From: Chitinophaga pinensis
GTDB taxonomy: Bacteria; Bacteroidota; Bacteroidia; UKL13-3
Direction of reading: 5' to 3'
DNA length: 64,000 bases
NCBI GenBank assembly: GCA_945860865.1
Contig: CAMARW010000001.1
Coordinates: 586,294 to 650,293, forward strand
The position numbers and the translations under genes were made by a program. This document shows, in pieces, positions 1-64,000 of this stretch. Within the stretch, counting starts at the first letter, position 1; every line of letters starts with the position of its first letter. The notes beneath the pieces were generated by a model. The model ran no database searches. It was given only the letters and a program-made list of their open reading frames with translations, and was not told the origin of the DNA.

Positions 1-1088
1 AGTTCATCGAAAAAATGAATAGCGATGATGCGGCATACATACTCAATCATTTTTCCAATAATAAAAAGGAAGAAATTATTGCCAAACTGCATGATATTGA
101 ATATGCAAGCAGCCTGCTAGAGCTAATTAGCTATGAAAATGAAACTGCCGGAAGTTTAATGGCACTTGAGTTAGTTAAGGCTTATGAAGATTGGTCTGTT
201 AAAAAATGTATCGAAGAAATTAGAATACAAGCCGAAAATGTGGAGAGCATTTTGGTGGTATATGTAGTTGATGATTTGGAAAGATTGAAGGGTATAATCA
301 CACTCAAAAATCTTATTCTGGCCGATCCTAATGAACAGATTCAAAAACTTTTCAATAAAGAGGTAATCTCGGTTTCAACATCTGCCCCAGTTGATGAAGT
401 AGCTAATCTTACAAAAAAATACGATTTAATGGTTTTGCCAGTGGTGGATCCTTTGGGCAGGTTGGTTGGCCGAATTACCATTGATGATGTGGTAGATTTA
501 ATTAAAGATGAAGCCGACGAGGATTACCAGCTAATGAGTGGTATTACCGAGGATGTTGACCCAACAGATAAAGTTTGGATTTTGTCTCGCGCTCGTTTGC
601 CATGGCTAATTATTGGTTTATTTGGGGGTATTGCAAGTTCACGTTTTCTGGCTCTTTATGAAGGTCAAATAATGATTCATCCAGAAATGGCTTTTTTTAT
701 CCCTATGATTGCGGCTATGGGCGGAAATGTTGGTGTGCAATCTTCCGCCATTGTGGTGCAGGGTATAGCCAACGATACTTTAGGTACTAAAAATATAGGT
801 CAAAAAATATTAAAAGAATTGCGGGTTGCCTTATTAAATGGAATTATTTGTTCTTTACTCATTTTGTTTTACAATTTAGCCTTTCAAGACTCTTATGAAC
901 TAGCACTTACCGTAAGTTTTGCCTTATTAACAGTTATTATATTTGCTTCTATTTTTGGTACTTTTATTCCTATGGTTTTAAACCAAATGAAAATAGATCC
1001 AGCGTTGGCTACCGGTCCTTTTATAACCACAAGCAATGATTTATTGGGCATTGTTATCTATTTTTCAATTGGTAGGTTACTGTATTAA
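1..1088 (+). CDS. mgtE: Magnesium transporter MgtE, 5'-truncated by window edge
   Basis: Inner-membrane Mg2+ channel. The reading frame is open from base 3, and the first ATG (base 15) is internal: the sequence before it continues the helical MgtE N-domain, so roughly 90 residues lie outside the window. Counting from that Met, a CBS-domain pair spans about residues 60-190, followed by the plug-helix linker and about five membrane segments (195-357). The SLC41/MgtE signature GGNVGVQ lies in the second half, and Asp342 in TTSNDLLG matches the conserved pore aspartate. In the family, Mg2+ binding to the N and CBS domains closes the pore. Nothing is broken apart from the window edge. A CorA-type transporter further on gives the organism a second Mg2+ route. 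Confidence 0.95.
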   Translation, partial: FIEKMNSDDAAYILNHFSNNKKEEIIAKLHDIEYASSLLELISYENETAGSLMALELVKAYEDWSVKKCIEEIRIQAENVESILVVYVVDDLERLKGIITLKNLILADPNEQIQKLFNKEVISVSTSAPVDEVANLTKKYDLMVLPVVDPLGRLVGRITIDDVVDLIKDEADEDYQLMSGITEDVDPTDKVWILSRARLPWLIIGLFGGIASSRFLALYEGQIMIHPEMAFFIPMIAAMGGNVGVQSSAIVVQGIANDTLGTKNIGQKILKELRVALLNGIICSLLILFYNLAFQDSYELALTVSFALLTVIIFASIFGTFIPMVLNQMKIDPALATGPFITTSNDLLGIVIYFSIGRLLY

Positions 1089-1139
1089 GTTTTTTAAAAT
1101 ACCCGTGCAACCTTCTATTAATTTTTAATAACTATTGCA

Positions 1140-2117
1140 ATGAATGAAGTTTTAAACCCTGAACCAATTACCTTGAATGTACTCATCGTTGATGATTTAC
1201 ATCCATGCTTAATGGAGGGTTTAAGTAAACATGGCTGCAAAGTTCTTTATTTGCCAGATGCAAATCGGGCAGAAATTTTAGCAGCACTTCCTAATAAAGA
1301 TGTACTCGTTATTAGAACTAAAACCATAGTAGATAAAGCCTTATTGGATCAGGCCAACGCTTTAAAAATTATAGCAAGGGCAGGGGCAGGTATGGATAAT
1401 ATAGATTTGTTTGAAGCTGAAAAGAGAAACATAACATGCTTTAATGCAGGGGAGGCAAATTCTGATGCGGTAGCAGAACAGAGTCTTGCCATGTTATTAA
1501 TGCTCTTAAACAATTTATTTAGGGCAAACCAACAAGTAAAAGCAGGAATTTGGCAACGCGAAGCTAATAGAGGCATTGAACTTGCTGGTAAAACGGTGGC
1601 TATTATTGGTTATGGAAATACTGGAAGTGCCTTTGCTTCCAAGCTTTCTGCTATGAAAGTTAAAGTGCTTGCTTATGATAAATACCGCTCAAATTTTGGG
1701 AATAGTCTGGTGCAAGAATGTACCTGGAAAGAGATATTTGAATTAGCAGATATACTCAGTTTCCATGTTCCTTTAACAAATGAAACAAAATACTATTTTA
1801 ATAGCTCCTTGCTGAACCAATTTAAAAAAAACATTTTCTTGCTCAATTTGAGTAGGGGAAAAGTGGTCAATACGAAAGATTTATTGCTGGGCTTGAACCA
1901 AGGAAAAATTTTGGGTGCTGCATTGGATGTACTCGAAAATGAACAGCTAAATTTATTAAATACGGAAGAAAAAATCTTGTTTGAACAGCTCTGTAAACAC
2001 GAAAATGTGATTTTAAGTCCGCATATTGGGGGGTGGACTCATGAAAGTTACGTAAAAATTTCACAGGTTTTGCTCGATAAGTTGCTCACTTTTAGCAAAA
2101 AATTAACATTAATTTGA
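1140..2117 (+). CDS. D-2-hydroxyacid dehydrogenase, phosphoglycerate dehydrogenase-like
   Basis: A 325-residue NAD-dependent D-isomer-specific 2-hydroxyacid dehydrogenase. The Rossmann glycine motif GYGNTG is at residues 157-162, and the catalytic triad reads Arg239 (LSRG), Glu268 (DVLENE) and His295 (SPHIGG), spaced as in SerA. The C-terminal ACT domain of long SerA enzymes is absent, so this is the short form. 3-Phosphoglycerate is the likely substrate (serine biosynthesis), but related 2-hydroxyacids cannot be excluded from sequence. No serC or serB is adjacent. The ATG starts 51 bases after mgtE, so co-transcription is possible. Confidence 0.85.
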   Translation: MNEVLNPEPITLNVLIVDDLHPCLMEGLSKHGCKVLYLPDANRAEILAALPNKDVLVIRTKTIVDKALLDQANALKIIARAGAGMDNIDLFEAEKRNITCFNAGEANSDAVAEQSLAMLLMLLNNLFRANQQVKAGIWQREANRGIELAGKTVAIIGYGNTGSAFASKLSAMKVKVLAYDKYRSNFGNSLVQECTWKEIFELADILSFHVPLTNETKYYFNSSLLNQFKKNIFLLNLSRGKVVNTKDLLLGLNQGKILGAALDVLENEQLNLLNTEEKILFEQLCKHENVILSPHIGGWTHESYVKISQVLLDKLLTFSKKLTLI

Positions 2118-2130
2118 TTTTGTATCAAAT
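2112..2130 (+). terminator. Weak stem-loop at the end of the dehydrogenase gene
   Basis: Seven-base arms ATTTGAT / ATCAAAT around a 5-base loop overlap the TGA stop codon. Only an interrupted T-rich stretch follows, so this is a weak terminator candidate. Confidence 0.3.
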
Positions 2131-2211
2131 AGATTTTGTTATTTTCAAATTAACTACTTTATTTTACCGCACTTAAAAAAAATTGTTTTGAAATAGTAAA
2201 CTACACGAAAT

Positions 2212-5200
2212 ATGAAGAAAATATACATTTTACTAGCCGTTTTGTTTGGTCTTCAATTTGCACTTCATGCCCAATCTGGCATGGGTACAATTAGGGGAAC
2301 TGTAAAAGACGCAAAAACTAAGAAAGCATTAGATTTTGTTAGTATCACCATTAAGTTGAATGGGGTAACAAAAGCTACTGCCATGACAGATGATGATGGC
2401 GGGTTCGTTATTAAAACCTTACAGCCAGGAGAGTATGATTTATATGCTTCAAATCTTGGTTATAAAAGTACCATTATAAAGGGTATAATCGTTTCGCCAG
2501 AAGCAGATCGTTTTGTTCCATTTAATATGGATTTATCTGATGGTAACATTCTTGAAACAGTTACTGTGCAGCATAAAAAGCAATTGGTTGATCCAGGTGG
2601 AATAAAGGGTGATGTTAAAACCAATAAAGAAATTCTTGCGCTAGGTACGCGCTCAGTAGAAAAAATTGCTGGAACTGCACTCGGGGTAGAATCTAGAGCT
2701 GGTGGCGCTCCAATCTTTCGTGGTTCAAGAGAAGAAGGAACTGCTTATTACATCGATGGTGTGCGTGTACAAGGTGGATCAAGAAATGTACCTGCCAACG
2801 CAATTGATCAGATTCAAGTTATTACAGGTGGAACACCTGCCAATTACGGGGATTTTGTGGGTGGTGCGATTAGTATCACAACCAAAGCTCCCACCAAAGA
2901 TTTTAACAGAGGTTTTGAAATAACATCAGCCACTCCTTTCACTGGTTACTTAGACAATAGTCATTTCAATAACTTCCAAGGTTTTGTCTCTGGTCCTCTA
3001 AAAGTTATCAATAAAGGAAGAGCTTCTCAAGAAAGGGTATTATTAGGATTTTTAGTTTCGGGTGCCTTAACCTACGGAAAGAGTTTATCTGCCGTAGATT
3101 TATACCAAGTAAAACCAGAGAAATTGAAAGAAATTCACGAAAGGCCGCTTATTGCTGGTCCTGAAAACTCTTTGTACCCAGCAGCAGAATTTTTAACTAA
3201 AAACGATCTCCAAAAAGTTGGTGTTCGTCAAAATGTAGGCTCTATTGCGGCAGATTTAAATGGTAATTTTAACTTTCAACCTACCTCTAACATCAATGTT
3301 CGTTTAGGTTATTTTGGAAATTATACCCGTGGCACAAATTGGAATTCTTTTCATTCATTGTTAAATCCCGAAAACAATGCGCTCCAAACCAATTATACCA
3401 TCAGAACATATTTGCAAATGACGCAAACCTTCAAAACTGATGATAAAAACGAGGATGGAACAAAGAAAAAAGTATCTAATATCTCCAATGCTTACTATAC
3501 TGTTCGTTTGTCTTATGAGCGTGGTTACGGTGAGGTTATGGATGAAAACCACATGCACAATATTTTTAATTATGGCTACATAGGTAAATTTACTACCTAC
3601 GATGCACGTAACTATGCGCGTGTTATAAAAGGTGTAAATGAAAGACCAGATTCTTTTTTAACAGATAATGGTACTATTTATTTATCAGATTATTACCGTC
3701 ATGTTGGATACAGAGATACTTTATTTACTTTCAACCAAGACCCAAATATAAATACAGTTAGGGGTAATTTTACCCGTTCCGTATACGATTATTATGGCCA
3801 AAGTGTGATGAGAACTGCCGGTAATGTTCGTCAGGTTGGTGGTTTAATTAATGGAGATGGTCCTATTGGTGTTTATTCTAATATGTGGGCAAATGTAGGC
3901 GCACAACAAGCCGGATATGCCAAATCCATGAATGAAACCTTTATTTTGAATTTGGAGAGCGGCTTTAGTATTGCTCCAAGAAGTAATCCAAAAGCCAAAC
4001 ATGAAATATTATTGGGTTTAAATGTGGAGCAACAATTTAGAAGAAATTATTCGCTTGGTGCAACCAACCTTTGGACCTTAGCTCGTTTGTATGCCAATAG
4101 GCAATTCTCTGGTTTAGATTCATCTTTATATTCTTTATCATTTGATCAAAATGGTGTGTTTAGCGATACCGTTAACTTTAAACGTAAGATTGTTAGTTCG
4201 CAGCAAACTAATTTTGATCTTAACTTTAGAAATAGCTTAATTCAAAGAGGCGCGCTGGATCCATTTGGTAACAAAATTGATCAGTTTACCAATATTGACG
4301 TAAATTCATTCAGTCCATCAGATTACAAATTGGATATGTTTTCAGCTAATGAATTATTGAATAATGGTAATAGCATTGTTTCTTATTCGGGTTATGATCA
4401 TTTAGGCAGAGTAGTAAGAAAGCGCCCAAGTTTAAATGATTTCTTAACCGATTCAACGGCTCGTTTATTGCCAGCTTACCAGCCACTATACTTCGCGGCA
4501 TGGGTTCAAGACAAGTTTGTTTTTAAGGATTTAATTATTCGTGTGGGTGTTCGTTTAGAGCGTTTTGATGCTAACCAGCCTGTATTAAAAGATCCTTATT
4601 CTATGGTTCCATTGTATACGGTAGGTGAGGCTAAGAACTTAGGTATTTTAGATGCAGATAATATTCCTTCTAACATGGGAGATAATTTTGTTCCTTATGT
4701 AGACAGAGACCCAGGTCAGCAAGATGCAGATATTACTAAAGCCAAATTTGTTGGCTATAGAAATGGAAACAATTGGTTTGATAAAAGTGGTAACCCAATC
4801 TCAGATCCGCAAACTATTGCCCGCGAAGGTAAAACAAACCGTAATATGCCTTTATTAGCTGATCCTAAAAATCCTCAGTTACCAACAACGGCCTCATTTA
4901 CAGATTATGTGCCAGATTTAAAAATATTACCACGTATTTGGTTCTCATTCCCTATCTCAACTACCTCTCAATTCTTTGGTACTTATGATATCTTAACACA
5001 AAGACCAAATGCCAATGTGGGTCAGATAGATGATTATTTCTTTTTGCAAAATCGTTTAAGTGGAGGTGCTATCAACAATCCAGATTTAAAGATGGTACAA
5101 GTAACCGATTACGAGATTGGATTCCGTCAGCAAATCGGACAAGATGCAGCTTTAGGTATCATTGCATCCTACCGCGAATACAGAAACCAAATTCAACTTT

Positions 5201-5988
5201 TCCGTTATGTGCAAGCTTGGCCAAATGATTATTCAACTTTTGGTAACTTAGACTTTTCAACTGTAAAAAGTTTGGGATTAGAATATAATATCAGAGAATT
5301 AGGAAACGTAACCATTACCGCTAACTACCAATTACAATTTGCAGATGGTACTGGTTCTAATGCTACTTCTAGTGCTGCTTTAATCCAGGTAGGTTTACCA
5401 ACTTTGCGTACACTTATTCCAATGGATTTTGATACCCGTCATACTTTTAAAGCTATTTTTGATTATCACTACAAAGAAGGAAAAGATTATAATGGACCAA
5501 TTGTAGATGGTAAAAAGATTTTTGAAAATGCTGGTTTCAACTTTATTTTTACTTCATTCTCTGGAAGACCTTATACACAAGATTTGCAACCAACTCCAGG
5601 TGGCGTTCAATCTGGTGTAGTTGTAAGAAGCCCGGTAAAAGGTACTCCAAACGGTGCCAACTTACCTCCACAGTTCAATCTTGATTTAAACGTTGATAAA
5701 AACTTTTTATTCAAGAAAAAGAATATCGATGGAAGTTTAACTGTATACAGGTTGCGTGCATTTATTATGGTTCAAAATTTATTGAATACCGCCAATGTAA
5801 CAAGTGTGTTTCGTTATACAGGTTCTGCCTATGATGATGGTTTCTTAGCCTCACCTGCTTCAAGAGAGCAAAAGGAGACTGCAACCAACCAGCAAGCTTA
5901 TGTTGACTTATATAATACAAGGATGGTAAATCCAGACAGGTTCGTTTTACCGCGATTAACTCGTTTGGGATTAGCATTATATTTTTAA
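2212..5988 (+). CDS. TonB-dependent outer-membrane receptor with carboxypeptidase-regulatory-like domain
   Basis: A 1258-residue outer-membrane receptor. It has a signal peptide (residues 1-20, ending HAQ), a carboxypeptidase-regulatory-like beta-sandwich (about 24-105), a plug domain (about 130-245, with YYIDGVRV and VITGGTPANYGDFVGGA), then a long beta-barrel ending in Phe (RLGLALYF), the usual barrel-assembly signal. It is longer than a classical siderophore receptor, and no SusD partner follows, so it is not a standard SusCD glycan importer. The next two genes (large secreted protein, PorV/PorQ family barrel) are on the same strand with 29- and 35-base gaps, indicating one operon. The ligand cannot be predicted. 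Confidence 0.9.
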   Translation: MKKIYILLAVLFGLQFALHAQSGMGTIRGTVKDAKTKKALDFVSITIKLNGVTKATAMTDDDGGFVIKTLQPGEYDLYASNLGYKSTIIKGIIVSPEADRFVPFNMDLSDGNILETVTVQHKKQLVDPGGIKGDVKTNKEILALGTRSVEKIAGTALGVESRAGGAPIFRGSREEGTAYYIDGVRVQGGSRNVPANAIDQIQVITGGTPANYGDFVGGAISITTKAPTKDFNRGFEITSATPFTGYLDNSHFNNFQGFVSGPLKVINKGRASQERVLLGFLVSGALTYGKSLSAVDLYQVKPEKLKEIHERPLIAGPENSLYPAAEFLTKNDLQKVGVRQNVGSIAADLNGNFNFQPTSNINVRLGYFGNYTRGTNWNSFHSLLNPENNALQTNYTIRTYLQMTQTFKTDDKNEDGTKKKVSNISNAYYTVRLSYERGYGEVMDENHMHNIFNYGYIGKFTTYDARNYARVIKGVNERPDSFLTDNGTIYLSDYYRHVGYRDTLFTFNQDPNINTVRGNFTRSVYDYYGQSVMRTAGNVRQVGGLINGDGPIGVYSNMWANVGAQQAGYAKSMNETFILNLESGFSIAPRSNPKAKHEILLGLNVEQQFRRNYSLGATNLWTLARLYANRQFSGLDSSLYSLSFDQNGVFSDTVNFKRKIVSSQQTNFDLNFRNSLIQRGALDPFGNKIDQFTNIDVNSFSPSDYKLDMFSANELLNNGNSIVSYSGYDHLGRVVRKRPSLNDFLTDSTARLLPAYQPLYFAAWVQDKFVFKDLIIRVGVRLERFDANQPVLKDPYSMVPLYTVGEAKNLGILDADNIPSNMGDNFVPYVDRDPGQQDADITKAKFVGYRNGNNWFDKSGNPISDPQTIAREGKTNRNMPLLADPKNPQLPTTASFTDYVPDLKILPRIWFSFPISTTSQFFGTYDILTQRPNANVGQIDDYFFLQNRLSGGAINNPDLKMVQVTDYEIGFRQQIGQDAALGIIASYREYRNQIQLFRYVQAWPNDYSTFGNLDFSTVKSLGLEYNIRELGNVTITANYQLQFADGTGSNATSSAALIQVGLPTLRTLIPMDFDTRHTFKAIFDYHYKEGKDYNGPIVDGKKIFENAGFNFIFTSFSGRPYTQDLQPTPGGVQSGVVVRSPVKGTPNGANLPPQFNLDLNVDKNFLFKKKNIDGSLTVYRLRAFIMVQNLLNTANVTSVFRYTGSAYDDGFLASPASREQKETATNQQAYVDLYNTRMVNPDRFVLPRLTRLGLALYF

Positions 5989-6017
5989 GTTTAATAAAAA
6001 TTAAAAAAGAGATTATC

Positions 6018-9000
6018 ATGGAAAAATATTCCTTCAAATTAATGAAAACAGTAGCATTTGCAATTTGCCTTTTTACGATTGCTAGCAATACTTTTGCTAA
6101 AGAAAATGTAGGCATGCTTAGAAAAAATGCATCCTCAAGTTTGGGTAAAATGGGAGCAGGTTGTGCTGCTGCAACCCAACAAAAAGATTTGGATCTTAAC
6201 AATGTTAGAACTACTATTTTAAATGGTGGTGATATGTGGTGGAACTTGCAAAATGCACGTTACGAAATACCACGCGTAGAGCCTGGTCAAACCTCTAAAC
6301 ATTCTTTGTTCTCTGGCGCGTTGTGGATTGGTGGTATTACGCAAGGTAACTTACGTATTGCTGGTCAAACATACCGTCAAAGTGGTAGTGATTATTATCC
6401 TGGTGCACTGCAAGTGGATGGTTCTGCTTCTATCTCAGCTGCTCGTTGTAAGTTCTATGACCAAATTTGGAAAGTTACCTTAGAGGAGATTGAAGCATTT
6501 AGCGGTGATGAAACGCAATGGAATAATCCTATTGATGGTATAGCTAATTGGCCAGGAAACGGAAATGTTGGCGAGGGTGCTACTGGTGAAGCAGAGTTTT
6601 TAGCTCCATTTTTTGATTTTAATAAGGATGGTAAATATGAGCCTTCTAACGGCGATTTTCCTTCTTTTGAACAAAATACGATTAGTAACATTCCGGATAT
6701 GATGTTGTATTCTATTTACAACGATAAAGGAAATATTCACTCTGAAACGGAAGGTTTACCTATTGGATTAGAATTGCATACGCAAAGTTTTGCATACTCA
6801 ACCAATGATGAAATTAATAACATGACTTTTTACCGCACTACTATTTACAATAGAAGCACAGAAACAATTGACTCTTGCGTTTTTGGTCAGTGGGTAGATG
6901 CAGATTTGGGTAACTATTCTGATGATTATGTAGAGTGTGATGTGAAAAGAAATTTGGGTATTTGTTATAATGGGGATGATAATGACGAAGGTATTCTTGG
7001 ATATGGTTTAAACCCACCAAGCGTAGGGGTGAATTTCTTTGAAGGTCCTAGAAAAATTGTTGGATCAGATACTACTGAAATTGGCTTAACTAAGTTTATT
7101 TATTATAATAATGATGGTTCTGTTACGGGTAATCCATCTCGTCCAGAGCATTATTGGAACTACCTAAATGGTCGTTGGAAAGATGGTTTAAATATTACTT
7201 ATGGTGGCAATGGTAGAGGTGGTACAGATACTGCTAGCTTTATGTTCCCGGGTAAAACAGACCCTGCTGGAAGGGCAGATTGGACAGAGCGTATTGCAGG
7301 TAATACACCTGGTGATAGAAGGTTTTTACAAACTGCTGGTCCTTTTAGCTTATTACCTGGTTCAAGAAACCAAGTAACAGTTGCTGTAGTTTGGGCCCGT
7401 GCAACTACTGGTGGTGCCACTGGTTCATTCAATTTATTAAAAGAAGCTTCAGATAAAGCATACGTTTTATATAAAAACAATTTTAATATTGTTGATGGTC
7501 CGCGTGTGCCAGATTTAAGTGTAGTAGAATTAGATCGCGAGTTGATATTAAATATCACTAATTATAAGGTAACAGAAGCATACAGCGATTCATCTGCTGG
7601 CTTGTGTTCAGCGAAAACTAAATATGCTTTCCAAGGTTACCAGATTTTTCAACTTAGAAAAAATTCAACCCCTAGTGATCTATACAACCAAGACGAAGCG
7701 CGTTTAGTTGCTCAGTGTGATGTATTAGATGGAAATGGTTTAATTGTAAACTTAGTAAATGATCCAGATCTTGGTTCAGTTAAGAAAATAATGGTTGTTG
7801 GTGAAGATAAAGGTGTTAAACATAGTTTCAGAATCACAAAAGATGCATTCTCTACTTTGTCTGACCCAAGTTTAGTTAACTTCCAAAATTATTACTTTTT
7901 ATTAGTAGCTTATGCAAGTGCCACCAATTGCTCTGTTGATGCTACCCAATATTTGGCTGGAAGAAGATCGGTAACTTCAGCAGATGGTGCTGGCGGAAGC
8001 GGTATCAAAATTTGGGGTGGTATACCTCATAAACCAACGCCAAGAACTCAGGGTACAGTTTTAAATACGAGTTGGGGTGATGGTCCGGAGATTGTAAGAA
8101 ATGAAGGTGCCGGAAACAGTGGTAATACCTTAATGCTTACCCAAGAAAGTATTGAAAAAGCATTGATAGCTCCTTACTATGTGCCTAGTCCAAAGTACCT
8201 GCGTGGAATGGGTCCTGTGGTGGTTAAAGTTATTGATCCTTTTAAAGTGCCAAGTGCTAACTTCGAATTGAGATTAATTGATTCTTCAGGAGCAACCAAC
8301 AAAAAGGATAGCTTAACTGCTAATCAAACTAAATGGACTTTAACCAACACAACAACCAATCAAGTTTATTTTGCAGAAGCTTCTATCAAAAATAAGAATG
8401 AGCAGTTATTTACTGAATTAGGTTTAAGTATTACGGTATTTCAAGTAGTTGGCCCAGGTAATCCTGATAATGCTACAGATGATGCCAATGGATATTTGTC
8501 TTCTAGTAAGGTGTATGCTGATCCAAGTAATGAATGGTTGCCAGGTATACCAGATGAGTTAGCTCCATTTGCTCCATTAAATTGGATTAGAGCAGGTAAT
8601 ACTGGAACTCCTGGATTTACTAACCCGTATGAGCATGATTTTGCTGATGGTCCAACTGGAGGTAAGCGTGCTGTAGATCCAAGAAGACAATATAATAAAT
8701 TAATTGATGGAACTTGGGCTCCTTATGCCTTAGCAGCCAGAGCAATTACTCCGCAACCAACTTATGGTCCGGCTTGGGCAGCTAGTTCAGGAGGATTCTC
8801 AACGGATAATATTTTATCTGATCTACGTTCGGTGTTGTTTGTAATTACAGGAGATAAAACCAAATGGACGCGTTGTGTTGTTATTGAAGCAGGTGAAAAC
8901 ACAGCACTAAATATAGGCAATGCTCCTAAAATGACTAGAAGAAAATCGCCATCAGTTGGAAAAGATGGGAAGCCTGATGGTTCTGGAAATGGAATGGGTT

Positions 9001-9887
9001 GGTTCCCGGGATATGCTGTAAATAAAGAAACAGGTGAACGCTTAAACTTAATGTTTGCGGAAGATTCTTCATTACCTTTAGAAAATGGTACTGATATGAT
9101 TTGGAATCCTACGTCAACATTACTTACAGGTTCTGTAGGAGGATTGGATTATAAATTTGGAGGTAAACACCACATTTATGTAATGGGTACAAAACCTTTT
9201 CGTACCACTTCAACTGGTCCTGTTTTGTATCAAGGTCCGCGTTATGATGAAGGCGTTAGCTATACAGATTTATTTAACAAAATTGAAGCAGGAACAAGTG
9301 TAATATTAAACATGCGCTCTTTGTATTCTCAAGCAATGTGGGTAAGTATGACTTTAGTTAATCCTAGAACAGTGCTTGGCGATTTAAATAAAACAGGCGG
9401 TATACCTTGTGATGTAACTATTAATTTAGATGTGAAACGTCCTTACGCTGCTCAGGCACCGGTTGATAAGTCGCAAGCTAAAAATGATAGCGTTCCATTC
9501 TATACTTTCAGTACAAGTGATTTGGCGCCAATTATTGGCACCAAAGAAGCTGGTCAAACAGCACTCGAAATGGTTTCTATCACACCTAATCCATACTATG
9601 CTTATGCTGGCTATGAAGATCCAGGTAATCAATTAGATTCACGTGTTCGCATTATTAATTTGCCTAAGAAATGTGTGGTTTCAATATACACACAAGGTGG
9701 CTTCTTAGTTCGTAGAATAAGGAAAGATGATGATACACAAACCTTCTTAGAATGGAATTTGAAAAATGATGCCAATGTGCCAATCTCTAGTGGTGTTTAT
9801 TTAATACACGTATATGCAGATGGTATTGGAGAGAGAGTAATAAAATGGTTCGGTATTATGCGTCCTGTAGATTTCGATACTTTCTAA
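6018..9887 (+). CDS. Large secreted protein with C-terminal T9SS-type sorting domain
   Basis: A 1289-residue exported protein. The hydrophobic signal segment is near residues 10-28 (AFAICLFTIASNTFA). The N-terminal third holds GGDMWWNL and SGALWIGGI motifs that I recognise from large Bacteroidota exoproteins of unknown function. The last ~95 residues (from ITPNPYYAY, ending FGIMRPVDFDTF) form a FlgD/T9SS-like beta-sandwich with SSGVYLIHVY, the form of type A sorting domains that PorU cleaves. No catalytic motif was recognised. It sits between a TonB-dependent receptor and a PorV/PorQ family gene, which suggests a surface protein that travels through or docks on these outer-membrane partners. 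That role is inference. Confidence 0.75.
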   Translation: MEKYSFKLMKTVAFAICLFTIASNTFAKENVGMLRKNASSSLGKMGAGCAAATQQKDLDLNNVRTTILNGGDMWWNLQNARYEIPRVEPGQTSKHSLFSGALWIGGITQGNLRIAGQTYRQSGSDYYPGALQVDGSASISAARCKFYDQIWKVTLEEIEAFSGDETQWNNPIDGIANWPGNGNVGEGATGEAEFLAPFFDFNKDGKYEPSNGDFPSFEQNTISNIPDMMLYSIYNDKGNIHSETEGLPIGLELHTQSFAYSTNDEINNMTFYRTTIYNRSTETIDSCVFGQWVDADLGNYSDDYVECDVKRNLGICYNGDDNDEGILGYGLNPPSVGVNFFEGPRKIVGSDTTEIGLTKFIYYNNDGSVTGNPSRPEHYWNYLNGRWKDGLNITYGGNGRGGTDTASFMFPGKTDPAGRADWTERIAGNTPGDRRFLQTAGPFSLLPGSRNQVTVAVVWARATTGGATGSFNLLKEASDKAYVLYKNNFNIVDGPRVPDLSVVELDRELILNITNYKVTEAYSDSSAGLCSAKTKYAFQGYQIFQLRKNSTPSDLYNQDEARLVAQCDVLDGNGLIVNLVNDPDLGSVKKIMVVGEDKGVKHSFRITKDAFSTLSDPSLVNFQNYYFLLVAYASATNCSVDATQYLAGRRSVTSADGAGGSGIKIWGGIPHKPTPRTQGTVLNTSWGDGPEIVRNEGAGNSGNTLMLTQESIEKALIAPYYVPSPKYLRGMGPVVVKVIDPFKVPSANFELRLIDSSGATNKKDSLTANQTKWTLTNTTTNQVYFAEASIKNKNEQLFTELGLSITVFQVVGPGNPDNATDDANGYLSSSKVYADPSNEWLPGIPDELAPFAPLNWIRAGNTGTPGFTNPYEHDFADGPTGGKRAVDPRRQYNKLIDGTWAPYALAARAITPQPTYGPAWAASSGGFSTDNILSDLRSVLFVITGDKTKWTRCVVIEAGENTALNIGNAPKMTRRKSPSVGKDGKPDGSGNGMGWFPGYAVNKETGERLNLMFAEDSSLPLENGTDMIWNPTSTLLTGSVGGLDYKFGGKHHIYVMGTKPFRTTSTGPVLYQGPRYDEGVSYTDLFNKIEAGTSVILNMRSLYSQAMWVSMTLVNPRTVLGDLNKTGGIPCDVTINLDVKRPYAAQAPVDKSQAKNDSVPFYTFSTSDLAPIIGTKEAGQTALEMVSITPNPYYAYAGYEDPGNQLDSRVRIINLPKKCVVSIYTQGGFLVRRIRKDDDTQTFLEWNLKNDANVPISSGVYLIHVYADGIGERVIKWFGIMRPVDFDTF

Positions 9888-9922
9888 TCACCTAATTTTT
9901 TTAACTAGATAATAATATAAAC

Positions 9923-11053
9923 ATGAAGATAGCAGTAATAAAATTTAGTTTGGTTGGGTTGCTTTTCGCCTCTGCAACGGTATTTGGTGGAAATCCAGAT
10001 CGTTCGGGTGGTGCTGGTGCAACACAACTTAACATTAATCCATATGCAAGGTCTGCTGGTTATGGTGGTGCCAATACAGCTTCGGTAAGAGGAATTGAGT
10101 CTTTTAATTTAAATATCGCTGGATTAGCTTATACACAAAATACAGATGTGGCTTTTTCTAGAATGTCTTTTCTGCAAGGAAGTGGTGTAAGCGTTAATAA
10201 TTTTGGCCTTGCACAAGCGCTAGGTGAAAATGGCGATGGCGGTGTAATTGGTTTGGGATTTTCTTCTTGGGATTTTGGAAGTATTCCTATCACCACCTAC
10301 GATAATCCTGATGGCACTTTACCAAATTATAGTCCACAAGTGCTCAATATTGGAGCCTCTTATGCCAAAAAGTTTTCAAATAGTATTACAGGAGGTTTCT
10401 TGTTACGTTTAATTTCTGAAGGTCTACCAGATGTGCGCGCGCAGGGTGTGGCTTTTGATTTTGGTGTGCAATACCAAACAGCATTAGGAGCAAGAGATGA
10501 GAAAAAGAAAATCAAAAAAGAGGATTTTCGTTTAGGGATTTCAATGCGTAATATTGGACCAGATTTAACTTTCCGTGGTTCTGGCTTATCTTTTAGAGCA
10601 ATCAATTCACAAACAGGAGCCGACCGTAAAGCTTATTTTTCTGCAGATCAATTCAATTTGCCTACTTTGGTTAATATCGGTCTGGGTTATGATATGCGTT
10701 TGGATCAAACAAGCGATACTTATTTCCACAGATTAACAGGTTCGTTTAACTTCAACTACAATGCATTCCAATCAAATGTTTATGGCCTTGGAGCTGAATA
10801 TGCTTATAAAGAGTCTGCTATGTTACGTGTGGCTTATAATGTTACAGGCGACAAGCAACTATTCTCTAAAAATCAAAGTGATCCTCAGTATTTAAATCCT
10901 GTTTATGGTTTGTGGGCTGGTGCTACTTTCCAAATGCCAGTTTCTAAAAGTGGAACTACTTTAGCTATTGATTATGGTTATGCGCCAACAAGAATCTTCA
11001 ATGGTATGCATACCATCGGCATTCGTTTAACTGTTGGAGGTAAAAAAGGATAA
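9923..11053 (+). CDS. PorV/PorQ family outer-membrane protein
   Basis: A 376-residue outer-membrane beta-barrel with a signal peptide (residues 1-22, ending VFG). The mature N-terminus has the family pattern of Asn-Pro-Ala/Tyr-rich segments (INPYARSAGYGGAN) followed by alternating amphipathic strands. In T9SS, PorV shuttles cargo from the translocon to the PorU sortase and PorQ anchors PorZ. Sequence alone does not say which this is, and it may be an operon-specific paralogue dedicated to the preceding secreted protein. It is the last gene of the operon and is followed by a strong intrinsic terminator. Confidence 0.8.
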   Translation: MKIAVIKFSLVGLLFASATVFGGNPDRSGGAGATQLNINPYARSAGYGGANTASVRGIESFNLNIAGLAYTQNTDVAFSRMSFLQGSGVSVNNFGLAQALGENGDGGVIGLGFSSWDFGSIPITTYDNPDGTLPNYSPQVLNIGASYAKKFSNSITGGFLLRLISEGLPDVRAQGVAFDFGVQYQTALGARDEKKKIKKEDFRLGISMRNIGPDLTFRGSGLSFRAINSQTGADRKAYFSADQFNLPTLVNIGLGYDMRLDQTSDTYFHRLTGSFNFNYNAFQSNVYGLGAEYAYKESAMLRVAYNVTGDKQLFSKNQSDPQYLNPVYGLWAGATFQMPVSKSGTTLAIDYGYAPTRIFNGMHTIGIRLTVGGKKG

Positions 11054-11063
11054 TAAATTTTAC

Positions 11064-11071
11064 TATATTTG
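11064..11071 (+). promoter_or_regulatory. Predicted -7 promoter box for greA
   Basis: TATATTTG matches the Bacteroidota TAnnTTTG box exactly. I see no well-spaced TTTG -33 element. Transcription would begin just before the hairpin at 11081, placing that hairpin inside the greA 5' leader. Confidence 0.5.
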
Positions 11072-11080
11072 TTTTTTAAT

Positions 11081-11121
11081 AAAGAAACGTTCCGCCAAGT
11101 GCGGAACGTTTCTTTTGTTTT
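11081..11121 (+). terminator. Strong hairpin terminator between the PorV-family gene and greA
   Basis: A perfect 15-bp stem (AAAGAAACGTTCCGC with its complement) and a 5-base loop CAAGT, followed by TTGTTTTTT. It closes the receptor/secreted protein/PorV operon. Because a promoter box lies just upstream, it may also act as an attenuator in the greA leader. Confidence 0.85.
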
Positions 11122-11146
11122 TAATACTATAAAAAGGATTGAAATT

Positions 11147-11620
11147 ATGGCTGAAATTAATTTTGTAACAAAAGAAGGCTTAGAAAAATTGCAGACAGAG
11201 CTAACAGATTTAAAATATGTGCAACGCCCGTTTATTACCAAGCAAATTGCGGATGCAAGAGATAAAGGGGATTTGAGTGAGAATGCAGAATACCATGCGG
11301 CTAAAGAAGATCAAGGTTTATTAGAGGCAAAGATTTCTAAAATGGAAGACCTTATTGCTAAGTCTAGAATTATAGATGAAAGTAAGTTAAATAACACGCA
11401 GGTTATGATGTTAACCAAGGTTCGTGTGCTCAATCTAAACACCAAAAAGGAAATTTGGTATATGCTGGTAAATGAAAAAGAAGCGGATTTAAAAACTGGT
11501 AAAATCTCTTTTAAATCACCAATAGGTTTGGGGTTAATGAATAAAAAAGTAGATGATATTTGTGAGGTGGTAGTGCCTGCGGGTACCATTAAAATGCAGA
11601 TTTTAGAAATAACGCTGTAA
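11147..11620 (+). CDS. greA: Transcription elongation factor GreA
   Basis: A 157-residue factor that rescues backtracked RNA polymerase by stimulating transcript cleavage. The N-terminal coiled-coil (residues 1-75) carries the acidic tip motif DKGDLSENAEYHAAKE, and an FKBP-like C-terminal domain follows. The ATG at 11147 is chosen because the family begins with this segment (MAEINFVTKEGLEKL). The in-frame extension to 11069 would translate through the upstream hairpin. The C-terminal half is somewhat atypical (KVRVLNLNTKKEIWYMLV). The HIT gene follows after 3 bases, suggesting co-translation. Regulation by the leader hairpin is possible. Confidence 0.95.
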   Translation: MAEINFVTKEGLEKLQTELTDLKYVQRPFITKQIADARDKGDLSENAEYHAAKEDQGLLEAKISKMEDLIAKSRIIDESKLNNTQVMMLTKVRVLNLNTKKEIWYMLVNEKEADLKTGKISFKSPIGLGLMNKKVDDICEVVVPAGTIKMQILEITL

Positions 11621-11623
11621 CTT

Positions 11624-12025
11624 ATGGCAAGTGTTTTTTCTAAAATAATTGCTGGGGATATACCTTGTTTTAAAATTGCAGAAAATGAAAACTATTTTGC
11701 TTTTCTTGATATCAATCCATTAACCAAAGGTCACACCCTGGTTGTTCCTAAAGTTGAAATAGATTATATTTTTGATTTGAATGACGAAGAATATTTGGGT
11801 TTGCATCAATTTGCTAAAAAGATTGCCATAGCTATCAAAAAGAGTATGCCCTGTGAGCGGGTGGGGGTTTGTGTTATGGGAATGGAAGTGCCACATGCAC
11901 ACATACATTTAATTCCTTTTTCTGCCATGCATGAAATGAATTTTGCTAATCAGAAATTGATTTTAAGTAAAGAGGAAATGCAGGCTATTTGCCTCAAAAT
12001 TAACAATGCCTTTTTAGAAGAGTAA
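11624..12025 (+). CDS. HIT family nucleotide-binding hydrolase
   Basis: A 133-residue cytosolic histidine-triad protein. The signature HAHIHLIP starts at residue 91 (His91, His93, His95), and the N-terminal SVFSKIIAGDIP is the standard beginning of Hint/HinT-like enzymes, which hydrolyse AMP-linked phosphoramidates or dinucleoside polyphosphates. The physiological substrate is unknown. It lies 3 bases after greA and is convergent with ruvC, with a single base between stop codons and no room for a dedicated terminator. Confidence 0.93.
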   Translation: MASVFSKIIAGDIPCFKIAENENYFAFLDINPLTKGHTLVVPKVEIDYIFDLNDEEYLGLHQFAKKIAIAIKKSMPCERVGVCVMGMEVPHAHIHLIPFSAMHEMNFANQKLILSKEEMQAICLKINNAFLEE

Positions 12026-12026
12026 C

Positions 12027-12638
12027 CTAAATTTTCTTCTTTAATTTATCTGGATTCTGATTCACAAAAGCCTCCCAACTAGAGGCTTTTTTCTTGGCTG
12101 GTATTTTGGTATTAGGTTTACCCTTATCTAGCATTTGAATGGCATGATTCTGTGTAAAATGACAATAGGCTGCCGCTAAGCCATCTGTGGCATCATAATA
12201 CTGTTTATCAAAATCAAATTTAAGTTGCTTTTGCAACATTTCTGCTACTTGTTCTTTACTGGCATTACCATTGCCTGTTACCGCTAATTTTATCTTTTTA
12301 GGCGCATATTCTACCACCATCAATTCTCTGCTCATAGCAGCTGCAATGGCAACGCCTTGCGCTCTGCCTAATTTGAGCATACTCTGTACGTTTTTGCCAA
12401 AAAATGGCGCCTCAATGGCTAATTCATCTGGGTGAAACTCGTCTATTAGGCCAACTGTACGCTCAAAAATTTTTTTTAATTTCAACGCATAATCTGCATA
12501 CTTATCTAATTTAAGCACTCCTAAAGTTAGCACTTCGGCTTGTTTACCAGTGGTATGGATAATGCCATACCCCATAACGGTAGTTCCGGGGTCTATACCT
12601 AAAATGATCCGTTCTTTTAAAGTTTTGTTGCTTATCAA
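12027..12638 (-). CDS. ruvC: Crossover junction endodeoxyribonuclease RuvC
   Basis: A 203-residue Holliday-junction resolvase that cleaves branched DNA after RuvAB migration. The RNase H-like fold keeps all four metal-binding acids: Asp16 (GIDPGT), Glu76 (IEAPF), Asp149 and Asp152 (YDATDG). The core ends near residue 170. A Lys-rich tail of about 30 residues follows, longer than in E. coli RuvC. The start is TTG, with no in-frame ATG upstream of the catalytic core. A well-formed minus-strand promoter lies 41 bases upstream. ruvA and ruvB are not in the window. Confidence 0.95.
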   Translation of the reverse strand: MISNKTLKERIILGIDPGTTVMGYGIIHTTGKQAEVLTLGVLKLDKYADYALKLKKIFERTVGLIDEFHPDELAIEAPFFGKNVQSMLKLGRAQGVAIAAAMSRELMVVEYAPKKIKLAVTGNGNASKEQVAEMLQKQLKFDFDKQYYDATDGLAAAYCHFTQNHAIQMLDKGKPNTKIPAKKKASSWEAFVNQNPDKLKKKI

Positions 12639-12678
12639 AATCCAATTTGGTTTAGGAGCTTTCTATGCCTTATTTTGT

Positions 12679-12710
12679 CAAACATAGTTAATCCATTCAT
12701 TTGTTTCAAA
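12679..12710 (-). promoter_or_regulatory. Predicted promoter for ruvC (minus strand)
   Basis: On the minus strand, TTTG (12710-12707) is followed after a 20-base spacer by TATGTTTG (12686-12679), a good match to the Bacteroidota -33/-7 pattern. The -33 element lies inside the start of the divergent plus-strand gene. Confidence 0.65.
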
Positions 12711-13645
12711 TATCTGCATATAAACGTTTCATAAAACTGGCCAAAATATTTTTTTTGCTATTGGTTTCCACGTTTATTATTTACAAATTGTTTTTTGCTT
12801 ACAAGGTAAATACACTCTTTCAAACATTTGATATGTCAAAAGATGTAGCTTCTTGGGGCTATGTTGTTTTAACTTTTTTTCTATTATTCATCAATTATGG
12901 TTTAGAAGCATTTAAATGGAAAAATTTAATAAGCAGGTTTGAACCTATGCTTTTTTCTACCGCTGTTAAAGCTGTTTTATCTGGAACTGCGTTTAATATT
13001 ATTACTCCTAACCAGATGGGTGATTTTGCTGGTAGGGTTATTCACCTAGAAACCATGAATAAGTGGCGGGGTTCTTTGGTTACTGCTATTGGTCATTTTG
13101 CGCAGGTTATTGTTACGCTTTTTTTTGGATTATGCTCATTTGCCTATTTTGGAAAGGCTTATTTTAATTATATTTATTTACTGCCACTTGGCTTTTTGTT
13201 GGTGTTTGCAATACTCATCATTTACTTGCGCATGTTTTGGTTTTACCAAAAAATAAAGCATTTGCCTTTCATTTATAAAATAGAAAAATACGTAGATGTT
13301 TTCGCCTATTTTGAGTCCAAACAGTTGCTTCAGATTTTGGCAATTTCGTTTGTAAGGTATCTGGTTTATCTTAGTCAGTATTTTTTATTGTTGCAATTTT
13401 TTAAAGTAGATATTGATTTTGTTCCTGCTTTTGCTTGTATTATTGGCACTTTCTGCGTGCAATCTGTAGTGCCCTCTTTTTTGTTGCTCGAAATTGGCTT
13501 ACGTGGAGCTAGTGCATTGGCTTTCTTTAGTTTGTTAAGCACTAACCATGAAGGTATTTTACTCTCGGCATACAGCTTATGGATAGTGAATATTCTGGTG
13601 CCTGCTATTTTTGGTATGTATTTTATTTATAAAGTGAGATCATGA
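12701..13645 (+). CDS. Lysylphosphatidylglycerol-synthase-like integral membrane protein (UPF0104 family)
   Basis: A 314-residue polytopic inner-membrane protein with about eight hydrophobic segments, resembling the flippase-like membrane domain of MprF/AglD relatives. There is no cytosolic synthetase domain. The start is taken as TTG at 12701: a stop codon lies 12 bases upstream in frame, and the first internal ATG (residue 45) would delete the first membrane helix. The gene overlaps the following glycosyltransferase by 4 bases (ATGA), so the two are translationally coupled, which suggests joint work on a lipid-linked sugar or membrane lipid. The substrate is unknown. Confidence 0.75.
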   Translation: MFQISAYKRFIKLAKIFFLLLVSTFIIYKLFFAYKVNTLFQTFDMSKDVASWGYVVLTFFLLFINYGLEAFKWKNLISRFEPMLFSTAVKAVLSGTAFNIITPNQMGDFAGRVIHLETMNKWRGSLVTAIGHFAQVIVTLFFGLCSFAYFGKAYFNYIYLLPLGFLLVFAILIIYLRMFWFYQKIKHLPFIYKIEKYVDVFAYFESKQLLQILAISFVRYLVYLSQYFLLLQFFKVDIDFVPAFACIIGTFCVQSVVPSFLLLEIGLRGASALAFFSLLSTNHEGILLSAYSLWIVNILVPAIFGMYFIYKVRS

Positions 13646-14775
13646 GTGTTTGGGGAATTATTTGTTTAACATTGTCATTAGCGTATGCCAGCTTACTATT
13701 AATCTACTTTGTAGCTTGGCTGTTTATTCCCACTCAGAAAAAACCTTTTGGGCTTGAACCTAAGCAGCGATTCAGCATTTTAATTCCTGCTCGAAACGAA
13801 GCTCAAAGCATTATTGCTTGTTTAAACGCCATTATTCAGCAAGATTATCCCACAGATTGCTATGAAATAATAGTTATTGATGATTTTTCAACTGATGAAA
13901 CGGCTGTTTTGGTTCAAACCTTTATGGCAGAAAATAAGTTGTTTCCAATTAAATTGTTACAAGCAGAATTACTTAAAATAAAGGGTAAAAAAGCTTGTAT
14001 AACTGCTGCTGTTGAGCAAGCGCAATTTGATTTTATTTGTTTAACAGATGCAGATTGCACAAGAGGTAAAGAGTGGTTAAAAGCAATCAATGCCTTGATT
14101 CAAAAAAAGGCTACCCAGATGATTTATGGTCCGGTATTTTTTAGCGCCAATAATCTTTTTGAGCAATCACAAACATTAGAGTTTATGGGATTGGTAGGTA
14201 TTGGCGCTGCTGCCATTCAGTTAAAAAATCCTAATATGTGCAGTGCGGCTAATTTAATTTTTAAGAAATCAGCTTTTTATGAAATAGGGGGATATGCAGG
14301 CAATGAAAATATTGCCAGCGGAGATGATGAGTTCTTGTTACACAAGATTTTTAAATTGTATCCCAACGAAGTTTTTTTTATGAAAGATTACCGAGCTATT
14401 GTAGAAACCTCTCCCAATGGTTCTATGGAAGAGCTGGCGCAGCAGCGAAGGCGTTGGGTTTCTAAAAGCACCAAATATGATAATAGGTATATTACTGCCA
14501 TTCTAGTAGGAGCGTATTTTTTTAATTTTTCTATGTTTTGGAATGCCCTAGCTGGTTTTTTTATGCCAGGCTTATGGCTTATTTTTGGACTTCAAATTGG
14601 CCTTAAAATTTTGGCAGAAGGATTACTAATATTTGCAGTGTTGCGTTTTTTTAAACAAAGCAAACTCATTTTATTACTGCCATGGGTAGAACCTTTTCAT
14701 ATTTTATATGTATTAATTATCGGTATTTGGGCTAACATACAAACATTTACTTGGAAAGAAAGGAAGTTACAATAA
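13642..14775 (+). CDS. Family 2 glycosyltransferase, membrane-anchored
   Basis: A 377-residue GT-A enzyme. An N-terminal membrane helix (residues 5-28) precedes a catalytic domain with FSILIPARNEAQSI, the nucleotide-binding VIDDFSTDET, the DxD-like metal site LTDADC and the acceptor-site QQRRRW motif. Two to three C-terminal membrane helices follow. This architecture is typical of processive or lipid-acceptor GT2 enzymes at the inner membrane. It overlaps the upstream membrane-protein gene by 4 bases and the downstream small gene by 1 base. Sugar and acceptor are not predictable. Confidence 0.88.
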   Translation: MSVWGIICLTLSLAYASLLLIYFVAWLFIPTQKKPFGLEPKQRFSILIPARNEAQSIIACLNAIIQQDYPTDCYEIIVIDDFSTDETAVLVQTFMAENKLFPIKLLQAELLKIKGKKACITAAVEQAQFDFICLTDADCTRGKEWLKAINALIQKKATQMIYGPVFFSANNLFEQSQTLEFMGLVGIGAAAIQLKNPNMCSAANLIFKKSAFYEIGGYAGNENIASGDDEFLLHKIFKLYPNEVFFMKDYRAIVETSPNGSMEELAQQRRRWVSKSTKYDNRYITAILVGAYFFNFSMFWNALAGFFMPGLWLIFGLQIGLKILAEGLLIFAVLRFFKQSKLILLLPWVEPFHILYVLIIGIWANIQTFTWKERKLQ

Positions 14776-15044
14776 TGCATGAATTAGATGAGGTTGAGTT
14801 TGACATATTAAACGTTTTATATTTTGTTGAACCTTTTGATAAAATATTAGAGGAAGTTCCTTATGCTGCAAATATTGTGGCAGATTCTCTAAAAAATTTA
14901 ATACATAAGAAATGGGTAGTTGCCATGAAATGGGATGAAACGGCGCAAGATTACAAGCGCAGTTTTATTTATGATTCAGATAATATGCGCGCTTATTCTT
15001 ATTTGGCTACTAAAGATGGCTTAATGGTACATAACGGGCATTAA
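14775..15044 (+). CDS. Small conserved-looking protein, winged-helix-like, function unknown
   Basis: An 89-residue cytosolic protein I do not recognise. The ATG at 14775 overlaps the preceding stop (TAATG). The helix-rich N-terminal half (EFDILNVLYFVEP, ADSLKNLIHKKWV) followed by a short beta-like segment resembles a winged-helix layout, but I see no clear DNA-binding signature. No signal peptide or membrane segment. It is sandwiched between a glycosyltransferase and recO with a 5-base gap, so it is part of the same operon. Confidence 0.7.
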   Translation: MHELDEVEFDILNVLYFVEPFDKILEEVPYAANIVADSLKNLIHKKWVVAMKWDETAQDYKRSFIYDSDNMRAYSYLATKDGLMVHNGH

Positions 15045-15049
15045 GCGTT

Positions 15050-15781
15050 ATGATAGAGAAGTGCAGGGCTATTGTGCTACAAACTATTCCTTATTCAGAG
15101 AATAGCTTAATTTTGAAGTGCTACACAGATAAATATGGTTTGCAGAGTTATATGGTAAATGGTTTACGTGGCAAAAAAGCAGTTGTAAAACCATCGCATT
15201 TGCAAACATTAACCTTACTAGAATTAGAGGTTTACCACCAACAAAATAAAAATTTACAGCGAATAAAAGAATTAAGGTGCTTGCCTATTTTGCAAAGTTT
15301 GCATTTTAATCCCTATAAAAGAACCGTTGCCATGTTTGTGGCAGAGTTGCTTGGGAAGGTTTTGAGAGAGGAAAACCAAGCAGATGAGCAGCTTTTTTCT
15401 TTTTTATTTACTGCGGTGCAAATGGCCGATTTATCTGAAGGTAAATTAGCCAACTATCCAGTTTATTTTATGGTTCATTTGAGTAAGTACTTGGGTTTTT
15501 TTCCAAAAGATAACTACACTAATTTGAATGTTTTTTTTAGTTTAAATGAAGGTTTTTTTATTCCTCAAGCACCCCATACGAAAGATTACTGTAATAAGGA
15601 CACTGCCAAAGAGTTGCACTTTTTGCTCCAACTTAATTTTAAAGATGCGCTCGATGAAAGCCTTTTATTACAGCATAGAAAAACACTTTTGCAAAAGATG
15701 CTACGTTATTATCAATTACATTTGCTGTTATTTGGGGAATTAAAATCGCCTCAAATTTTGCACGAAGTTTTTGCTGATTAA
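15050..15781 (+). CDS. recO: DNA repair protein RecO
   Basis: A 243-residue recombination mediator that anneals complementary strands and, with RecR, loads RecA on SSB-coated DNA. The N-terminal OB-fold shows the family pattern CRAIVLQTIPYSENSLILKC, followed by YMVNGLRGKK. The C-terminal part is helical. The CxxC zinc-binding pairs of some RecO proteins are absent. It is the last gene of a tightly packed operon with the glycosyltransferase and small gene. recR and recF are not in this window. Confidence 0.92.
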   Translation: MIEKCRAIVLQTIPYSENSLILKCYTDKYGLQSYMVNGLRGKKAVVKPSHLQTLTLLELEVYHQQNKNLQRIKELRCLPILQSLHFNPYKRTVAMFVAELLGKVLREENQADEQLFSFLFTAVQMADLSEGKLANYPVYFMVHLSKYLGFFPKDNYTNLNVFFSLNEGFFIPQAPHTKDYCNKDTAKELHFLLQLNFKDALDESLLLQHRKTLLQKMLRYYQLHLLLFGELKSPQILHEVFAD

Positions 15782-15810
15782 TTACCTATAACCAATACCT
15801 AAAATAATTA

Positions 15811-16731
15811 ATGAAGTTATTTATTGCCATTTACGTAATGTTATTGCTGTGTTTTTTGCCTCAAATAATTTGGGCACAAACGCAGATACAGGATGCTAAT
15901 ATTAAGGGAAATTTGTGGCGATTTGAGAAAGTGCCAAGTAAATTTATAGTCCCAAGAAATGTAGATGTTTGGTTGCCTGAAAACTATAATGGAGATGGTA
16001 CTGTGAAATACGCGGTATTGTATGTTCATGATGGGCAAAATTTATTTTACCCAGAGGTGTCTTTTAGCAAACAAGAGTGGGGTTTAGATGAAGCCATGGA
16101 TAGCTTAATGAAATTAGGACAAATTCGAAATACTATAGTGGTTGGAATTTGGAATTCGCCTAGCAGGTTTTTAGAATATACGCCCGATAATAAAATAGTA
16201 AAAAAAGATTCCTTGAATAAAAATCAGTTAAAATGGGATCTTAACTCACAATCACTTTCTGATGCTTATTTACAATTCATTTTTGAGGAGTTAAAGCCTC
16301 TCATTGATTCGCAATTTGCAACAAAAGCGGATATGCGTAGCACTTTTATGATGGGAGCTGGTTTGGGAGGGCTTATTTCTCTGCACGCAAAGTGTAAATA
16401 TCCCGATCAACTCAGAGGAATAGCTGGAATAGGGATGCAATGGCCTGCCAGTTACCAAGAAAAACGTGAGGTAGAAATTCAAAATTATATAGATTATTAT
16501 AGACGGTATTTACCCAATCCTGCTTTGCACAAAATATATTTTGATATAGATGCAAGTATGCGTAATGGCTGGAACATGAGACAACAAGCCTATATGGATG
16601 AACATTGTTATGCCAATGGTTATGGCTCTGCCAAAAATTTTATGAGTTTAATTTTTGATGATAACCTAAAACAAGAAGCGGAATGGCGCAAAAGATTGTC
16701 CATCCCGCTTCAGTTTTTGCTCAAACTTTAG
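15811..16731 (+). CDS. Secreted esterase-fold protein with degenerate catalytic site
   Basis: A 306-residue exported protein (signal peptide 1-22, ending IWAQ) with the enterochelin-esterase/esterase-D alpha/beta-hydrolase fold: YAVLYVHDGQNLF near residue 68 and the C-terminal EAEWRKRLSIPLQFL. The nucleophile elbow that reads GxSxG in active members is GAGLGG (182-187), so Gly184 replaces the serine. The position of the catalytic His before ExxW is Lys287. It is therefore probably not an esterase by the usual mechanism and may bind a ligand or protein. The fold assignment is firm; loss of activity is inferred. It follows recO by 29 bases. Confidence 0.8.
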   Translation: MKLFIAIYVMLLLCFLPQIIWAQTQIQDANIKGNLWRFEKVPSKFIVPRNVDVWLPENYNGDGTVKYAVLYVHDGQNLFYPEVSFSKQEWGLDEAMDSLMKLGQIRNTIVVGIWNSPSRFLEYTPDNKIVKKDSLNKNQLKWDLNSQSLSDAYLQFIFEELKPLIDSQFATKADMRSTFMMGAGLGGLISLHAKCKYPDQLRGIAGIGMQWPASYQEKREVEIQNYIDYYRRYLPNPALHKIYFDIDASMRNGWNMRQQAYMDEHCYANGYGSAKNFMSLIFDDNLKQEAEWRKRLSIPLQFLLKL

Positions 16732-16748
16732 TTGAATGATTCACCATT

Positions 16749-18341
16749 CTAATATTTCGTAAGGTTTTCTCTCATTTTACGTGCGCTTTTGGCAGAATAA
16801 CCAAAATAGATGAGTAGTCCAAATAATAGCCATAACCCAGCACTGATTAGCGTTGGAATGGGTAAGCTAACAATCATAGCACCACAAACTATCATGCCCA
16901 AAATAGGAACTAAGGGTACAAAAGGTGTTTTGAATGGTCTTTCAATATTTGGCTCTTTTTTGCGCATGATTATGATACCCAAACAAACCAGAACAAAAGC
17001 AAATAAGGTTCCAAAGCTAGTTAGATCACCTGCAACGCTGCCTGGAATAAATGCGGCAAAAGCGCCTACAAATAACAATAAAATCCAATTTGCTTTATAA
17101 GGTGTTTTAAATTTAGGATGCAATTCATTAAATGCTTTAGGCAATAAACCATCTTTGCTCATGCTAAAAAATACTCTACTTTGGCCCATCAACATAACTA
17201 ATATTACAGAAGAGAACCCAGCAAGGATAGCAACTGTTACGCTAGTTCCTAGCCATTCGTACCCTTTCATATAGTTTTGTATTGCATAGGTAACTGAAGC
17301 TTCTTTACCTGAAGTTTTGAACTCTTCCCAATTAGCAACGCCTGTAAGCACATGTCCAAATAATACATACAATATGGTGCAAATAATTAAAGAGCCAAGA
17401 ATACCAATGGGCATATCTCTTTTGGGGTTTTTAGCCTCTTGCGCGGCAGTACTTACTGCATCAAAACCAATAAATGCAAAAAACACAATGGCTGCGCCTC
17501 CTAATACTCCGCCCCAGCCATGCTTAAAGAAACCTTCATGACCAATAGTTCCTTCTGGAATCATATAAGGCACATGATTTTCTGGTTTAATAAATTGCCA
17601 ACCTAATCCAATAAATAACAATACTATGGCAACTTTTATAAAAACAATAACTGCATTAACACTAGCAGATTCTTGCGTTCCTTTTATTAAAAGTAAGGTT
17701 AAAGCAAATAAAATAATGAGTGCTGGTGCGTTAATAAACCCTCGTGTTACCTCCACAAAACCTTGCACTTTATCTCCTAGGTGTTCATATATTTCATTGC
17801 TTAAAAGAAGTTGGCCATCTTTAACTTGTGGCGCTAAACTGGGATGTAATGCCAATACTTGATCGATGTTTTCTTGGCCAATAACGCGCTTCATGCTTTC
17901 GAAAGGGGAGTGGCACCATTCATAAGGTATGATGCCGCCGAGGAGGTTATTTAAATATTCGCTCCAAGCAATGGCAACGGTTGCAGCTCCAAGTGCATAT
18001 TCCATTATTAATGCCCAGCCAATAATCCAAGCCATGAGTTCACCCATGGTAACATACGAATAGGCATAAGCGCTTCCAGCAATTGGGATCATAGCAGCAA
18101 ATTCTGCGTAACAAATACCTGCAAAGGCACAGCCAACAGCGGCAATTATAAAACTCATAGATACGGCGGCCCCAGCAGCTTCTGCAGATGCTGCTGCAGT
18201 TCTAACAAATAAGCCAGCACCAATAATGGCGCCCACGCCCAAAGCAACTAAGTTTAGCGCAGTTAGCGTACGTTTTAATTGCGAGCCATCGTGGTGACGC
18301 AATAAATCTTGAAGGGATTTAGTGTAAAAAAAATTCGACAT
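16749..18341 (-). CDS. APC-family amino acid permease (cationic amino acid transporter type)
   Basis: A 530-residue inner-membrane transporter of the amino acid-polyamine-organocation superfamily with about 12-14 membrane segments. The N-terminal helix 1 motif GVGAIIGAGLFV and helix 6 FFAFIGFDAVSTAAQEAKNPKRDMP are the substrate-binding unwound segments typical of the CAT (YfnA-like) group. A large extracytoplasmic insert (about residues 140-200) lies between helices. Substrates are likely amino acids, but specificity cannot be read. It is monocistronic by position and convergent with the esterase-like gene. Confidence 0.9.
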   Translation of the reverse strand: MSNFFYTKSLQDLLRHHDGSQLKRTLTALNLVALGVGAIIGAGLFVRTAAASAEAAGAAVSMSFIIAAVGCAFAGICYAEFAAMIPIAGSAYAYSYVTMGELMAWIIGWALIMEYALGAATVAIAWSEYLNNLLGGIIPYEWCHSPFESMKRVIGQENIDQVLALHPSLAPQVKDGQLLLSNEIYEHLGDKVQGFVEVTRGFINAPALIILFALTLLLIKGTQESASVNAVIVFIKVAIVLLFIGLGWQFIKPENHVPYMIPEGTIGHEGFFKHGWGGVLGGAAIVFFAFIGFDAVSTAAQEAKNPKRDMPIGILGSLIICTILYVLFGHVLTGVANWEEFKTSGKEASVTYAIQNYMKGYEWLGTSVTVAILAGFSSVILVMLMGQSRVFFSMSKDGLLPKAFNELHPKFKTPYKANWILLLFVGAFAAFIPGSVAGDLTSFGTLFAFVLVCLGIIIMRKKEPNIERPFKTPFVPLVPILGMIVCGAMIVSLPIPTLISAGLWLLFGLLIYFGYSAKSARKMRENLTKY

Positions 18342-18413
18342 AAAAACTATATATTTTGGGCAATATATAGAAAAGAATGAGAAAGAGAAAAATGCTTTAA
18401 ACTAAATTAGTTT

Positions 18414-20621
18414 CTACTCTACAAAATCTTCTTTTTCGGTCTGGTTTGCTTCAAAATTATTGCAATCTAGCTCCACCGAAAGAGGGTTTTGAGGTGGCGA
18501 CCATTCATTAACAATAGGTAATAAGTTGGGTACCTTAGTAACTTTTTGCATATAAGTTGCCCAAATGGGCATCGCCATGGCAGAACCAGAACCCAACTCC
18601 ATGCTTCTAAAATGAATAGACCTGTCTTCCCAACCTACCCAGCATCCCGAAACCAAGTTTGGTGTTATGCCAATAAACCAACCATCACTATAGTTTTGGG
18701 TAGTGCCTGTTTTACCACCTACAGCTCCAGGTATTTGATAGAGGTATTTAATTTTTGCAGCAGTACCATTGGTGGTAACTTTCTCAAGCATTTTGCACAT
18801 AACATAGGCAGTTTGTTCGCTCAATGCTTCTTGTGTAACTGGTAAATTTTCAAATATTACATTGCCATTTTTATCTAAAATACGTGTTAAATAACTAGGT
18901 TTAATCCAAACACCTTTATTGGCAAATGTGGAGAATGCTCCAACCATCTCGTAAACCGAAATATCTGCCGTGCCCAAAGCAGATGATGGGTATGGCTCTA
19001 TCTTTGATTTAACGCCCATTTTTTGAGCTAAATCGATGATATTATTGATGCCACTTTCGCCCAATAATTTTAAAACATTGAGGCAAACTAGGTTCATAGA
19101 AAATTGCAAGCCACTAAACATCGTCATTTCTGGCTTGCCATATTTTTCGTCGGCATTACTTGGGTTATAGTCTGGGTAACCGGCAAAACTTACTGGCTTG
19201 TTTGGAATGAGCGTACAAGGCGAAAACCCATTGTCTACAGCAACCGTATACACAAATGGCTTAAAGGTAGAACCTACCTGCCTTTTTGCAGTAATGTTTA
19301 CATGGTCGTATTTAAAATATTTATAATTATGTCCGCCCACCCAAGCTTTTATTTTTCCATTGTTTGGGTCCATACTCATAAATCCGCATTGCATAAAATA
19401 CTTGTAATATTTGATGCTATCCATAGGGGTCATAATAGTATCAATTTCTCCGCGGGTATAACTAAATACGCGCATTTTAACAGGCGTATTAAATTCTTTG
19501 GTAATTTCAGATTCAGTCTTTTTAAGCTCTCTAGCAATTCTATACCTATCACTTCTTTTCATGCCACTTATTAAAACTTCTTTAAATGTTCCCCAAGGGT
19601 CTCTGCCTTTCCAGTGGGCATAAAACTTTTTTTGTTGGTCTTTGAGTTGCTCCTCTACCGTTTGTTCTGCAATTTGTTGCATGGTAGTGTTTAGGGTAGT
19701 ATGTATTTTTAGTCCATCTTTATACAAATTATAACCATTTTCTTCGCACCAGTCTAATAATTCCATGCGCAAGGTTTCTCTAAAGTAGGTGGCTAAACCT
19801 TGGTTATGACTCTCTTCTTGAAATTTCAGTTCAACAGGTTCTGCCTTTAAAATGGCACAAGAATCTTGGGTGATAAATCCTGCTTTGGCCATTTGGTTCA
19901 GCACAGTATTTCTTCTATTTAACGAGTTAGCCGGATTTCGGATGGGGCTATATAAAGTTGGTGCTTTTAAAACGCCCACTAAAACGGCAGCTTCTTTAGC
20001 ATTAAGTTCAAAGGGAGTTTTGGCAAAAAAAGTTTTTGCGGCACTTCTTATACCAAAAGAGTTACTGCCAAATTCAACCGTATTAAAATACATCGTGAGT
20101 ATTTCGTCTTTAGTATAGCGTTGTTCTATGAGGGCGGCTACAATCCATTCTTGCAGTTTGGTTACTGCTTTATCTACTACGCTTCTAAATTTTCTTCTGG
20201 GGAATAAATTTTTGGCCAATTGCTGAGAGATAGTACTACCACCTTGCCTATTACCCATTAAGTTATATATAACAATGGTGAAAATACGGCTATTATCTAC
20301 GCCACTATGCTCATAAAAACGAATGTCTTCGGTGGCAATGAGTGCGTTTATAAGTTGCGGACTTAATTCTTCGAAGCTTGCGTTGCTTCGGTTTTGCAGG
20401 TAATACTTGCCTAATTGTACGCCATCTTCTGCGTAAATTTCGCTAGCCAATTGTGTGGTTGGATTCTCTAGTTCTTCAATGGGAGGTAATTGGCCAAACC
20501 AGCCCATGGAAATTGCCCAAACAACCGCGGCAAGAATGGTAATGCCTCCAAAGGCACTTATCCAAATCCATTTAAAGAATTTAAAATATGGATTGTTATA
20601 AAAGTATTCGCTCAATTTCAT
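18414..20621 (-). CDS. mrcA: Penicillin-binding protein 1A (bifunctional transglycosylase/transpeptidase)
   Basis: A 735-residue inner-membrane peptidoglycan synthase. The membrane anchor is at residues 18-40. A GT51 transglycosylase domain has Glu98 in ATEDIRFYEH and GGSTISQQLAKNLFPRR. The transpeptidase domain has the SxxK serine at 451 (GSTFKPF), SMN at 508-510 and KTG at 637-639, so both activities look intact. It polymerises and cross-links glycan strands. Its ATG overlaps the stop of porW/sprE (ATGA), so synthesis of this PBP is coupled to a T9SS lipoprotein. Confidence 0.95.
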   Translation of the reverse strand: MKLSEYFYNNPYFKFFKWIWISAFGGITILAAVVWAISMGWFGQLPPIEELENPTTQLASEIYAEDGVQLGKYYLQNRSNASFEELSPQLINALIATEDIRFYEHSGVDNSRIFTIVIYNLMGNRQGGSTISQQLAKNLFPRRKFRSVVDKAVTKLQEWIVAALIEQRYTKDEILTMYFNTVEFGSNSFGIRSAAKTFFAKTPFELNAKEAAVLVGVLKAPTLYSPIRNPANSLNRRNTVLNQMAKAGFITQDSCAILKAEPVELKFQEESHNQGLATYFRETLRMELLDWCEENGYNLYKDGLKIHTTLNTTMQQIAEQTVEEQLKDQQKKFYAHWKGRDPWGTFKEVLISGMKRSDRYRIARELKKTESEITKEFNTPVKMRVFSYTRGEIDTIMTPMDSIKYYKYFMQCGFMSMDPNNGKIKAWVGGHNYKYFKYDHVNITAKRQVGSTFKPFVYTVAVDNGFSPCTLIPNKPVSFAGYPDYNPSNADEKYGKPEMTMFSGLQFSMNLVCLNVLKLLGESGINNIIDLAQKMGVKSKIEPYPSSALGTADISVYEMVGAFSTFANKGVWIKPSYLTRILDKNGNVIFENLPVTQEALSEQTAYVMCKMLEKVTTNGTAAKIKYLYQIPGAVGGKTGTTQNYSDGWFIGITPNLVSGCWVGWEDRSIHFRSMELGSGSAMAMPIWATYMQKVTKVPNLLPIVNEWSPPQNPLSVELDCNNFEANQTEKEDFVE

Positions 20622-23281
20622 TTTTCAGGTTGTAATGTAGCTATTTGTTTTTGATAGAAAGATTCAAATTTCTCAATTTTTTTGTCTTTTAAAACCACTT
20701 TAAAGTTTTTGGTTGATATAGCATATTCAATTACTTTTTCTGTAATCTTCAATTTTTTCCCCTTAAAATTAGTTGCTTGTAAGGTTCTAATATATTCTTG
20801 AGTGGCGTTTAGATTTTTAAATTCCCTAATGGTAATTACCTGAAACCCTTCGTTACTCATAATAGGATTTACCCTCAAATTTAACTCCGAGGCATAGGCC
20901 TCATTAAAAGAATTAAATGCGGTGAGTATTTCATTTAAATCTTGGTCTTTGCCTTTAAATGCAAAAACGTAATAAAAAGGCGACTCTGTTTCAATGTCAA
21001 ATTCTAGCTCAGTTTTACCCGCATCTGCTCCCAATATTTGTGCTTTTTTCTCGGCTTGGTTCAGTACTTTAATAAATTCATCTGCTTTGGCTGCAACATC
21101 TAATCCTTTGTGGGTATTACTTACTTCCGTAAGTGCTTTTAAAAAGGCATCTTTGTTTTGGGTTTTACCAATACAAAATGCGTGCAATAAATCAACCTTT
21201 GGCGTTAATGGGTTGCCAGGAAACTGCTTGTCTATTTCAGATTTAAATGCAATTGATTTAAAGTAATCTCCCTCTTGATAAGCTATAAACATATTTTCAT
21301 AAGCTTGGTTTAAAGCCTTGTTGCTGCTCACTTCTGCCGAGGCTACAACTTTATTTTGCAGCATGAGGCTGTACGGACTTTCAGGATATTTTTGTATCAG
21401 TTGATTTTTATTTTCTTCAGCTTCAACATTGTTTTTGAGCTCTAAATTACTTTTGTGTAAATAGTAATAAGCATTTGGTTCGTATTCACTCTCAGGAAAT
21501 TTGCTTTGCAGAATATCGAAATATTTTTTAGCATCAATTGCACTTTTTAACCGATCAAAATAAATATTACCCAAATTATAAACCGCAAGCAATAAACGCT
21601 CATTGGAACGCTTTTTTTGTCCAGCACTTAATGGAACATCCTTTATCCATTTATCCTTGTTTTGGTCGCCAGTAAGGTTATTTACACTTTGGTCTGAACC
21701 AATTTCCTTTGGCTCAGCCTCATTTTCTTTATTTGATTTTTGTGCACTACTATCTTTTGTTTCTGGCTCTTCTTCCGCTTTTGGTTTTTCTTTTGCAGCA
21801 ATGCGCCAATAATCTTCATTGGCCCTTTGGCCCCATTTTTTATTTGAGAAAAAATCAGCTACTCCAGCGTTTAAGAGTGCAGCGTTATAGAAATACCATG
21901 AATTATCTCCGCTACCGGGCAAAACAGGGGCTGCAGCGCCAAAGGCATTTTGGTTACTGGCAACACTAGCGTTAAGTTTAGCACGTTTTTTAGCTTCCTT
22001 TTCGGCTATTTCTGCCTGTCTTTTGTTCTCAGCAATCCAAGTATCAATTTTACGTGCCAAGGCATCTTTACTCAACACAGCTAGTTTTTGCAATGAGTCT
22101 TCTGCTTCATAAACTTGGAGATTTGCAATTAAATCTGAGAGCACAATTTTAGTTTCCTTAATTTGTGCATACCCCGCATCTTTCTCATCCCACACATTTA
22201 CTGTGCTATCGTAATAGGTTTGCGCATTTTTAAACTCTTTTAATTCAAAATATAATTTAGCTAATTCGTATAAAGTGAGTGATTTTTGGGTTTTATTTTT
22301 GGTACTGGCGGCAGATGATTTTTTAAAATTGGTTAGTGCAGTTGAGAAGTTTTTCTGTGCCAAGTTTATTTTACCCAGTTCAAAATATATTTGATCTAAA
22401 AAATCAACATTTTTATCATCTCCAGCCATCTTTTTTAAATTGCGCTTTACTTTTTCTACAGAGCGAGGATCGTTAATGTCGTATAATTTTGTTAGGCTAA
22501 TATTGGCATTAAATGCAAAATCATAAGATGGAACGAGGGAAATTACTTTATTAAAATAATAACTTGCTTCTGCTTTTTTATCTGCTTGTAAACAAAGCTG
22601 ACCGAGTATATAGTGATACCTAATTTTTTCTTCCTTTTTTAACTTGCCTTTCACGGCTATTTTAAGGTTGTTGATAGCCGATAAGTATTTTTCTTGCTTA
22701 ATATTTATATCTGCTGCAGTAGCATAAATTAAAGCAATGTCTTTTTTATCAAAATTCTTTTTTGCTAACAACAAACCCATAATAGATTCTGCTTCACCCA
22801 GTTTTTTTAATCCCACATAATTTCTGGCAATGTAACAGGTGCTGATATTAGTAAATGGTCCGTTTTTATATTTACCTATTACAAATTGAAAGGTTTCTAT
22901 AGAGGCAAAATAGTCTTGTTTATAAAAACGGCACTTTCCCATTGCCACATAGGAGTCGTCTGTGTATGAGCCAATGGTATGCATTTGAATGGCTTTAGAG
23001 AATTTTTTTATAGCATCGTCGAGCACATTTCCTGATGCTTTGGCAGATTCTGCTGTTCCTAATGGAAATACGTCTAAAATCTTACCAAAATTATTTTGAT
23101 GTGTATTTTCCATTTGGAGAATGGCCTCCAAAAGCTTTTGCTCTCCATTAAAATAAACATTAAAATGCCCTGTTAGAGTGTGAAATTTTCGGTTCAACCA
23201 CTTGTCTTTAGTGGGATTACAAGCTAATATTCCCAAAAATGCGATCACCGTAATGGTGAGTATGTATTTGTTTTTATGCAA
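20618..23281 (-). CDS. porW: T9SS-associated TPR lipoprotein PorW/SprE
   Basis: An 887-residue periplasmic lipoprotein: signal segment then lipobox with Cys21 (GILAC). The mature start (KDKWLNRKFHTLTGHFNVYFNGEQKLLEAI) resembles PorW/SprE proteins, which in other Bacteroidota are required for type IX secretion and gliding and link the translocon to the energising motor. Many tetratricopeptide-like helical repeats follow (about 60-420 and 545-690), with a charged Lys/Glu-rich linker between (430-545). The start codon is TTG, the only start that keeps the signal peptide. It is the first gene of a two-gene operon with PBP1A. Confidence 0.85.
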   Translation of the reverse strand: MHKNKYILTITVIAFLGILACNPTKDKWLNRKFHTLTGHFNVYFNGEQKLLEAILQMENTHQNNFGKILDVFPLGTAESAKASGNVLDDAIKKFSKAIQMHTIGSYTDDSYVAMGKCRFYKQDYFASIETFQFVIGKYKNGPFTNISTCYIARNYVGLKKLGEAESIMGLLLAKKNFDKKDIALIYATAADINIKQEKYLSAINNLKIAVKGKLKKEEKIRYHYILGQLCLQADKKAEASYYFNKVISLVPSYDFAFNANISLTKLYDINDPRSVEKVKRNLKKMAGDDKNVDFLDQIYFELGKINLAQKNFSTALTNFKKSSAASTKNKTQKSLTLYELAKLYFELKEFKNAQTYYDSTVNVWDEKDAGYAQIKETKIVLSDLIANLQVYEAEDSLQKLAVLSKDALARKIDTWIAENKRQAEIAEKEAKKRAKLNASVASNQNAFGAAAPVLPGSGDNSWYFYNAALLNAGVADFFSNKKWGQRANEDYWRIAAKEKPKAEEEPETKDSSAQKSNKENEAEPKEIGSDQSVNNLTGDQNKDKWIKDVPLSAGQKKRSNERLLLAVYNLGNIYFDRLKSAIDAKKYFDILQSKFPESEYEPNAYYYLHKSNLELKNNVEAEENKNQLIQKYPESPYSLMLQNKVVASAEVSSNKALNQAYENMFIAYQEGDYFKSIAFKSEIDKQFPGNPLTPKVDLLHAFCIGKTQNKDAFLKALTEVSNTHKGLDVAAKADEFIKVLNQAEKKAQILGADAGKTELEFDIETESPFYYVFAFKGKDQDLNEILTAFNSFNEAYASELNLRVNPIMSNEGFQVITIREFKNLNATQEYIRTLQATNFKGKKLKITEKVIEYAISTKNFKVVLKDKKIEKFESFYQKQIATLQPEK

Positions 23282-23299
23282 TGCTAAACAGGATTTTTC

Positions 23300-23307
23300 T
23301 ATATTTG
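23300..23307 (+). promoter_or_regulatory. Predicted -7 promoter box for the M23-like stub gene
   Basis: TATATTTG matches TAnnTTTG, 50 bases before the ATG, in the divergent gap after porW/sprE. No -33 TTTG at proper spacing was found. Confidence 0.45.
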
Positions 23308-23357
23308 AAAATTAAAAAGTACAATTTTAACCAAAACTTTTTTATTTAATGTATTAA

Positions 23358-23741
23358 GTGATGGATCAACAGAAGAAAAAATTAATCCACAAATTAAGAT
23401 TCAAATATAGGTTAGTAATAATCAATGATGAATCTTTTGAAGAAAAGCTTTCATTTAAATTAACCCCGATGAATGTATTTGTAAGTTTAAGTTCTGCCAT
23501 TGTATTATTTACGGTGCTTATTGTAACCTTAGTTTTTTACACCCCACTGCGTGAATTTGTTCCAGGATACACGGATACTAAAACCAAACGTAATATTCAG
23601 CATTTATTGCATAAAACAGATTCATTAGAAAATGTACTAAAAGATAAAGAATTGTTTTTTGCAAATTATTTGGATATTTTGAACGGTGGAACTGGCATAA
23701 ATGATAGCGATAATAACAAAAATAGTAAGGTAATTAATTAG
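23358..23741 (+). CDS. Membrane-anchored N-terminal domain of an M23-type peptidase, peptidase domain absent
   Basis: A 127-residue single-pass membrane protein. The cytosolic N-terminus (LRFKYRLVIINDESFEEKLSFKLT), membrane helix (about 40-62) and FYTPLREFVPGYTDTKTKR segment match the first part of Bacteroidota M23 (LytM-like) metallopeptidases usually encoded beside bactofilin. The frame then stops. Neither the coiled-coil to its usual length nor any HxxxD/HxH zinc site follows here or in the 121 bases before the next gene. It has its own promoter box and bactofilin next to it, so it may serve as a membrane adaptor for the bactofilin polymer. That role is inference. Confidence 0.75.
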   Translation: MMDQQKKKLIHKLRFKYRLVIINDESFEEKLSFKLTPMNVFVSLSSAIVLFTVLIVTLVFYTPLREFVPGYTDTKTKRNIQHLLHKTDSLENVLKDKELFFANYLDILNGGTGINDSDNNKNSKVIN

Positions 23742-23824
23742 AAATTTTTGTCCCCTAAATGTTTTTTTGTTAGATCTTTTTAACTCATTTAATAATTCAA
23801 CTCTAATTTTTAAATATAATTGAC

Positions 23825-23832
23825 TATATTTG
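23825..23832 (+). promoter_or_regulatory. Predicted -7 promoter box for bactofilin
   Basis: TATATTTG matches the TAnnTTTG box exactly, 30 bases upstream of the bactofilin ATG. Confidence 0.5.
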
Positions 23833-23862
23833 TAATTATACAAAATTTTATTTTACAACACA

Positions 23863-24315
23863 ATGGCAATTTTTAACCCATCCAAAAATAGCTCTTTCAA
23901 CCCCCAAGAAATTAATATTTTAAATGCCGGAACTAAAATTAACGGCGATCTGTCATCTGAGGGAGATTTGAGAATAGAGGGGAATGTTAAGGGTAACATT
24001 GAGGTTAAAACTAAACTTGTTCTTGGTGCGTCTTCACAAGTTTTGGGTAATGTAAAGGCTCAAAACTGCGATATTTCTGGCTTAGTAACGGGCAATATTG
24101 AAGTTGCTGATTTATTAAGTATCAAGGCTTCTGCCAAAATACAAGGCGATATTGCTTGTGGTAAATTAGTAATAGAATCAGGAGCTATTTTTAATGGAAA
24201 GAGTAGCATGAATGCTGAAATAACTAATAGTTTTGGAGAAATCAGAAATGGTAAATTATCTAAGCCATTAGATACTAAAGCCCCTGTTATTAGTGCAGAA
24301 AAAGCCTCTATATAA
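23863..24315 (+). CDS. Bactofilin (polymer-forming cytoskeletal protein)
   Basis: A 150-residue protein with the bactofilin core from about residue 20 to 115: repeated beta-helix turns such as INGDLSSEGDLRIEGNVKGNIEV and GNIEVADLLSIKASAKIQGDI. Bactofilins assemble into nucleotide-free filaments at the membrane and scaffold cell-wall enzymes. The short N- and C-terminal tails are disordered, and there is no membrane helix, so membrane attachment would need a partner such as the M23-like stub upstream. Its last 23 bases overlap the GTG start of atpZ. Confidence 0.93.
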   Translation: MAIFNPSKNSSFNPQEINILNAGTKINGDLSSEGDLRIEGNVKGNIEVKTKLVLGASSQVLGNVKAQNCDISGLVTGNIEVADLLSIKASAKIQGDIACGKLVIESGAIFNGKSSMNAEITNSFGEIRNGKLSKPLDTKAPVISAEKASI

Positions 24316-24499
24316 TTCGTTTTTAAAATATACTAATCAGGCTATTCAAATGATTCTGGTTATGGTAGCTGGAACGCTTGGTGGAAAATACGCAGACGAA
24401 TACTTCAAAACATCTTTTCCCTATCTTACACTAATTGGTGTTTTTTTTTCTGTTTTTGCTGCTCTATATTTAGCATTAAAAGATTTTCTAAAAAAATAA
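24293..24499 (+). CDS. atpZ: AtpZ/AtpI family ATP synthase accessory membrane protein
   Basis: A 68-residue protein with two membrane helices (about 17-32 and 42-62). The loop between them (GGKYADEYF) is the AtpZ/AtpI signature, and the family assists assembly of the F1Fo c-ring. The start is taken as GTG inside the end of the bactofilin gene, because the next in-frame Met lies at the beginning of the first helix. The overlap suggests translational coupling to bactofilin. A new promoter box follows downstream of this gene. Confidence 0.8.
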   Translation: MQKKPLYNSFLKYTNQAIQMILVMVAGTLGGKYADEYFKTSFPYLTLIGVFFSVFAALYLALKDFLKK

Positions 24500-24532
24500 T
24501 TGTTTGGTTACTTAAAAATCAAACTAAAGAAT

Positions 24533-24540
24533 TACCTTTG
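24533..24540 (+). promoter_or_regulatory. Predicted -7 promoter box for the atp genes
   Basis: TACCTTTG fits TAnnTTTG and is followed by CCGCACC. It would give a leader of about 70 bases that includes a CCAAAC/GTTTGG dyad at 24563-24590. Confidence 0.55.
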
Positions 24541-24616
24541 CCGCACCATAAAAATAGTAATTCCAAACTATAAATTTTATAAATGTTTGGTATGCAGCAT
24601 GTTTATGGTTTAAATT

Positions 24617-25003
24617 ATGAATAAACTTCAATTTTTTCCAAGTCTCGCTATACTAACAGGTGTACTGGCTTTGTTTATTCTAGGGTTTCAACACTTACAG
24701 TCGCAGGTATCTTTAAGCAATCTGGTATGGGGAGCTTTAATATATTATTTATTGTTGACGGCTTTTACTTACAAAATTTCTTATTCTGGTTTACCTAAAG
24801 ATAATAAAACATTTATTACCAGAATATATGGAGCCATAGGTATTCGTTTTTTGTTTTCTGTTTTTCCATTATTTATTTATCTCATTTTCTCACCTGAGCG
24901 GCAAATATCTTTTGCAATTGTGTATCTTTTCTTGTATTTCTTTTACACAGCTTTTGAAATTTATTTCCTTGTTGTTAACTTGCGCCCCGTTCAAAAGAAA
25001 TAA
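24617..25003 (+). CDS. AtpI-like integral membrane protein upstream of atpB
   Basis: A 128-residue protein with four predicted membrane helices (about 7-25, 35-53, 70-90, 96-118) and a basic C-terminus (NLRPVQKK). I do not recognise a named family with certainty. Position between atpZ and atpB, 8 bases from atpB, and size are those of the second AtpI-type accessory proteins in many ATP synthase operons, so a role in Fo assembly is inferred. Confidence 0.7.
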   Translation: MNKLQFFPSLAILTGVLALFILGFQHLQSQVSLSNLVWGALIYYLLLTAFTYKISYSGLPKDNKTFITRIYGAIGIRFLFSVFPLFIYLIFSPERQISFAIVYLFLYFFYTAFEIYFLVVNLRPVQKK

Positions 25004-25011
25004 TCTCAATC

Positions 25012-26097
25012 ATGCACCAAAATAAAAGTAAAATTATCAGTTATTTATTGCCTATTTTTTTGATGGTTGCTTGCCTTTCGTCTAATAGTTTTGCAAATGA
25101 TACGCACGCTGTTGAAACGCATGAGACTGAAAAAGTGGATGCAGGTAAAATAATTATGGAGCACATTGGAGATGCACATGATTGGCATATCGCAAGTATT
25201 GGTCACAGCCATATTTCTATACCACTTCCTATTATTATAAAAGATAACGCTGGATTTAAAATATTTTTATCTTCCAAATTTGATCATGGCCATGCTAACT
25301 ATGAAGGTTACAAATTAGCTGAGGGAAAGATTGTTGCTGTTAATGCAGATGGTTCAGAAAACCATGAAGCATCGTTCTATGACTTATCTATCACAAAAAA
25401 CGTAGCTAGTATGTTAATATCGGTTATAATTTTGTGCTGGATTATGTTCTCTGTTGCTAGTTCTTATTCAAAAAACAAGGGTAAAGCGCCAAAAGGATTA
25501 GCTAATTTAATTGAAATTGGAGTGTTATTTATTCGCGATGAAATAGCAAAACCCTCTATTGGCCCGAAATACAGTAAATTTTTACCTTATTTACTTACCA
25601 TTTTCTTTTTCATATTTTTAAATAATTTACTTGGATTAATCCCAATTTTCCCGGGTGGAGCTAATGTTACAGGTAACATTGCTATCACTATGGTATTGGC
25701 CTTGTTTACTTTTGTGATAACTTCTATCAATGGTAATAAAACTTATTGGGGACATATATTTTTGCCTCCAGGAGTTCCAAAAGGGCTATGGATCCTATTA
25801 ATTCCTATAGAAATTATAGGTATGTTAAATAAGCCAATTGTTTTAATGATTCGTTTATTTGCCAACATTACGGCAGGACACATTATTATGTTGGGCTTTT
25901 TTAGTTTAATATTCATTTTTGGCGCCATGAGCGAAGGTTTAGGCTTGGGAGTTTCGTTGCTTTCAGTTGCCTTTACTGTATTCATGAATTTTCTAGAATT
26001 ATTAGTTGCCTTTTTACAAGCATATGTATTTACTTTGCTCTCTGCTTTATACTTTGGTTCGGCAGTAGAAGAGCATCACCATGAAGAACATCATTAA
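25012..26097 (+). CDS. atpB: F1Fo ATP synthase subunit a
   Basis: A 361-residue Fo stator subunit that forms the proton half-channels against the c-ring. The essential Arg lies in MIRLFANITAGHI. Compared with E. coli (about 270 residues) it has a roughly 100-residue N-terminal extension: a signal-like segment (1-28), then a His-rich stretch (THAVETHETEK, GDAHDWHI, GHSHI). It also has a His/Glu-rich tail (EEHHHEEHH). Such extensions occur in other Bacteroidota AtpB proteins. The first of six tightly ordered genes (B-E-F-H-A-G). Confidence 0.95.
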   Translation: MHQNKSKIISYLLPIFLMVACLSSNSFANDTHAVETHETEKVDAGKIIMEHIGDAHDWHIASIGHSHISIPLPIIIKDNAGFKIFLSSKFDHGHANYEGYKLAEGKIVAVNADGSENHEASFYDLSITKNVASMLISVIILCWIMFSVASSYSKNKGKAPKGLANLIEIGVLFIRDEIAKPSIGPKYSKFLPYLLTIFFFIFLNNLLGLIPIFPGGANVTGNIAITMVLALFTFVITSINGNKTYWGHIFLPPGVPKGLWILLIPIEIIGMLNKPIVLMIRLFANITAGHIIMLGFFSLIFIFGAMSEGLGLGVSLLSVAFTVFMNFLELLVAFLQAYVFTLLSALYFGSAVEEHHHEEHH

Positions 26098-26105
26098 TCA
26101 ATTAA

Positions 26106-26390
<285 letters not shown>

Positions 26391-26401
26391 TCAAAATACA
26401 G

Positions 26402-26432
26402 CGCAGAACGTAGCTTAAAGTTACGTTCTGCG
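26402..26432 (+). other. Intercistronic stem-loop between atpE and atpF
   Basis: A 12-bp stem (CGCAGAACGTAG with TTACGTTCTGCG, including one G-T pair) around a 7-base loop. No T-run follows, so it is not a classical terminator. An mRNA-processing or 3'-protection element for atpE is the likelier role (inference). Confidence 0.7.
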
Positions 26433-26478
26433 TAAATTAGTATTTTCATTATCTCAAATCATTAAATAAAAACACAGC

Positions 26479-26973
26479 ATGGAATTAGTTAAACCCGGTT
26501 TAGGGCTAATTTTTTGGATGACCATCACGTTCAGTATCGTGTTGTTCCTTCTATCTAAATTTGCTTGGAAGCCAATCTTAAATTCGATTAGGGAGCGGGA
26601 AGACTCTATTAATAATGCCTTAAATGCTGCCGAAGATGCGCGTATGCAAATGAGTGCGTTGCAAGCCGATAATGAAAAGTTGTTGAATCAAGCACGTGCC
26701 GAACGCGAGTCGATGTTAAAAGAAGCTCAGGAAATGAAGGATAATATCATTGCCCAAGCCAAAAAAACAGCCGATGAGGAAGGTCAGAAATTAATAGTTA
26801 AAGCAAACGCCTCTATAGAATCAGCTAAATTAAAAGCGATAAACGAACTTAAAACGGAAGTTGCTATTCTTACAGTTGATTTAGCCGAAAAAGTTTTGCG
26901 CAAGAAAATGGAAGACCGCAGTCAGCAAGAAGCTTTTGTAAACGAAAATTTAAAATCTATTACATTAAATTAA
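26479..26973 (+). CDS. atpF: F1Fo ATP synthase subunit b
   Basis: A 164-residue peripheral-stalk subunit with an N-terminal membrane helix (about 8-25) and a long charged helix rich in Ala, Glu, Lys and Gln (30-150) that dimerises as a right-handed coiled coil and contacts the delta subunit. WKPILNSIREREDSI at the helix start is the family motif. A single b gene is present and no b' homologue. It is followed 1 base later by atpH. Confidence 0.95.
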   Translation: MELVKPGLGLIFWMTITFSIVLFLLSKFAWKPILNSIREREDSINNALNAAEDARMQMSALQADNEKLLNQARAERESMLKEAQEMKDNIIAQAKKTADEEGQKLIVKANASIESAKLKAINELKTEVAILTVDLAEKVLRKKMEDRSQQEAFVNENLKSITLN

Positions 26974-26974
26974 G

Positions 26975-27526
26975 ATGGCTGAACAAAGAGTATCGGGCAG
27001 ATATGCCAAATCATTAATCGACTTAGCTGTTGAGCAAAATAAGCTCGATTTGATTTATGCCGATATGTTGGTTTTCAATAATACGCTTGGTGCAAATCCT
27101 GCCTTAGGCATTTTGTTTAAAAGTCCAATAGTTCAGGGCGAAAAGAAATTAGCAGTGGTTAAACAAATCTTTGCTGCTTCCTTCAATGCCATAACTATTT
27201 CTTTTTTAGAATTAGTTATTCGTAAAAAACGTGAATATTACTTACCTGATATAGCCAACGCTTTTATTGGTTTATATAATGATATCAATAAAATTACCTT
27301 TGCTAAAGTAACCACTGCGGTGGCCGTAAGCGATACGGTAATTAATGAGGTGAGAGCCTTTATTGAAAATCAAACAGGTAAAAAAGTTGTTTTAGAAACT
27401 GCTGTAAACGAAGATATTATCGGAGGTTTGGTAATCCACATGGAAGATAAACTCTACGATGCAAGCATTTCTGGAAAACTTAGAAAAGCAAAACAAGAAT
27501 TATTAAATACTTACATTTCAAAATAA
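26975..27526 (+). CDS. atpH: F1Fo ATP synthase subunit delta
   Basis: A 183-residue F1 stator subunit that links the b-dimer to the top of the alpha3beta3 head. The N-terminal six-helix domain begins RVSGRYAKSLIDLAVEQNK, and the C-terminal part contains VVLETAVNEDIIGGLVI, the OSCP/delta signature. Length and position are standard. Confidence 0.95.
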   Translation: MAEQRVSGRYAKSLIDLAVEQNKLDLIYADMLVFNNTLGANPALGILFKSPIVQGEKKLAVVKQIFAASFNAITISFLELVIRKKREYYLPDIANAFIGLYNDINKITFAKVTTAVAVSDTVINEVRAFIENQTGKKVVLETAVNEDIIGGLVIHMEDKLYDASISGKLRKAKQELLNTYISK

Positions 27527-27535
27527 CATTTCATT

Positions 27536-29116
27536 ATGGTAGAAATAAGACCAGATGAGGTATCAGCCATCATAAGAGAGCAATTAAGCAATTTTAAGTC
27601 TGAGACCGAACTTGAAGAAGTGGGAACCGTACTCCAAGTGGGTGATGGTATCGCACGTATCTACGGATTAACCAAAGTTCAGTCGGGAGAGCTGATTGAA
27701 TTTGCGAATGGCGTACAAGGCATCGTATTGAACCTTGAAGAAGATAACGTTGGAGCCGTATTATTGGGTTCATCCGATTCAATTATCGAGGGCGATACCG
27801 TGAAACGTACAGGTCGCATCGCTTCTATTAAGGTAGGAGAGGGCATGATGGGTCGTGTGGTAAATACTTTGGGCCAGCCAATAGATGGAAAAGGACCAAT
27901 TTCGGGCGAATTGTATGAGATGCCTTTGGAGCGTAAAGCACCAGGCGTAATCTACCGCGAACCCGTTAAAGAACCACTTCAAACAGGTATCAAAGCTATT
28001 GATGCAATGATTCCTATTGGTCGTGGCCAACGCGAATTGGTTATTGGTGATCGTCAAACGGGTAAAACAGCTGTTTGTATTGATGCCATTATCAATCAAA
28101 AAGAATTTTATGATGCTGGGCAACCAGTATTTTGTATTTATGTAGCTTGCGGACAAAAAGCTTCAACGGTTGCTCAGGTGGTAAAAACTTTAGAAGAGCG
28201 CGGTGCAATGCCTTATACGGTTATTGTTTCTGCTACATCTTCTGATCCTGCTCCTATGCAATTCTTTGCTCCTATGGCAGGTGCTGCAATAGGTGAGTTT
28301 ATTCGTGATACGGGTAGACCAGCTTTAGTTGTTTATGATGATTTATCTAAACAAGCTGTAGCTTATCGCGAGGTGTCTTTATTGTTACGTCGCCCGCCAG
28401 GCCGCGAGGCTTACCCTGGAGACGTATTTTATTTGCATAGCCGTTTGTTAGAAAGGTCTGCAAAGATCAACGGAACAGATAGCATTGCACAACAAATGAA
28501 TGATTTGCCTGCTTCTATTAAGCATTTAGTAAAAGGTGGAGGTTCTTTAACTGCTCTTCCTATTATTGAAACACAAGCAGGCGACGTTTCAGCATATATT
28601 CCAACGAATGTAATTTCTATTACAGATGGTCAAATTTTCTTGGAAGCTAACTTATTTAACTCAGGTATTCGTCCGGCAATTAACGTAGGTATTTCTGTAT
28701 CTCGTGTGGGTGGTAACGCTCAAATTAAATCGATGAAGAAAGTTGCTGGTACGCTTAAATTAGACCAAGCACAATACCGCGAATTGGAAGCATTCTCAAA
28801 ATTTGGTTCAGACCTAGATGCTGCTACCAAATCTGTGTTAGCTAAAGGTGCACGTAATGTGGAAATTTTGAAACAAGGTCAGTTTTCTCCTTTACGTGTT
28901 GAACAACAAACCGCTATTATCTATTTAGGAACTAAAGGTTTATTAACCGCAGTACCTGTAAATAAAGTGCGTGAGTTTGAAGCTGAATACTTAAACTTTT
29001 TGGAAAACAAACACAAATCAGTGTTGGATGCCATTAAGAAAGGTGGAATTGGCGAGGATGTAACCAGCGTATTAGAAGCAGTTGCAAAAGATTTAAGCGC
29101 TAAATATAACGCGTAA
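27536..29116 (+). CDS. atpA: F1Fo ATP synthase subunit alpha
   Basis: A 526-residue F1 subunit with the N-terminal beta-barrel, a nucleotide-binding domain with P-loop GDRQTGKT (near residue 170) and a helical C-terminal domain. [36 protein letters not shown] includes the arginine region supplied to the catalytic beta site. Alpha binds nucleotide non-catalytically. The catalytic beta and the epsilon subunit genes are not next to it. Confidence 0.97.
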
Positions 29117-29139
29117 TTAAAGGCAGTTTAAACTAAAAA

Positions 29140-30009
29140 ATGGCTAATTTAAAAGAAGTTCGTATTCGTATTGCCTCGGTAAACTCAACACAGCAAATTA
29201 CCAAAGCTATGAAGCTGGTAAGTGCTACTAAGTTAAGAAGAGCGCAAAATGCTATTCAGCAAATGAGGCCTTATGCCCTTAAATTGAATGGTATTTTGGC
29301 CAACCTAGCAGACTCCATGGATGTTGAATCGTTGAAAGTTTATTTTAATCAACGTCCAATAAAAAAAGTTTTATTAGTTGTAATCACTTCCGATAGAGGT
29401 TTGTGTGGTGGGTTTAATGCCAATGTTATTAAGTTAGCAAATAGGTTAATAAAAGATGATTTTGCAGGTAAACAAATTAGTATTTTGCCAGTTGGTAAAA
29501 AGGCCTTCGAGTTTTTTACCAAAACAAATGCGAATATTATCCCAACTTTTAAAGATACTTATCAGAATTTAAATGCAGATACCGGCTTTGAAATTGGTGA
29601 ATACGTTTTGAACCAATTCAAATTAGGTTCATTTGACAAGGTTGAAATTGTGTACAATCAATTTAAAAATGCAGCTACTCAAGTATTGGTAAATGAAGCT
29701 TTCTTGCCTATTGCTCCTCAAAATATGAGTGGCAAAGCAGCTAAAGCTGATTTTATTTTTGAACCTAATAAAGCTGAAATTTTGGAAGCTTTAATACCAA
29801 GGATTTTAAAAACTCAAGTTTACAAAGCATTGCTAGATTCTTTTGCCTCGGAACATGGTGCCCGAATGATTGCAATGGATAAGGCAACTGATAATGCTGG
29901 AGAATTAATAAAATCCTTGAAATTAGAATACAACCGCGCTAGACAAAGTGCCATCACCACAGAAATCTCTGAAATTGTTGGCGGTGCTGCAGCTTTAAGC
30001 GGAACCTAA
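29140..30009 (+). CDS. atpG: F1Fo ATP synthase subunit gamma
   Basis: A 289-residue central-stalk subunit. The N-terminal helix (LKEVRIRIASVNSTQQITKAMKLVSATKLRRAQ) and C-terminal helix (YNRARQSAITTEISEIVGGAAAL) form the coiled coil inside the alpha3beta3 head, and SDRGLCGGFN is the Rossmann-fold signature. The last gene of the operon, closed by a clear terminator. atpD and atpC must lie elsewhere, as is usual in Bacteroidota. Confidence 0.96.
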   Translation: MANLKEVRIRIASVNSTQQITKAMKLVSATKLRRAQNAIQQMRPYALKLNGILANLADSMDVESLKVYFNQRPIKKVLLVVITSDRGLCGGFNANVIKLANRLIKDDFAGKQISILPVGKKAFEFFTKTNANIIPTFKDTYQNLNADTGFEIGEYVLNQFKLGSFDKVEIVYNQFKNAATQVLVNEAFLPIAPQNMSGKAAKADFIFEPNKAEILEALIPRILKTQVYKALLDSFASEHGARMIAMDKATDNAGELIKSLKLEYNRARQSAITTEISEIVGGAAALSGT

Positions 30010-30030
30010 TACTTTTATTGAAAAATTTGA

Positions 30031-30067
30031 AAAGCCGAGCTACGTTTGTAACTCGGCTTTTTTTTTA
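30031..30067 (+). terminator. Intrinsic terminator of the atp operon
   Basis: Stem AAAGCCGAG / CTCGGCTTT, extended by TAC/GTA after one mismatch, with a GTTT loop and a run of nine T residues. It sits 22 bases after the atpG stop. Confidence 0.9.
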
Positions 30068-30109
30068 GTTGTTCCCAGATTTTAGATGTTAAAAATGATT
30101 GAATAAAAC

Positions 30110-30117
30110 TATTTTTG
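30110..30117 (+). promoter_or_regulatory. Predicted -7 promoter box for the cyclophilin gene
   Basis: TATTTTTG matches TAnnTTTG, 19 bases before the ATG at 30137, implying a short leader. Confidence 0.5.
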
Positions 30118-30136
30118 TCTGATAAATTTTTTGAAA

Positions 30137-30571
30137 ATGTCTAAAGCAGAAATACACACAGCAAAAGGAGTTATGAAGATCGAATTCTTTGATAAAGATG
30201 CTCCAAACGCCGTTGCCAATTTTTTAAAATTAGCCAAAAGTGGCTTCTATGATGGCGTTACTTTTCATAGGGTAATACCAGATTTCGTTATTCAAGGTGG
30301 CGACCCAACCGGATCGGGTGCAGGTGGACCAGGTTACAAGATTGATTGTGAATTAACGGGCGAAAATCAATATCATGATAGAGGTGTGCTTTCTATGGCA
30401 CACGCTGGCAGAAATACAGGTGGTTCTCAGTTTTTTGTTTGCCATAGCCGTAACAACACCGCGCATTTAGATCGTAATCACACTTGTTTTGGTAAAGTTT
30501 ATGAAGGTTTAGAAGTGATTGATGCTATTCGCCAAGGCGATGTAATGACCAAAGTTATTGTTGTTGAATAG
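30137..30571 (+). CDS. ppiB: Peptidyl-prolyl cis-trans isomerase, cyclophilin type
   Basis: A 144-residue cytosolic cyclophilin (no signal peptide) that speeds proline isomerisation during folding. Family motifs are present: [17 protein letters not shown] (catalytic Arg and Phe region), [18 protein letters not shown] and [12 protein letters not shown]. His occupies the position often taken by Trp in cyclosporin-binding forms, as in many bacterial enzymes. The ATG at 30137 is chosen over a TTG two codons earlier. Confidence 0.94.
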
Positions 30572-30576
30572 CAGTT

Positions 30577-30688
30577 CTACAAGCTCACCAAAACTATGTC
30601 TTTTGTTTGTTTGCTTATGTAAACTGCTTAATAAGTTTAATCTTAAGTGAAACTTGTTGTGGTGAGCTTGTAGATCGCTTGTTTTTTT
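30577..30688 (+). terminator. Structured intergenic element with perfect 14-bp closing stem and T-run
   Basis: CTACAAGCTCACCA at 30577-30590 pairs perfectly with TGGTGAGCTTGTAG at 30660-30673. The 69-base interior contains smaller pairings (AAACT/AGTTT). A T-run follows nine bases after the outer stem. It could be an elaborate terminator for the cyclophilin gene or a small structured RNA. Confidence 0.55.
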
Positions 30689-30735
30689 GTTAAAAACATG
30701 ATATAATTATCAGATATTTGTTCAAAATTTAATTC

Positions 30736-32004
30736 ATGCTATCATTACAATTTATTCGCGAAAATACTGAAGAAGCCAAGATTAGGATTAGTAAGAGAAA
30801 TCCTAAATTTGTTGAAACAATTGATACTGTTTTAGCAATCGACGAGGAAAATAGAAAGGCTAAATCTGAGATGGAAAAAAACCAATCAGAGGCAAATTCC
30901 ATTGCGAAGAAGATTGGCGAGTTAATGAAAAGCGGACAAAAAGCGGAGGCAGAAGATTTAAAATTGCAAACGGCTGCGCTTAAAGAAAAGGGTAAAATAC
31001 TTGAAGAGCGTTCTAAACAATTGGAGCAAGATCTTTTTGATGTTTTAGTTACTATTCCAAATACTCCGCATGAATCTGTGCCAGTTGGACAAACAGCTGA
31101 AGATAACTATACCGTTTTTCAGCACGGCGAAATACCCAAATTGCACGAAGGCGCGCTGCCTCATTGGGATCTAATTAAACAATATGATTTAATTGATTTT
31201 GAATTAGGGTCCAAAATAAGTGGTGCTGGGTTTCCAGTTTATAAAGGTAAGGGGGCAAGATTGCAGCGTGCCATGATTAATTTCTTTTTGGATCAGGCCG
31301 TAGCCGCTGGATTTATAGAAATACAACCGCCTTTATTGGTGAATGCCGATAGTGGTTTTGGTACCGGGCAATTACCCGATAAAGAAGGTCAAATGTACCA
31401 TGCCACCGCCGATGATTTGTATTTAATTCCTACGGCCGAAGTTCCAATTACCAATATTTACCGTGATGTAATTATAAAAGAAGAAGACTTGCCTATTAAA
31501 AATGTGGGTTATACGCCATGTTTTAGAAGAGAAGCAGGTGCTTGGGGTGCGCATGTTCGCGGCCTAAACCGATTACATCAATTTGATAAAGTAGAGATAG
31601 TTCAAATTGCACACCCAGATCAATCTTATGCATTATTAGATGAGATGGTTATCCATGTTAAAGGTTTATTGGAACAGTTAGAATTACCTTATCGTATCCT
31701 TCATTTATGTGGTGGCGACATGGGTTTTACTTCCGCACTTACCTATGATTTTGAAACTTATAGCACTGCGCAAGGTAGATGGTTAGAAGTTAGTTCTACT
31801 TCCAATTTTGAAAGCTTCCAGGCCAATAGATTAAAATGTAGGTTCAAGAATAAAGAGGGCAAAAACCAATTGGTACATACCTTAAATGGCAGTGCATTAG
31901 CCTTGCCAAGAATACTAGCTACCCTATTAGAAAACAACCAAACACCAGAGGGTATTCGCATTCCGAAAGTTTTAGTGCCGTATTGTGGGTTTGAGATGAT
32001 TTAG
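30736..32004 (+). CDS. serS: Seryl-tRNA synthetase
   Basis: A 422-residue class II synthetase that charges tRNA-Ser. The N-terminal antiparallel coiled coil that grips the tRNA long arm spans about residues 30-100. The catalytic core contains motif 2 (CFRREAGAWGAHVRGLNRLHQFDKVE) and motif 3 (LNGSALALPRILATLLENNQ), with the Zn-independent serine site TAEVP. Length is standard. The start is the ATG at 30736. The ORF ends in an intergenic repeat shared with another locus (see repeats). Confidence 0.97.
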   Translation: MLSLQFIRENTEEAKIRISKRNPKFVETIDTVLAIDEENRKAKSEMEKNQSEANSIAKKIGELMKSGQKAEAEDLKLQTAALKEKGKILEERSKQLEQDLFDVLVTIPNTPHESVPVGQTAEDNYTVFQHGEIPKLHEGALPHWDLIKQYDLIDFELGSKISGAGFPVYKGKGARLQRAMINFFLDQAVAAGFIEIQPPLLVNADSGFGTGQLPDKEGQMYHATADDLYLIPTAEVPITNIYRDVIIKEEDLPIKNVGYTPCFRREAGAWGAHVRGLNRLHQFDKVEIVQIAHPDQSYALLDEMVIHVKGLLEQLELPYRILHLCGGDMGFTSALTYDFETYSTAQGRWLEVSSTSNFESFQANRLKCRFKNKEGKNQLVHTLNGSALALPRILATLLENNQTPEGIRIPKVLVPYCGFEMI

Positions 32005-32045
32005 TCCATAGTCCATGGACCTTAGCTAGAAGTGGTCTATGGACT
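32002..32045. repeat. Dispersed self-complementary repeat, AGTCCATGGACC family, copy 1
   Basis: Contains ATAGTCCATGGACC (32008-32021), shared exactly with 39678-39691, and an inverted partner GGTCTATGGACT at 32034-32045. It spans the serS stop and the 3' end of lspA, so the last LspA codons lie in repeat DNA. Confidence 0.7.
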
Positions 32046-32631
32046 CTTCCCTAACAACCTTAGACTCTTCCTCCTCACTCACAGCTTTTTGAAGTAGTAG
32101 AATAATTACAAATCCTATGCTAATGGCAGTATCGGCGATGTTAAATACCGGGCGAAAAAATTCGAATTCCTCCCCAGCCCAAAAAGGAAAGTTTTCTGGG
32201 AGGGTAGTTTGTATAAGTGGGAAGTAAAGCATGTCTACCACACGACCATGAAACCAAGAATCGTAACCAAAATATACCCCGTAAAAAACACTATCGATGA
32301 TGTTTCCTAGTGCACCAGATACAATGAGCACCCAACCATAAATGTACATGGGTTTGGTATTTTTCTTAATCATTGTATGAATGTAATAAGCAATTACCGA
32401 AACAAATATGATTCTAAATAAAGTTAAAAATACTTTGCCAGTTTTGCCCCCGAACTCTAATCCAAAAGCCATTCCATAATTTTCTGTAAAGTGCAACTTA
32501 AACCAATTACCTATTACGGAAACTTCCTCCCCTAAATAAAAATGATTTTTAATATAAAATTTAAAGTATTGGTCTGCTGCTAAAATTACCAGTAATAGCA
32601 ATATGGGTAACGAGTATTTTTTTAAGGTCAT
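32026..32631 (-). CDS. lspA: Lipoprotein signal peptidase (signal peptidase II)
   Basis: A 201-residue inner-membrane aspartyl protease that removes signal peptides from diacylglyceryl-modified prolipoproteins; several such lipoproteins are encoded in this window. Four membrane helices are visible. The catalytic aspartates are Asp133 (RVVDMLYFP) and Asp167 (FNIADTAIS), with the conserved Asp113 (NIIDS). The loop between the two catalytic Asp is longer than in E. coli. The start is the ATG at 32631; the upstream in-frame extension reads through non-conserved sequence. The C-terminal ~10 residues fall in a dispersed repeat. Downstream of dksA in an ileS-dksA-lspA order. Confidence 0.93.
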   Translation of the reverse strand: MTLKKYSLPILLLLVILAADQYFKFYIKNHFYLGEEVSVIGNWFKLHFTENYGMAFGLEFGGKTGKVFLTLFRIIFVSVIAYYIHTMIKKNTKPMYIYGWVLIVSGALGNIIDSVFYGVYFGYDSWFHGRVVDMLYFPLIQTTLPENFPFWAGEEFEFFRPVFNIADTAISIGFVIILLLQKAVSEEEESKVVREESIDHF

Positions 32632-32699
32632 ATATTTAATTTCTTTTGCAAAAGTAGAATTTGATTGCTGCTTAACAAGCAAAATTATTAGCAAGGTTT

Positions 32700-32738
32700 G
32701 CATAAAAAAAACCTTCGTTGGTGCAACGAAGGTTTTTT
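32700..32738 (-). terminator. Intrinsic terminator after the H1-like/DksA gene
   Basis: A perfect 15-bp stem (AAAAAACCTTCGTTG with its complement) and GTG loop, T-rich on both strands. It separates the DksA-like gene from lspA, so lspA may need its own promoter or read-through. Confidence 0.85.
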
Positions 32739-32750
32739 ATGTATAAATTT

Positions 32751-33779
32751 TTATTTGTACTGTTGAAGCTTAGCTTCCATACTCAAAGTGGTATGTGGTA
32801 CAGCACGCAGGCGTTCTTTAGAGATTAACTTGCCTGTTACTTTACAAATACCATAGGTTTTGTTTTCTATACGAATAAGCGCGTTCTCTAGGTTTTCTAT
32901 AAATTTGCGTTGGCGGGCAGCTAGCTGACTTAAATATTCTTTTTCGGAAGTTGAAGCGCCATCCTCTAATTTGTTATAAGAACCATCTGTTTCGTTGCCG
33001 CCGTTTATTCCTGGGTTCGACATTTGGTTCAACAAATTGTTTAGCTCTTCTTTGGCAACGGTAAGTTTTCTGTTGATTAGTTCTTTAAATTCTTTCAAAT
33101 CGTCGTCACTATATCGCTTGCTGTCTTTTTGAATTGGAGGCAACTCATCATGTCTTTCTTCAAAAACTGGTGTTTTGGTTACTACTAGTTTAGTTTTAAC
33201 ATCTTTTCCAGTTTTTTTGATAATAGGTTTAATTGTTTTAACTGGCTTGTTTTTAGCAACAACTTTTTTAGCTACTACCTTTTTAACCGCTGCTTTTTTA
33301 GCAACTGTTTTAGCAGGAGCTGATTTCTTAGCTACCACTTTTTTTACTACTGCTTTTTTAGCAACTGTTTTAGCAGGAGCTGCTTTCTTAGCTATTACTT
33401 TTTTTACTGCTGCTTTTTTAGCAATTGTTTTAGCAGGAGCAGCTTTCTTAGCTACTACTTTGCTTGGCATTGCTTTTTTGCTGATAGGTTTACTAACTTT
33501 TTTAACAATGACTTTGACTGCTTTTTTTGGCGCAACTTTTTTAACTACTACCTGCGCTTTTTTAACAGGTTTTGTTGCACTTTTTTTAGCTACCACTTTT
33601 TTAATTGTTTTGGATGCAACAACTTTTATAGCCTTTTTAGGAGCTACTTTTTTGGGTACAGGCTTAATTGCTTTTTTTACTACTACTTTTTTTACAGCAA
33701 CCTTTTTGGTTGCCACTTTTTTAGTAGCAGTTTTTACTGCTGCCTTTTTTACTGCGGTTTTTGTAACTTTTTTAGCCAT
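32751..33779 (-). CDS. Histone-H1-like Lys/Ala/Val-rich tail fused to a TraR/DksA domain
   Basis: A 342-residue protein in two parts. Residues 1-205 are almost only Lys, Ala, Val, Thr, Pro and Ile, in repeats such as AAPAKTVAKKAAVKKVVAKK, like eukaryotic H1 tails and bacterial AlgP/Hc1 proteins, and should bind nucleic acid. Residues 225-342 form a TraR/DksA-like coiled coil plus terminal finger (YGICKVTGKLISKERLRAVPHTTL). The finger keeps a single Cys instead of four, as in other Bacteroidota members, so zinc is unlikely. DksA-type proteins act in the RNA polymerase secondary channel. The gene starts 3 bases after the ileS stop. Confidence 0.88.
   Translation of the reverse strand: MAKKVTKTAVKKAAVKTATKKVATKKVAVKKVVVKKAIKPVPKKVAPKKAIKVVASKTIKKVVAKKSATKPVKKAQVVVKKVAPKKAVKVIVKKVSKPISKKAMPSKVVAKKAAPAKTIAKKAAVKKVIAKKAAPAKTVAKKAVVKKVVAKKSAPAKTVAKKAAVKKVVAKKVVAKNKPVKTIKPIIKKTGKDVKTKLVVTKTPVFEERHDELPPIQKDSKRYSDDDLKEFKELINRKLTVAKEELNNLLNQMSNPGINGGNETDGSYNKLEDGASTSEKEYLSQLAARQRKFIENLENALIRIENKTYGICKVTGKLISKERLRAVPHTTLSMEAKLQQYK
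33265..33480. repeat. 60-bp in-frame tandem repeats inside the H1-like/DksA gene
   Basis: Three successive 60-base units (33301, 33361, 33421) begin GCAACTGTTTTAGCAGGAGC or a one-base variant; the third decays at its end, and a partial unit precedes them. Each encodes 20 residues of the Lys/Ala/Val tail, so unit number can vary without a frameshift. Confidence 0.85.
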
Positions 33780-33782
33780 GGC

Positions 33783-36700
33783 CTAATTAAATTTTTCGAT
33801 TTCAACCTTTATCGAAATTTCGTCAATTACCAATTCTGTTTCTTCATTTAGTTCTGTTACCAATTGAATGTCGTTTGCCAAAATTTCGCTGCAAATATAG
33901 CTTTTGAATTGATTAATAGCACTTTTAATGTGCGGAACCTCAATTATTTTTAAATGAATTTTATCTGTAAGGTCAAAATCTCGCTCTTTTCGCAGGTTTT
34001 GAATCTTACTAATTATTTCTCTAGCGATGCCTTCTGCCACCAAATCTTCACTTAAAAGAACATCTAAGGCAACCGTAAGTGGTCCATCGTAGGCAACTTT
34101 ATAACCTGTAATCTCTTTGGAAACAATTTCTACATCTGCCAATTCAATATCTAAAGTTGCATCATCTACTGATAATGTGAGTTTGCCTGTTTGCTCCAAT
34201 TGGCTAATTTGAGATTGATTAAAAGCAGTAATCATTTCAGCCACTACTTTCATTTTCGACCCCACTTTTTTGCCTAAAGTTTTAAAGTTAGGTTTAATAG
34301 CCTTGTCTATAGCCTCAATAAATTGCAACTCTTTTACATTAACCTCGGCCAATATTAAGTCTTTTACTTTCTCAATTTCTTGTTTAATACTTGGATCAAC
34401 CACAGGTATTAAAATGCGTTGTAAAGGCTGACGAACTTTTATATTTTCTTTTTTACGTATAGATAATACCAAAGAAGATATTACCTGAGCATATTCCATT
34501 TGCTTTTCTAAGTCTTTGTTTATAAAAGCTAAATTGGCTTTAGGGAAATCGCTTAAGTGTACAGATTTTGCCTTGTTTTTGCCACTTACCGCATTCAAAT
34601 CTTGGAATAATTGGTCGGCATAAAATGGTGCAAACGGACTCATTAACTGAGCTATGGTTTCTAAACAAGTGTATAAGGTTTGGTAAGCGGCCATTTTATC
34701 TTTGCTGTATTCGCCTTTCCAAAATCTTCTTCTACATAAACGTACATACCAATTACTTAAATTCTCTCCAACAAAATCTTGAATGGCTCTGGCAGCTGGT
34801 GTTGGATCGTAATCGTTCATTTGTTGCTCTACTTTTATCACTAAAGTGTTCAACAAGCTCAAAATCCACTGGTCTATTTCTGGTCTTTCGGCCAAGGGCA
34901 CGTCTGGTTCAGCGTAATTAAAACCATCTAAATTGGCATATAAAGCAAAGAAATTATAAGTGTTGTAGAGGGTTCCAAATAATTTACGCTGACATTCAGC
35001 CACGCCTTCCAAGTCAAATTTTAGATTATCCCAAGGATCGCTATTGCTCAATAAATACCAGCGGGTGGCATCGGCACCAAATTGGTCAATGGTTTTAAAT
35101 GGGTCTACCACATTTCCCAAACGCTTACTCATTTTGTTGCCAAATTTATCTAGCACTAGGCCGTTGGCAATTACATTTTTGTAGCTAATGCTATCGAACA
35201 AAAGCACAGATAAGGCATGTAAAGTAAAGAACCAACCACGTGTTTGATCTACGCCCTCAGCAATAAAATCGGCCGGAAAATTATTTTTAAAAACCTCTTC
35301 ATTTTCAAAAGGCCAATGCCATTGGGCATAAGGCATGGCGCCGCTATCAAACCAAACATCTATTAGATCTGCCTCACGCTGCATTTTTTCTCCTTTCGAA
35401 GAAACCAAAATTACATGGTCTACATAAGGCTTATGAAGGTCTTTAATTTCAAAACCGGCTTCCATAAAACCGGCATCAATGGCTTTCTTTATTTCACTTT
35501 CTAATTCTTGAATAGAACCAATACATATTTCTTCGCTGCCATCTGCGGTTCTCCAAATAGGTAGCGGCGTGCCCCAATATCTTGAACGCGAGAGGTTCCA
35601 ATCTACCAAGTTTTCTAACCAATTACCAAAGCGCCCGGTCCCTGTATGCTCGGGTTTCCAGTTTATGGTTTTGTTAAGTTCTACCAATCGTTCTTTAACG
35701 GCAGTAGTTTTAATAAACCAACTTTCTAGCGGATAATATAAAATGGGTTTATCTGTGCGCCAACAATGCGGGTATGTATGCTCGTATTTTTCAATTTTAA
35801 AGGCTTTATTTTCTATTTTAAGCTTTAAAGCAATGAGTTCATCTACGCTTAAATATTTCTCTAACTTTGGAATAATGCCTGCTAATCTTTCTTGCTGAAT
35901 ACTTAATTCTATGGCTTTTTCTTCTTCAGTTAAATAGGCTTCTTTAACAAACCTTCCGTTTAATGGAAAGATAGAATCTATTACTTCTTCAACAAATTTT
36001 CCGCGTTTATCTACCAAAGTTAGAGAGCCAATACCATTTTGTTTGGCCACTCTAAAGTCATCTGCGCCAAAGCTGGGTGCTATGTGCACAATTCCCGTAC
36101 CGTCTGATGTGGTTACAAAATCACCACCAATTACCTTAAAAGCATCGCCATTATCTGGCTGCACAAAAGGCATTAATTGCTGGTATTTTAAACCTATTAA
36201 TTCTTTTCCGGTATAACTTTTTAAAACAGCAAAGGGTATTTTTTTATCACCTGCTTTGTATTCGTCTAGGTTCAGGCCAGCATTGCTTTCTGGGAAATAT
36301 TTACCCATTAAATCTTCTGCCAAAACCACATGTATAGGCAAAAAGGTATATGGGTTGTAGGTCTGAACCAAAACATATTTTATCTTTTCTCCTACTGCTA
36401 GTGCCGTATTAGATGGTAAAGTCCATGGAGTGGTTGTCCACGCTAAAAAATAAACCTTTTCACTAGTTAGGTCAAAGAAGCTACTATCGGTGCATTCAAA
36501 TTGGGCAACTAAGGTATTGTCTTTAACATCTTTGTATGTGCCAGGTTGGTTTAGCTCATGGCTACTTAAACCTGTTCCGGCAGCGGGTGAGTAAGGTTGT
36601 ATGGTATGTCCTTTGTAGAGATATCCTTTGTCGTATAGTTTTTTGAGTATATTCCAAAGGCTTTCAATATAATTGGTTTCATAGGTAATGTAAGGGTCTG

Positions 36701-37136
36701 AGAGATCTACCCAATAGCCCATTCTATCCGTGAGTTTATCCCAGATATCGGTGTATTTCATTACATCTTTTTTGCAGGCTTCGTTGTATTCTGCTACGCT
36801 TATTTTTTTGCCTATATCTTCTTTGGTAATGCCTAGGGTTTTTTCAACTTGCAGTTCTACGGGTAAACCGTGTGTATCCCAACCGGCTTTTCGTTTTACT
36901 TGAAAGCCTTGAAGCGTATTGTATCTGCAGAAAATATCTTTAACAGCCCTCGCCATTACGTGGTGTATGCCGGGCATGCCGTTGGCGCTTGGCGGACCTT
37001 CATAAAAAACATACGAAGGGGCGCCCTCGCGGGCGCTGATGCTTTCTTCGAATACTTTATGTTTTTTCCAGCTGGCCAAAACGGCTTCTTCGAAGGCAGG
37101 AAAATCTAATTTTTTATATTCTTTATACTTATTCAT
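33783..37136 (-). CDS. ileS: Isoleucyl-tRNA synthetase, eukaryote-like (type 2) form
   Basis: A 1117-residue class I synthetase that charges tRNA-Ile and hydrolyses mischarged Val-tRNA in its CP1 editing domain (WTTTPWTLPSNTALAVG visible). The HIGH signature region reads PPSANGMPGIHH, with GIHH at residues 56-59, a swapped version of HxGH. The second signature is KMSKR near residue 690 (GNKMSKRLGNVVDP). Length, the long helical C-terminus and absence of the bacterial C-terminal zinc finger place it in the IleRS2 clade, usually less sensitive to mupirocin. First gene of the ileS-dksA cluster. Confidence 0.96.
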   Translation of the reverse strand: MNKYKEYKKLDFPAFEEAVLASWKKHKVFEESISAREGAPSYVFYEGPPSANGMPGIHHVMARAVKDIFCRYNTLQGFQVKRKAGWDTHGLPVELQVEKTLGITKEDIGKKISVAEYNEACKKDVMKYTDIWDKLTDRMGYWVDLSDPYITYETNYIESLWNILKKLYDKGYLYKGHTIQPYSPAAGTGLSSHELNQPGTYKDVKDNTLVAQFECTDSSFFDLTSEKVYFLAWTTTPWTLPSNTALAVGEKIKYVLVQTYNPYTFLPIHVVLAEDLMGKYFPESNAGLNLDEYKAGDKKIPFAVLKSYTGKELIGLKYQQLMPFVQPDNGDAFKVIGGDFVTTSDGTGIVHIAPSFGADDFRVAKQNGIGSLTLVDKRGKFVEEVIDSIFPLNGRFVKEAYLTEEEKAIELSIQQERLAGIIPKLEKYLSVDELIALKLKIENKAFKIEKYEHTYPHCWRTDKPILYYPLESWFIKTTAVKERLVELNKTINWKPEHTGTGRFGNWLENLVDWNLSRSRYWGTPLPIWRTADGSEEICIGSIQELESEIKKAIDAGFMEAGFEIKDLHKPYVDHVILVSSKGEKMQREADLIDVWFDSGAMPYAQWHWPFENEEVFKNNFPADFIAEGVDQTRGWFFTLHALSVLLFDSISYKNVIANGLVLDKFGNKMSKRLGNVVDPFKTIDQFGADATRWYLLSNSDPWDNLKFDLEGVAECQRKLFGTLYNTYNFFALYANLDGFNYAEPDVPLAERPEIDQWILSLLNTLVIKVEQQMNDYDPTPAARAIQDFVGENLSNWYVRLCRRRFWKGEYSKDKMAAYQTLYTCLETIAQLMSPFAPFYADQLFQDLNAVSGKNKAKSVHLSDFPKANLAFINKDLEKQMEYAQVISSLVLSIRKKENIKVRQPLQRILIPVVDPSIKQEIEKVKDLILAEVNVKELQFIEAIDKAIKPNFKTLGKKVGSKMKVVAEMITAFNQSQISQLEQTGKLTLSVDDATLDIELADVEIVSKEITGYKVAYDGPLTVALDVLLSEDLVAEGIAREIISKIQNLRKERDFDLTDKIHLKIIEVPHIKSAINQFKSYICSEILANDIQLVTELNEETELVIDEISIKVEIEKFN

Positions 37137-37242
37137 CGCTATAACAATTTGGTTCAGACCTAACTAGTCTGGATTTAAAAAGTGAGCGAAAATAGGGAAA
37201 GTAGGAGAGAATTGAAAGCAGATAAGGTTCAGGATAAATTTA

Positions 37243-39600
37243 TTATTCCTCTTCAATATCATCTGGTTCAATTTCTACCAGGGTGGTGCCTAATTCTTTT
37301 TTATTATTGATGTTTTTCTCGAGTGAAAGCAGCAATGAAGGAAGTAATAATAGATTCATGAGCATGCCAAAAACAAGTGAAATGGAGGTTAAAATGCCCA
37401 AGGCAACGGTGCCTCCAAAGTTAGATGCAGCAAAAATAATAAAGCCGCCAAACAAGGCAATGGCAGTGTAAATAATGCTTGGACCAGCCTCTAGCAAACT
37501 CTCAGGAATGGCTAAGCGCATATCCCAGTTGTGTTTTTTGAGTGAGTGGCGGTACTTGGCCAAATAATGGATGGTAAAATCTACCACAATTCCATAGGCA
37601 ATGCTGTAAATAATAATGGTGGAGGGTTTTAGACGAATGTCGAAAAAACCCATGATGCCAAATGTCATAATCAATGGAATGATATTTGGAACCAGCGAAA
37701 TGAGAACCATTTTCCAACTAAAAAACAAAAATGCCATCATTACAGAAATAATTATCAATGCCAGTACCATGCTTTGTAATAAATTATCTATAAGATAATC
37801 ATTGCCTTTTAAGAATATGGCGCTGGTGCCAGTTATTAAAACGTTGTATTGATCTTTAGGGAAAATAGAATCAACTTTATTTTGTACTTGCTTGGTTAGT
37901 CGCTTCATTTCCATCGACCCAATATCTGCCATTTGCACACTTACCCTAGCCGTTCTAAAATCTTTATCAATCATAGAACTCAGGATATTGTTTTTACCAT
38001 CTCCTTTAGGCAAATAATTTACCATTTCTGAAATATCAACCACGCTTGGTACAATGTAATATCGCTCGTCGCCTTGGTGCATGCCTTGGTTGGCAAACTT
38101 TATAAAATCTACTACAGAAGTTGGTTTAGAGAGTTCTGGGAACTGAGCCAGTTCTTTTTGTAAGCGATTTATTTTTTGCAGGGTGGCATAATCTTTCATG
38201 CCATCTTTTTTCTTGGTATCAATTTTTATTTCAAAAGGCAATACACCTTTGAGGTGTGTTTCAAAAAACTTTAAATCAACATAAACGGGGTCGTCTGCTG
38301 GTAAATCATCTACCATATAGCCTACGTTTCTTACCTTAGTTGCTCCGTATATGGAAAGAACTAAAAGGACTAAAGTAGTTAGGTATATGGCTGGCCTATG
38401 GTGGTGCACCAAATCATAACATTTGTCTAAAACTACTTTTAATCCCTTGCGGGTTAAGTGTTTGGTGTGCATTACTTTGGGCGGAGGTAAATAGCTGTAA
38501 GCGATAGGAATAAATACCAAGGATAGGATATAAACCAATAAAATAACCAGGCCCGAAACGATAGAGAATTGGTCGAGCATAGCGCTGCCCGAGAAGCTAA
38601 ATACCATAAAACCCACGGCTGTGGTGGCATTGGTAAGTAAGAGGGCTAATCCGTTTTTTGAAATTAACCGTAGAATAGCCAACATTTTATTACCATGTTT
38701 GGTGTATTCTTGGTGGTAAACATTGAGCAAATAAATGCAGTTTTGAACGCCAATAATAACCATTAAGGGAGGTAAAATACCTGTTAAAATTGTTATTTTA
38801 TAGTTGAATAAAGCTAATAAGCCCATGGTGGCAATTACCCCAATTACAACCACAATAAGCGAAAAAATAACTGCCGATATAAACCTAAAAAACAAGAAAA
38901 TAAATATGGCCGTAACCAGAATAGATAGGTAAGTAAATACTTTTATTTCTCTGCTTACTTTAGAGCTCATCATGGTTCGTACGTATGGCAAACCAGAGAA
39001 ATGCATTTCACAATTATTGGCCGAACCAAAGGCCCTTGCTTTAGCTTCAATTCCGTTAACAAGCGGGATTCGTTCTTTACTATCTAATTGTTTTTTATTT
39101 AGGTTGATAGCCAAAATAACCAGGTTAGTATTGGGGTTATACAAGAGGCCTTGGTAAAATTTAAGTGATTTTATTACGGTATGAAATGAGTCTAATTCTG
39201 CTTGGGTTTTTGGTTTTTGTGTGAGCAGAGGTTTTACCAGTAATTTTTCTAAAGAATCATTTCTTTCTAGATAATACGCTCTATTAATGGATAGTACTTT
39301 ATCAACGCCTTCGGTTTGTTCAATTTCGTTGCATAGGTCGTACAACTTATTAAAATACTCAAGTTCAAACAATTTATCACTTTGGGTTCCAATCACAAGG
39401 ATGTTTCCATCTTCGCCAAAGGTTTCTTTAAACTTCATGTATTCTATAAAGTCGGGATCGTCTTTGGGTACCACTTTGGCATAGTCGTAGGTCATTTGCA
39501 CCTTAGTGGCAAAATAACCAAAAAACAGAGTTGTAACCGCTATGGCAATTAACAGCCAAAAGCGATTGCGAATGCAAAAAGAGCCAAAACGATTCCACAT
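37243..39600 (-). CDS. RND/MMPL superfamily exporter
   Basis: A 785-residue inner-membrane protein with the duplicated RND layout: helix 1 (about 13-32), a periplasmic domain (33-200), five helices (205-365), helix 7, a second periplasmic domain (410-600), then five helices (610-755). Proton-relay-like acidic residue in GIVVDFTIHYL of the second half; the first half has IGVQNCIYLL instead. It belongs with MMPL/HpnN-type proteins that move lipids or hydrophobic compounds, not with tripartite AcrB pumps: it is short and has no membrane-fusion or TolC partner beside it. The ATG at 39600 lies only 6 bases after a promoter box. Confidence 0.85.
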   Translation of the reverse strand: MWNRFGSFCIRNRFWLLIAIAVTTLFFGYFATKVQMTYDYAKVVPKDDPDFIEYMKFKETFGEDGNILVIGTQSDKLFELEYFNKLYDLCNEIEQTEGVDKVLSINRAYYLERNDSLEKLLVKPLLTQKPKTQAELDSFHTVIKSLKFYQGLLYNPNTNLVILAINLNKKQLDSKERIPLVNGIEAKARAFGSANNCEMHFSGLPYVRTMMSSKVSREIKVFTYLSILVTAIFIFLFFRFISAVIFSLIVVVIGVIATMGLLALFNYKITILTGILPPLMVIIGVQNCIYLLNVYHQEYTKHGNKMLAILRLISKNGLALLLTNATTAVGFMVFSFSGSAMLDQFSIVSGLVILLVYILSLVFIPIAYSYLPPPKVMHTKHLTRKGLKVVLDKCYDLVHHHRPAIYLTTLVLLVLSIYGATKVRNVGYMVDDLPADDPVYVDLKFFETHLKGVLPFEIKIDTKKKDGMKDYATLQKINRLQKELAQFPELSKPTSVVDFIKFANQGMHQGDERYYIVPSVVDISEMVNYLPKGDGKNNILSSMIDKDFRTARVSVQMADIGSMEMKRLTKQVQNKVDSIFPKDQYNVLITGTSAIFLKGNDYLIDNLLQSMVLALIIISVMMAFLFFSWKMVLISLVPNIIPLIMTFGIMGFFDIRLKPSTIIIYSIAYGIVVDFTIHYLAKYRHSLKKHNWDMRLAIPESLLEAGPSIIYTAIALFGGFIIFAASNFGGTVALGILTSISLVFGMLMNLLLLPSLLLSLEKNINNKKELGTTLVEIEPDDIEEE

Positions 39601-39606
39601 AGTGCG

Positions 39607-39614
39607 CAAAAGTA
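39607..39614 (-). promoter_or_regulatory. Predicted -7 promoter box abutting the RND exporter start
   Basis: On the minus strand TACTTTTG (TAnnTTTG) is followed by CGCACT and then the ATG, so the transcript would have almost no leader. Confidence 0.55.
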
Positions 39615-39677
39615 AATAAAATCATATTGAAATTTTTTATGAATGTTTATTGAATCGTAGTTGGGGTTTCTTTGTTG

Positions 39678-39702
39678 ATAGTCCATGGACCATAGACCAT
39701 AG
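39678..39702. repeat. Dispersed self-complementary repeat, AGTCCATGGACC family, copy 2
   Basis: ATAGTCCATGGACC followed by ATAGACCATAG, made of near-repeats of GTCCAT and GACCAT. The first 14 bases are identical to copy 1 near 32.0 kb. It lies in the 219-base gap between the divergent RND and porZ genes; the rest of that gap shows no gene. Confidence 0.7.
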
Positions 39703-39819
39703 TTTTCCGGCAATATTATTACAGTATTTTATTGGATAACAATAGCACCAAAACCAAAATGATGCTTAAAATACACTAACATTCACAACAATATCGTTTA
39801 TTTGTGGATGTAAAAATGT

Positions 39820-42120
39820 ATGAAGAAATATTTTGTAGTTTTAGTTTTGCTTTTCTTGGGTGTTTTGGTTCAGGCCCAGATTAATTTTGAGGGTTGGCGG
39901 GTACATTTACCTTATTATAAAAACGCCTCGGTAACCGTTGCTGGTAATAAAGTGTATTGTGGCTCTAACAGTGGTTTATTTACCTACGATGCAGAAGATG
40001 GAAGCATAGAGCGTTTGTCTAAGGTTAGTGGCTTGTCTGATGTGGAAGTTAAAATTGTGAAACACAATGTAGCCAAAAACATTTCGGTGGTAATTTATCA
40101 AAATACCAATATAGATCTAATAGACCATGCTACAAATCGCATTTTTAATGTGCCCGATGTATTTATGAGAAGCATAATTGGGGCTAAGTCTATTAACCAT
40201 GTTTTCTTTTATCAAAATAGGGCTTATTTAGCTTGTAGTTTTGGTATTGTGGTGTTAGATTTAGATAAAAAACAGATTGTAGATTCTTATCAAAATTTGG
40301 GCTTGGGCGGAGTGCAACTTGCCTTTTTTTCGGTGGCAATTTTCGAAAATCAAATATTCGCTTCAGCTGCCAATGGCATTTATGTAGCTTCATTGTCTGC
40401 TCCTAATTTAAGTGATTTTAATTTTTGGGTCAGAACAAAAATATCTAGTAATAGCGGTTTAAGTGCCGTTTATAGGGGCAAACTTTACTTAACTATTGAT
40501 GGAAGCCTCGAAGTGTATGATGGTATAAGCTATCAAAGCTATGGTCCTACAGCGGGTAAAATTATTACAGCTTTGCAATTGAGTGCTTATGAGTCGGCGG
40601 GCTCAGATTTATTAATTATTACCCCCGAGCTTATTTTTATAGAAAAGGGAGAGCTTTTGCCGCAACAGGCCTTAGAAACTTTTAGGTTGGATGCCGTATA
40701 TGATAAGCGTGGTTACTTATGTATGGTGGATGATAACTATGGCTTAACCATTGTGAATAAAGCAAAAGGCGAGTTAGATTATTTTATTCCAAACGGACCA
40801 GTAGCTAAAACTTTTGGGAAAATGCTTTATGCCCAAGGAAAATTATGGGTAACAGGTGGTTCTGTGAATGATAGGTGGGATCCTCTGATGTACAATGGTA
40901 GTAAGTTTTTTTATTACCAAAATCATTCTTGGTTTAATTTCAGAGAAAGTGAATATCCACTTCTGTCTGGCATGTCTGATTTTATTGATGTGCGCAAAAA
41001 TCCTTATGGAAATGAAATGTATCTATCGAGTTTTGGTGGTGGACTAATAGAAATGGTGGGAGATAAAATTACAGCCAAATTTGACGCCACCAACAGTACT
41101 TTGCAACGCTTAAGTGTGGTTGATACTAATTACAGACCTTTGCTTACGGGCGGGATGGATTTTGATAATTTAGGAAACCTGTGGGTGAGTAATTTTGGGG
41201 TAAATAAACCCCTTAGCGTAAAAACTAAGTCGGGTTGGTATAGCTTTAATGTGGGTACCATAACGGGCGGTAATGAGCTGGGTTGGTTAACCTGCGACGA
41301 TTACAATAATAAATGGGTATTGAGTTTGCGGGATAGGGGTGTTTTGATTTACAATGATAATGGCACTCCCGAGAATATTAACGACGATCAATATAAAATG
41401 CTTACCAAAGAAGTGGGCCAAGGAGCCTTGCCTTCCAATACCATTTTATGTGTTACCAAAGATTTGCGCGGAGAAATATGGGTTGGTTCGAGCCAAGGTT
41501 TAGCCATTGTGAGTAACCCGAGGCAGATTTTTTCTGTGAAAAAGGAAGATTATGATGCGCGGCAAATTATTATAAAAGTGGGTAGCAACTTTGAGATTTT
41601 CTTGGGTAAAGAACAAATTAATTGTATTAAAGTAGATCCTGCTAATCGCAAGTGGATTGGCACGCCAAACGGTGTTTGGTTGGTTTCAGAAGATGGGTAT
41701 ACCGTAATTAAGAATTTTACAACAGCAAACGCGCCCTTGCTCTCTAATAATGTGATAGAAATAGGCATTGATGAATCATCAGGTGAGGTGTTTTTTGGCA
41801 CTGAGAAAGGAATTATTTCCTACATGGGTGATGCCAGTGCTGGGGCAAAAGGATTTGATAATGTGGAGATTTTTCCAAACCCCGTGCGGCCAGATTTTAC
41901 GGGTAGTGTGTCTATTAGAGGGTTAATGAATAATGCTACCGTAAAGGTTACAGATATTAGCGGACAATTAGTTTATGAAACTACTTCTAATGGCGGCTTT
42001 GCCTCTTGGGATGGTAGGAGTATGAATGGTAGCAGAGTAAGCACGGGCGTTTACCTCATTTTTGCTGCCAATAAAGATGGTTCGCAAACGCATGTAGGAA
42101 AATTATTATTTATAAATTAA
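39820..42120 (+). CDS. porZ: T9SS component PorZ-like beta-propeller protein
   Basis: A 766-residue exported protein with a signal peptide (1-19, ending VQAQ). The mature start INFEGWRVHLPYYKNASV and the following seven-bladed propeller repeats (NKVYCGSNSGLFTYD, IWVGSSQGLAIV, KWIGTPNGVWLVS) match PorZ-type proteins with two-component-regulator propellers. The C-terminal ~85 residues (FPNPVRPDFTG, then STGVYLIFA) form a T9SS sorting-like domain. In other species PorZ sits at the cell surface in the attachment complex with PorU, PorV and PorQ and delivers anionic LPS for cargo attachment. The next gene starts 4 bases later. Confidence 0.82.
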   Translation: MKKYFVVLVLLFLGVLVQAQINFEGWRVHLPYYKNASVTVAGNKVYCGSNSGLFTYDAEDGSIERLSKVSGLSDVEVKIVKHNVAKNISVVIYQNTNIDLIDHATNRIFNVPDVFMRSIIGAKSINHVFFYQNRAYLACSFGIVVLDLDKKQIVDSYQNLGLGGVQLAFFSVAIFENQIFASAANGIYVASLSAPNLSDFNFWVRTKISSNSGLSAVYRGKLYLTIDGSLEVYDGISYQSYGPTAGKIITALQLSAYESAGSDLLIITPELIFIEKGELLPQQALETFRLDAVYDKRGYLCMVDDNYGLTIVNKAKGELDYFIPNGPVAKTFGKMLYAQGKLWVTGGSVNDRWDPLMYNGSKFFYYQNHSWFNFRESEYPLLSGMSDFIDVRKNPYGNEMYLSSFGGGLIEMVGDKITAKFDATNSTLQRLSVVDTNYRPLLTGGMDFDNLGNLWVSNFGVNKPLSVKTKSGWYSFNVGTITGGNELGWLTCDDYNNKWVLSLRDRGVLIYNDNGTPENINDDQYKMLTKEVGQGALPSNTILCVTKDLRGEIWVGSSQGLAIVSNPRQIFSVKKEDYDARQIIIKVGSNFEIFLGKEQINCIKVDPANRKWIGTPNGVWLVSEDGYTVIKNFTTANAPLLSNNVIEIGIDESSGEVFFGTEKGIISYMGDASAGAKGFDNVEIFPNPVRPDFTGSVSIRGLMNNATVKVTDISGQLVYETTSNGGFASWDGRSMNGSRVSTGVYLIFAANKDGSQTHVGKLLFIN

Positions 42121-42123
42121 ACG

Positions 42124-43134
42124 ATGAAAGCAGCCGTTTTAAATGGTATTCATGAGGCTTTTCAATTGCAGGATTTTGATAAGCCAATAATAGGAGAGGA
42201 TGAGGTTTTAATTGCCTTGCAGCATGCCGCCTTAAACCACCGCGATGTATGGATACAAAAAGGACAATATGCTGGTTTAGTTTTCCCAATTATTTGTGGA
42301 AGCGATGGCTGCGGTATTGTGCAGGAAATAGGCAAAAACGTTTCAGATTTTTGGCTGGGTAAAGAGGTTGTAATCAATCCTTCTTTAAATTGGGGAACAA
42401 ACCCTAAAACGCAGGCCAAAGATTATGAAATTTTGGGCTTGCCCCATCACGGAACTTTTGCTCAATATGTAAAAGTACCAGCACGTTTACTTCACGAAAA
42501 ACCCGCTCATTTAAAAAGCGAAGAAGCGGCTGCTTTTCCATTAGCTGGCTTAACGGCTTACAGGGCATTAATGGGCAGAGCCAAAGCAGAAGCAGGAGAA
42601 AATGTTTTAATTACCGGAATTGGCGGTGGAGTGGCTTTAATGGCTGCGCAATTTGCTTTGGCCGCAGGTTGCCAGGTATACGTTAACAGCGGTAGTCAAG
42701 AAAAGTTGGACCAGGCCATAGCCATGGGCGCAAAGGGTGGTGCCAATTATAAAACGGCAGATTGGCATAAGCAATTAGCCAAAAAAACGGGCGGTTTTGA
42801 TGTAATTGTAGATGGTGCCGGTGGACCTGATTTTGCCAAGCTCATAGATCTTTGCAAACCCGGAGGTAGAATTGCCGTTTATGGCGCTACTGCTGGCGTT
42901 TGGAACCCCGGCGTGCCGGCCAAAGTTTTTTGGAAACAAATAGATATTTTGGGCTCAACCATGGGAACCGACGAAGAATTTGCCCAAATGGTAGCATTTA
43001 TAAATGCTAAACAACTGGTGCCCAAAGTAGCGCAAGTATTTGGTTTGAACCAATGCGAGGAAGCCGCTAGATTTATGGATGAAAGTAAACAATTTGGAAA
43101 GATTGTGTTAGAAATAAATCAATTGTGGTATTAA
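42124..43134 (+). CDS. Medium-chain dehydrogenase, quinone-oxidoreductase-like
   Basis: A 336-residue NAD(P)-dependent MDR enzyme. The GroES-like N-terminal domain carries NHRDVWIQKGQY and GSDGCGIV; the Rossmann domain has VLITGIGGGVALMAAQFA near residue 160. The four-Cys structural zinc lobe of true alcohol dehydrogenases is missing, pointing to the zinc-free quinone oxidoreductase/enoyl reductase type. Substrate unknown. It follows porZ by 3 bases, so it is likely co-transcribed, but no functional link is obvious. Confidence 0.85.
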   Translation: MKAAVLNGIHEAFQLQDFDKPIIGEDEVLIALQHAALNHRDVWIQKGQYAGLVFPIICGSDGCGIVQEIGKNVSDFWLGKEVVINPSLNWGTNPKTQAKDYEILGLPHHGTFAQYVKVPARLLHEKPAHLKSEEAAAFPLAGLTAYRALMGRAKAEAGENVLITGIGGGVALMAAQFALAAGCQVYVNSGSQEKLDQAIAMGAKGGANYKTADWHKQLAKKTGGFDVIVDGAGGPDFAKLIDLCKPGGRIAVYGATAGVWNPGVPAKVFWKQIDILGSTMGTDEEFAQMVAFINAKQLVPKVAQVFGLNQCEEAARFMDESKQFGKIVLEINQLWY

Positions 43135-43186
43135 GTTGTTAATGATTTATGTTTTTAAACAATAATTCTATTATTTTGCCCTACTA

Positions 43187-44140
43187 ATGAAAGTTACAGA
43201 CCACATCATAAACGCCAAAGAAACCCTGTTTTCTATAGAAATTTTACCTCCATTAAAGGGTAAAGACATCAATTCTATTTACCATGGTTTAGATCCTTTA
43301 ATGGAATTTAAGCCTGCCTTTATAGATGTTACCTATCACCGTGAAGAGTTTGTTTTGCGTAAGCGCAAAGATGGTGGATTTGATAAGGTATTTACGCGCA
43401 AGCGCCCGGGTACGGTTGCCATTTGCGCTGCTCTTATGAATAAGTATCATATCGATACCGTTCCACATTTAATTTGTGGTGGCTTTAGCAAAGAAGAAAC
43501 TGAAAATGCATTGATAGATTTGCATTTTTTGGGCATAGATAATGTATTGGTATTGCGCGGCGATAATATAAAAAATGAGCCTAACTTTGTGCCAGAACCA
43601 GATGGCAATAAAAACTCTTTAGAGTTATTGCAACAAGTGGTTGCCATGAACCAAGGAAATTATTTGGATGAAGAACTAATGAACGCTCATAATTCCAATT
43701 TTTGTATTGGGGTTTCTGGTTATCCAGAAAAACATTTTGAAGCGCCCAACATGAACAGTGATTTGCGTTGGTTAAAGCAAAAAGTGGATGCAGGTGCAGA
43801 ATATATTGTAACGCAAATGTTCTTTAATAACGATAAGTATTTTGAGTTTTGCGAAACCTGTAAAAAAGCGGGTATCGATATTCCTATTATCCCAGGCTTA
43901 AAACCGCTTACTACCAAAAAGCAATTGACTGTTTTACCTAAAGTTTTTCATATAGACATTCCCGAAGATTTGGTATTGACGGTAGAAAAATGCAAAGATG
44001 ATAAAGCTGTTAAGCAGGTAGGGATAGAATGGGCAGTGCAACAAAGTAAGGAGTTGAAGGCTGCTAAAGTTCCCGTTTTGCATTATTATACCATGGGCGT
44101 GGGCGAAGTAACCAAAGCCATTGCCTCAGAGGTGTTTTAA
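43187..44140 (+). CDS. metF: 5,10-Methylenetetrahydrofolate reductase
   Basis: A 317-residue FAD-dependent TIM-barrel enzyme that makes 5-methyl-THF for methionine synthesis. The catalytic Glu is in FSIEILPP near residue 18. DVTYHREEF, HLICGGFSKEETENAL, VLRGDN and PIIPGLKP are family motifs for FAD and folate binding. Length is standard. No methionine synthase or SAM riboswitch is in the 52-base upstream gap. tcdA follows after 15 bases. Confidence 0.95.
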   Translation: MKVTDHIINAKETLFSIEILPPLKGKDINSIYHGLDPLMEFKPAFIDVTYHREEFVLRKRKDGGFDKVFTRKRPGTVAICAALMNKYHIDTVPHLICGGFSKEETENALIDLHFLGIDNVLVLRGDNIKNEPNFVPEPDGNKNSLELLQQVVAMNQGNYLDEELMNAHNSNFCIGVSGYPEKHFEAPNMNSDLRWLKQKVDAGAEYIVTQMFFNNDKYFEFCETCKKAGIDIPIIPGLKPLTTKKQLTVLPKVFHIDIPEDLVLTVEKCKDDKAVKQVGIEWAVQQSKELKAAKVPVLHYYTMGVGEVTKAIASEVF

Positions 44141-44155
44141 TTTTATAGGTAAAAG

Positions 44156-44887
44156 ATGGCATTTCAAATTCAAGATTGGATGGGCAGAACAGAGCTTTTA
44201 TTGGGCTCTGAGCAATTAACAAAACTCATTAACTCCAACGTATTAGTGGTTGGCTTAGGCGGCGTGGGTGGCATTGCAGCAGAAATGATAGCGCGCGCTG
44301 GGGTTATGCAAATGACCATTGTAGATGCTGATACTGTAGACCCAACCAACAGAAACAGGCAAATTCCTGCACTTAAAAGTACCGAAGGATTGGTGAAAGC
44401 CGATGTGCTTGCCGCTCGATTATTAGACATTAACCCTGAATTGCAATTGCAGGTTATACCCGAGTATTTTAGAGACCAACTTACTTTTGATATTTTAGAT
44501 AATAATAAGTTTGATTATGCCCTAGATTGCATTGATACTTTATCGCCTAAGGTGTATTATATAAAGGCTTGCATAGACAGGGGAATTCCCATTATTAGCA
44601 GTATGGGTGCGGGTTCTAAGGTTGATCCAACCATGGTTAAAGTAGCAGATATTTCTGAAACCTATAATTGTCATTTAGCTCGCTATACCCGCAAATATTT
44701 GCATAGGTTAGGGGTTTACAAAGGGGTAAAATCAGTGTTTTCTGCCGAAAAGCCTTATACCAACTCACAACTGATGTTGATGAATGGACGCAATAAAAAA
44801 TCGGCGCCCGGCACTATTTCTTATATGCCTACCGTTTTTGGTTGCACAGTAGCCTCTGTGGCTATTAGAGATTTGTGTAACCGATAA
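44156..44887 (+). CDS. tcdA: tRNA threonylcarbamoyladenosine dehydratase (ThiF/E1-like)
   Basis: A 243-residue E1-superfamily enzyme. The ATP-binding loop is VLVVGLGGVGGIAAEMIARAG near residue 30, with TIVDADTVDPTNRNRQ, in which the Arg/Asn contact ATP phosphates. The order and the region ADISETYNCHLARYTRKYLHRLG match TcdA/CsdL, which cyclises t6A at position 37 of ANN-decoding tRNAs. No ThiS/MoaD-type partner is nearby, which favours TcdA over thiamine or molybdopterin enzymes. Confidence 0.9.
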   Translation: MAFQIQDWMGRTELLLGSEQLTKLINSNVLVVGLGGVGGIAAEMIARAGVMQMTIVDADTVDPTNRNRQIPALKSTEGLVKADVLAARLLDINPELQLQVIPEYFRDQLTFDILDNNKFDYALDCIDTLSPKVYYIKACIDRGIPIISSMGAGSKVDPTMVKVADISETYNCHLARYTRKYLHRLGVYKGVKSVFSAEKPYTNSQLMLMNGRNKKSAPGTISYMPTVFGCTVASVAIRDLCNR

Positions 44888-44892
44888 CTAAA

Positions 44893-46074
44893 CTACCGCC
44901 GTTTAAAAGGCGATTGTAAGTCGCTCTGAAAATAGAAGAGTACCCTCAGAGAAATACGCATAATATGGTAAGCTACATAATTGGAAAAGCGCTCCATAAA
45001 ATGGAGTTTCTGAATGTAATCATCAGCTATTATTGCTTTTGCAGATTTGTTCATAAGCAATTTTACCAATTTTAAATTTTGCTCTTGGTAAGCAACATCT
45101 ACAATTTCAATGTTGCACTCTGTACTACCAAAATCGCTAAGGTGGTTAATGTTGTATGAACCTATGCAGGTCCAGTCTTTATCTATAAAAGCTACCTTGG
45201 CATGCAAAACGCTATCCTGCCATTCGTAGATTGTTACGCCAGATTTTAACAAATCTGAATACAAATGATGCGCAGCTTTTCTAACCAATGGGATGTCCGA
45301 AATTCCGCTTAAAATGAGTGTAACCTGAACGCCTCTTTTTTGAGCATTTTTGAGCATTCTTTTTAAAGCCATAGAAGGTAGAAAATAACTAGCAATTAAA
45401 GTAATTTGTTCTTTAGATTCTCTTATTTTATGGCGGTATTGTTTGCTAATGCCAAAGCGTGCTTTGGCCCAGTGATTTTGTAAAATGCGGGCTTTTATAG
45501 GGCCTTTTTCTGCTAAATAGGGGAGCGAAACAGGATGTTTTCGTAAAAATGTTTTTCTCTCAAAAGAATAGCAAATAACCAACAAATCTAATACGATATT
45601 GCCTTGTAAAACTACGCCAAAATCTAACCAAGTTTTGCCTGAACCAAAAGCGCTGTAATGATTGCTGATATTAATACCACCAAGCAAAGCCTTCTGTTTA
45701 TCAAATATAATAATTTTGTGGTGCAGGCGAGTGCCTGTATGAAATTTAAACGCCAGTTTAAAGCGCGAAAAAAAAGCTACTTCTGCTCCCTGATTTTCTA
45801 ATTTTAACTGCCATTCTCTAGGAAAAGATTTGCTGCCAAAAGCATCTAAAACTAAATTTATTTTTACACCGCGTTTGGCTGCTTCAAGCAGAGCTTGGTA
45901 AACCATAAAACCAGTTTCGTCGCCATCAAATATGTATATTTGTAGGTGTATAGATTCCTTTGCTTGGGGAATCTGTTTTAAGAGTTCTTCGAAAAATGGA
46001 GCACCGCTCAATAATAAAGGAATTTCTTCTTGCTGGTGCCAAGGATATATGCCGAAATTTTTCCTCCATTTCAT
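44893..46074 (-). CDS. Cardiolipin synthase-like phospholipase D protein
   Basis: A 393-residue PLD-superfamily enzyme with two HKD motifs: the first has His118 and Lys120 with Asp125 (LHHKIIIFDKQ), the second HAKVAFIDKD with CIGSYNINHL. It most resembles ClsB-type cardiolipin synthases: no N-terminal membrane helices, unlike ClsA. It would condense phosphatidylglycerol with a second phospholipid at the inner membrane. The ATG at 46074 is chosen; an in-frame TTG six codons earlier adds a non-conserved peptide. Confidence 0.85.
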   Translation of the reverse strand: MKWRKNFGIYPWHQQEEIPLLLSGAPFFEELLKQIPQAKESIHLQIYIFDGDETGFMVYQALLEAAKRGVKINLVLDAFGSKSFPREWQLKLENQGAEVAFFSRFKLAFKFHTGTRLHHKIIIFDKQKALLGGINISNHYSAFGSGKTWLDFGVVLQGNIVLDLLVICYSFERKTFLRKHPVSLPYLAEKGPIKARILQNHWAKARFGISKQYRHKIRESKEQITLIASYFLPSMALKRMLKNAQKRGVQVTLILSGISDIPLVRKAAHHLYSDLLKSGVTIYEWQDSVLHAKVAFIDKDWTCIGSYNINHLSDFGSTECNIEIVDVAYQEQNLKLVKLLMNKSAKAIIADDYIQKLHFMERFSNYVAYHIMRISLRVLFYFQSDLQSPFKRR

Positions 46075-46122
46075 ATTGCAAACATAAGGCAAACAATTTT
46101 CCTATAATTTTTTAATAACGAA

Positions 46123-47496
46123 TTAGTTATTAATAGCATTTGGTAGCCGCACAAATACTTTGGTGCCTTCACCTACGATTGATTTAAATTCTATCTCTCC
46201 TTTATGCAAGTCGATTGTTTTTTTTACTAGGCTTAACCCAATGCCGTTGCCACTTATTAATCTGGTTTCGTTAGAGCGGTAGAAAGGCTCAAAAATATGG
46301 GCTAAATCTTTGTTGCTTATGCCAGGTCCTTTATCTGTTATTACAAAAAATATAGCATTTGGGTAAAACCGCACAGTTATTTCAGCTTCATTATTAGCCG
46401 AAAACTTGCAGGCATTATCAAGTAAATTAGTAACAGTAGATTTGAGTAGGGCATAATCGCCAAGGGTTTGTATTGCTTGTTCCTCCTCAGGAAAATCTCC
46501 CCAGGTAAGTTTTATTTTAAAGTTAGGCTTTCTGCGCATTAAATCGTCTTTCGCATCCATTACAACATCAATAATAGAAACCGGATTTAATTTAGTATTT
46601 GGAAAATCTGTATTGGCTTTTGCCAAATCTGTTAGTCCGTTTATAAGCGCAATAAGGTTTTGAATATCTTCTAATAATGAGTTAAAAGTTTTCAGATAAT
46701 CGGTTTCGTTTCGTTTTTTAAGCAGCAATACCTCAATTTGCCCTTTCATTGCTGTAAGTGGCGTTCTAAACTCATGCGATGCGTTGGCTACAAATAATTT
46801 TTGAAGCTCAAATGAGCTTTGTATTCTCTCCAACATAGTGTTAAAAACCATGGCTAATTGTGCTATTTCATCTTTGCCATTGCCTATGCTAACCCTATGG
46901 TTTAGGCTTATTTCTGTGATATCTTCTACCTCATAAATAACCTTTTTAATGGGTTGTAAAGCCTGTTTAGAAAAGTACCAGCCACTTACGGCAGCAATAA
47001 TATTGAACAAAATATTTAATAAAATAAGTAGTATCCATAAAAACCGCAATTTTTCTCTACCGGCTTTATCTATGGCACTACTGATAATAAAATAGTTCTT
47101 GCCATTATAGTTATATATATAAGCAATATAATCTGTTGCTTGTTGGTTTTCTTCAAAAGATAACCTAGTACTATACAATTTTTGCAACAGGTAAACTTCT
47201 TTGTCTACCAGCGGGTTGGAGGCAAAAACAACTTCATGGTTTTCATCTGCAATAATGAGTCTTTCATCTGGAAAGCGATTCAATTGCTTTTGGTACATTA
47301 ACCTTAAAATATCTGGTGTAAGTTCCTCCTTTTCAAGGTAGTTTTGAACCACGTTGGTTGAAACATTTTTTAAGCGAACGGTAAATTCATCTCGCCTAAA
47401 AAGTTCTGAAAATTGATAAGTAAAAAGAGAAAATATTAATAATATACCCGCTACAATTATGGTAAACTTGAGGGTAAGCGAGTTTTTAATATTCAT
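46123..47496 (-). CDS. Sensor histidine kinase
   Basis: A 457-residue inner-membrane kinase. Membrane helices at about 10-28 and 152-172 flank a 120-residue periplasmic sensor. Then come HAMP (175-228), HisKA with phosphoacceptor His241 (NASHEFRTPLTAMKG), and HATPase_c with N box (LLDNACKFS), G1 box (DKGPGISNKDL) and GNGIGLSLVKK. All catalytic motifs are present. It follows its OmpR-type regulator by 10 bases, forming a response regulator-kinase operon. The signal is unknown; the cardiolipin synthase gene follows on the same strand. Confidence 0.94.
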   Translation of the reverse strand: MNIKNSLTLKFTIIVAGILLIFSLFTYQFSELFRRDEFTVRLKNVSTNVVQNYLEKEELTPDILRLMYQKQLNRFPDERLIIADENHEVVFASNPLVDKEVYLLQKLYSTRLSFEENQQATDYIAYIYNYNGKNYFIISSAIDKAGREKLRFLWILLILLNILFNIIAAVSGWYFSKQALQPIKKVIYEVEDITEISLNHRVSIGNGKDEIAQLAMVFNTMLERIQSSFELQKLFVANASHEFRTPLTAMKGQIEVLLLKKRNETDYLKTFNSLLEDIQNLIALINGLTDLAKANTDFPNTKLNPVSIIDVVMDAKDDLMRRKPNFKIKLTWGDFPEEEQAIQTLGDYALLKSTVTNLLDNACKFSANNEAEITVRFYPNAIFFVITDKGPGISNKDLAHIFEPFYRSNETRLISGNGIGLSLVKKTIDLHKGEIEFKSIVGEGTKVFVRLPNAINN

Positions 47497-47506
47497 ACTT
47501 AAAAAA

Positions 47507-48190
47507 TCAACTTTCTGTTTTCACAATGTATCCCATTCCTACCATGGTATGAATGATTTTTTTCGTAAAATCTTTGTCGATTTTTTTGCGCAAAAAGTTG
47601 ATATAAACATCAATAACATTTGTAGTTGTATCAAAACCTGCTGCCCAAACTTTTTCTAAAATTTCATTTCTAGAAATTACCCTATTTTTATTACGAATGA
47701 GGTATTCTAACAGCGAGAATTCTTTGGCAGTTAAATCTATTGTCTTTCCTCCCCTGCGAGCAACTTTTCTATTGAGATCTAGTTCCAAATCTTCTAAAAC
47801 TAAAATCTTTTTTTCTTCAATTTGTTTGTGAGAATAGCGTTTATTTAACGCTCTTAACCTGGCAAGTAGTTCTCTAAATTCAAAAGGTTTAACTAGGTAA
47901 TCATCTGCACCTGCATCTAAACCATTTACTTTCTCATCTGTGGCTCCCAAGGCTGTAAGCATTAAAATGGGTGTTTTTATGCCCTCAGCTCTCAATTCTC
48001 TTGCTACTTCCATGCCGTTTAAATAGGGAATCATCACATCTAAAATAATCGCATCAAATTTGTGATCTAAAGCCATTTTTTTAGCAAAGATGCCATCATA
48101 TGCTACGCTAACTTCATTGTCTTGTTCTTCTAAACCTTGCTTTAAAAAAGAGGCTACTTTTGGCTCGTCTTCAACAATTAATAATTTCAT
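47507..48190 (-). CDS. OmpR/PhoB-family response regulator
   Basis: A 227-residue DNA-binding regulator. The receiver domain (1-115) has the acidic pocket VEDEP, phosphoacceptor Asp51 (AIILDVMIPYLNG) and the conserved Lys in DDYLVKPFEF. The C-terminal winged helix (125-225) contains LDLNRKVARRGGKTIDLTAKEFSLLEYL and VWAAGFDTTTNVIDVYI. The ATG at 48190 is chosen because the family starts MKLLIVEDE. First gene of the operon with the downstream kinase. The target genes cannot be named. Confidence 0.95.
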   Translation of the reverse strand: MKLLIVEDEPKVASFLKQGLEEQDNEVSVAYDGIFAKKMALDHKFDAIILDVMIPYLNGMEVARELRAEGIKTPILMLTALGATDEKVNGLDAGADDYLVKPFEFRELLARLRALNKRYSHKQIEEKKILVLEDLELDLNRKVARRGGKTIDLTAKEFSLLEYLIRNKNRVISRNEILEKVWAAGFDTTTNVIDVYINFLRKKIDKDFTKKIIHTMVGMGYIVKTES

Positions 48191-48307
48191 AATAATTAAA
48201 AAACAATAATAATTCTTAATTCTCAATATTTGAAGAAAATTATCATTAATGTTTGCTTAATTCTTAATTAAATTAGCCTTAATAAATTGGACGGTTTTTA
48301 TGGTTAT

Positions 48308-48649
48308 TTAGCCTCCTGCTTTTTTACTTTTGTAACCTAATTGGGTTAAATAACCAAGCAACTTGTCTCTAAAATCTCCTTGTATTAAAACTTCTCCATC
48401 TTTTGCACTACCACCCACACCGCAATGTTTCTTTAAACTCGTGCTCAATAGGTTTAGGTCTTGGTTTGAACCAATAAAACCAGTAACACGCGAAACCATT
48501 TTTCCGCCTCCTTTTCTATCTAAAAATATTTTTAATTGCTGTTGATGTGGAGCTAAGGTTTGCGAAGGTTCAGAATCGTTTTCTTCATATTTAAAGTGGG
48601 TGTCTGTTGAGTATACTACCCCGTTTCTGTTCTTGTTTTTGTTGCTCAT
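48308..48649 (-). CDS. SUI1-family translation initiation factor-like protein (YciH type)
   Basis: A 113-residue protein with a disordered N-terminal 35 residues and a SUI1/eIF1 fold: QQLKIFLDRKGGGKMVSRVTGF, LSTSLKKHCGVGGSAKDGEVLIQGDFRDKLLGYL. Bacterial members (YciH) are thought to influence start-codon fidelity on atypical mRNAs, though the role is poorly settled. It lies 1 base downstream of the lipid kinase gene on the same strand. Confidence 0.9.
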   Translation of the reverse strand: MSNKNKNRNGVVYSTDTHFKYEENDSEPSQTLAPHQQQLKIFLDRKGGGKMVSRVTGFIGSNQDLNLLSTSLKKHCGVGGSAKDGEVLIQGDFRDKLLGYLTQLGYKSKKAGG

Positions 48650-48650
48650 A

Positions 48651-49535
48651 TTAGGTCGGAATCAAAACATTCAAAGATAGCGGGAGTAGTTTAATTTGCA
48701 CATTTTTTTCGAACCAAATAGCTTCGCCATCAATATTTACGTAATTTTCTTTGACTCTATTTACCTGTAATTTGTTTGTTTTTAAGGTTTTAACAAAAGG
48801 AGATTGGCTTAGTTTTTTGAGGAATAAATTACTGCCTAATCCAATTATATTGCTCCAATTTACGTGCTCAATTTGTGTAATATCAAATTGGCCATCAGCT
48901 AAGTCTGCCTGAGGTGCAATATAAGCATTGTTGCCGTATTGTGGTCCGTTACAAATGGCCAAAATAAATGCACTTATCTCCTCTTTTTGTTCGTTAATGG
49001 TTATCTCGTATACCTCCGGTTGGTATTTTTGTATAGCCTGTAAACTCGCTTTTGCATATGTTTTAAATCCGCGTGCGCCCATATTTGCAAAGGCTGCACT
49101 TACATGCGCGTCAAAGCCAAATCCGCAAACGTTAACAAAGGGTATGTTATTCGCTGTTCCAGTGTCAATGCGCTTAACTTTGGTTTGGTTCAGGCCAATA
49201 ATAGCTTTTTTGCTTTGCATAGAAATATTTAAGGCGCGGGCTAAACCGTTGCCCGAGCCAAAAGGGATTATTCCCAATGCTACTTCGCTATTTATGAGTT
49301 GTGCGGCTACCTGGTTTACCGTTCCATCTCCGCCTACCGCTATGGCCCAATCGTAATTAAGTTGCACACATTCTTGCGCCAGAAAACTTGTGTGTGCGGC
49401 GCTTTCGGTGAAAGCAAAGTCTATTTTAAAAAAAGAATCTGAAAGGTATTGCTGAACTAAGGCAGGAATTTCTGTTTTAGATTTTCCTCCTGATATCGGA
49501 TTTATGATGAATCTAACGCGCTTTGTGTCTAACAT
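48651..49535 (-). CDS. Diacylglycerol/lipid kinase family protein (YegS/DagK type)
   Basis: A 294-residue cytosolic enzyme of the DAGK catalytic family. The ATP-binding motifs are FIINPISGGKSK (near residue 10), VGGDGTVNQVAAQLI and PFGSGNGLARAL. The C-terminal beta-sandwich contains GFGFDAHVSAAFANMGARGF. It would phosphorylate a lipid such as diacylglycerol, perhaps recycling lipid released by envelope polymer synthesis. The ATG at 49535 is the best-supported start; an ATG 11 codons upstream is possible. Divergent from dGTPase, 69 bases apart. Confidence 0.88.
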   Translation of the reverse strand: MLDTKRVRFIINPISGGKSKTEIPALVQQYLSDSFFKIDFAFTESAAHTSFLAQECVQLNYDWAIAVGGDGTVNQVAAQLINSEVALGIIPFGSGNGLARALNISMQSKKAIIGLNQTKVKRIDTGTANNIPFVNVCGFGFDAHVSAAFANMGARGFKTYAKASLQAIQKYQPEVYEITINEQKEEISAFILAICNGPQYGNNAYIAPQADLADGQFDITQIEHVNWSNIIGLGSNLFLKKLSQSPFVKTLKTNKLQVNRVKENYVNIDGEAIWFEKNVQIKLLPLSLNVLIPT

Positions 49536-49604
49536 GTAGTGCGATTTTTTTTTGGTAAAGGTATTCATTCGTTTAACAAATGGTATATTCGGCAAAATAT
49601 TTTA

Positions 49605-50969
49605 ATGAACTGGATCAATTTATTAGGTGCATATAGGTTTGGTGATCAGCTGCCAAGGGTCATGGATGAGGCTCAAAATAGGAGTATCTTTGAGCAGGAT
49701 TATGACCGTATTATTTTTTCAACACCTTTCAGGAGATTGCAAGATAAAACGCAAGTAATACCTTTGCCTGAGTATGATTTTGTGCACAATAGGCTAACCC
49801 ATAGCATTGAGGTAAGCAGTGTAGGCAGAACATTAGGCAAAATGGTAGGAACAGCCTTAATTGAAAAATACCCGGAACTTAAGCAATTATCGCTTTCGCA
49901 CCATGATTTTGGAGCTATTGTAGCCGCCGCTAGTTTGGCCCACGATATTGGGAATCCTCCTTTTGGACATAGCGGTGAATCTGCCATTTCAGAATATTTT
50001 TTAAATGGAGAAGGAGCTAAATACCAAGCGCAATTGAGTGAGTCAGAATGGAACGATATTATAAGATTTGAAGGTAATGCCAATGGATTTCGAATTTTAA
50101 CCCATGCCGGCAATGGTTCATTGGGAGGATTAAGACTGAGTTATCCAACTTTAGCAGCCTTTACCAAATACCCAAAACAAAGTTTGCCTGTTCTGCCAAA
50201 AGGCCGGGCGAGTGAAAAAAAGTTTGGCTTTTTTCAAAGTGAAAAAGACTTGTTTGATGAATTAGCCCTCAAACTTGATTTGTTGCAAGTAAACCATTCA
50301 ATTGGTAAATATTATAGAAGACATCCACTAGCTTTTTTAGTAGAGGCTGCCGATGATATTTGTTACCATATCATAGATTTTGAAGATGGCCTGCGTATGC
50401 AATGGATAGATTTTGAATGGGCAGAAAAACTTTTATTACCCATTGCCGGTAAAGCTTTTTACCGCGCTAGTTATGATGCCCTAAGTTTGGTAGAAGAAAA
50501 AGCTTCATACCTAAGGGCAGTTGCCATTAATAGTTTAATCAAAGAAATGTCGGATATCTTTCTCCAAAATGAAGAGGCTATCTTGGCTGGAACCTTTGAT
50601 ACTTCTCTCATCAATTTGAGTGCACATAAAAATGAAATTGATCAAATTAAAGCCATCTCTTTACAAAAAGTTTATAAAGCTAAACAGGTTTTAGAAATTG
50701 AGGCTGCAGGCTTTGAGGTAATTGGAGGTTTACTCAATATGTTCTTGCAAGCTTTGCAACATGTATGTAACCCCAACTTGGCTAAAATGCAATATAAGCA
50801 AGCTAAAATGGCAGAGCTCCTACCAGCTCATTTAAAAGCGCCAAAAAACGCTATTAAAGAGAGTACTTACCTGCAAATTATTTCTGTTTGCGAGTTTGTG
50901 GCAGGGTTAACAGACCGGCATGCGATTAGTCTCTTTAGGAAATTAAAAGGTATTGAAATGCCTCATTAA
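49605..50969 (+). CDS. dgt: Deoxyguanosinetriphosphate triphosphohydrolase (HD domain)
   Basis: A 454-residue dNTPase that converts dGTP (and often other dNTPs) to nucleoside and triphosphate. Metal ligands are visible: His66 (HNRLTHSIEV), His113-Asp114 (LAHDIGNPPFGH) and a downstream Asp (EAADDICYHIIDFEDG). The N-terminal STPFRRLQDKTQV segment is characteristic. The ATG at 49605 is chosen because homologues begin just before LLGAYRFGDQ; an upstream in-frame extension overlaps the divergent promoter region. Confidence 0.92.
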   Translation: MNWINLLGAYRFGDQLPRVMDEAQNRSIFEQDYDRIIFSTPFRRLQDKTQVIPLPEYDFVHNRLTHSIEVSSVGRTLGKMVGTALIEKYPELKQLSLSHHDFGAIVAAASLAHDIGNPPFGHSGESAISEYFLNGEGAKYQAQLSESEWNDIIRFEGNANGFRILTHAGNGSLGGLRLSYPTLAAFTKYPKQSLPVLPKGRASEKKFGFFQSEKDLFDELALKLDLLQVNHSIGKYYRRHPLAFLVEAADDICYHIIDFEDGLRMQWIDFEWAEKLLLPIAGKAFYRASYDALSLVEEKASYLRAVAINSLIKEMSDIFLQNEEAILAGTFDTSLINLSAHKNEIDQIKAISLQKVYKAKQVLEIEAAGFEVIGGLLNMFLQALQHVCNPNLAKMQYKQAKMAELLPAHLKAPKNAIKESTYLQIISVCEFVAGLTDRHAISLFRKLKGIEMPH

Positions 50970-50992
50970 TTAAAAAACTTTTCTGTTTATTG

Positions 50993-51014
50993 GGTTGTTT
51001 ATGCATAAATAACC
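50993..51014. promoter_or_regulatory. 22-nt near-perfect dyad just upstream of the clpP promoter
   Basis: GGTTGTTTATG is followed directly by CATAAATAACC: one mismatch and no loop. It ends 11 bases before the clpP -33 element. The lack of a loop argues against a terminator and for a dimeric repressor or activator site. Confidence 0.5.
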
Positions 51015-51025
51015 ATCATTAATTA

Positions 51026-51056
51026 TTTGAATAAATCAATCGGTATTATATATTTG
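51026..51056 (+). promoter_or_regulatory. Predicted clpP promoter (TTTG-N19-TATATTTG)
   Basis: TTTG at 51026-51029, a 19-base spacer and TATATTTG at 51049-51056, a textbook Bacteroidota sigma-A-type promoter, 17 bases before the clpP ATG. Confidence 0.75.
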
Positions 51057-51073
51057 ACCAAAACAATCTAACT

Positions 51074-51763
51074 ATGAACATAGGAAATGAATTCCGCAAA
51101 TACGCGGTAAAACACAAGGGAATTAGCAGTATAAAGGTAGATGCATACATGGAAAGCACTATGGAGGGTATGACGCGCACCGTAATTGAGGAACGCCCAA
51201 TGAACTTCAGAGAAATTGATGTTTTCTCTCGCTTAATGGCAGATCGTATCCTGTTTTTAGGTATGCCCATTGATGATTATGTTGCCAATATCGTTCAAGC
51301 GCAGTTATTGTTTCTCGATTCTATGGATGCCCGCAGAGATATTCAAATGTATATTAATTCGCCAGGTGGTTCTGTATATGCTGGTTTAGGAATTTATGAT
51401 ACCATGCAATGGGTTAATCCTAATGTGGCAACCATTTGCACAGGCTTAGCCGCCTCAATGGCAGCAGTGCTTTTATGTGCCGGAGAAAAAGGCAAGCGCT
51501 CTGCGTTGCCTCATGCCCGCGTAATGATTCATCAGCCATTAGGCGGTGCTCAAGGTCAAGCTTCTGACATAGAAATTACTGCCCGCGAAATTCAAAAGCT
51601 AAAAAAAGAATTATATGATATTATTGCTACACACAGTGGTCAGCCTTTTGACCGTGTGCAAGCAGATAGCGACCGCGATTACTGGATGATTGCAGCAGAA
51701 GCTAAAGAGTATGGTATGATAGATGATGTTTTGTTAAAGCATAAAAAAGAAGAAAGTAAATAG
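51074..51763 (+). CDS. clpP: ATP-dependent Clp protease proteolytic subunit
   Basis: A 229-residue serine peptidase forming the tetradecameric barrel. Catalytic Ser128 (GLAASMAAVLL) and His153 (VMIHQPLGG) keep the 25-residue spacing of E. coli ClpP, with an Asp near residue 200 (SDRDYW). The N-terminal ~30 residues are probably processed. clpX follows 72 bases later with a stem-loop between them. A strong promoter and a dyad upstream suggest regulated expression. Confidence 0.96.
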   Translation: MNIGNEFRKYAVKHKGISSIKVDAYMESTMEGMTRTVIEERPMNFREIDVFSRLMADRILFLGMPIDDYVANIVQAQLLFLDSMDARRDIQMYINSPGGSVYAGLGIYDTMQWVNPNVATICTGLAASMAAVLLCAGEKGKRSALPHARVMIHQPLGGAQGQASDIEITAREIQKLKKELYDIIATHSGQPFDRVQADSDRDYWMIAAEAKEYGMIDDVLLKHKKEESK

Positions 51764-51785
51764 CATCTATTTGTTTGTATATTCG

Positions 51786-51813
51786 CAGGCTGTTCCCTCC
51801 AAAGAACAGCCTG
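51786..51813 (+). terminator. Stem-loop between clpP and clpX
   Basis: A perfect 10-bp stem (CAGGCTGTTC / GAACAGCCTG), 8-base loop, followed by the interrupted TATTATTTTA. It probably terminates only partly, letting some transcripts reach clpX. Confidence 0.6.
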
Positions 51814-51835
51814 TATTATTTTAGATTGATCCAAT

Positions 51836-53068
51836 ATGGCTAAGAAAAAAGAAGATATATGCTCTTTCTGCGGAAGAGGAAGAAGTGAAGTGAACTATTT
51901 AATATCTGGTATAGATTCGCTCATTTGTGAAAATTGCATCGGACAGGCATTTAGAATTATTAATGAGGACAAAGAAACAGCTGATAAATCGGATGCAGTT
52001 AGTGCTATCCAATTATTGAAACCTGCCGAAATTAGTGCCTATTTAGATCAATATGTAATTGGTCAAGCAGATGCCAAAAAGGTATTAAGCGTGGCCGTTT
52101 ACAATCACTTTAAAAGAGTTTTAGCCAAAAAAACCAATGAGGTAGAATTAGAAAAATCTAATATTTTAATGGTAGGTGAAACGGGCACGGGAAAAACTTT
52201 ATTAGCCAAAACGCTCGCACGTATGTTACAAGTACCATTTTGTATTGCAGATGCCACCGTATTAACAGAGGCAGGTTATGTGGGTGAGGATGTAGAAAGT
52301 GTTTTAACCCGCTTACTGCAATCGGCAAACTATGATGTGGCTGCCGCCGAACGCGGTATTATCTACATTGATGAAATGGATAAGATTAGCCGTAAAAGCG
52401 ATAACCCAAGCATCACCAGAGATGTGAGTGGAGAAGGTGTGCAACAAGCTTTACTCAAAATTTTAGAAGGAACCGTGTCTAATGTTCCTCCGCAAGGTGG
52501 AAGGAAACACCCTGATCAAAAAATGATTCAAATAAATACAGAAAATATTCTATTTATCTGTGGGGGCGCTTTTGATGGGATTGAAAAAATGATTGCCCGT
52601 AGACTTCAAACCCAAGCCATTGGATTTAAAACAACTGAACTTCCTACAAATGGAGACGACAAAAATATGCTTCAATATGTATCTGCGGCAGATTTGCGCA
52701 GTTATGGCTTAATACCAGAAATTATTGGCAGACTGCCTGTAATTTGTCACCTCGATCCCCTCGATAAAGCCACCTTAAAACGTATTTTGGTTGAACCTAA
52801 AAATGCCCTGATCAAGCAATACATTCATTTAATGTCGCTCGAAAATATTACACTTTCGTTTGAAGACGAAGTGATAGATATGATTGTAGAAACCGCCTTT
52901 GAATTAAAATTGGGAGCCCGCGGTTTACGCAGTATTTGCGAAGCTTTGATGATGGATTTTATGTATGATGCACCAAGTTCATCAAATTTAAAAACCATCG
53001 TGATCACCTCAGAAATAGCCAAAACAAAAATGGAATTGGTACGATTGAAAAATTTTCAGGCGGCGTAG
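51836..53068 (+). CDS. clpX: ATP-dependent Clp protease ATP-binding subunit ClpX
   Basis: A 410-residue AAA+ unfoldase that feeds ClpP. N-terminal C4 zinc finger (CSFCGRG...CENC, residues 9-35), Walker A GETGTGKT, Walker [10 protein letters not shown], the RKH substrate loop (GGRKHPDQ) and sensor-2 GARGLRSI are all present. The ClpP-binding IGF-type loop is in the expected region (QAIGFKTTE). Nothing unusual. Confidence 0.96.
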
Positions 53069-53189
53069 TTGTTTTCTTTAATACCTTATTGCCTATGAAT
53101 TTATAGCATGGTAGATAGGTGAAAAATGAATTTCAATTTTTTTTTAGCTAGCGCTTGCAATTACCGGGCTAATTTCTAATTTGCAGGCA

Positions 53190-54596
53190 ATGAGTACCCA
53201 TTTAAATGATCCCAAAATTACCCGTGCATGGACCATGTACGATTGGGCAAATTCTGTATTCTCTTTAACGATTACTACAGCCATTTTTCCGCCTTATTTT
53301 GAGGGTGTTAGCAAAGCGGCATCTGTTGCTTCTGGTAACTATATTAATGGTATTTATTACATAGATATTTTTGGATTTAAGCTGGTTAATAGTGCTTTGT
53401 ACTCTTATGCCATTTCGTTCGGTTTTTTGTTGGTTGCTTTGTTTAGTCCCATTTTATCTGGAATTGCAGATGCGCGCCAAAGCAAGAAAAAATTTATGCA
53501 ATTCTTCTGCTATTTGGGCTCTCTTTCTTGCATGATGCTCTACTTTTTTACGCCAGAAAATTTAGGTTTAGGGATTACTTTTTTTGTTATTGCTTTATTT
53601 GGATTTGGAGGGAGCTTGGTTTTTTACAATGCTTTTTTGCCAGAAATTGCCACCGAAGACCAATATGATTCGCTAAGTGCAAAAGGTTTTAGCATGGGTT
53701 ATATTGGAAGTGTTTTGTTGTTGCTAATTAATTTGGGTGTAATTTTAAATGTTTCTTTCTTTTTCCCAATAGCGGCCAAAGCGCAAGAACTAATTTTGCT
53801 CAACCCAAATTTGCTCTTGAATGATGCAATGGAAAAAGCAACCACACATTATACAAGTATTGCTAGCCGAATGGCTTTTGTTAGCGTTGGCCTCTGGTGG
53901 GCAGGGTTTGCTCAAATAACTTTCCGCAATTTGCCCGAAAAAACAAGGCCCAAAGTAAAGGGTGAGCGTATTGTTTACAAAGGTTTGCAAGAAATAAAAA
54001 AGGTATGGAAAGAAATTAGTTTACCTCAAAATAAAGTTATTAAAATGTTTCTATTGGGCTTTTTCTTTAGTGCTATGGGTGTGCAAACAGTAATGTATGT
54101 GGCCAGTTTGTTTGGTAAACAAGAATTAAACATGGAGTTAGGAAAGTTAATTGCCACTGTTTTAATTATTCAATTGATTGCCATTTTTGGCGCCTGGGGC
54201 TTTTCAAAACTATCAGCTAAAATAGGAAATATATATTCAATTATTCTTATGCTTTTAGTTTGGATAGGGATTACCACTGCAGCCTATTTGGTTCGAACCG
54301 AAATACAATTTTACATCTTAGCAGCAGTAGTTGGCTTGGTTATGGGGGGCATTCAATCTATCTCCAGAAGTACCTTTGCCAAACTAATACCCGATGGCAC
54401 CCAAGAGCCAGCGTCTTATTTCAGCTTTTTTGATGTTTGCGAAAAAATGGCAACCGTTTTAGGCACCTTTGTTTTTGGTTTCATAAATAATTACACAGAA
54501 AATATGCGCACGTCTGTATTGGCTCTAATCATATTTTTTATAATAGCTTTGTTTTTTATTGCCAGAATAGAGAATTTTAAAGAAAAACACCCATAA
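53190..54596 (+). CDS. MFS transporter of the UMF1/Atg22-like family
   Basis: A 468-residue inner-membrane protein with about 12 helices. The start MSTHLNDPKITRAWTMYDWANSVFSLTITTAIFPPYF and the GIADARQSKKK loop are hallmarks of the UMF1 (Atg22-like) MFS family, whose substrates in bacteria are unknown. The ATG at 53190 is used rather than the TTG three codons earlier. A TAnTTTG-like box ends 6 bases upstream. Its stop overlaps the next ATG (TAATG). Confidence 0.88.
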   Translation: MSTHLNDPKITRAWTMYDWANSVFSLTITTAIFPPYFEGVSKAASVASGNYINGIYYIDIFGFKLVNSALYSYAISFGFLLVALFSPILSGIADARQSKKKFMQFFCYLGSLSCMMLYFFTPENLGLGITFFVIALFGFGGSLVFYNAFLPEIATEDQYDSLSAKGFSMGYIGSVLLLLINLGVILNVSFFFPIAAKAQELILLNPNLLLNDAMEKATTHYTSIASRMAFVSVGLWWAGFAQITFRNLPEKTRPKVKGERIVYKGLQEIKKVWKEISLPQNKVIKMFLLGFFFSAMGVQTVMYVASLFGKQELNMELGKLIATVLIIQLIAIFGAWGFSKLSAKIGNIYSIILMLLVWIGITTAAYLVRTEIQFYILAAVVGLVMGGIQSISRSTFAKLIPDGTQEPASYFSFFDVCEKMATVLGTFVFGFINNYTENMRTSVLALIIFFIIALFFIARIENFKEKHP

Positions 54597-55318
54597 TGAA
54601 GATTGAGTTATTTGTGCCTTGTTTCGTTGATCAATTTAGTCCGGAAACTGGTTTTAATATGGTAAAATTATTAGAATCTGTAGGTTGTAGCGTACATTAT
54701 AATCTAGAGCAAACTTGCTGCGGTGCACCCGCTTTTAATGCAGGCCATTGGGAAGATGCGCGCGAAATAGGAGAGAAGGTGCTCAATGAAATTGCCAATG
54801 ATAAAACCTTGGTTTGTGGTGCAGCATCCTGCACGGCTATGATTAGAAACTCTTACGATTTACTCTTTCAAAATTCTAGTTACCACAATAAATACAGGCA
54901 ACTTCAAAAAAGAAATTTCGAACTGAGTGAGTTTCTAATTGATGTGCTAAAAATACAATCGCTACCCGCTCAATTAAATGCCAAAGTGGTTTATTTAGAT
55001 GCTTGTCAGGCTCTCAACCATTGTGGCATAAAAGAACAACCCCGTAAGCTTTTAAGTATGGTAGCAGGGTTGCAATTAATTGAAATGGATTGTGCCGACG
55101 AGTGCTGTGGATTTGGGGGTACTTTTTCTGTAAATGCCGAACCCATTAGCATTCAAATGGCAGAGCAAAAAGTGCAGCATATTTTAAATACAGGCGCACA
55201 AATAATTGTTTCTACTGATTATGCTTGTTTGTTGCATTTGCAAAGTTATATTCTTAAAAACCAGATTCCCCTAAAAGTAATGCACCTAGCCGATGTGCTG
55301 GTTGCTGGAACCCACTAA
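54596..55318 (+). CDS. LutA/YkgE-like (Fe-S)-binding oxidoreductase subunit
   Basis: A 240-residue protein with two cysteine-rich CCG domains: CCGAPAFNAG near residue 42 with an upstream PCFVDQF, and CCGFGGTFSV near residue 176 with DACQALNHCG. This is the heterodisulfide-reductase-like subunit of lactate oxidation complexes (LutABC). No LutB or LutC is next to it; the next gene is an Ldh-family dehydrogenase 2 bases on. A lactate or 2-hydroxyacid role is plausible but not shown. Confidence 0.85.
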   Translation: MKIELFVPCFVDQFSPETGFNMVKLLESVGCSVHYNLEQTCCGAPAFNAGHWEDAREIGEKVLNEIANDKTLVCGAASCTAMIRNSYDLLFQNSSYHNKYRQLQKRNFELSEFLIDVLKIQSLPAQLNAKVVYLDACQALNHCGIKEQPRKLLSMVAGLQLIEMDCADECCGFGGTFSVNAEPISIQMAEQKVQHILNTGAQIIVSTDYACLLHLQSYILKNQIPLKVMHLADVLVAGTH

Positions 55319-55320
55319 CT

Positions 55321-56370
55321 ATGATAGCTTCAGAGAAATTAAGACAATTTACCCAGGAGGTATTTGTGGCTTGTGGCATGCCCCTTGTTGATGCTAAACT
55401 GGCTGCCGATGTATTAATTGAAGCCGATTTGCGTGGTATAGACTCTCATGGGGTTGCTCGACTTAGCGGCTATGTGCGGTTATATGAGGCCGGTAGGGCC
55501 AATATGCATGCAGCGCATAAAGTTATTCATGAAACGCCATCTACTGCAACCATCGATGCAGATGGTGGGTTAGGATTGGTAGTAGCGCCCAAAGCCATGG
55601 ATTTAGCCATAGCTAAAGCAGAGCAAGTGGGCACCGGTTGGGTAGCTATACAAAACTCTAACCACTTTGGCATTGCCGCTTACCACGCCATGAAAGCCCT
55701 ACCTAAAGATATGATTGGCATTAGCATGACTAATGCTAGTCCGTTGGTTGCACCCACCTTTGCCAAAGAGCGTATGTTGGGAACTAATCCCATTTGCATA
55801 GCTATACCCGCTGGTAAAGAAAGGCCATTTGTTTTAGATATGGCTAGCTCTGCCGCTGCAAATGGTAAGTTAGAAATTGCCCAAAGGCTTGAAAAGGAAA
55901 TTCCTTTAGGGTTTGTTCAAACCAAAGAAGGCCATGCCAGCACCAACGCCAATGAACTTAAAAATGGTGGGTCATTGTTACCCTTGGGCGGACATAAAGG
56001 ATATGGTTTAGCTGCTGCGATAGATATTTTGAGCGGGGTTTTATCTGGGGCAAATTTTGGTCCATGGGTGCCGCCGTTTGTATCCTTTTTAAATCCACTT
56101 CCCAATTTGCCGGGCAATGGTATTGGCCATTTTGTAGGAGCCATGCGTATAGATGCTTTTAGACCCGCCAGCGATTTTAAAACAAATATGGACCTTTGGA
56201 TACAACGCTTTAAGGCTTCAGAGAGAATTAGTGCAGAACAACCCGTTTTAATTCCTGGAGAACTTGAGTTTAATATGCATAGGCAAAGATCGCAAGAGGG
56301 CATCCCTCTGCACCCAAGTGTGGCAGAAGACTTGCAAAGTTTAGCGCAAAAATTGAGTTTAAATCTATAA
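55321..56370 (+). CDS. Malate/L-lactate dehydrogenase family (Ldh2) oxidoreductase
   Basis: A 349-residue NAD(P)-dependent dehydrogenase of the non-Rossmann Ldh2/YlbC/YiaK fold. The catalytic His lies in DLRGIDSHGVARL near residue 42; WVAIQNSNHFGIAAYHAM and VLDMASSAAANGKLE are family motifs. It acts on 2-oxo acids or 2-hydroxyacids (malate, lactate, ureidoglycolate-like). Cotranscribed with the LutA-like gene. Its last 6 bases overlap the convergent corA gene. Confidence 0.9.
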   Translation: MIASEKLRQFTQEVFVACGMPLVDAKLAADVLIEADLRGIDSHGVARLSGYVRLYEAGRANMHAAHKVIHETPSTATIDADGGLGLVVAPKAMDLAIAKAEQVGTGWVAIQNSNHFGIAAYHAMKALPKDMIGISMTNASPLVAPTFAKERMLGTNPICIAIPAGKERPFVLDMASSAAANGKLEIAQRLEKEIPLGFVQTKEGHASTNANELKNGGSLLPLGGHKGYGLAAAIDILSGVLSGANFGPWVPPFVSFLNPLPNLPGNGIGHFVGAMRIDAFRPASDFKTNMDLWIQRFKASERISAEQPVLIPGELEFNMHRQRSQEGIPLHPSVAEDLQSLAQKLSLNL

Positions 56371-57264
56371 CCAGTTCTTGCGTTTAAACCACTGGAAAAT
56401 AATTAATGTTACCAATGCCATTAAAATAATTACTGCAGGATAGCCATATTTTTGGTGCAATTCAGGCATCCAATGAAAGTTCATTCCATAAACACCTGCA
56501 ATAAAAGTTAGAGGTAGAAAGAAAGCAGAGAAAACTGTTAAAATACGCATTACCTCATTGGTTTTTTGCGAAGCCAAAGAGATGTAAATATTAAGCAATT
56601 GATGAATGTTTTCATGCAAATCATCGGTGTCTGTTTCGAGGTGCAAATGATAGTCTTTTAGGTCTTCGTAAAAAGTATTGCGCTTATGAGATTGCTGCAT
56701 ATTTTCTATCACTTTGCCCGAAATACTATTGAGTTTTTTAAACACTGAGCTCTTGCGTTTAACTAGGTATAAATGCCGCAATAAATTGGGTGCCTTTTTA
56801 CGCAAGAAAACTTTGCTTTCATAAAAATCTATTTCCACCTCCATTTTTTCTATAGGTGTTTCAAAGGTTTCTAATGCGTTTTTTACAAGTTTACAAACCA
56901 AGTCGAATGGGTGTTGCACATGCTTATTATGGGCATATTTATCGGCTACCTTTTTAATAAAAGCTGATTCAGATCGGTGTATGCTCAATAAAAAATGATT
57001 GTTATAAAATAGCGCAACTTTTCTGGTGAGTTTTTGTATGGTATCGCTATTGGCATCGCAGGCCGTGTCGTAAAAACGCACAATAATAAAATGATATTCC
57101 TCAAAAGCCTCGTATTTGGGGAGGTGTTCAGATTGCATGCAATCTATAACCGCAGCTATAGGTAACTGGTGCGCGAGCGCCAATGCCTCTAACTCTGATT
57201 GGTCTGGGTTATACACGTCTTTCCACTCAAAGGTAAACCCCGAATTGGTGAAGTTGGATTGCAT
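56365..57264 (-). CDS. corA: CorA-family magnesium/cobalt transporter
   Basis: A 299-residue pentameric channel subunit. A cytosolic funnel domain (1-235) with the long stalk helix precedes two C-terminal membrane helices (about 240-262 and 272-292). The signature loop YGMNFHWMPE contains the invariant GMN selectivity motif, and the C-terminus ends in a basic WFKRKNWL. Second Mg2+ transporter in the window, after MgtE. Convergent with the dehydrogenase gene, overlapping by 6 bases. Confidence 0.93.
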   Translation of the reverse strand: MQSNFTNSGFTFEWKDVYNPDQSELEALALAHQLPIAAVIDCMQSEHLPKYEAFEEYHFIIVRFYDTACDANSDTIQKLTRKVALFYNNHFLLSIHRSESAFIKKVADKYAHNKHVQHPFDLVCKLVKNALETFETPIEKMEVEIDFYESKVFLRKKAPNLLRHLYLVKRKSSVFKKLNSISGKVIENMQQSHKRNTFYEDLKDYHLHLETDTDDLHENIHQLLNIYISLASQKTNEVMRILTVFSAFFLPLTFIAGVYGMNFHWMPELHQKYGYPAVIILMALVTLIIFQWFKRKNWL

Positions 57265-57620
57265 GGATGTTTTGTTATTTTTAGGGAAATTAATTATTTT
57301 TTGACTATAAATTATAAATGAGTTTAAGTATTCGTTTATTCAGGGTGCGCGCATGATTTGCAAATAGTAGGTTTTTTCTATCACTAGAGCGCTCTTGTAT
57401 AGTCTGATGGGGAGATTTTAGACGATTTTGCTAAGGTTTTGCTATTGTTAGTGCTCTTTGATGGCATTCATTTTTTAAAATTGCAATCTAAAAACCAACA
57501 TTTTGTAAAAAAAATGTAAAAAATTAAATTGAATTAAAAAAAAGTATAAAAATATTCTAAATATCACGCTAAATTGCACACGAGTTAATTTTCATAATTA
57601 AAGTTGCGCAAGCAGCACTA
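57265..57620. other. AT-rich gap without a recognisable gene
   Basis: No coding ORF, tRNA or known RNA family was recognised here. An AGAGCGCTCT palindrome and long A/T tracts are present. The following hairpin (57621) has no gene upstream of it on the plus strand, so an unannotated small RNA ending there is possible. Confidence 0.5.
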
Positions 57621-57652
57621 AGGAGCACCTTGAGTAAGTGCTCCTTTTTTTA
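57621..57652 (+). terminator. Orphan intrinsic terminator
   Basis: Stem AAGGAGCAC / GTGCTCCTT with a 9-base loop and a run of seven T. No plus-strand gene lies within 1.2 kb upstream; the nearest upstream gene is corA on the other strand. Confidence 0.75.
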
Positions 57653-57712
57653 TTTTGTTTGGTCGTTAGTCTTTTACTTAGAAGATTTCGTATCTGAGAT
57701 TTCGAATTTTAA

Positions 57713-57748
57713 AAAAGAAACCTTCCATTTGCACAGAAGGTTTCTTTT
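57713..57748 (-). terminator. Terminator directly after tRNA-Cys
   Basis: A 13-bp stem (AAAAGAAACCTTC / GAAGGTTTCTTTT) with a 10-base loop begins at the last base of the encoded CCA. T-rich on the minus strand. Confidence 0.75.
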
Positions 57749-57821
57749 GGAGGTCCCGAGCGGATTCGAACCGCTGTAGAAGCTTTTGCAGAGCTTTGCC
57801 TAGCCGCTCGGCCACAGGACC
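57748..57821 (-). tRNA. tRNA-Cys (anticodon GCA)
   Basis: Read on the minus strand: acceptor GGTCCTG/CGGGACC, D-arm with GCCGAGCGGCTAGGC, anticodon arm AAGCT-CTGCAAA-AGCTT with anticodon GCA, and T-arm AGCGG-TTCGAAT-CCGCT. The discriminator is U, the cysteine identity base, and CCA is encoded. All four arms pair. Confidence 0.95.
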
Positions 57822-57915
57822 ATTTTTTGGTGAGGGCAAATATAGTTTTTTTTTATTAGTGTTCAAGTCAAATATAAGAATAGATTTTATTATTATTTAT
57901 TTGAGCATTAAGTTT

Positions 57916-57945
57916 TACTTTTGCTAGTGTAAAACAGTACTTTTG
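57916..57945 (+). promoter_or_regulatory. Two successive TAnnTTTG boxes upstream of the DUF4920 gene
   Basis: TACTTTTG occurs at 57916-57923 and again at 57938-57945, 28 bases before the ATG. The second lies in GTACTTTTGTAC, a small palindrome. They may be two start sites or one promoter plus an operator. Confidence 0.5.
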
Positions 57946-57972
57946 TACCATCAAATTTAAATTTATAAATAC

Positions 57973-58485
57973 ATGAAAAAAATGTTTTTAGTAGCTGCTT
58001 GTGCTACCTTATTGTTTGCCTGTGGCGGTAATGCCAATAAACCAGCGCCTGTTGCAGATTCTTTACAAATAGCGCCAACAGAAAACGATTCGGTTACGGC
58101 AAGTTTCTACGGCGAAAAAATTACGGCAGATAGCGCAGTAGCTGTGTCAGAGTTGGCTTCATTAATGGGTGATAAGTCTGAAATGCCCCTTAAATTAACT
58201 GGTGTTATCTCTGATGTTTGTCAGAAAAAAGGATGTTGGATGGAAATTAAAAATCCCAATGGTGAGCCCGTTCGCGTTACCTTCAAAGATTATGGTTTCT
58301 TTATGCCTTTAGATGCTGCTGGTAAAACAGCCATTATGGATGGTATTGCTAAAGTAGAAGTTACTAGTATTGCAGATTTAAAGGAATATGCCAAAGATGC
58401 TGGTGAAAATAAAGCTGCTATTGAGGCTATTAAAGAACCTAAAAAAGAGTTGGTTTTTGAGGCTAAAGGTGTAATCTTAAATTAA
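57973..58485 (+). CDS. DUF4920-domain lipoprotein
   Basis: A 170-residue periplasmic or outer-membrane lipoprotein: signal segment and lipobox with Cys17 (LLFAC). The DUF4920 core (about 45-165) contains Cys83 and Cys88 in VCQKKGCWMEI and VTFKDYGFFMPLDAAG. The two cysteines and aromatic residues would suit metal or redox binding, but the family has no known function. Closed by its own terminator and followed by a second lipoprotein gene with a CxxCH motif. Confidence 0.88.
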   Translation: MKKMFLVAACATLLFACGGNANKPAPVADSLQIAPTENDSVTASFYGEKITADSAVAVSELASLMGDKSEMPLKLTGVISDVCQKKGCWMEIKNPNGEPVRVTFKDYGFFMPLDAAGKTAIMDGIAKVEVTSIADLKEYAKDAGENKAAIEAIKEPKKELVFEAKGVILN

Positions 58486-58503
58486 TTTTTAATCCCTATT
58501 GAG

Positions 58504-58537
58504 AGGCTCATTTTCTCGAAAAATGAGCCTTTTTTAT
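58504..58537 (+). terminator. Intrinsic terminator of the DUF4920 gene
   Basis: An 11-bp stem (AGGCTCATTTT / AAAATGAGCCT), a 5-base loop CTCGA and a T-run. Confidence 0.85.
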
Positions 58538-58546
58538 TTTAACATT

Positions 58547-59035
58547 ATGATAAAAAAATCAATCATTATAACTGGCATTTTTGCTTTTGTTGTATTGCAA
58601 ATGGCCTGCAACCAAAATCCTGCCCCAAAAGATTTGAGTACTGCGGATGCAAAATCAAAAGAAGATTCTTTAGCATCTTGCTCTAAAACCACCATCATAG
58701 ACCCCAACAATACCAAGCCCATGGCGTTAATGATGCGTCAAATGGTAATAAATGCGGATAGCATGAAACAACGTATTTTGCGCAATGAGACCTTAGATTC
58801 TTTACAGTTTCCTTTTATTAAGTTTTATTTGGTTGAACCTACAGATCCCAATGTTTTAGAACCTAACTTTTTCGAGAAATCTCGTCTACACCAAGCGGCA
58901 TACCTCGAGTTGTTTAAACATCCAAAGGAGCAAATTAAGTATTATAACCTCATGATAGCATCTTGCGTAAGTTGTCACAAAGATTATTGTAGTGGTCCGC
59001 TTAAGCGCATCAACAAATTGCCTATTAACAGCTAA
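58547..59035 (+). CDS. Cytochrome-c-like lipoprotein with single CxxCH
   Basis: A 162-residue lipoprotein with Cys21 in the lipobox LQMAC. The mature part is mostly helical, with one heme-attachment-type motif, Cys140-Val-Ser-Cys143-His144, 18 residues from the C-terminus, followed by a further Cys (KDYCSG). The axial Met candidates lie in MALMMRQMV (about residues 60-70). The late position of the motif resembles DUF3365/cytochrome-c'-like sensors, but I cannot name the family. The ATG at 58547 is chosen because the upstream in-frame extension runs through the preceding terminator. Confidence 0.7.
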   Translation: MIKKSIIITGIFAFVVLQMACNQNPAPKDLSTADAKSKEDSLASCSKTTIIDPNNTKPMALMMRQMVINADSMKQRILRNETLDSLQFPFIKFYLVEPTDPNVLEPNFFEKSRLHQAAYLELFKHPKEQIKYYNLMIASCVSCHKDYCSGPLKRINKLPINS

Positions 59036-59095
59036 ATCAGTTGTTTGTAAAACTTTTTTAGCAAGATTTTATTTATACATTTATAAACTGTGTTC

Positions 59096-60214
59096 ATGCA
59101 ATCAAAAATTACAGCATCTTTCCTTAAAAAAGTTTTACTTTTAACCTCCTTTATATCTTTTGCTCAATTGGTTCATACCTATTCTGGTGGAGCACCATCT
59201 GGCTACACAGGTGCGCCGGGCGAGGGTTCTTGTACCAGTTGCCACAGTGCCACTGCCATTACTAGCGGCCCTACTTGGAGCAATTTAACCTTAACCAGAA
59301 CGGGTGGCTTAAATACCATATTGCCTAATTCAGTTAATACTTTAACGCTAAACTTGGCATCAGGAACAAGCACAGATTTTGGTTTTCAATTATGTGTTCT
59401 GCCAAATACTGCTTCAAGCACTTCGGCCTCCATTGGAACATTTTCTGCGGGTTCAAATTTTGATATACAAACCACTAGTGCTAGTTCTCCAAACAGGATG
59501 TATTTAACCCAAACAACCTCTGGCATATCTGCTTCGGGTGGAACTAAATCTTACACGTTTAATTGGCAAACACCAAGTACCTTTAATGGTTCGGCCACTT
59601 TTTATTTGGCTTTTAATGAAGCCAATGGTGATAGTAGTTCTTCTGGCGATAATATTTATCTCAAAACCTTTTCTGTTACGGTTTTACCCGTTCGGTGGTT
59701 AGATTTTTCGGCTACAGAAGAGGGTAATAATTTAGTTTTACGTTTCAGTACTGCGCAAGAAATAAATAATCAAAAGTTTGAAATTGAGCAAAGCACCGAT
59801 GGCAAAAATTTTGTAACCATGGGCAGTTTAAAAGGTAAGGGAAATTCAGAGCAAATTAGTCGTTATGTATACACCATTGCTGGCATTCCTACTCAAATAA
59901 TGCATTACCGCATTAAGCAAATAGATTTTGATGGCCAATCAGATTATTCTAAAATAATCTCTTTTAACCCAGCTGTAAAATTGCCAACAGAGGTTTTTGT
60001 ATCTAATGTAAATAATAGTCTTTTGTTTAGCCAAATTAATACAATAAAGGAAGTAAACGTGTACTCGTTAAATGGAGCTTTACAAGCTTCTTTTAAGCAA
60101 ATAGAACAAGCCCAGTTAAGCTTGCCTAGCGTTTTGCCAGCGGGAGTTTATTTACTTCGTGTTAGCGAAAAAGACGGTAGTATTTGGCATAAAAAAATAG
60201 GGATTCAAAATTAA
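59096..60214 (+). CDS. Secreted reelin/choice-of-anchor-V-like protein with T9SS sorting domain
   Basis: A 372-residue exported protein. The signal peptide ends near HTYSGG, and the mature start GAPSGYTGAPGEGSCTSCHSA contains one CxxCH motif and is typical of Bacteroidota choice-of-anchor V proteins. A beta-sandwich (about 50-200) follows, then a second beta domain, and a C-terminal ~80-residue type A sorting domain (SLNGALQAS, LPAGVYLLRVSEKDGS, KKIGIQN). It should leave through T9SS and be attached at the surface. Whether heme is bound is unknown. The ATG at 59096 is used instead of a GTG two codons earlier. The terminator stem overlaps its last codons. Confidence 0.85.
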   Translation: MQSKITASFLKKVLLLTSFISFAQLVHTYSGGAPSGYTGAPGEGSCTSCHSATAITSGPTWSNLTLTRTGGLNTILPNSVNTLTLNLASGTSTDFGFQLCVLPNTASSTSASIGTFSAGSNFDIQTTSASSPNRMYLTQTTSGISASGGTKSYTFNWQTPSTFNGSATFYLAFNEANGDSSSSGDNIYLKTFSVTVLPVRWLDFSATEEGNNLVLRFSTAQEINNQKFEIEQSTDGKNFVTMGSLKGKGNSEQISRYVYTIAGIPTQIMHYRIKQIDFDGQSDYSKIISFNPAVKLPTEVFVSNVNNSLLFSQINTIKEVNVYSLNGALQASFKQIEQAQLSLPSVLPAGVYLLRVSEKDGSIWHKKIGIQN

Positions 60215-60229
60215 TTTGAATCCCTATTT
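60195..60229. terminator. Bidirectional terminator between convergent genes
   Basis: A perfect 15-bp stem (AAATAGGGATTCAAA with its complement) and a 5-base loop holding the stop codon of the T9SS cargo gene. It also lies just past the pdhB stop on the other strand. Confidence 0.85.
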
Positions 60230-60246
60230 CAAATAAGTTTAAAAAC

Positions 60247-61227
60247 TTATTTACGGTATAAAACTTCTTTAATTGCCTTAGTTGTTTTGGCAACATCTGG
60301 TAAAAATTCTTGCACAAAAGTGGGCGCATAACCCAAAGGAGTATCTTGCGTGCAAATTCTATGCACGGGCGCATCTAAATAATCAAAAGCTCTCTTTTGA
60401 ACCATGTATGTTATTTCTGTAGAAATAGATGCCAAAGGCCAAGCTTCTTCTACAATTACTAATCTATTGGTTTTTTTAACACTTTCTATTACGGTATCAT
60501 AATCTATAGGGCGAACCGTCATTAGGTCAATCACCTCGCAACTAATGCCTTCTTTTTCTAGTTCTTCTGCTGCTGCCAGGGCAACCTTTAAAATTTTACC
60601 AAAAGATACCAATGTTACGTCTGAACCAACTCTTTTGATATCTGCTTTACCGATTGGGATTAAGTATTCTTCTTCAGGCACTTCGCCTTTATCTCCATAC
60701 ATTTGCTCGCTTTCCATAAAAATAACTGGGTCGTTATCTCTAATAGCCGATTTTAGCAAACCTTTGGCATCACGCGGATTGGCAGGCACAACTACCTTTA
60801 ACCCCGGACAATTAGCGAACCAGTTTTCGAAAGCCTGACTATGTTGTGCACCCAATTGCCCCGCACTACCGGTTGGTCCGCGAAACACCATAGGAATATT
60901 AAACTGACCGCCGCTCATTTGGTACATTTTAGCTGCCGAGTTTATTACTTGGTCTATAGCAACCAAAGAAAAGTTAAAGGTCATGAATTCTATTACCGGG
61001 CGTAAGCCGTTCATTGCTGCTCCCACGCCAATGCCAGCAAAGCCAAGTTCTGCAATGGGTGTATCTATAATTCTTTTAGCTCCAAACTCGTCGAGCATTC
61101 CCTGACTAACTTTGTAAGCACCATTATATTCTGCTACTTCTTCGCCCATTAAAAATATGTTTTCGTCTCTGCGCATTTCTTCGCTCAAGGCTTCACGTAG
61201 GGCTTCTCTAAATTGTATTACTCTCAT
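60247..61227 (-). CDS. pdhB: Pyruvate dehydrogenase E1 component, beta subunit
   Basis: A 326-residue subunit of the alpha2beta2 E1 that decarboxylates pyruvate with thiamine diphosphate. The TPP-activating Glu is in ALSEEMRRDENIFLMGEEVAEYNGAYKV; FAGIGVGAAMNGLRPVIEFM and QDTPLGYAPTFVQEFLPD are family motifs. It could serve another 2-oxoacid, but residues fit pyruvate. The ATG at 61227 is used since the family starts MRVIQFREAL. The alpha subunit gene is not adjacent, so E1 genes are split. It has its own promoter. Confidence 0.92.
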   Translation of the reverse strand: MRVIQFREALREALSEEMRRDENIFLMGEEVAEYNGAYKVSQGMLDEFGAKRIIDTPIAELGFAGIGVGAAMNGLRPVIEFMTFNFSLVAIDQVINSAAKMYQMSGGQFNIPMVFRGPTGSAGQLGAQHSQAFENWFANCPGLKVVVPANPRDAKGLLKSAIRDNDPVIFMESEQMYGDKGEVPEEEYLIPIGKADIKRVGSDVTLVSFGKILKVALAAAEELEKEGISCEVIDLMTVRPIDYDTVIESVKKTNRLVIVEEAWPLASISTEITYMVQKRAFDYLDAPVHRICTQDTPLGYAPTFVQEFLPDVAKTTKAIKEVLYRK

Positions 61228-61248
61228 GGATTCTTTTATAAAGAGCCA

Positions 61249-61278
61249 CAAAAATAGCAGCTATTGGCTTATATCAAA
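61249..61278 (-). promoter_or_regulatory. Predicted pdhB promoter (minus strand)
   Basis: On the minus strand TTTG (61278-61275), an 18-base spacer and TATTTTTG (61256-61249), 21 bases before the pdhB ATG. A good Bacteroidota promoter match. Confidence 0.7.
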
Positions 61279-61309
61279 GAATTTTTATTTAATAGAAGAA
61301 ATTATCAAT

Positions 61310-61415
61310 TTAAAATTACGAATTACGAATGCTAGATTATGAGTGAGTTTAAAACCAACGCAGTTAGTTTAAACTCACTCATAATTCGTAATTTTTAATT
61401 CGTAATCCGTAATTT
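61310..61415. repeat. Palindromic intergenic repeat with AATTACGAATTACGAAT-type arms
   Basis: A perfect 18-bp inverted pair (61336-61353 with 61368-61385, core GAGTGAGTTTAAA) around a 14-base loop. It is flanked outside by AATTACGAATTACGAAT on the left and several TTCGTAAT words on the right. It fills the divergent pdhB/transglutaminase gap. Confidence 0.75.
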
Positions 61416-61459
61416 ATCGTCAATGTTAACTTAATGTTAAATAAATAATAAAAAATTGT

Positions 61460-61467
61460 TATCTTTG
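61460..61467 (+). promoter_or_regulatory. Predicted -7 promoter box abutting a GTG start
   Basis: TATCTTTG matches TAnnTTTG and ends 4 bases before the GTG of the next gene, so the start codon would be at or within a few bases of the transcript 5' end. Confidence 0.55.
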
Positions 61468-61471
61468 TTAG

Positions 61472-62641
61472 GTGCCTAATAAAGAGAGAAATAAAATTGT
61501 TGTATATCGTTTTGTACCGGTACTGATTTTTATTGCCTTTTGGGGTTCTTTCAAAGCTACTGCTGATTGTGGTGTAAAGAAAATAGATGTATATGGTCAT
61601 GTTTTTCATTGTGAAACCAGTTTAAATTACCCTCGCTTAGTATATCCACTTGTGAGATTGCAGGTAGAAGAGATTTTGCAGCAAACCGTTAAAAATCAAA
61701 TTTTGCAACTTAAGCAAGAGATGGATTCATTTGCCGCTAGCTACCAAATGGATGATTTGGCTTATGTATTGTTTGCTCAAAAAGTGGCTAAGCATTTGTG
61801 GGTTGACCCAAACCTGTGCAAGATTTTTCAATATCAATTACTCAAAGAAAAGGGGTTTAAATTATTGTTGGGATATAATACCGAGCAACTTACCGTGTAT
61901 GGTCATTTTTTGTATGATTTGGCTAATGTTGCCGAAGTTACTTTTAATCAATTGCAGTATTCAGACTTATCATTTAACCAGGATTTGGCCCTTTGCGAAG
62001 AGCAGCTTATTGAATTTAGTGGTGGTGTAAAAGTGATAGAAATTAACCAACACCATGCGCCCTATTTTAATGCCCTTCAATCAAGTTATAATTTCCAAAC
62101 TGAGTTTAACGGAATTAGCTACCATTTTGAAGGACCATTAAATCAGAGTTTAATTGCCTATTACCGAGATTTACCTAGTATTGCGTTTGGCGAAATTTAT
62201 CTCAATTACCAATTGTCGGGTACAGCTTATAAACAGCTTATCGGTGATTTGAAAAATGCTGTGAAGAAAATGTCTACCCGCACGCAACTCGATTTTTTAT
62301 TGCATCTTGCCCAAGTTGTAATTCCGTACCAAACAGATAAAAAAAGAGTTGGGAGAGAAAAATTTGCCTTTCCCGAAGAAGTGCTGGGTAATCGTGCTGG
62401 CGATTGCGAAGATAAATCTATCTTGTTTGCTTATTTAGTAAAAGAAGTTTTGCAATTGCCAAGTTTAGCCCTAGTTTATGTGCATCAAAATCACCTCAAT
62501 GTGGCTGTGGCGGTAAGTGGTACGCAATATAACTTTATGTATAACAACCAAAAATATATTGTGTGCGAGCCATCTGGCGCAGGCTTAAATGTGGGCGAGA
62601 ATAAATACGACTGGAAAAATGCCCACATTGTGGCTTGGTAG
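61472..62641 (+). CDS. Secreted transglutaminase-like cysteine-peptidase-fold protein
   Basis: A 389-residue exported protein with a signal segment (about 10-31, ending ATA before DCGV). The C-terminal third has the transglutaminase-like triad pattern: Cys312 in NRAGDCEDKSILFAYL, His341 in HQNHLNVAVAV, and Glu366 (VCEPSG) where Asp or Glu is expected. The N-terminal 270 residues are not recognised. Bacterial proteins of this type act as peptidases or amidases on envelope material; the substrate is unknown. GTG is the only start that keeps the signal peptide. SDR is convergent. Confidence 0.75.
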   Translation: MPNKERNKIVVYRFVPVLIFIAFWGSFKATADCGVKKIDVYGHVFHCETSLNYPRLVYPLVRLQVEEILQQTVKNQILQLKQEMDSFAASYQMDDLAYVLFAQKVAKHLWVDPNLCKIFQYQLLKEKGFKLLLGYNTEQLTVYGHFLYDLANVAEVTFNQLQYSDLSFNQDLALCEEQLIEFSGGVKVIEINQHHAPYFNALQSSYNFQTEFNGISYHFEGPLNQSLIAYYRDLPSIAFGEIYLNYQLSGTAYKQLIGDLKNAVKKMSTRTQLDFLLHLAQVVIPYQTDKKRVGREKFAFPEEVLGNRAGDCEDKSILFAYLVKEVLQLPSLALVYVHQNHLNVAVAVSGTQYNFMYNNQKYIVCEPSGAGLNVGENKYDWKNAHIVAW

Positions 62642-62649
62642 GTTCAGAC

Positions 62650-63357
62650 CTAAATTTTTGTTTTTGGGCCTTTAGGTTGCAATGGCCTAATCTCTAAATT
62701 TACGGTGTGAAAATTATCTGGCATTTCTAGGGCTTGTACCATCATTAAGGCTACATCTTCGGGCATTAACATGTAATCGTGTGGTTTTATGCCCGGACTA
62801 TTTCTAAAGAAATCTGTTTTAGTTGAACCGGGGTAAACGCAGGTTACCTTAATTTGAAAGTCTCTTACTTCCCTAAATAAAGATTCGCTTAATCCTTTTA
62901 CAGCCCATTTGGTTGCACAATAGGCACTTACCATTGGCATGCCTTCTAGGGCAGCGGTAGAAGCAATGTTGATGATATGCCCGTAATGCGATTTTTTCAT
63001 TTGTGGCAATACCTGCTTTAAACAATAAAACATTCCATGAATGTTGGTATTAAACATCTCATGCCATTCATGCTCTGGTACGTCTTCTAAATACCCAAAA
63101 TAACCTAATCCAGCATTATTCACCAATACATGAATTTCATCCACTTCCTTGTAAATAGCTTCAAATGCCAATTTCACAGATTCGCTACTTTGTACATCGC
63201 ATGATATAAAATGAAAGTTTTCATCTACTATACCAGGAGCATTGGTTCGGCCTAAGCCAAAAACCTGCATACCTTTGGCCAATAATTGCCTGCAAAGCGC
63301 ATGGCCAATACCCTTACTAACCCCGGTAATTACCGCTACTTTATTATTTAATTCCAT
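62650..63357 (-). CDS. Short-chain dehydrogenase/reductase
   Basis: A 235-residue classical SDR. NAD(P)-binding TGVSKGIGHALCRQL near residue 10, NNAGLGYFG at about 83, catalytic Ser in IINIASTAALEG and the YCATK (Tyr-x-x-x-Lys) site. VYPGSTKTDFF is the usual PG motif. Substrate unknown (sugar, fatty acyl or small ketone). The ATG at 63357 is chosen because sequence before it is the neighbouring repeat. Convergent with the transglutaminase-like gene. Confidence 0.9.
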   Translation of the reverse strand: MELNNKVAVITGVSKGIGHALCRQLLAKGMQVFGLGRTNAPGIVDENFHFISCDVQSSESVKLAFEAIYKEVDEIHVLVNNAGLGYFGYLEDVPEHEWHEMFNTNIHGMFYCLKQVLPQMKKSHYGHIINIASTAALEGMPMVSAYCATKWAVKGLSESLFREVRDFQIKVTCVYPGSTKTDFFRNSPGIKPHDYMLMPEDVALMMVQALEMPDNFHTVNLEIRPLQPKGPKTKI

Positions 63358-63360
63358 GAT

Positions 63361-63490
63361 TTGTGAATTGTGAATTAGGAACGAGAAGCGAGAGTCGAGA
63401 CATGAATTTTGTGCGCTGCGCCCTCGCTTCTCGACTCTCACTTCTCGACTCTAAAAATCTACTGTCTTGACTCTTGACTCTAGACTGTTC
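63361..63490. repeat. Purine-rich self-complementary repeat cluster (GAGAAGCGAGAGTCGAGA family)
   Basis: GAGAAGCGAGAGTCGAGA at 63383-63400 pairs 17/18 with 63429-63446. Shorter words repeat nearby (CTTCTCGACTCT; TTGACTCTTGACTCTAGACT; TTGTGAATTGTGAATT). It lies between the SDR and M16 genes. Confidence 0.7.
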
Positions 63491-63491
63491 T

Positions 63492-64000
63492 TTAGTATCC
63501 AAAAATTTCTTCTAAACTTAACTCTTGCACCTTGCCTAATTTTTGTAAATCTTCTGTTTTTAATTTTTCTTTAGAAGCCATTATGCAATAGGTAAAAGGC
63601 TTATTGGTATAAGTTGTTTTTTGAAACGAGGCTAGGTCTTCGTATGTTAACTTATTTACACTTTCATAAACGGCCTTGCGGGCATCATAATCAATACCTA
63701 GTTTTTGTGCTGCTGCATAAGAAAAAATAATGTTTATGTCATTAATACGCTCGGTTTCTATGGAGTTTATAATACTTACTTTGGCCGATTCAAAGGCGTT
63801 ATCCGATTTAGGCATTTGGTTTAATAATTCATTCATGGCAGGCACAGCATCGTTAAATTTATCGGCCTGCGTGCCTACATACGAAATAATATAATAAGGG
63901 TCGTTTTGCTTAGTTGGTGTATTAAACCTAGAGTATGTAGAGTAAGCCAATGCCTTAGATTCGCGTATGGTTTGGAAAACAATAGACGACATGCCACCAC
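63492..64000 (-). CDS. M16 family metallopeptidase, C-terminal part (truncated by window edge)
   Basis: At least 169 residues of an insulinase/pitrilysin-like protein. The frame is open to the window end (Gly-Gly before the first Met), so the true start is outside. GGMSSIVFQTIRESKALAYS is the conserved GG...R.Y-type motif of the inactive C-terminal M16 domain, which closes over the active site. The catalytic HxxEH domain would be upstream. Periplasmic M16 peptidases of Bacteroidota are usual candidates; identity beyond family is not possible. Confidence 0.85.
   Translation of the reverse strand, partial: GGMSSIVFQTIRESKALAYSTYSRFNTPTKQNDPYYIISYVGTQADKFNDAVPAMNELLNQMPKSDNAFESAKVSIINSIETERINDINIIFSYAAAQKLGIDYDARKAVYESVNKLTYEDLASFQKTTYTNKPFTYCIMASKEKLKTEDLQKLGKVQELSLEEIFGY

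Follow-up and report, generated by a model that had tools for sequence, protein, structure and literature searches.

Gene order and sequence features of the locus

The DNA analysed here, referred to below as the window, is a 64,000-nucleotide stretch from a genome of the Bacteroidota. On its plus strand, positions 15811..16731 (stop codon included) encode a secreted PF00756 protein, an esterase-family member of the alpha/beta-hydrolase fold, in which the whole catalytic triad is missing. Translation gives an uninterrupted frame of 306 amino acids that contains YVHDGQNLF and EAEWRKRL, the two segments that the original prediction had described as intact within a fully open frame. Upstream on the same strand lies recO (15050..15781), and between recO and a glycosyltransferase gene is an ORF for a 97-amino acid protein (14751-15044, plus strand) with no Pfam match above cut-off. 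The downstream neighbor is an amino-acid permease gene, transcribed convergently from the minus strand (16749..18341). An Rfam search of the window gave a single kind of match, to a tRNA.

This arrangement is conserved throughout the genus. The gene is carried by 17 of the 19 genomes searched, and at all 17 loci the order is glycosyltransferase 2 (GT2), the 97-amino acid protein, recO, the esterase-type gene and the convergent permease. The remaining two genomes are uninformative: recO lies at a contig end in G015 and was not found in G016, a genome that is 68% complete. The 16 other orthologues share 43-78% identity with the window protein.

A Pfam profile search placed the window protein in PF00756 (Putative esterase) with an E value of 7.1e-17 and 62.4 bits, against a curated cut-off of 22. 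The match spans profile positions 8-139 of 251 and residues 49-200 of the protein, ending shortly past the nucleophile elbow. No named esterase of NCBIfam scored above its curated cut-off for the window protein; the best was the GTNG_0744 family esterase, with 39.9 bits where 450 are required, and the intact orthologue L008 likewise fell below the NCBIfam esterase cut-off with 36.3 bits. Residues 1-22 (15811..15876, plus strand), read by eye, form a signal-like hydrophobic segment that ends at WA|Q, and similar segments begin all 17 syntenic orthologues, again by eye. Because this N-terminus is kept, the window protein should still be exported.

AlphaFold models were obtained for the window protein (pLDDT 85.8, pTM 0.85) and for L008 (pLDDT 92.8). 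For both, the best of the VIA-align matches listed was the enterobactin esterase Fes (3c87), with Z 26.3 and rmsd 2.4 over 229 residues for the window model, which identifies an alpha/beta-hydrolase fold, and Z 27.1 and rmsd 2.2 over 229 residues for L008. Matches of the window model to CE1 enzymes had Z scores of about 22-23. A PDB search of this kind is evidence on the fold alone and is silent on function. The models differ at residues 129-145 (16195..16245, plus strand), where pLDDT falls below 50 in the window protein, whereas L008 has well-predicted helices there with block means of 92-95. Judging from other esterases, this segment may form a cap over the pocket. The five proteins of the window's own clade lack an ER.G motif with which the 129-148 segment closes in 11 of the other 12 syntenic orthologues.

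State of the catalytic triad within and beyond the genus

Triad columns were read from an alignment, A1, of 40 chosen proteins, each of at most 360 amino acids and with the most distant matches left out; 35 of these lie outside the five-member clade to which the window protein belongs. Column 184 is the nucleophile: in the phmmer alignment to 3gff, Gly184 of the window protein stands opposite the Ser of that entry's 'GHSFGG', and the same column is the elbow position that differs between wild-type BT_4077 (7xrt, Ser) and 7xrv, titled S150A (Ala); like 7xrv, 1gkl is a Ser-to-Ala mutant according to its PDB title. The replacement of Ser by Gly184 in GAGLGG (182-187), as originally predicted, is thus confirmed by translation and by phmmer. 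The acid and His columns were assigned from their invariance in A1, together with knowledge of the fold. Outside the five, A1 proteins have the Ser nucleophile in 34 of 35 cases and the acid Asp and the His in every case.

In the window protein none of the three residues of a Fes- or CE1-type Ser hydrolase, the Ser of GxSxG, the acid Asp and the catalytic His, is present. The nucleophile codon (16360..16362, plus strand) is GGT for Gly184; of the 12 syntenic orthologues that do not belong to the clade, 11 have Ser here. Where relatives read TLDAWY at the acid position, the Asp is Asn252 (AAT, 16564..16566, plus strand), and the His codon has become AAA for Lys287 (16669..16671, plus strand), the residue preceding QExEW; both are fixed in all five clade members. 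The prediction that Lys287 stands for the catalytic His holds, but a loss of "nucleophile and histidine both" understates the change, since the acid residue has gone as well. No other Ser was found in the elbow. The nearest conserved one, S190, lies six residues further on in the next helix, and it is near-invariant across A1, intact members included.

The original prediction had called for orthologues with the same substitutions beside recO, and four were found, so that 5 of the 17 syntenic orthologues, with the window, are affected. These come from G000 (the window), G001, G005, G006 and G014 and read Gly/Asn-Asn-Lys in place of Ser-Asp-His, with Gly at position 184 in two and Asn in three. 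A contig or sequencing error as the source of the loss is ruled out by the five separate genomes; since four further genomes of the genus show the same triple replacement, it is attributable neither to chance nor to sequencing error. Ser-Asp-His is kept in 11 of the 17. These intact orthologues (L008-L018, GSSMG...D...H) occupy the same recO-permease slot, are 44-53% identical to the window protein and have the same fold, as modeled for L008; they differ from the window clade in having both Ser-Asp-His and the ER.G motif. The remaining syntenic orthologue, L019:1498-2400 of G018, has Asp for the nucleophile Ser (GSDMGA) and keeps the acid Asp and the His. It sits on a long branch. Alpha/beta hydrolases with an Asp nucleophile occur in other families, and L019 could have a different chemistry.

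Beyond the genus, searches at the family and order levels yielded 64 genomes each, apparently identical sets, and a class-level search gave matches at E 1e-25 in 60 of 395 genomes, genus members included. Triad states were tabulated for fetched loci only, with a dozen or more weaker matches lying outside the table. From 113 aligned rows we removed 2 duplicate loci (L001, L033) and 13 rows gapped at one or more triad columns, leaving 98. Of these, 81 have Ser-Asp-His, 5 are the window clade, 9 have Ser and His with another residue in the acid column, and 3 are otherwise Ser-less (L019, L085 and L104, the last also without His). The nine are mostly longer, distant homologues in which the acid column is probably misaligned. 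Loss of all three residues was seen in none of the 98 scorable rows apart from the five, and no wider triad-less clade outside the genus was found in the fetched loci.

Partial changes occur elsewhere in the class. In another family (f38), L085:478-1443 (G100) has GSGLGG, with no nucleophile Ser and with Asp and His kept, and L104:504-1451 (G172) has GGGRAA, with no nucleophile Ser and with His replaced by Pro; these Ser losses are apparently separate events. Two PF00756-related proteins from another genus of the same family as the window genome, L045:1761-2852 (G033) and L046:1928-2992 (G021), have His at the nucleophile position in an elbow reading GGHWG. Both are among the gapped rows left out of the 98, and only their nucleophile column was scored. 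L045 also carries a Por_Secre_tail C-terminal sorting domain.

Evolutionary rates and the remodeled active site

The gene tree and a second tree, built from four flanking genes over 606 gap-free columns, each recover the five triad-less members as a clade with support of 100. Within the five, the branching order of the gene tree is weakly supported (37 and 41). In the A1 tree (40 proteins, 293 columns) all 17 syntenic orthologues form one clade (support 100) that divides into the five (100) and the other twelve (84). Since the 17 stand as one clade against the outgroups, the triad was lost in place; since all 23 A1 proteins outside the 17 have Ser-Asp-His, that is the older state. The idea that an outside gene took over the locus is unsupported, given the single clade of 17 relative to the 23 other homologues (support 100). 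The stem leading to the five is 0.594 long and that leading to the twelve 0.051, which puts the change on the lineage of the five. The triple loss is most simply assigned to a single branch.

With the topology of the flanking genes fixed, the branch between the five and the twelve measures 0.937 in this gene and 0.201 in the flanking genes, a ratio of 4.66. The corresponding ratio is 1.51 inside the clade and 1.27 on all remaining branches, leaving aside two tip branches of near-zero length whose larger ratios are meaningless. Under GY codon models, omega for this gene is 0.057 in the five and 0.035 in the twelve, and for recO it is 0.035 and 0.065, respectively; all these values are rough because synonymous sites are near saturation. 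None of the five frames contains an internal stop. As a neutral control, an equal number of nucleotide differences was placed at random, in 1000 runs per pair. The four other clade members have protein identities to the window protein of 0.78, 0.71, 0.72 and 0.70, compared with neutral maxima of 0.58, 0.49, 0.50 and 0.49, and each neutral run produced at least 3 stops, compared with no internal stop in the observed genes. Taken together, the stem and clade rates, omega and the neutral control indicate a burst of change followed by constraint.

The replacements extend beyond the triad. Seventeen columns (59, 65, 72, 124, 128, 198, 209, 210, 218, 230, 247, 252, 255, 268, 287, 288 and 291) show no variation in the five and hold a different residue, conserved in 11 or 12 cases, in the twelve. 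One of them is Gln210 (CAA, 16438..16440, plus strand); of the 35 A1 proteins outside the clade, 34 have His at this position. Among conserved columns, such fixed replacements account for 9 of 42 in active-site segments and for 8 of 106 in the remainder of the protein (Fisher p 0.023), a modest enrichment that is suggestive only, because the segments were drawn after the table had been viewed. The fixation of Lys287, Asn252 and Gln210, alongside a position 184 that is either Gly or Asn, fits a site in which the nucleophile is unimportant and other positions matter.

A probable pseudo-esterase and its alternatives

The window clade combines loss of the catalytic residues with continuing purifying selection, the combination by which a pseudo-enzyme is recognized. 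We consider it probable that the window protein is a periplasmic or secreted pseudo-esterase, with a remodeled former active site and a non-hydrolytic role. The PF00756 gene beside recO was converted in place in one lineage of the genus, losing Ser, Asp and His and gaining Gln210, Asp247, Arg/Lys251, Asn252, Asn255, Lys287 and Gln288 in and around the old active site; these changes lie on one fast stem branch, after which the gene came under ordinary purifying selection. The classical acyl-enzyme route needs Ser, Asp and His, and with all three missing it is closed to the window protein. Hydrolysis by a Ser-His-Asp triad would accordingly be absent, and the protein would instead act by binding, either in the periplasm or beyond the cell, with a remodeled pocket that offers fixed basic and amide groups to a ligand or partner. 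At the site of the former catalytic His the pocket now has Lys287, a fixed basic residue, together with Arg/Lys251, and this might perhaps point to an anionic ligand, though that is a guess from sequence. More tentatively still than the loss of hydrolysis, the catalytic pocket may have become a new selected site for a new ligand or chemistry, built on the fixed Lys287, Asn252, Gln210, Asp247 and Asn255 with Arg/Lys251, the orthologue itself having been converted along the fast branch with no intact duplicate left in at least the window genome. Alternatively, a pseudo-esterase of this kind may have had its pocket filled in and may function through another surface.

The fast stem branch and an omega somewhat above that of the other orthologues (0.057 against 0.035) are also what might be seen in a relic gene decaying after loss of its substrate pathway. 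We regard such decay as very improbable: it is contradicted by the omega values, the branch ratios and the neutral control, with rates inside the clade near those of other branches and protein identity far above neutral expectation, and the open frames and retained signal-like segment of the clade also speak against it. In this respect the original prediction, which favored a pseudo-enzyme over decay, is well supported by the five-genome clade, its purifying selection, intact frames and fixed replacements; the binding role that it proposed seems reasonable as a hypothesis. The same strong purifying selection, together with replacement residues beyond the scaffold that are invariant or nearly so in all five proteins, could mean that the clade is still enzymatic and works at the old site by a new mechanism that needs no Ser, resting on the invariant Lys287, Asn252, Gln210 and Asp247 with Arg/Lys251. 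This seems unlikely to us, however, as the nucleophile position is Gly or Asn within the clade and the A1 column table, read by eye, shows no newly conserved set of Ser, Cys or His residues in the five to substitute for the triad.

Many pseudo-enzymes work beside active relatives, and the window protein might serve an active esterase homologue as its regulator or scaffold. G005 and G014 do hold a second homologue with intact Ser-Asp-His (L036 and L037, 37-38% identical), and the presence of this second homologue in two of the five genomes is counted against the non-hydrolytic pseudo-esterase as the best explanation. L036 and L037 are not recent duplicates, since they fall outside the 17-member clade. 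A partner role nevertheless appears quite unlikely: G000, G001 and G006 have no second match to the window protein at E 1e-3, so that a regulatory role is not general in the clade. At a threshold of E 0.001, G000 has just one further PF00756 match, an S9 prolyl oligopeptidase; G001 and G006 also have other PF00756 matches.

The pseudo-esterase that we favor is, by profile and fold, a member of PF00756 outside the active enzymes of that family. It has the alpha/beta-hydrolase fold in common with Fes and the CE1/feruloyl esterases (3c87, 7xrt, 1jjf, 5vol), which are Ser hydrolases, unlike the window clade with its missing triad. A parallel is MPT51/FbpD of the antigen 85 group, described as a non-catalytic alpha/beta hydrolase close to PF00756; it is secreted and has an active acyl enzyme among its relatives. 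That protein is a mycobacterial paralogue of active enzymes, whereas in the present case the conversion is at the orthologous locus. Among the matches listed, papers on MPT51 deal with antigens, vaccines or diagnostics, or are reviews. Among the matches listed, the open-licence PMC literature contained no triad-less PF00756 proteins of Bacteroidota. Neuroligins are described as non-catalytic alpha/beta hydrolases that have the fold without a functional triad and serve in adhesion; they are animal cholinesterase-type proteins and belong to a different family of the superfamily than the window protein (PMC5943944). For bacterial orthocaspases, pseudo-variants are described in which each of the two catalytic residues has been replaced (PMC6426788).

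Pseudo-enzymes of the alpha/beta-hydrolase fold are thus already known elsewhere. What is different here is the conversion of an orthologue in its own syntenic slot and not of a spare copy. The locus also carries a warning for annotation, in that the family profile still says 'esterase' (62 bits, PF00756) for a protein with none of the three catalytic residues. It is often the case that pseudo-enzymes are pictured as spare duplicates next to an active parent. Within one genomic slot of a single genus, the triad-bearing and triad-less orthologues provide a clean before-and-after pair for the post-catalytic use of an esterase fold.
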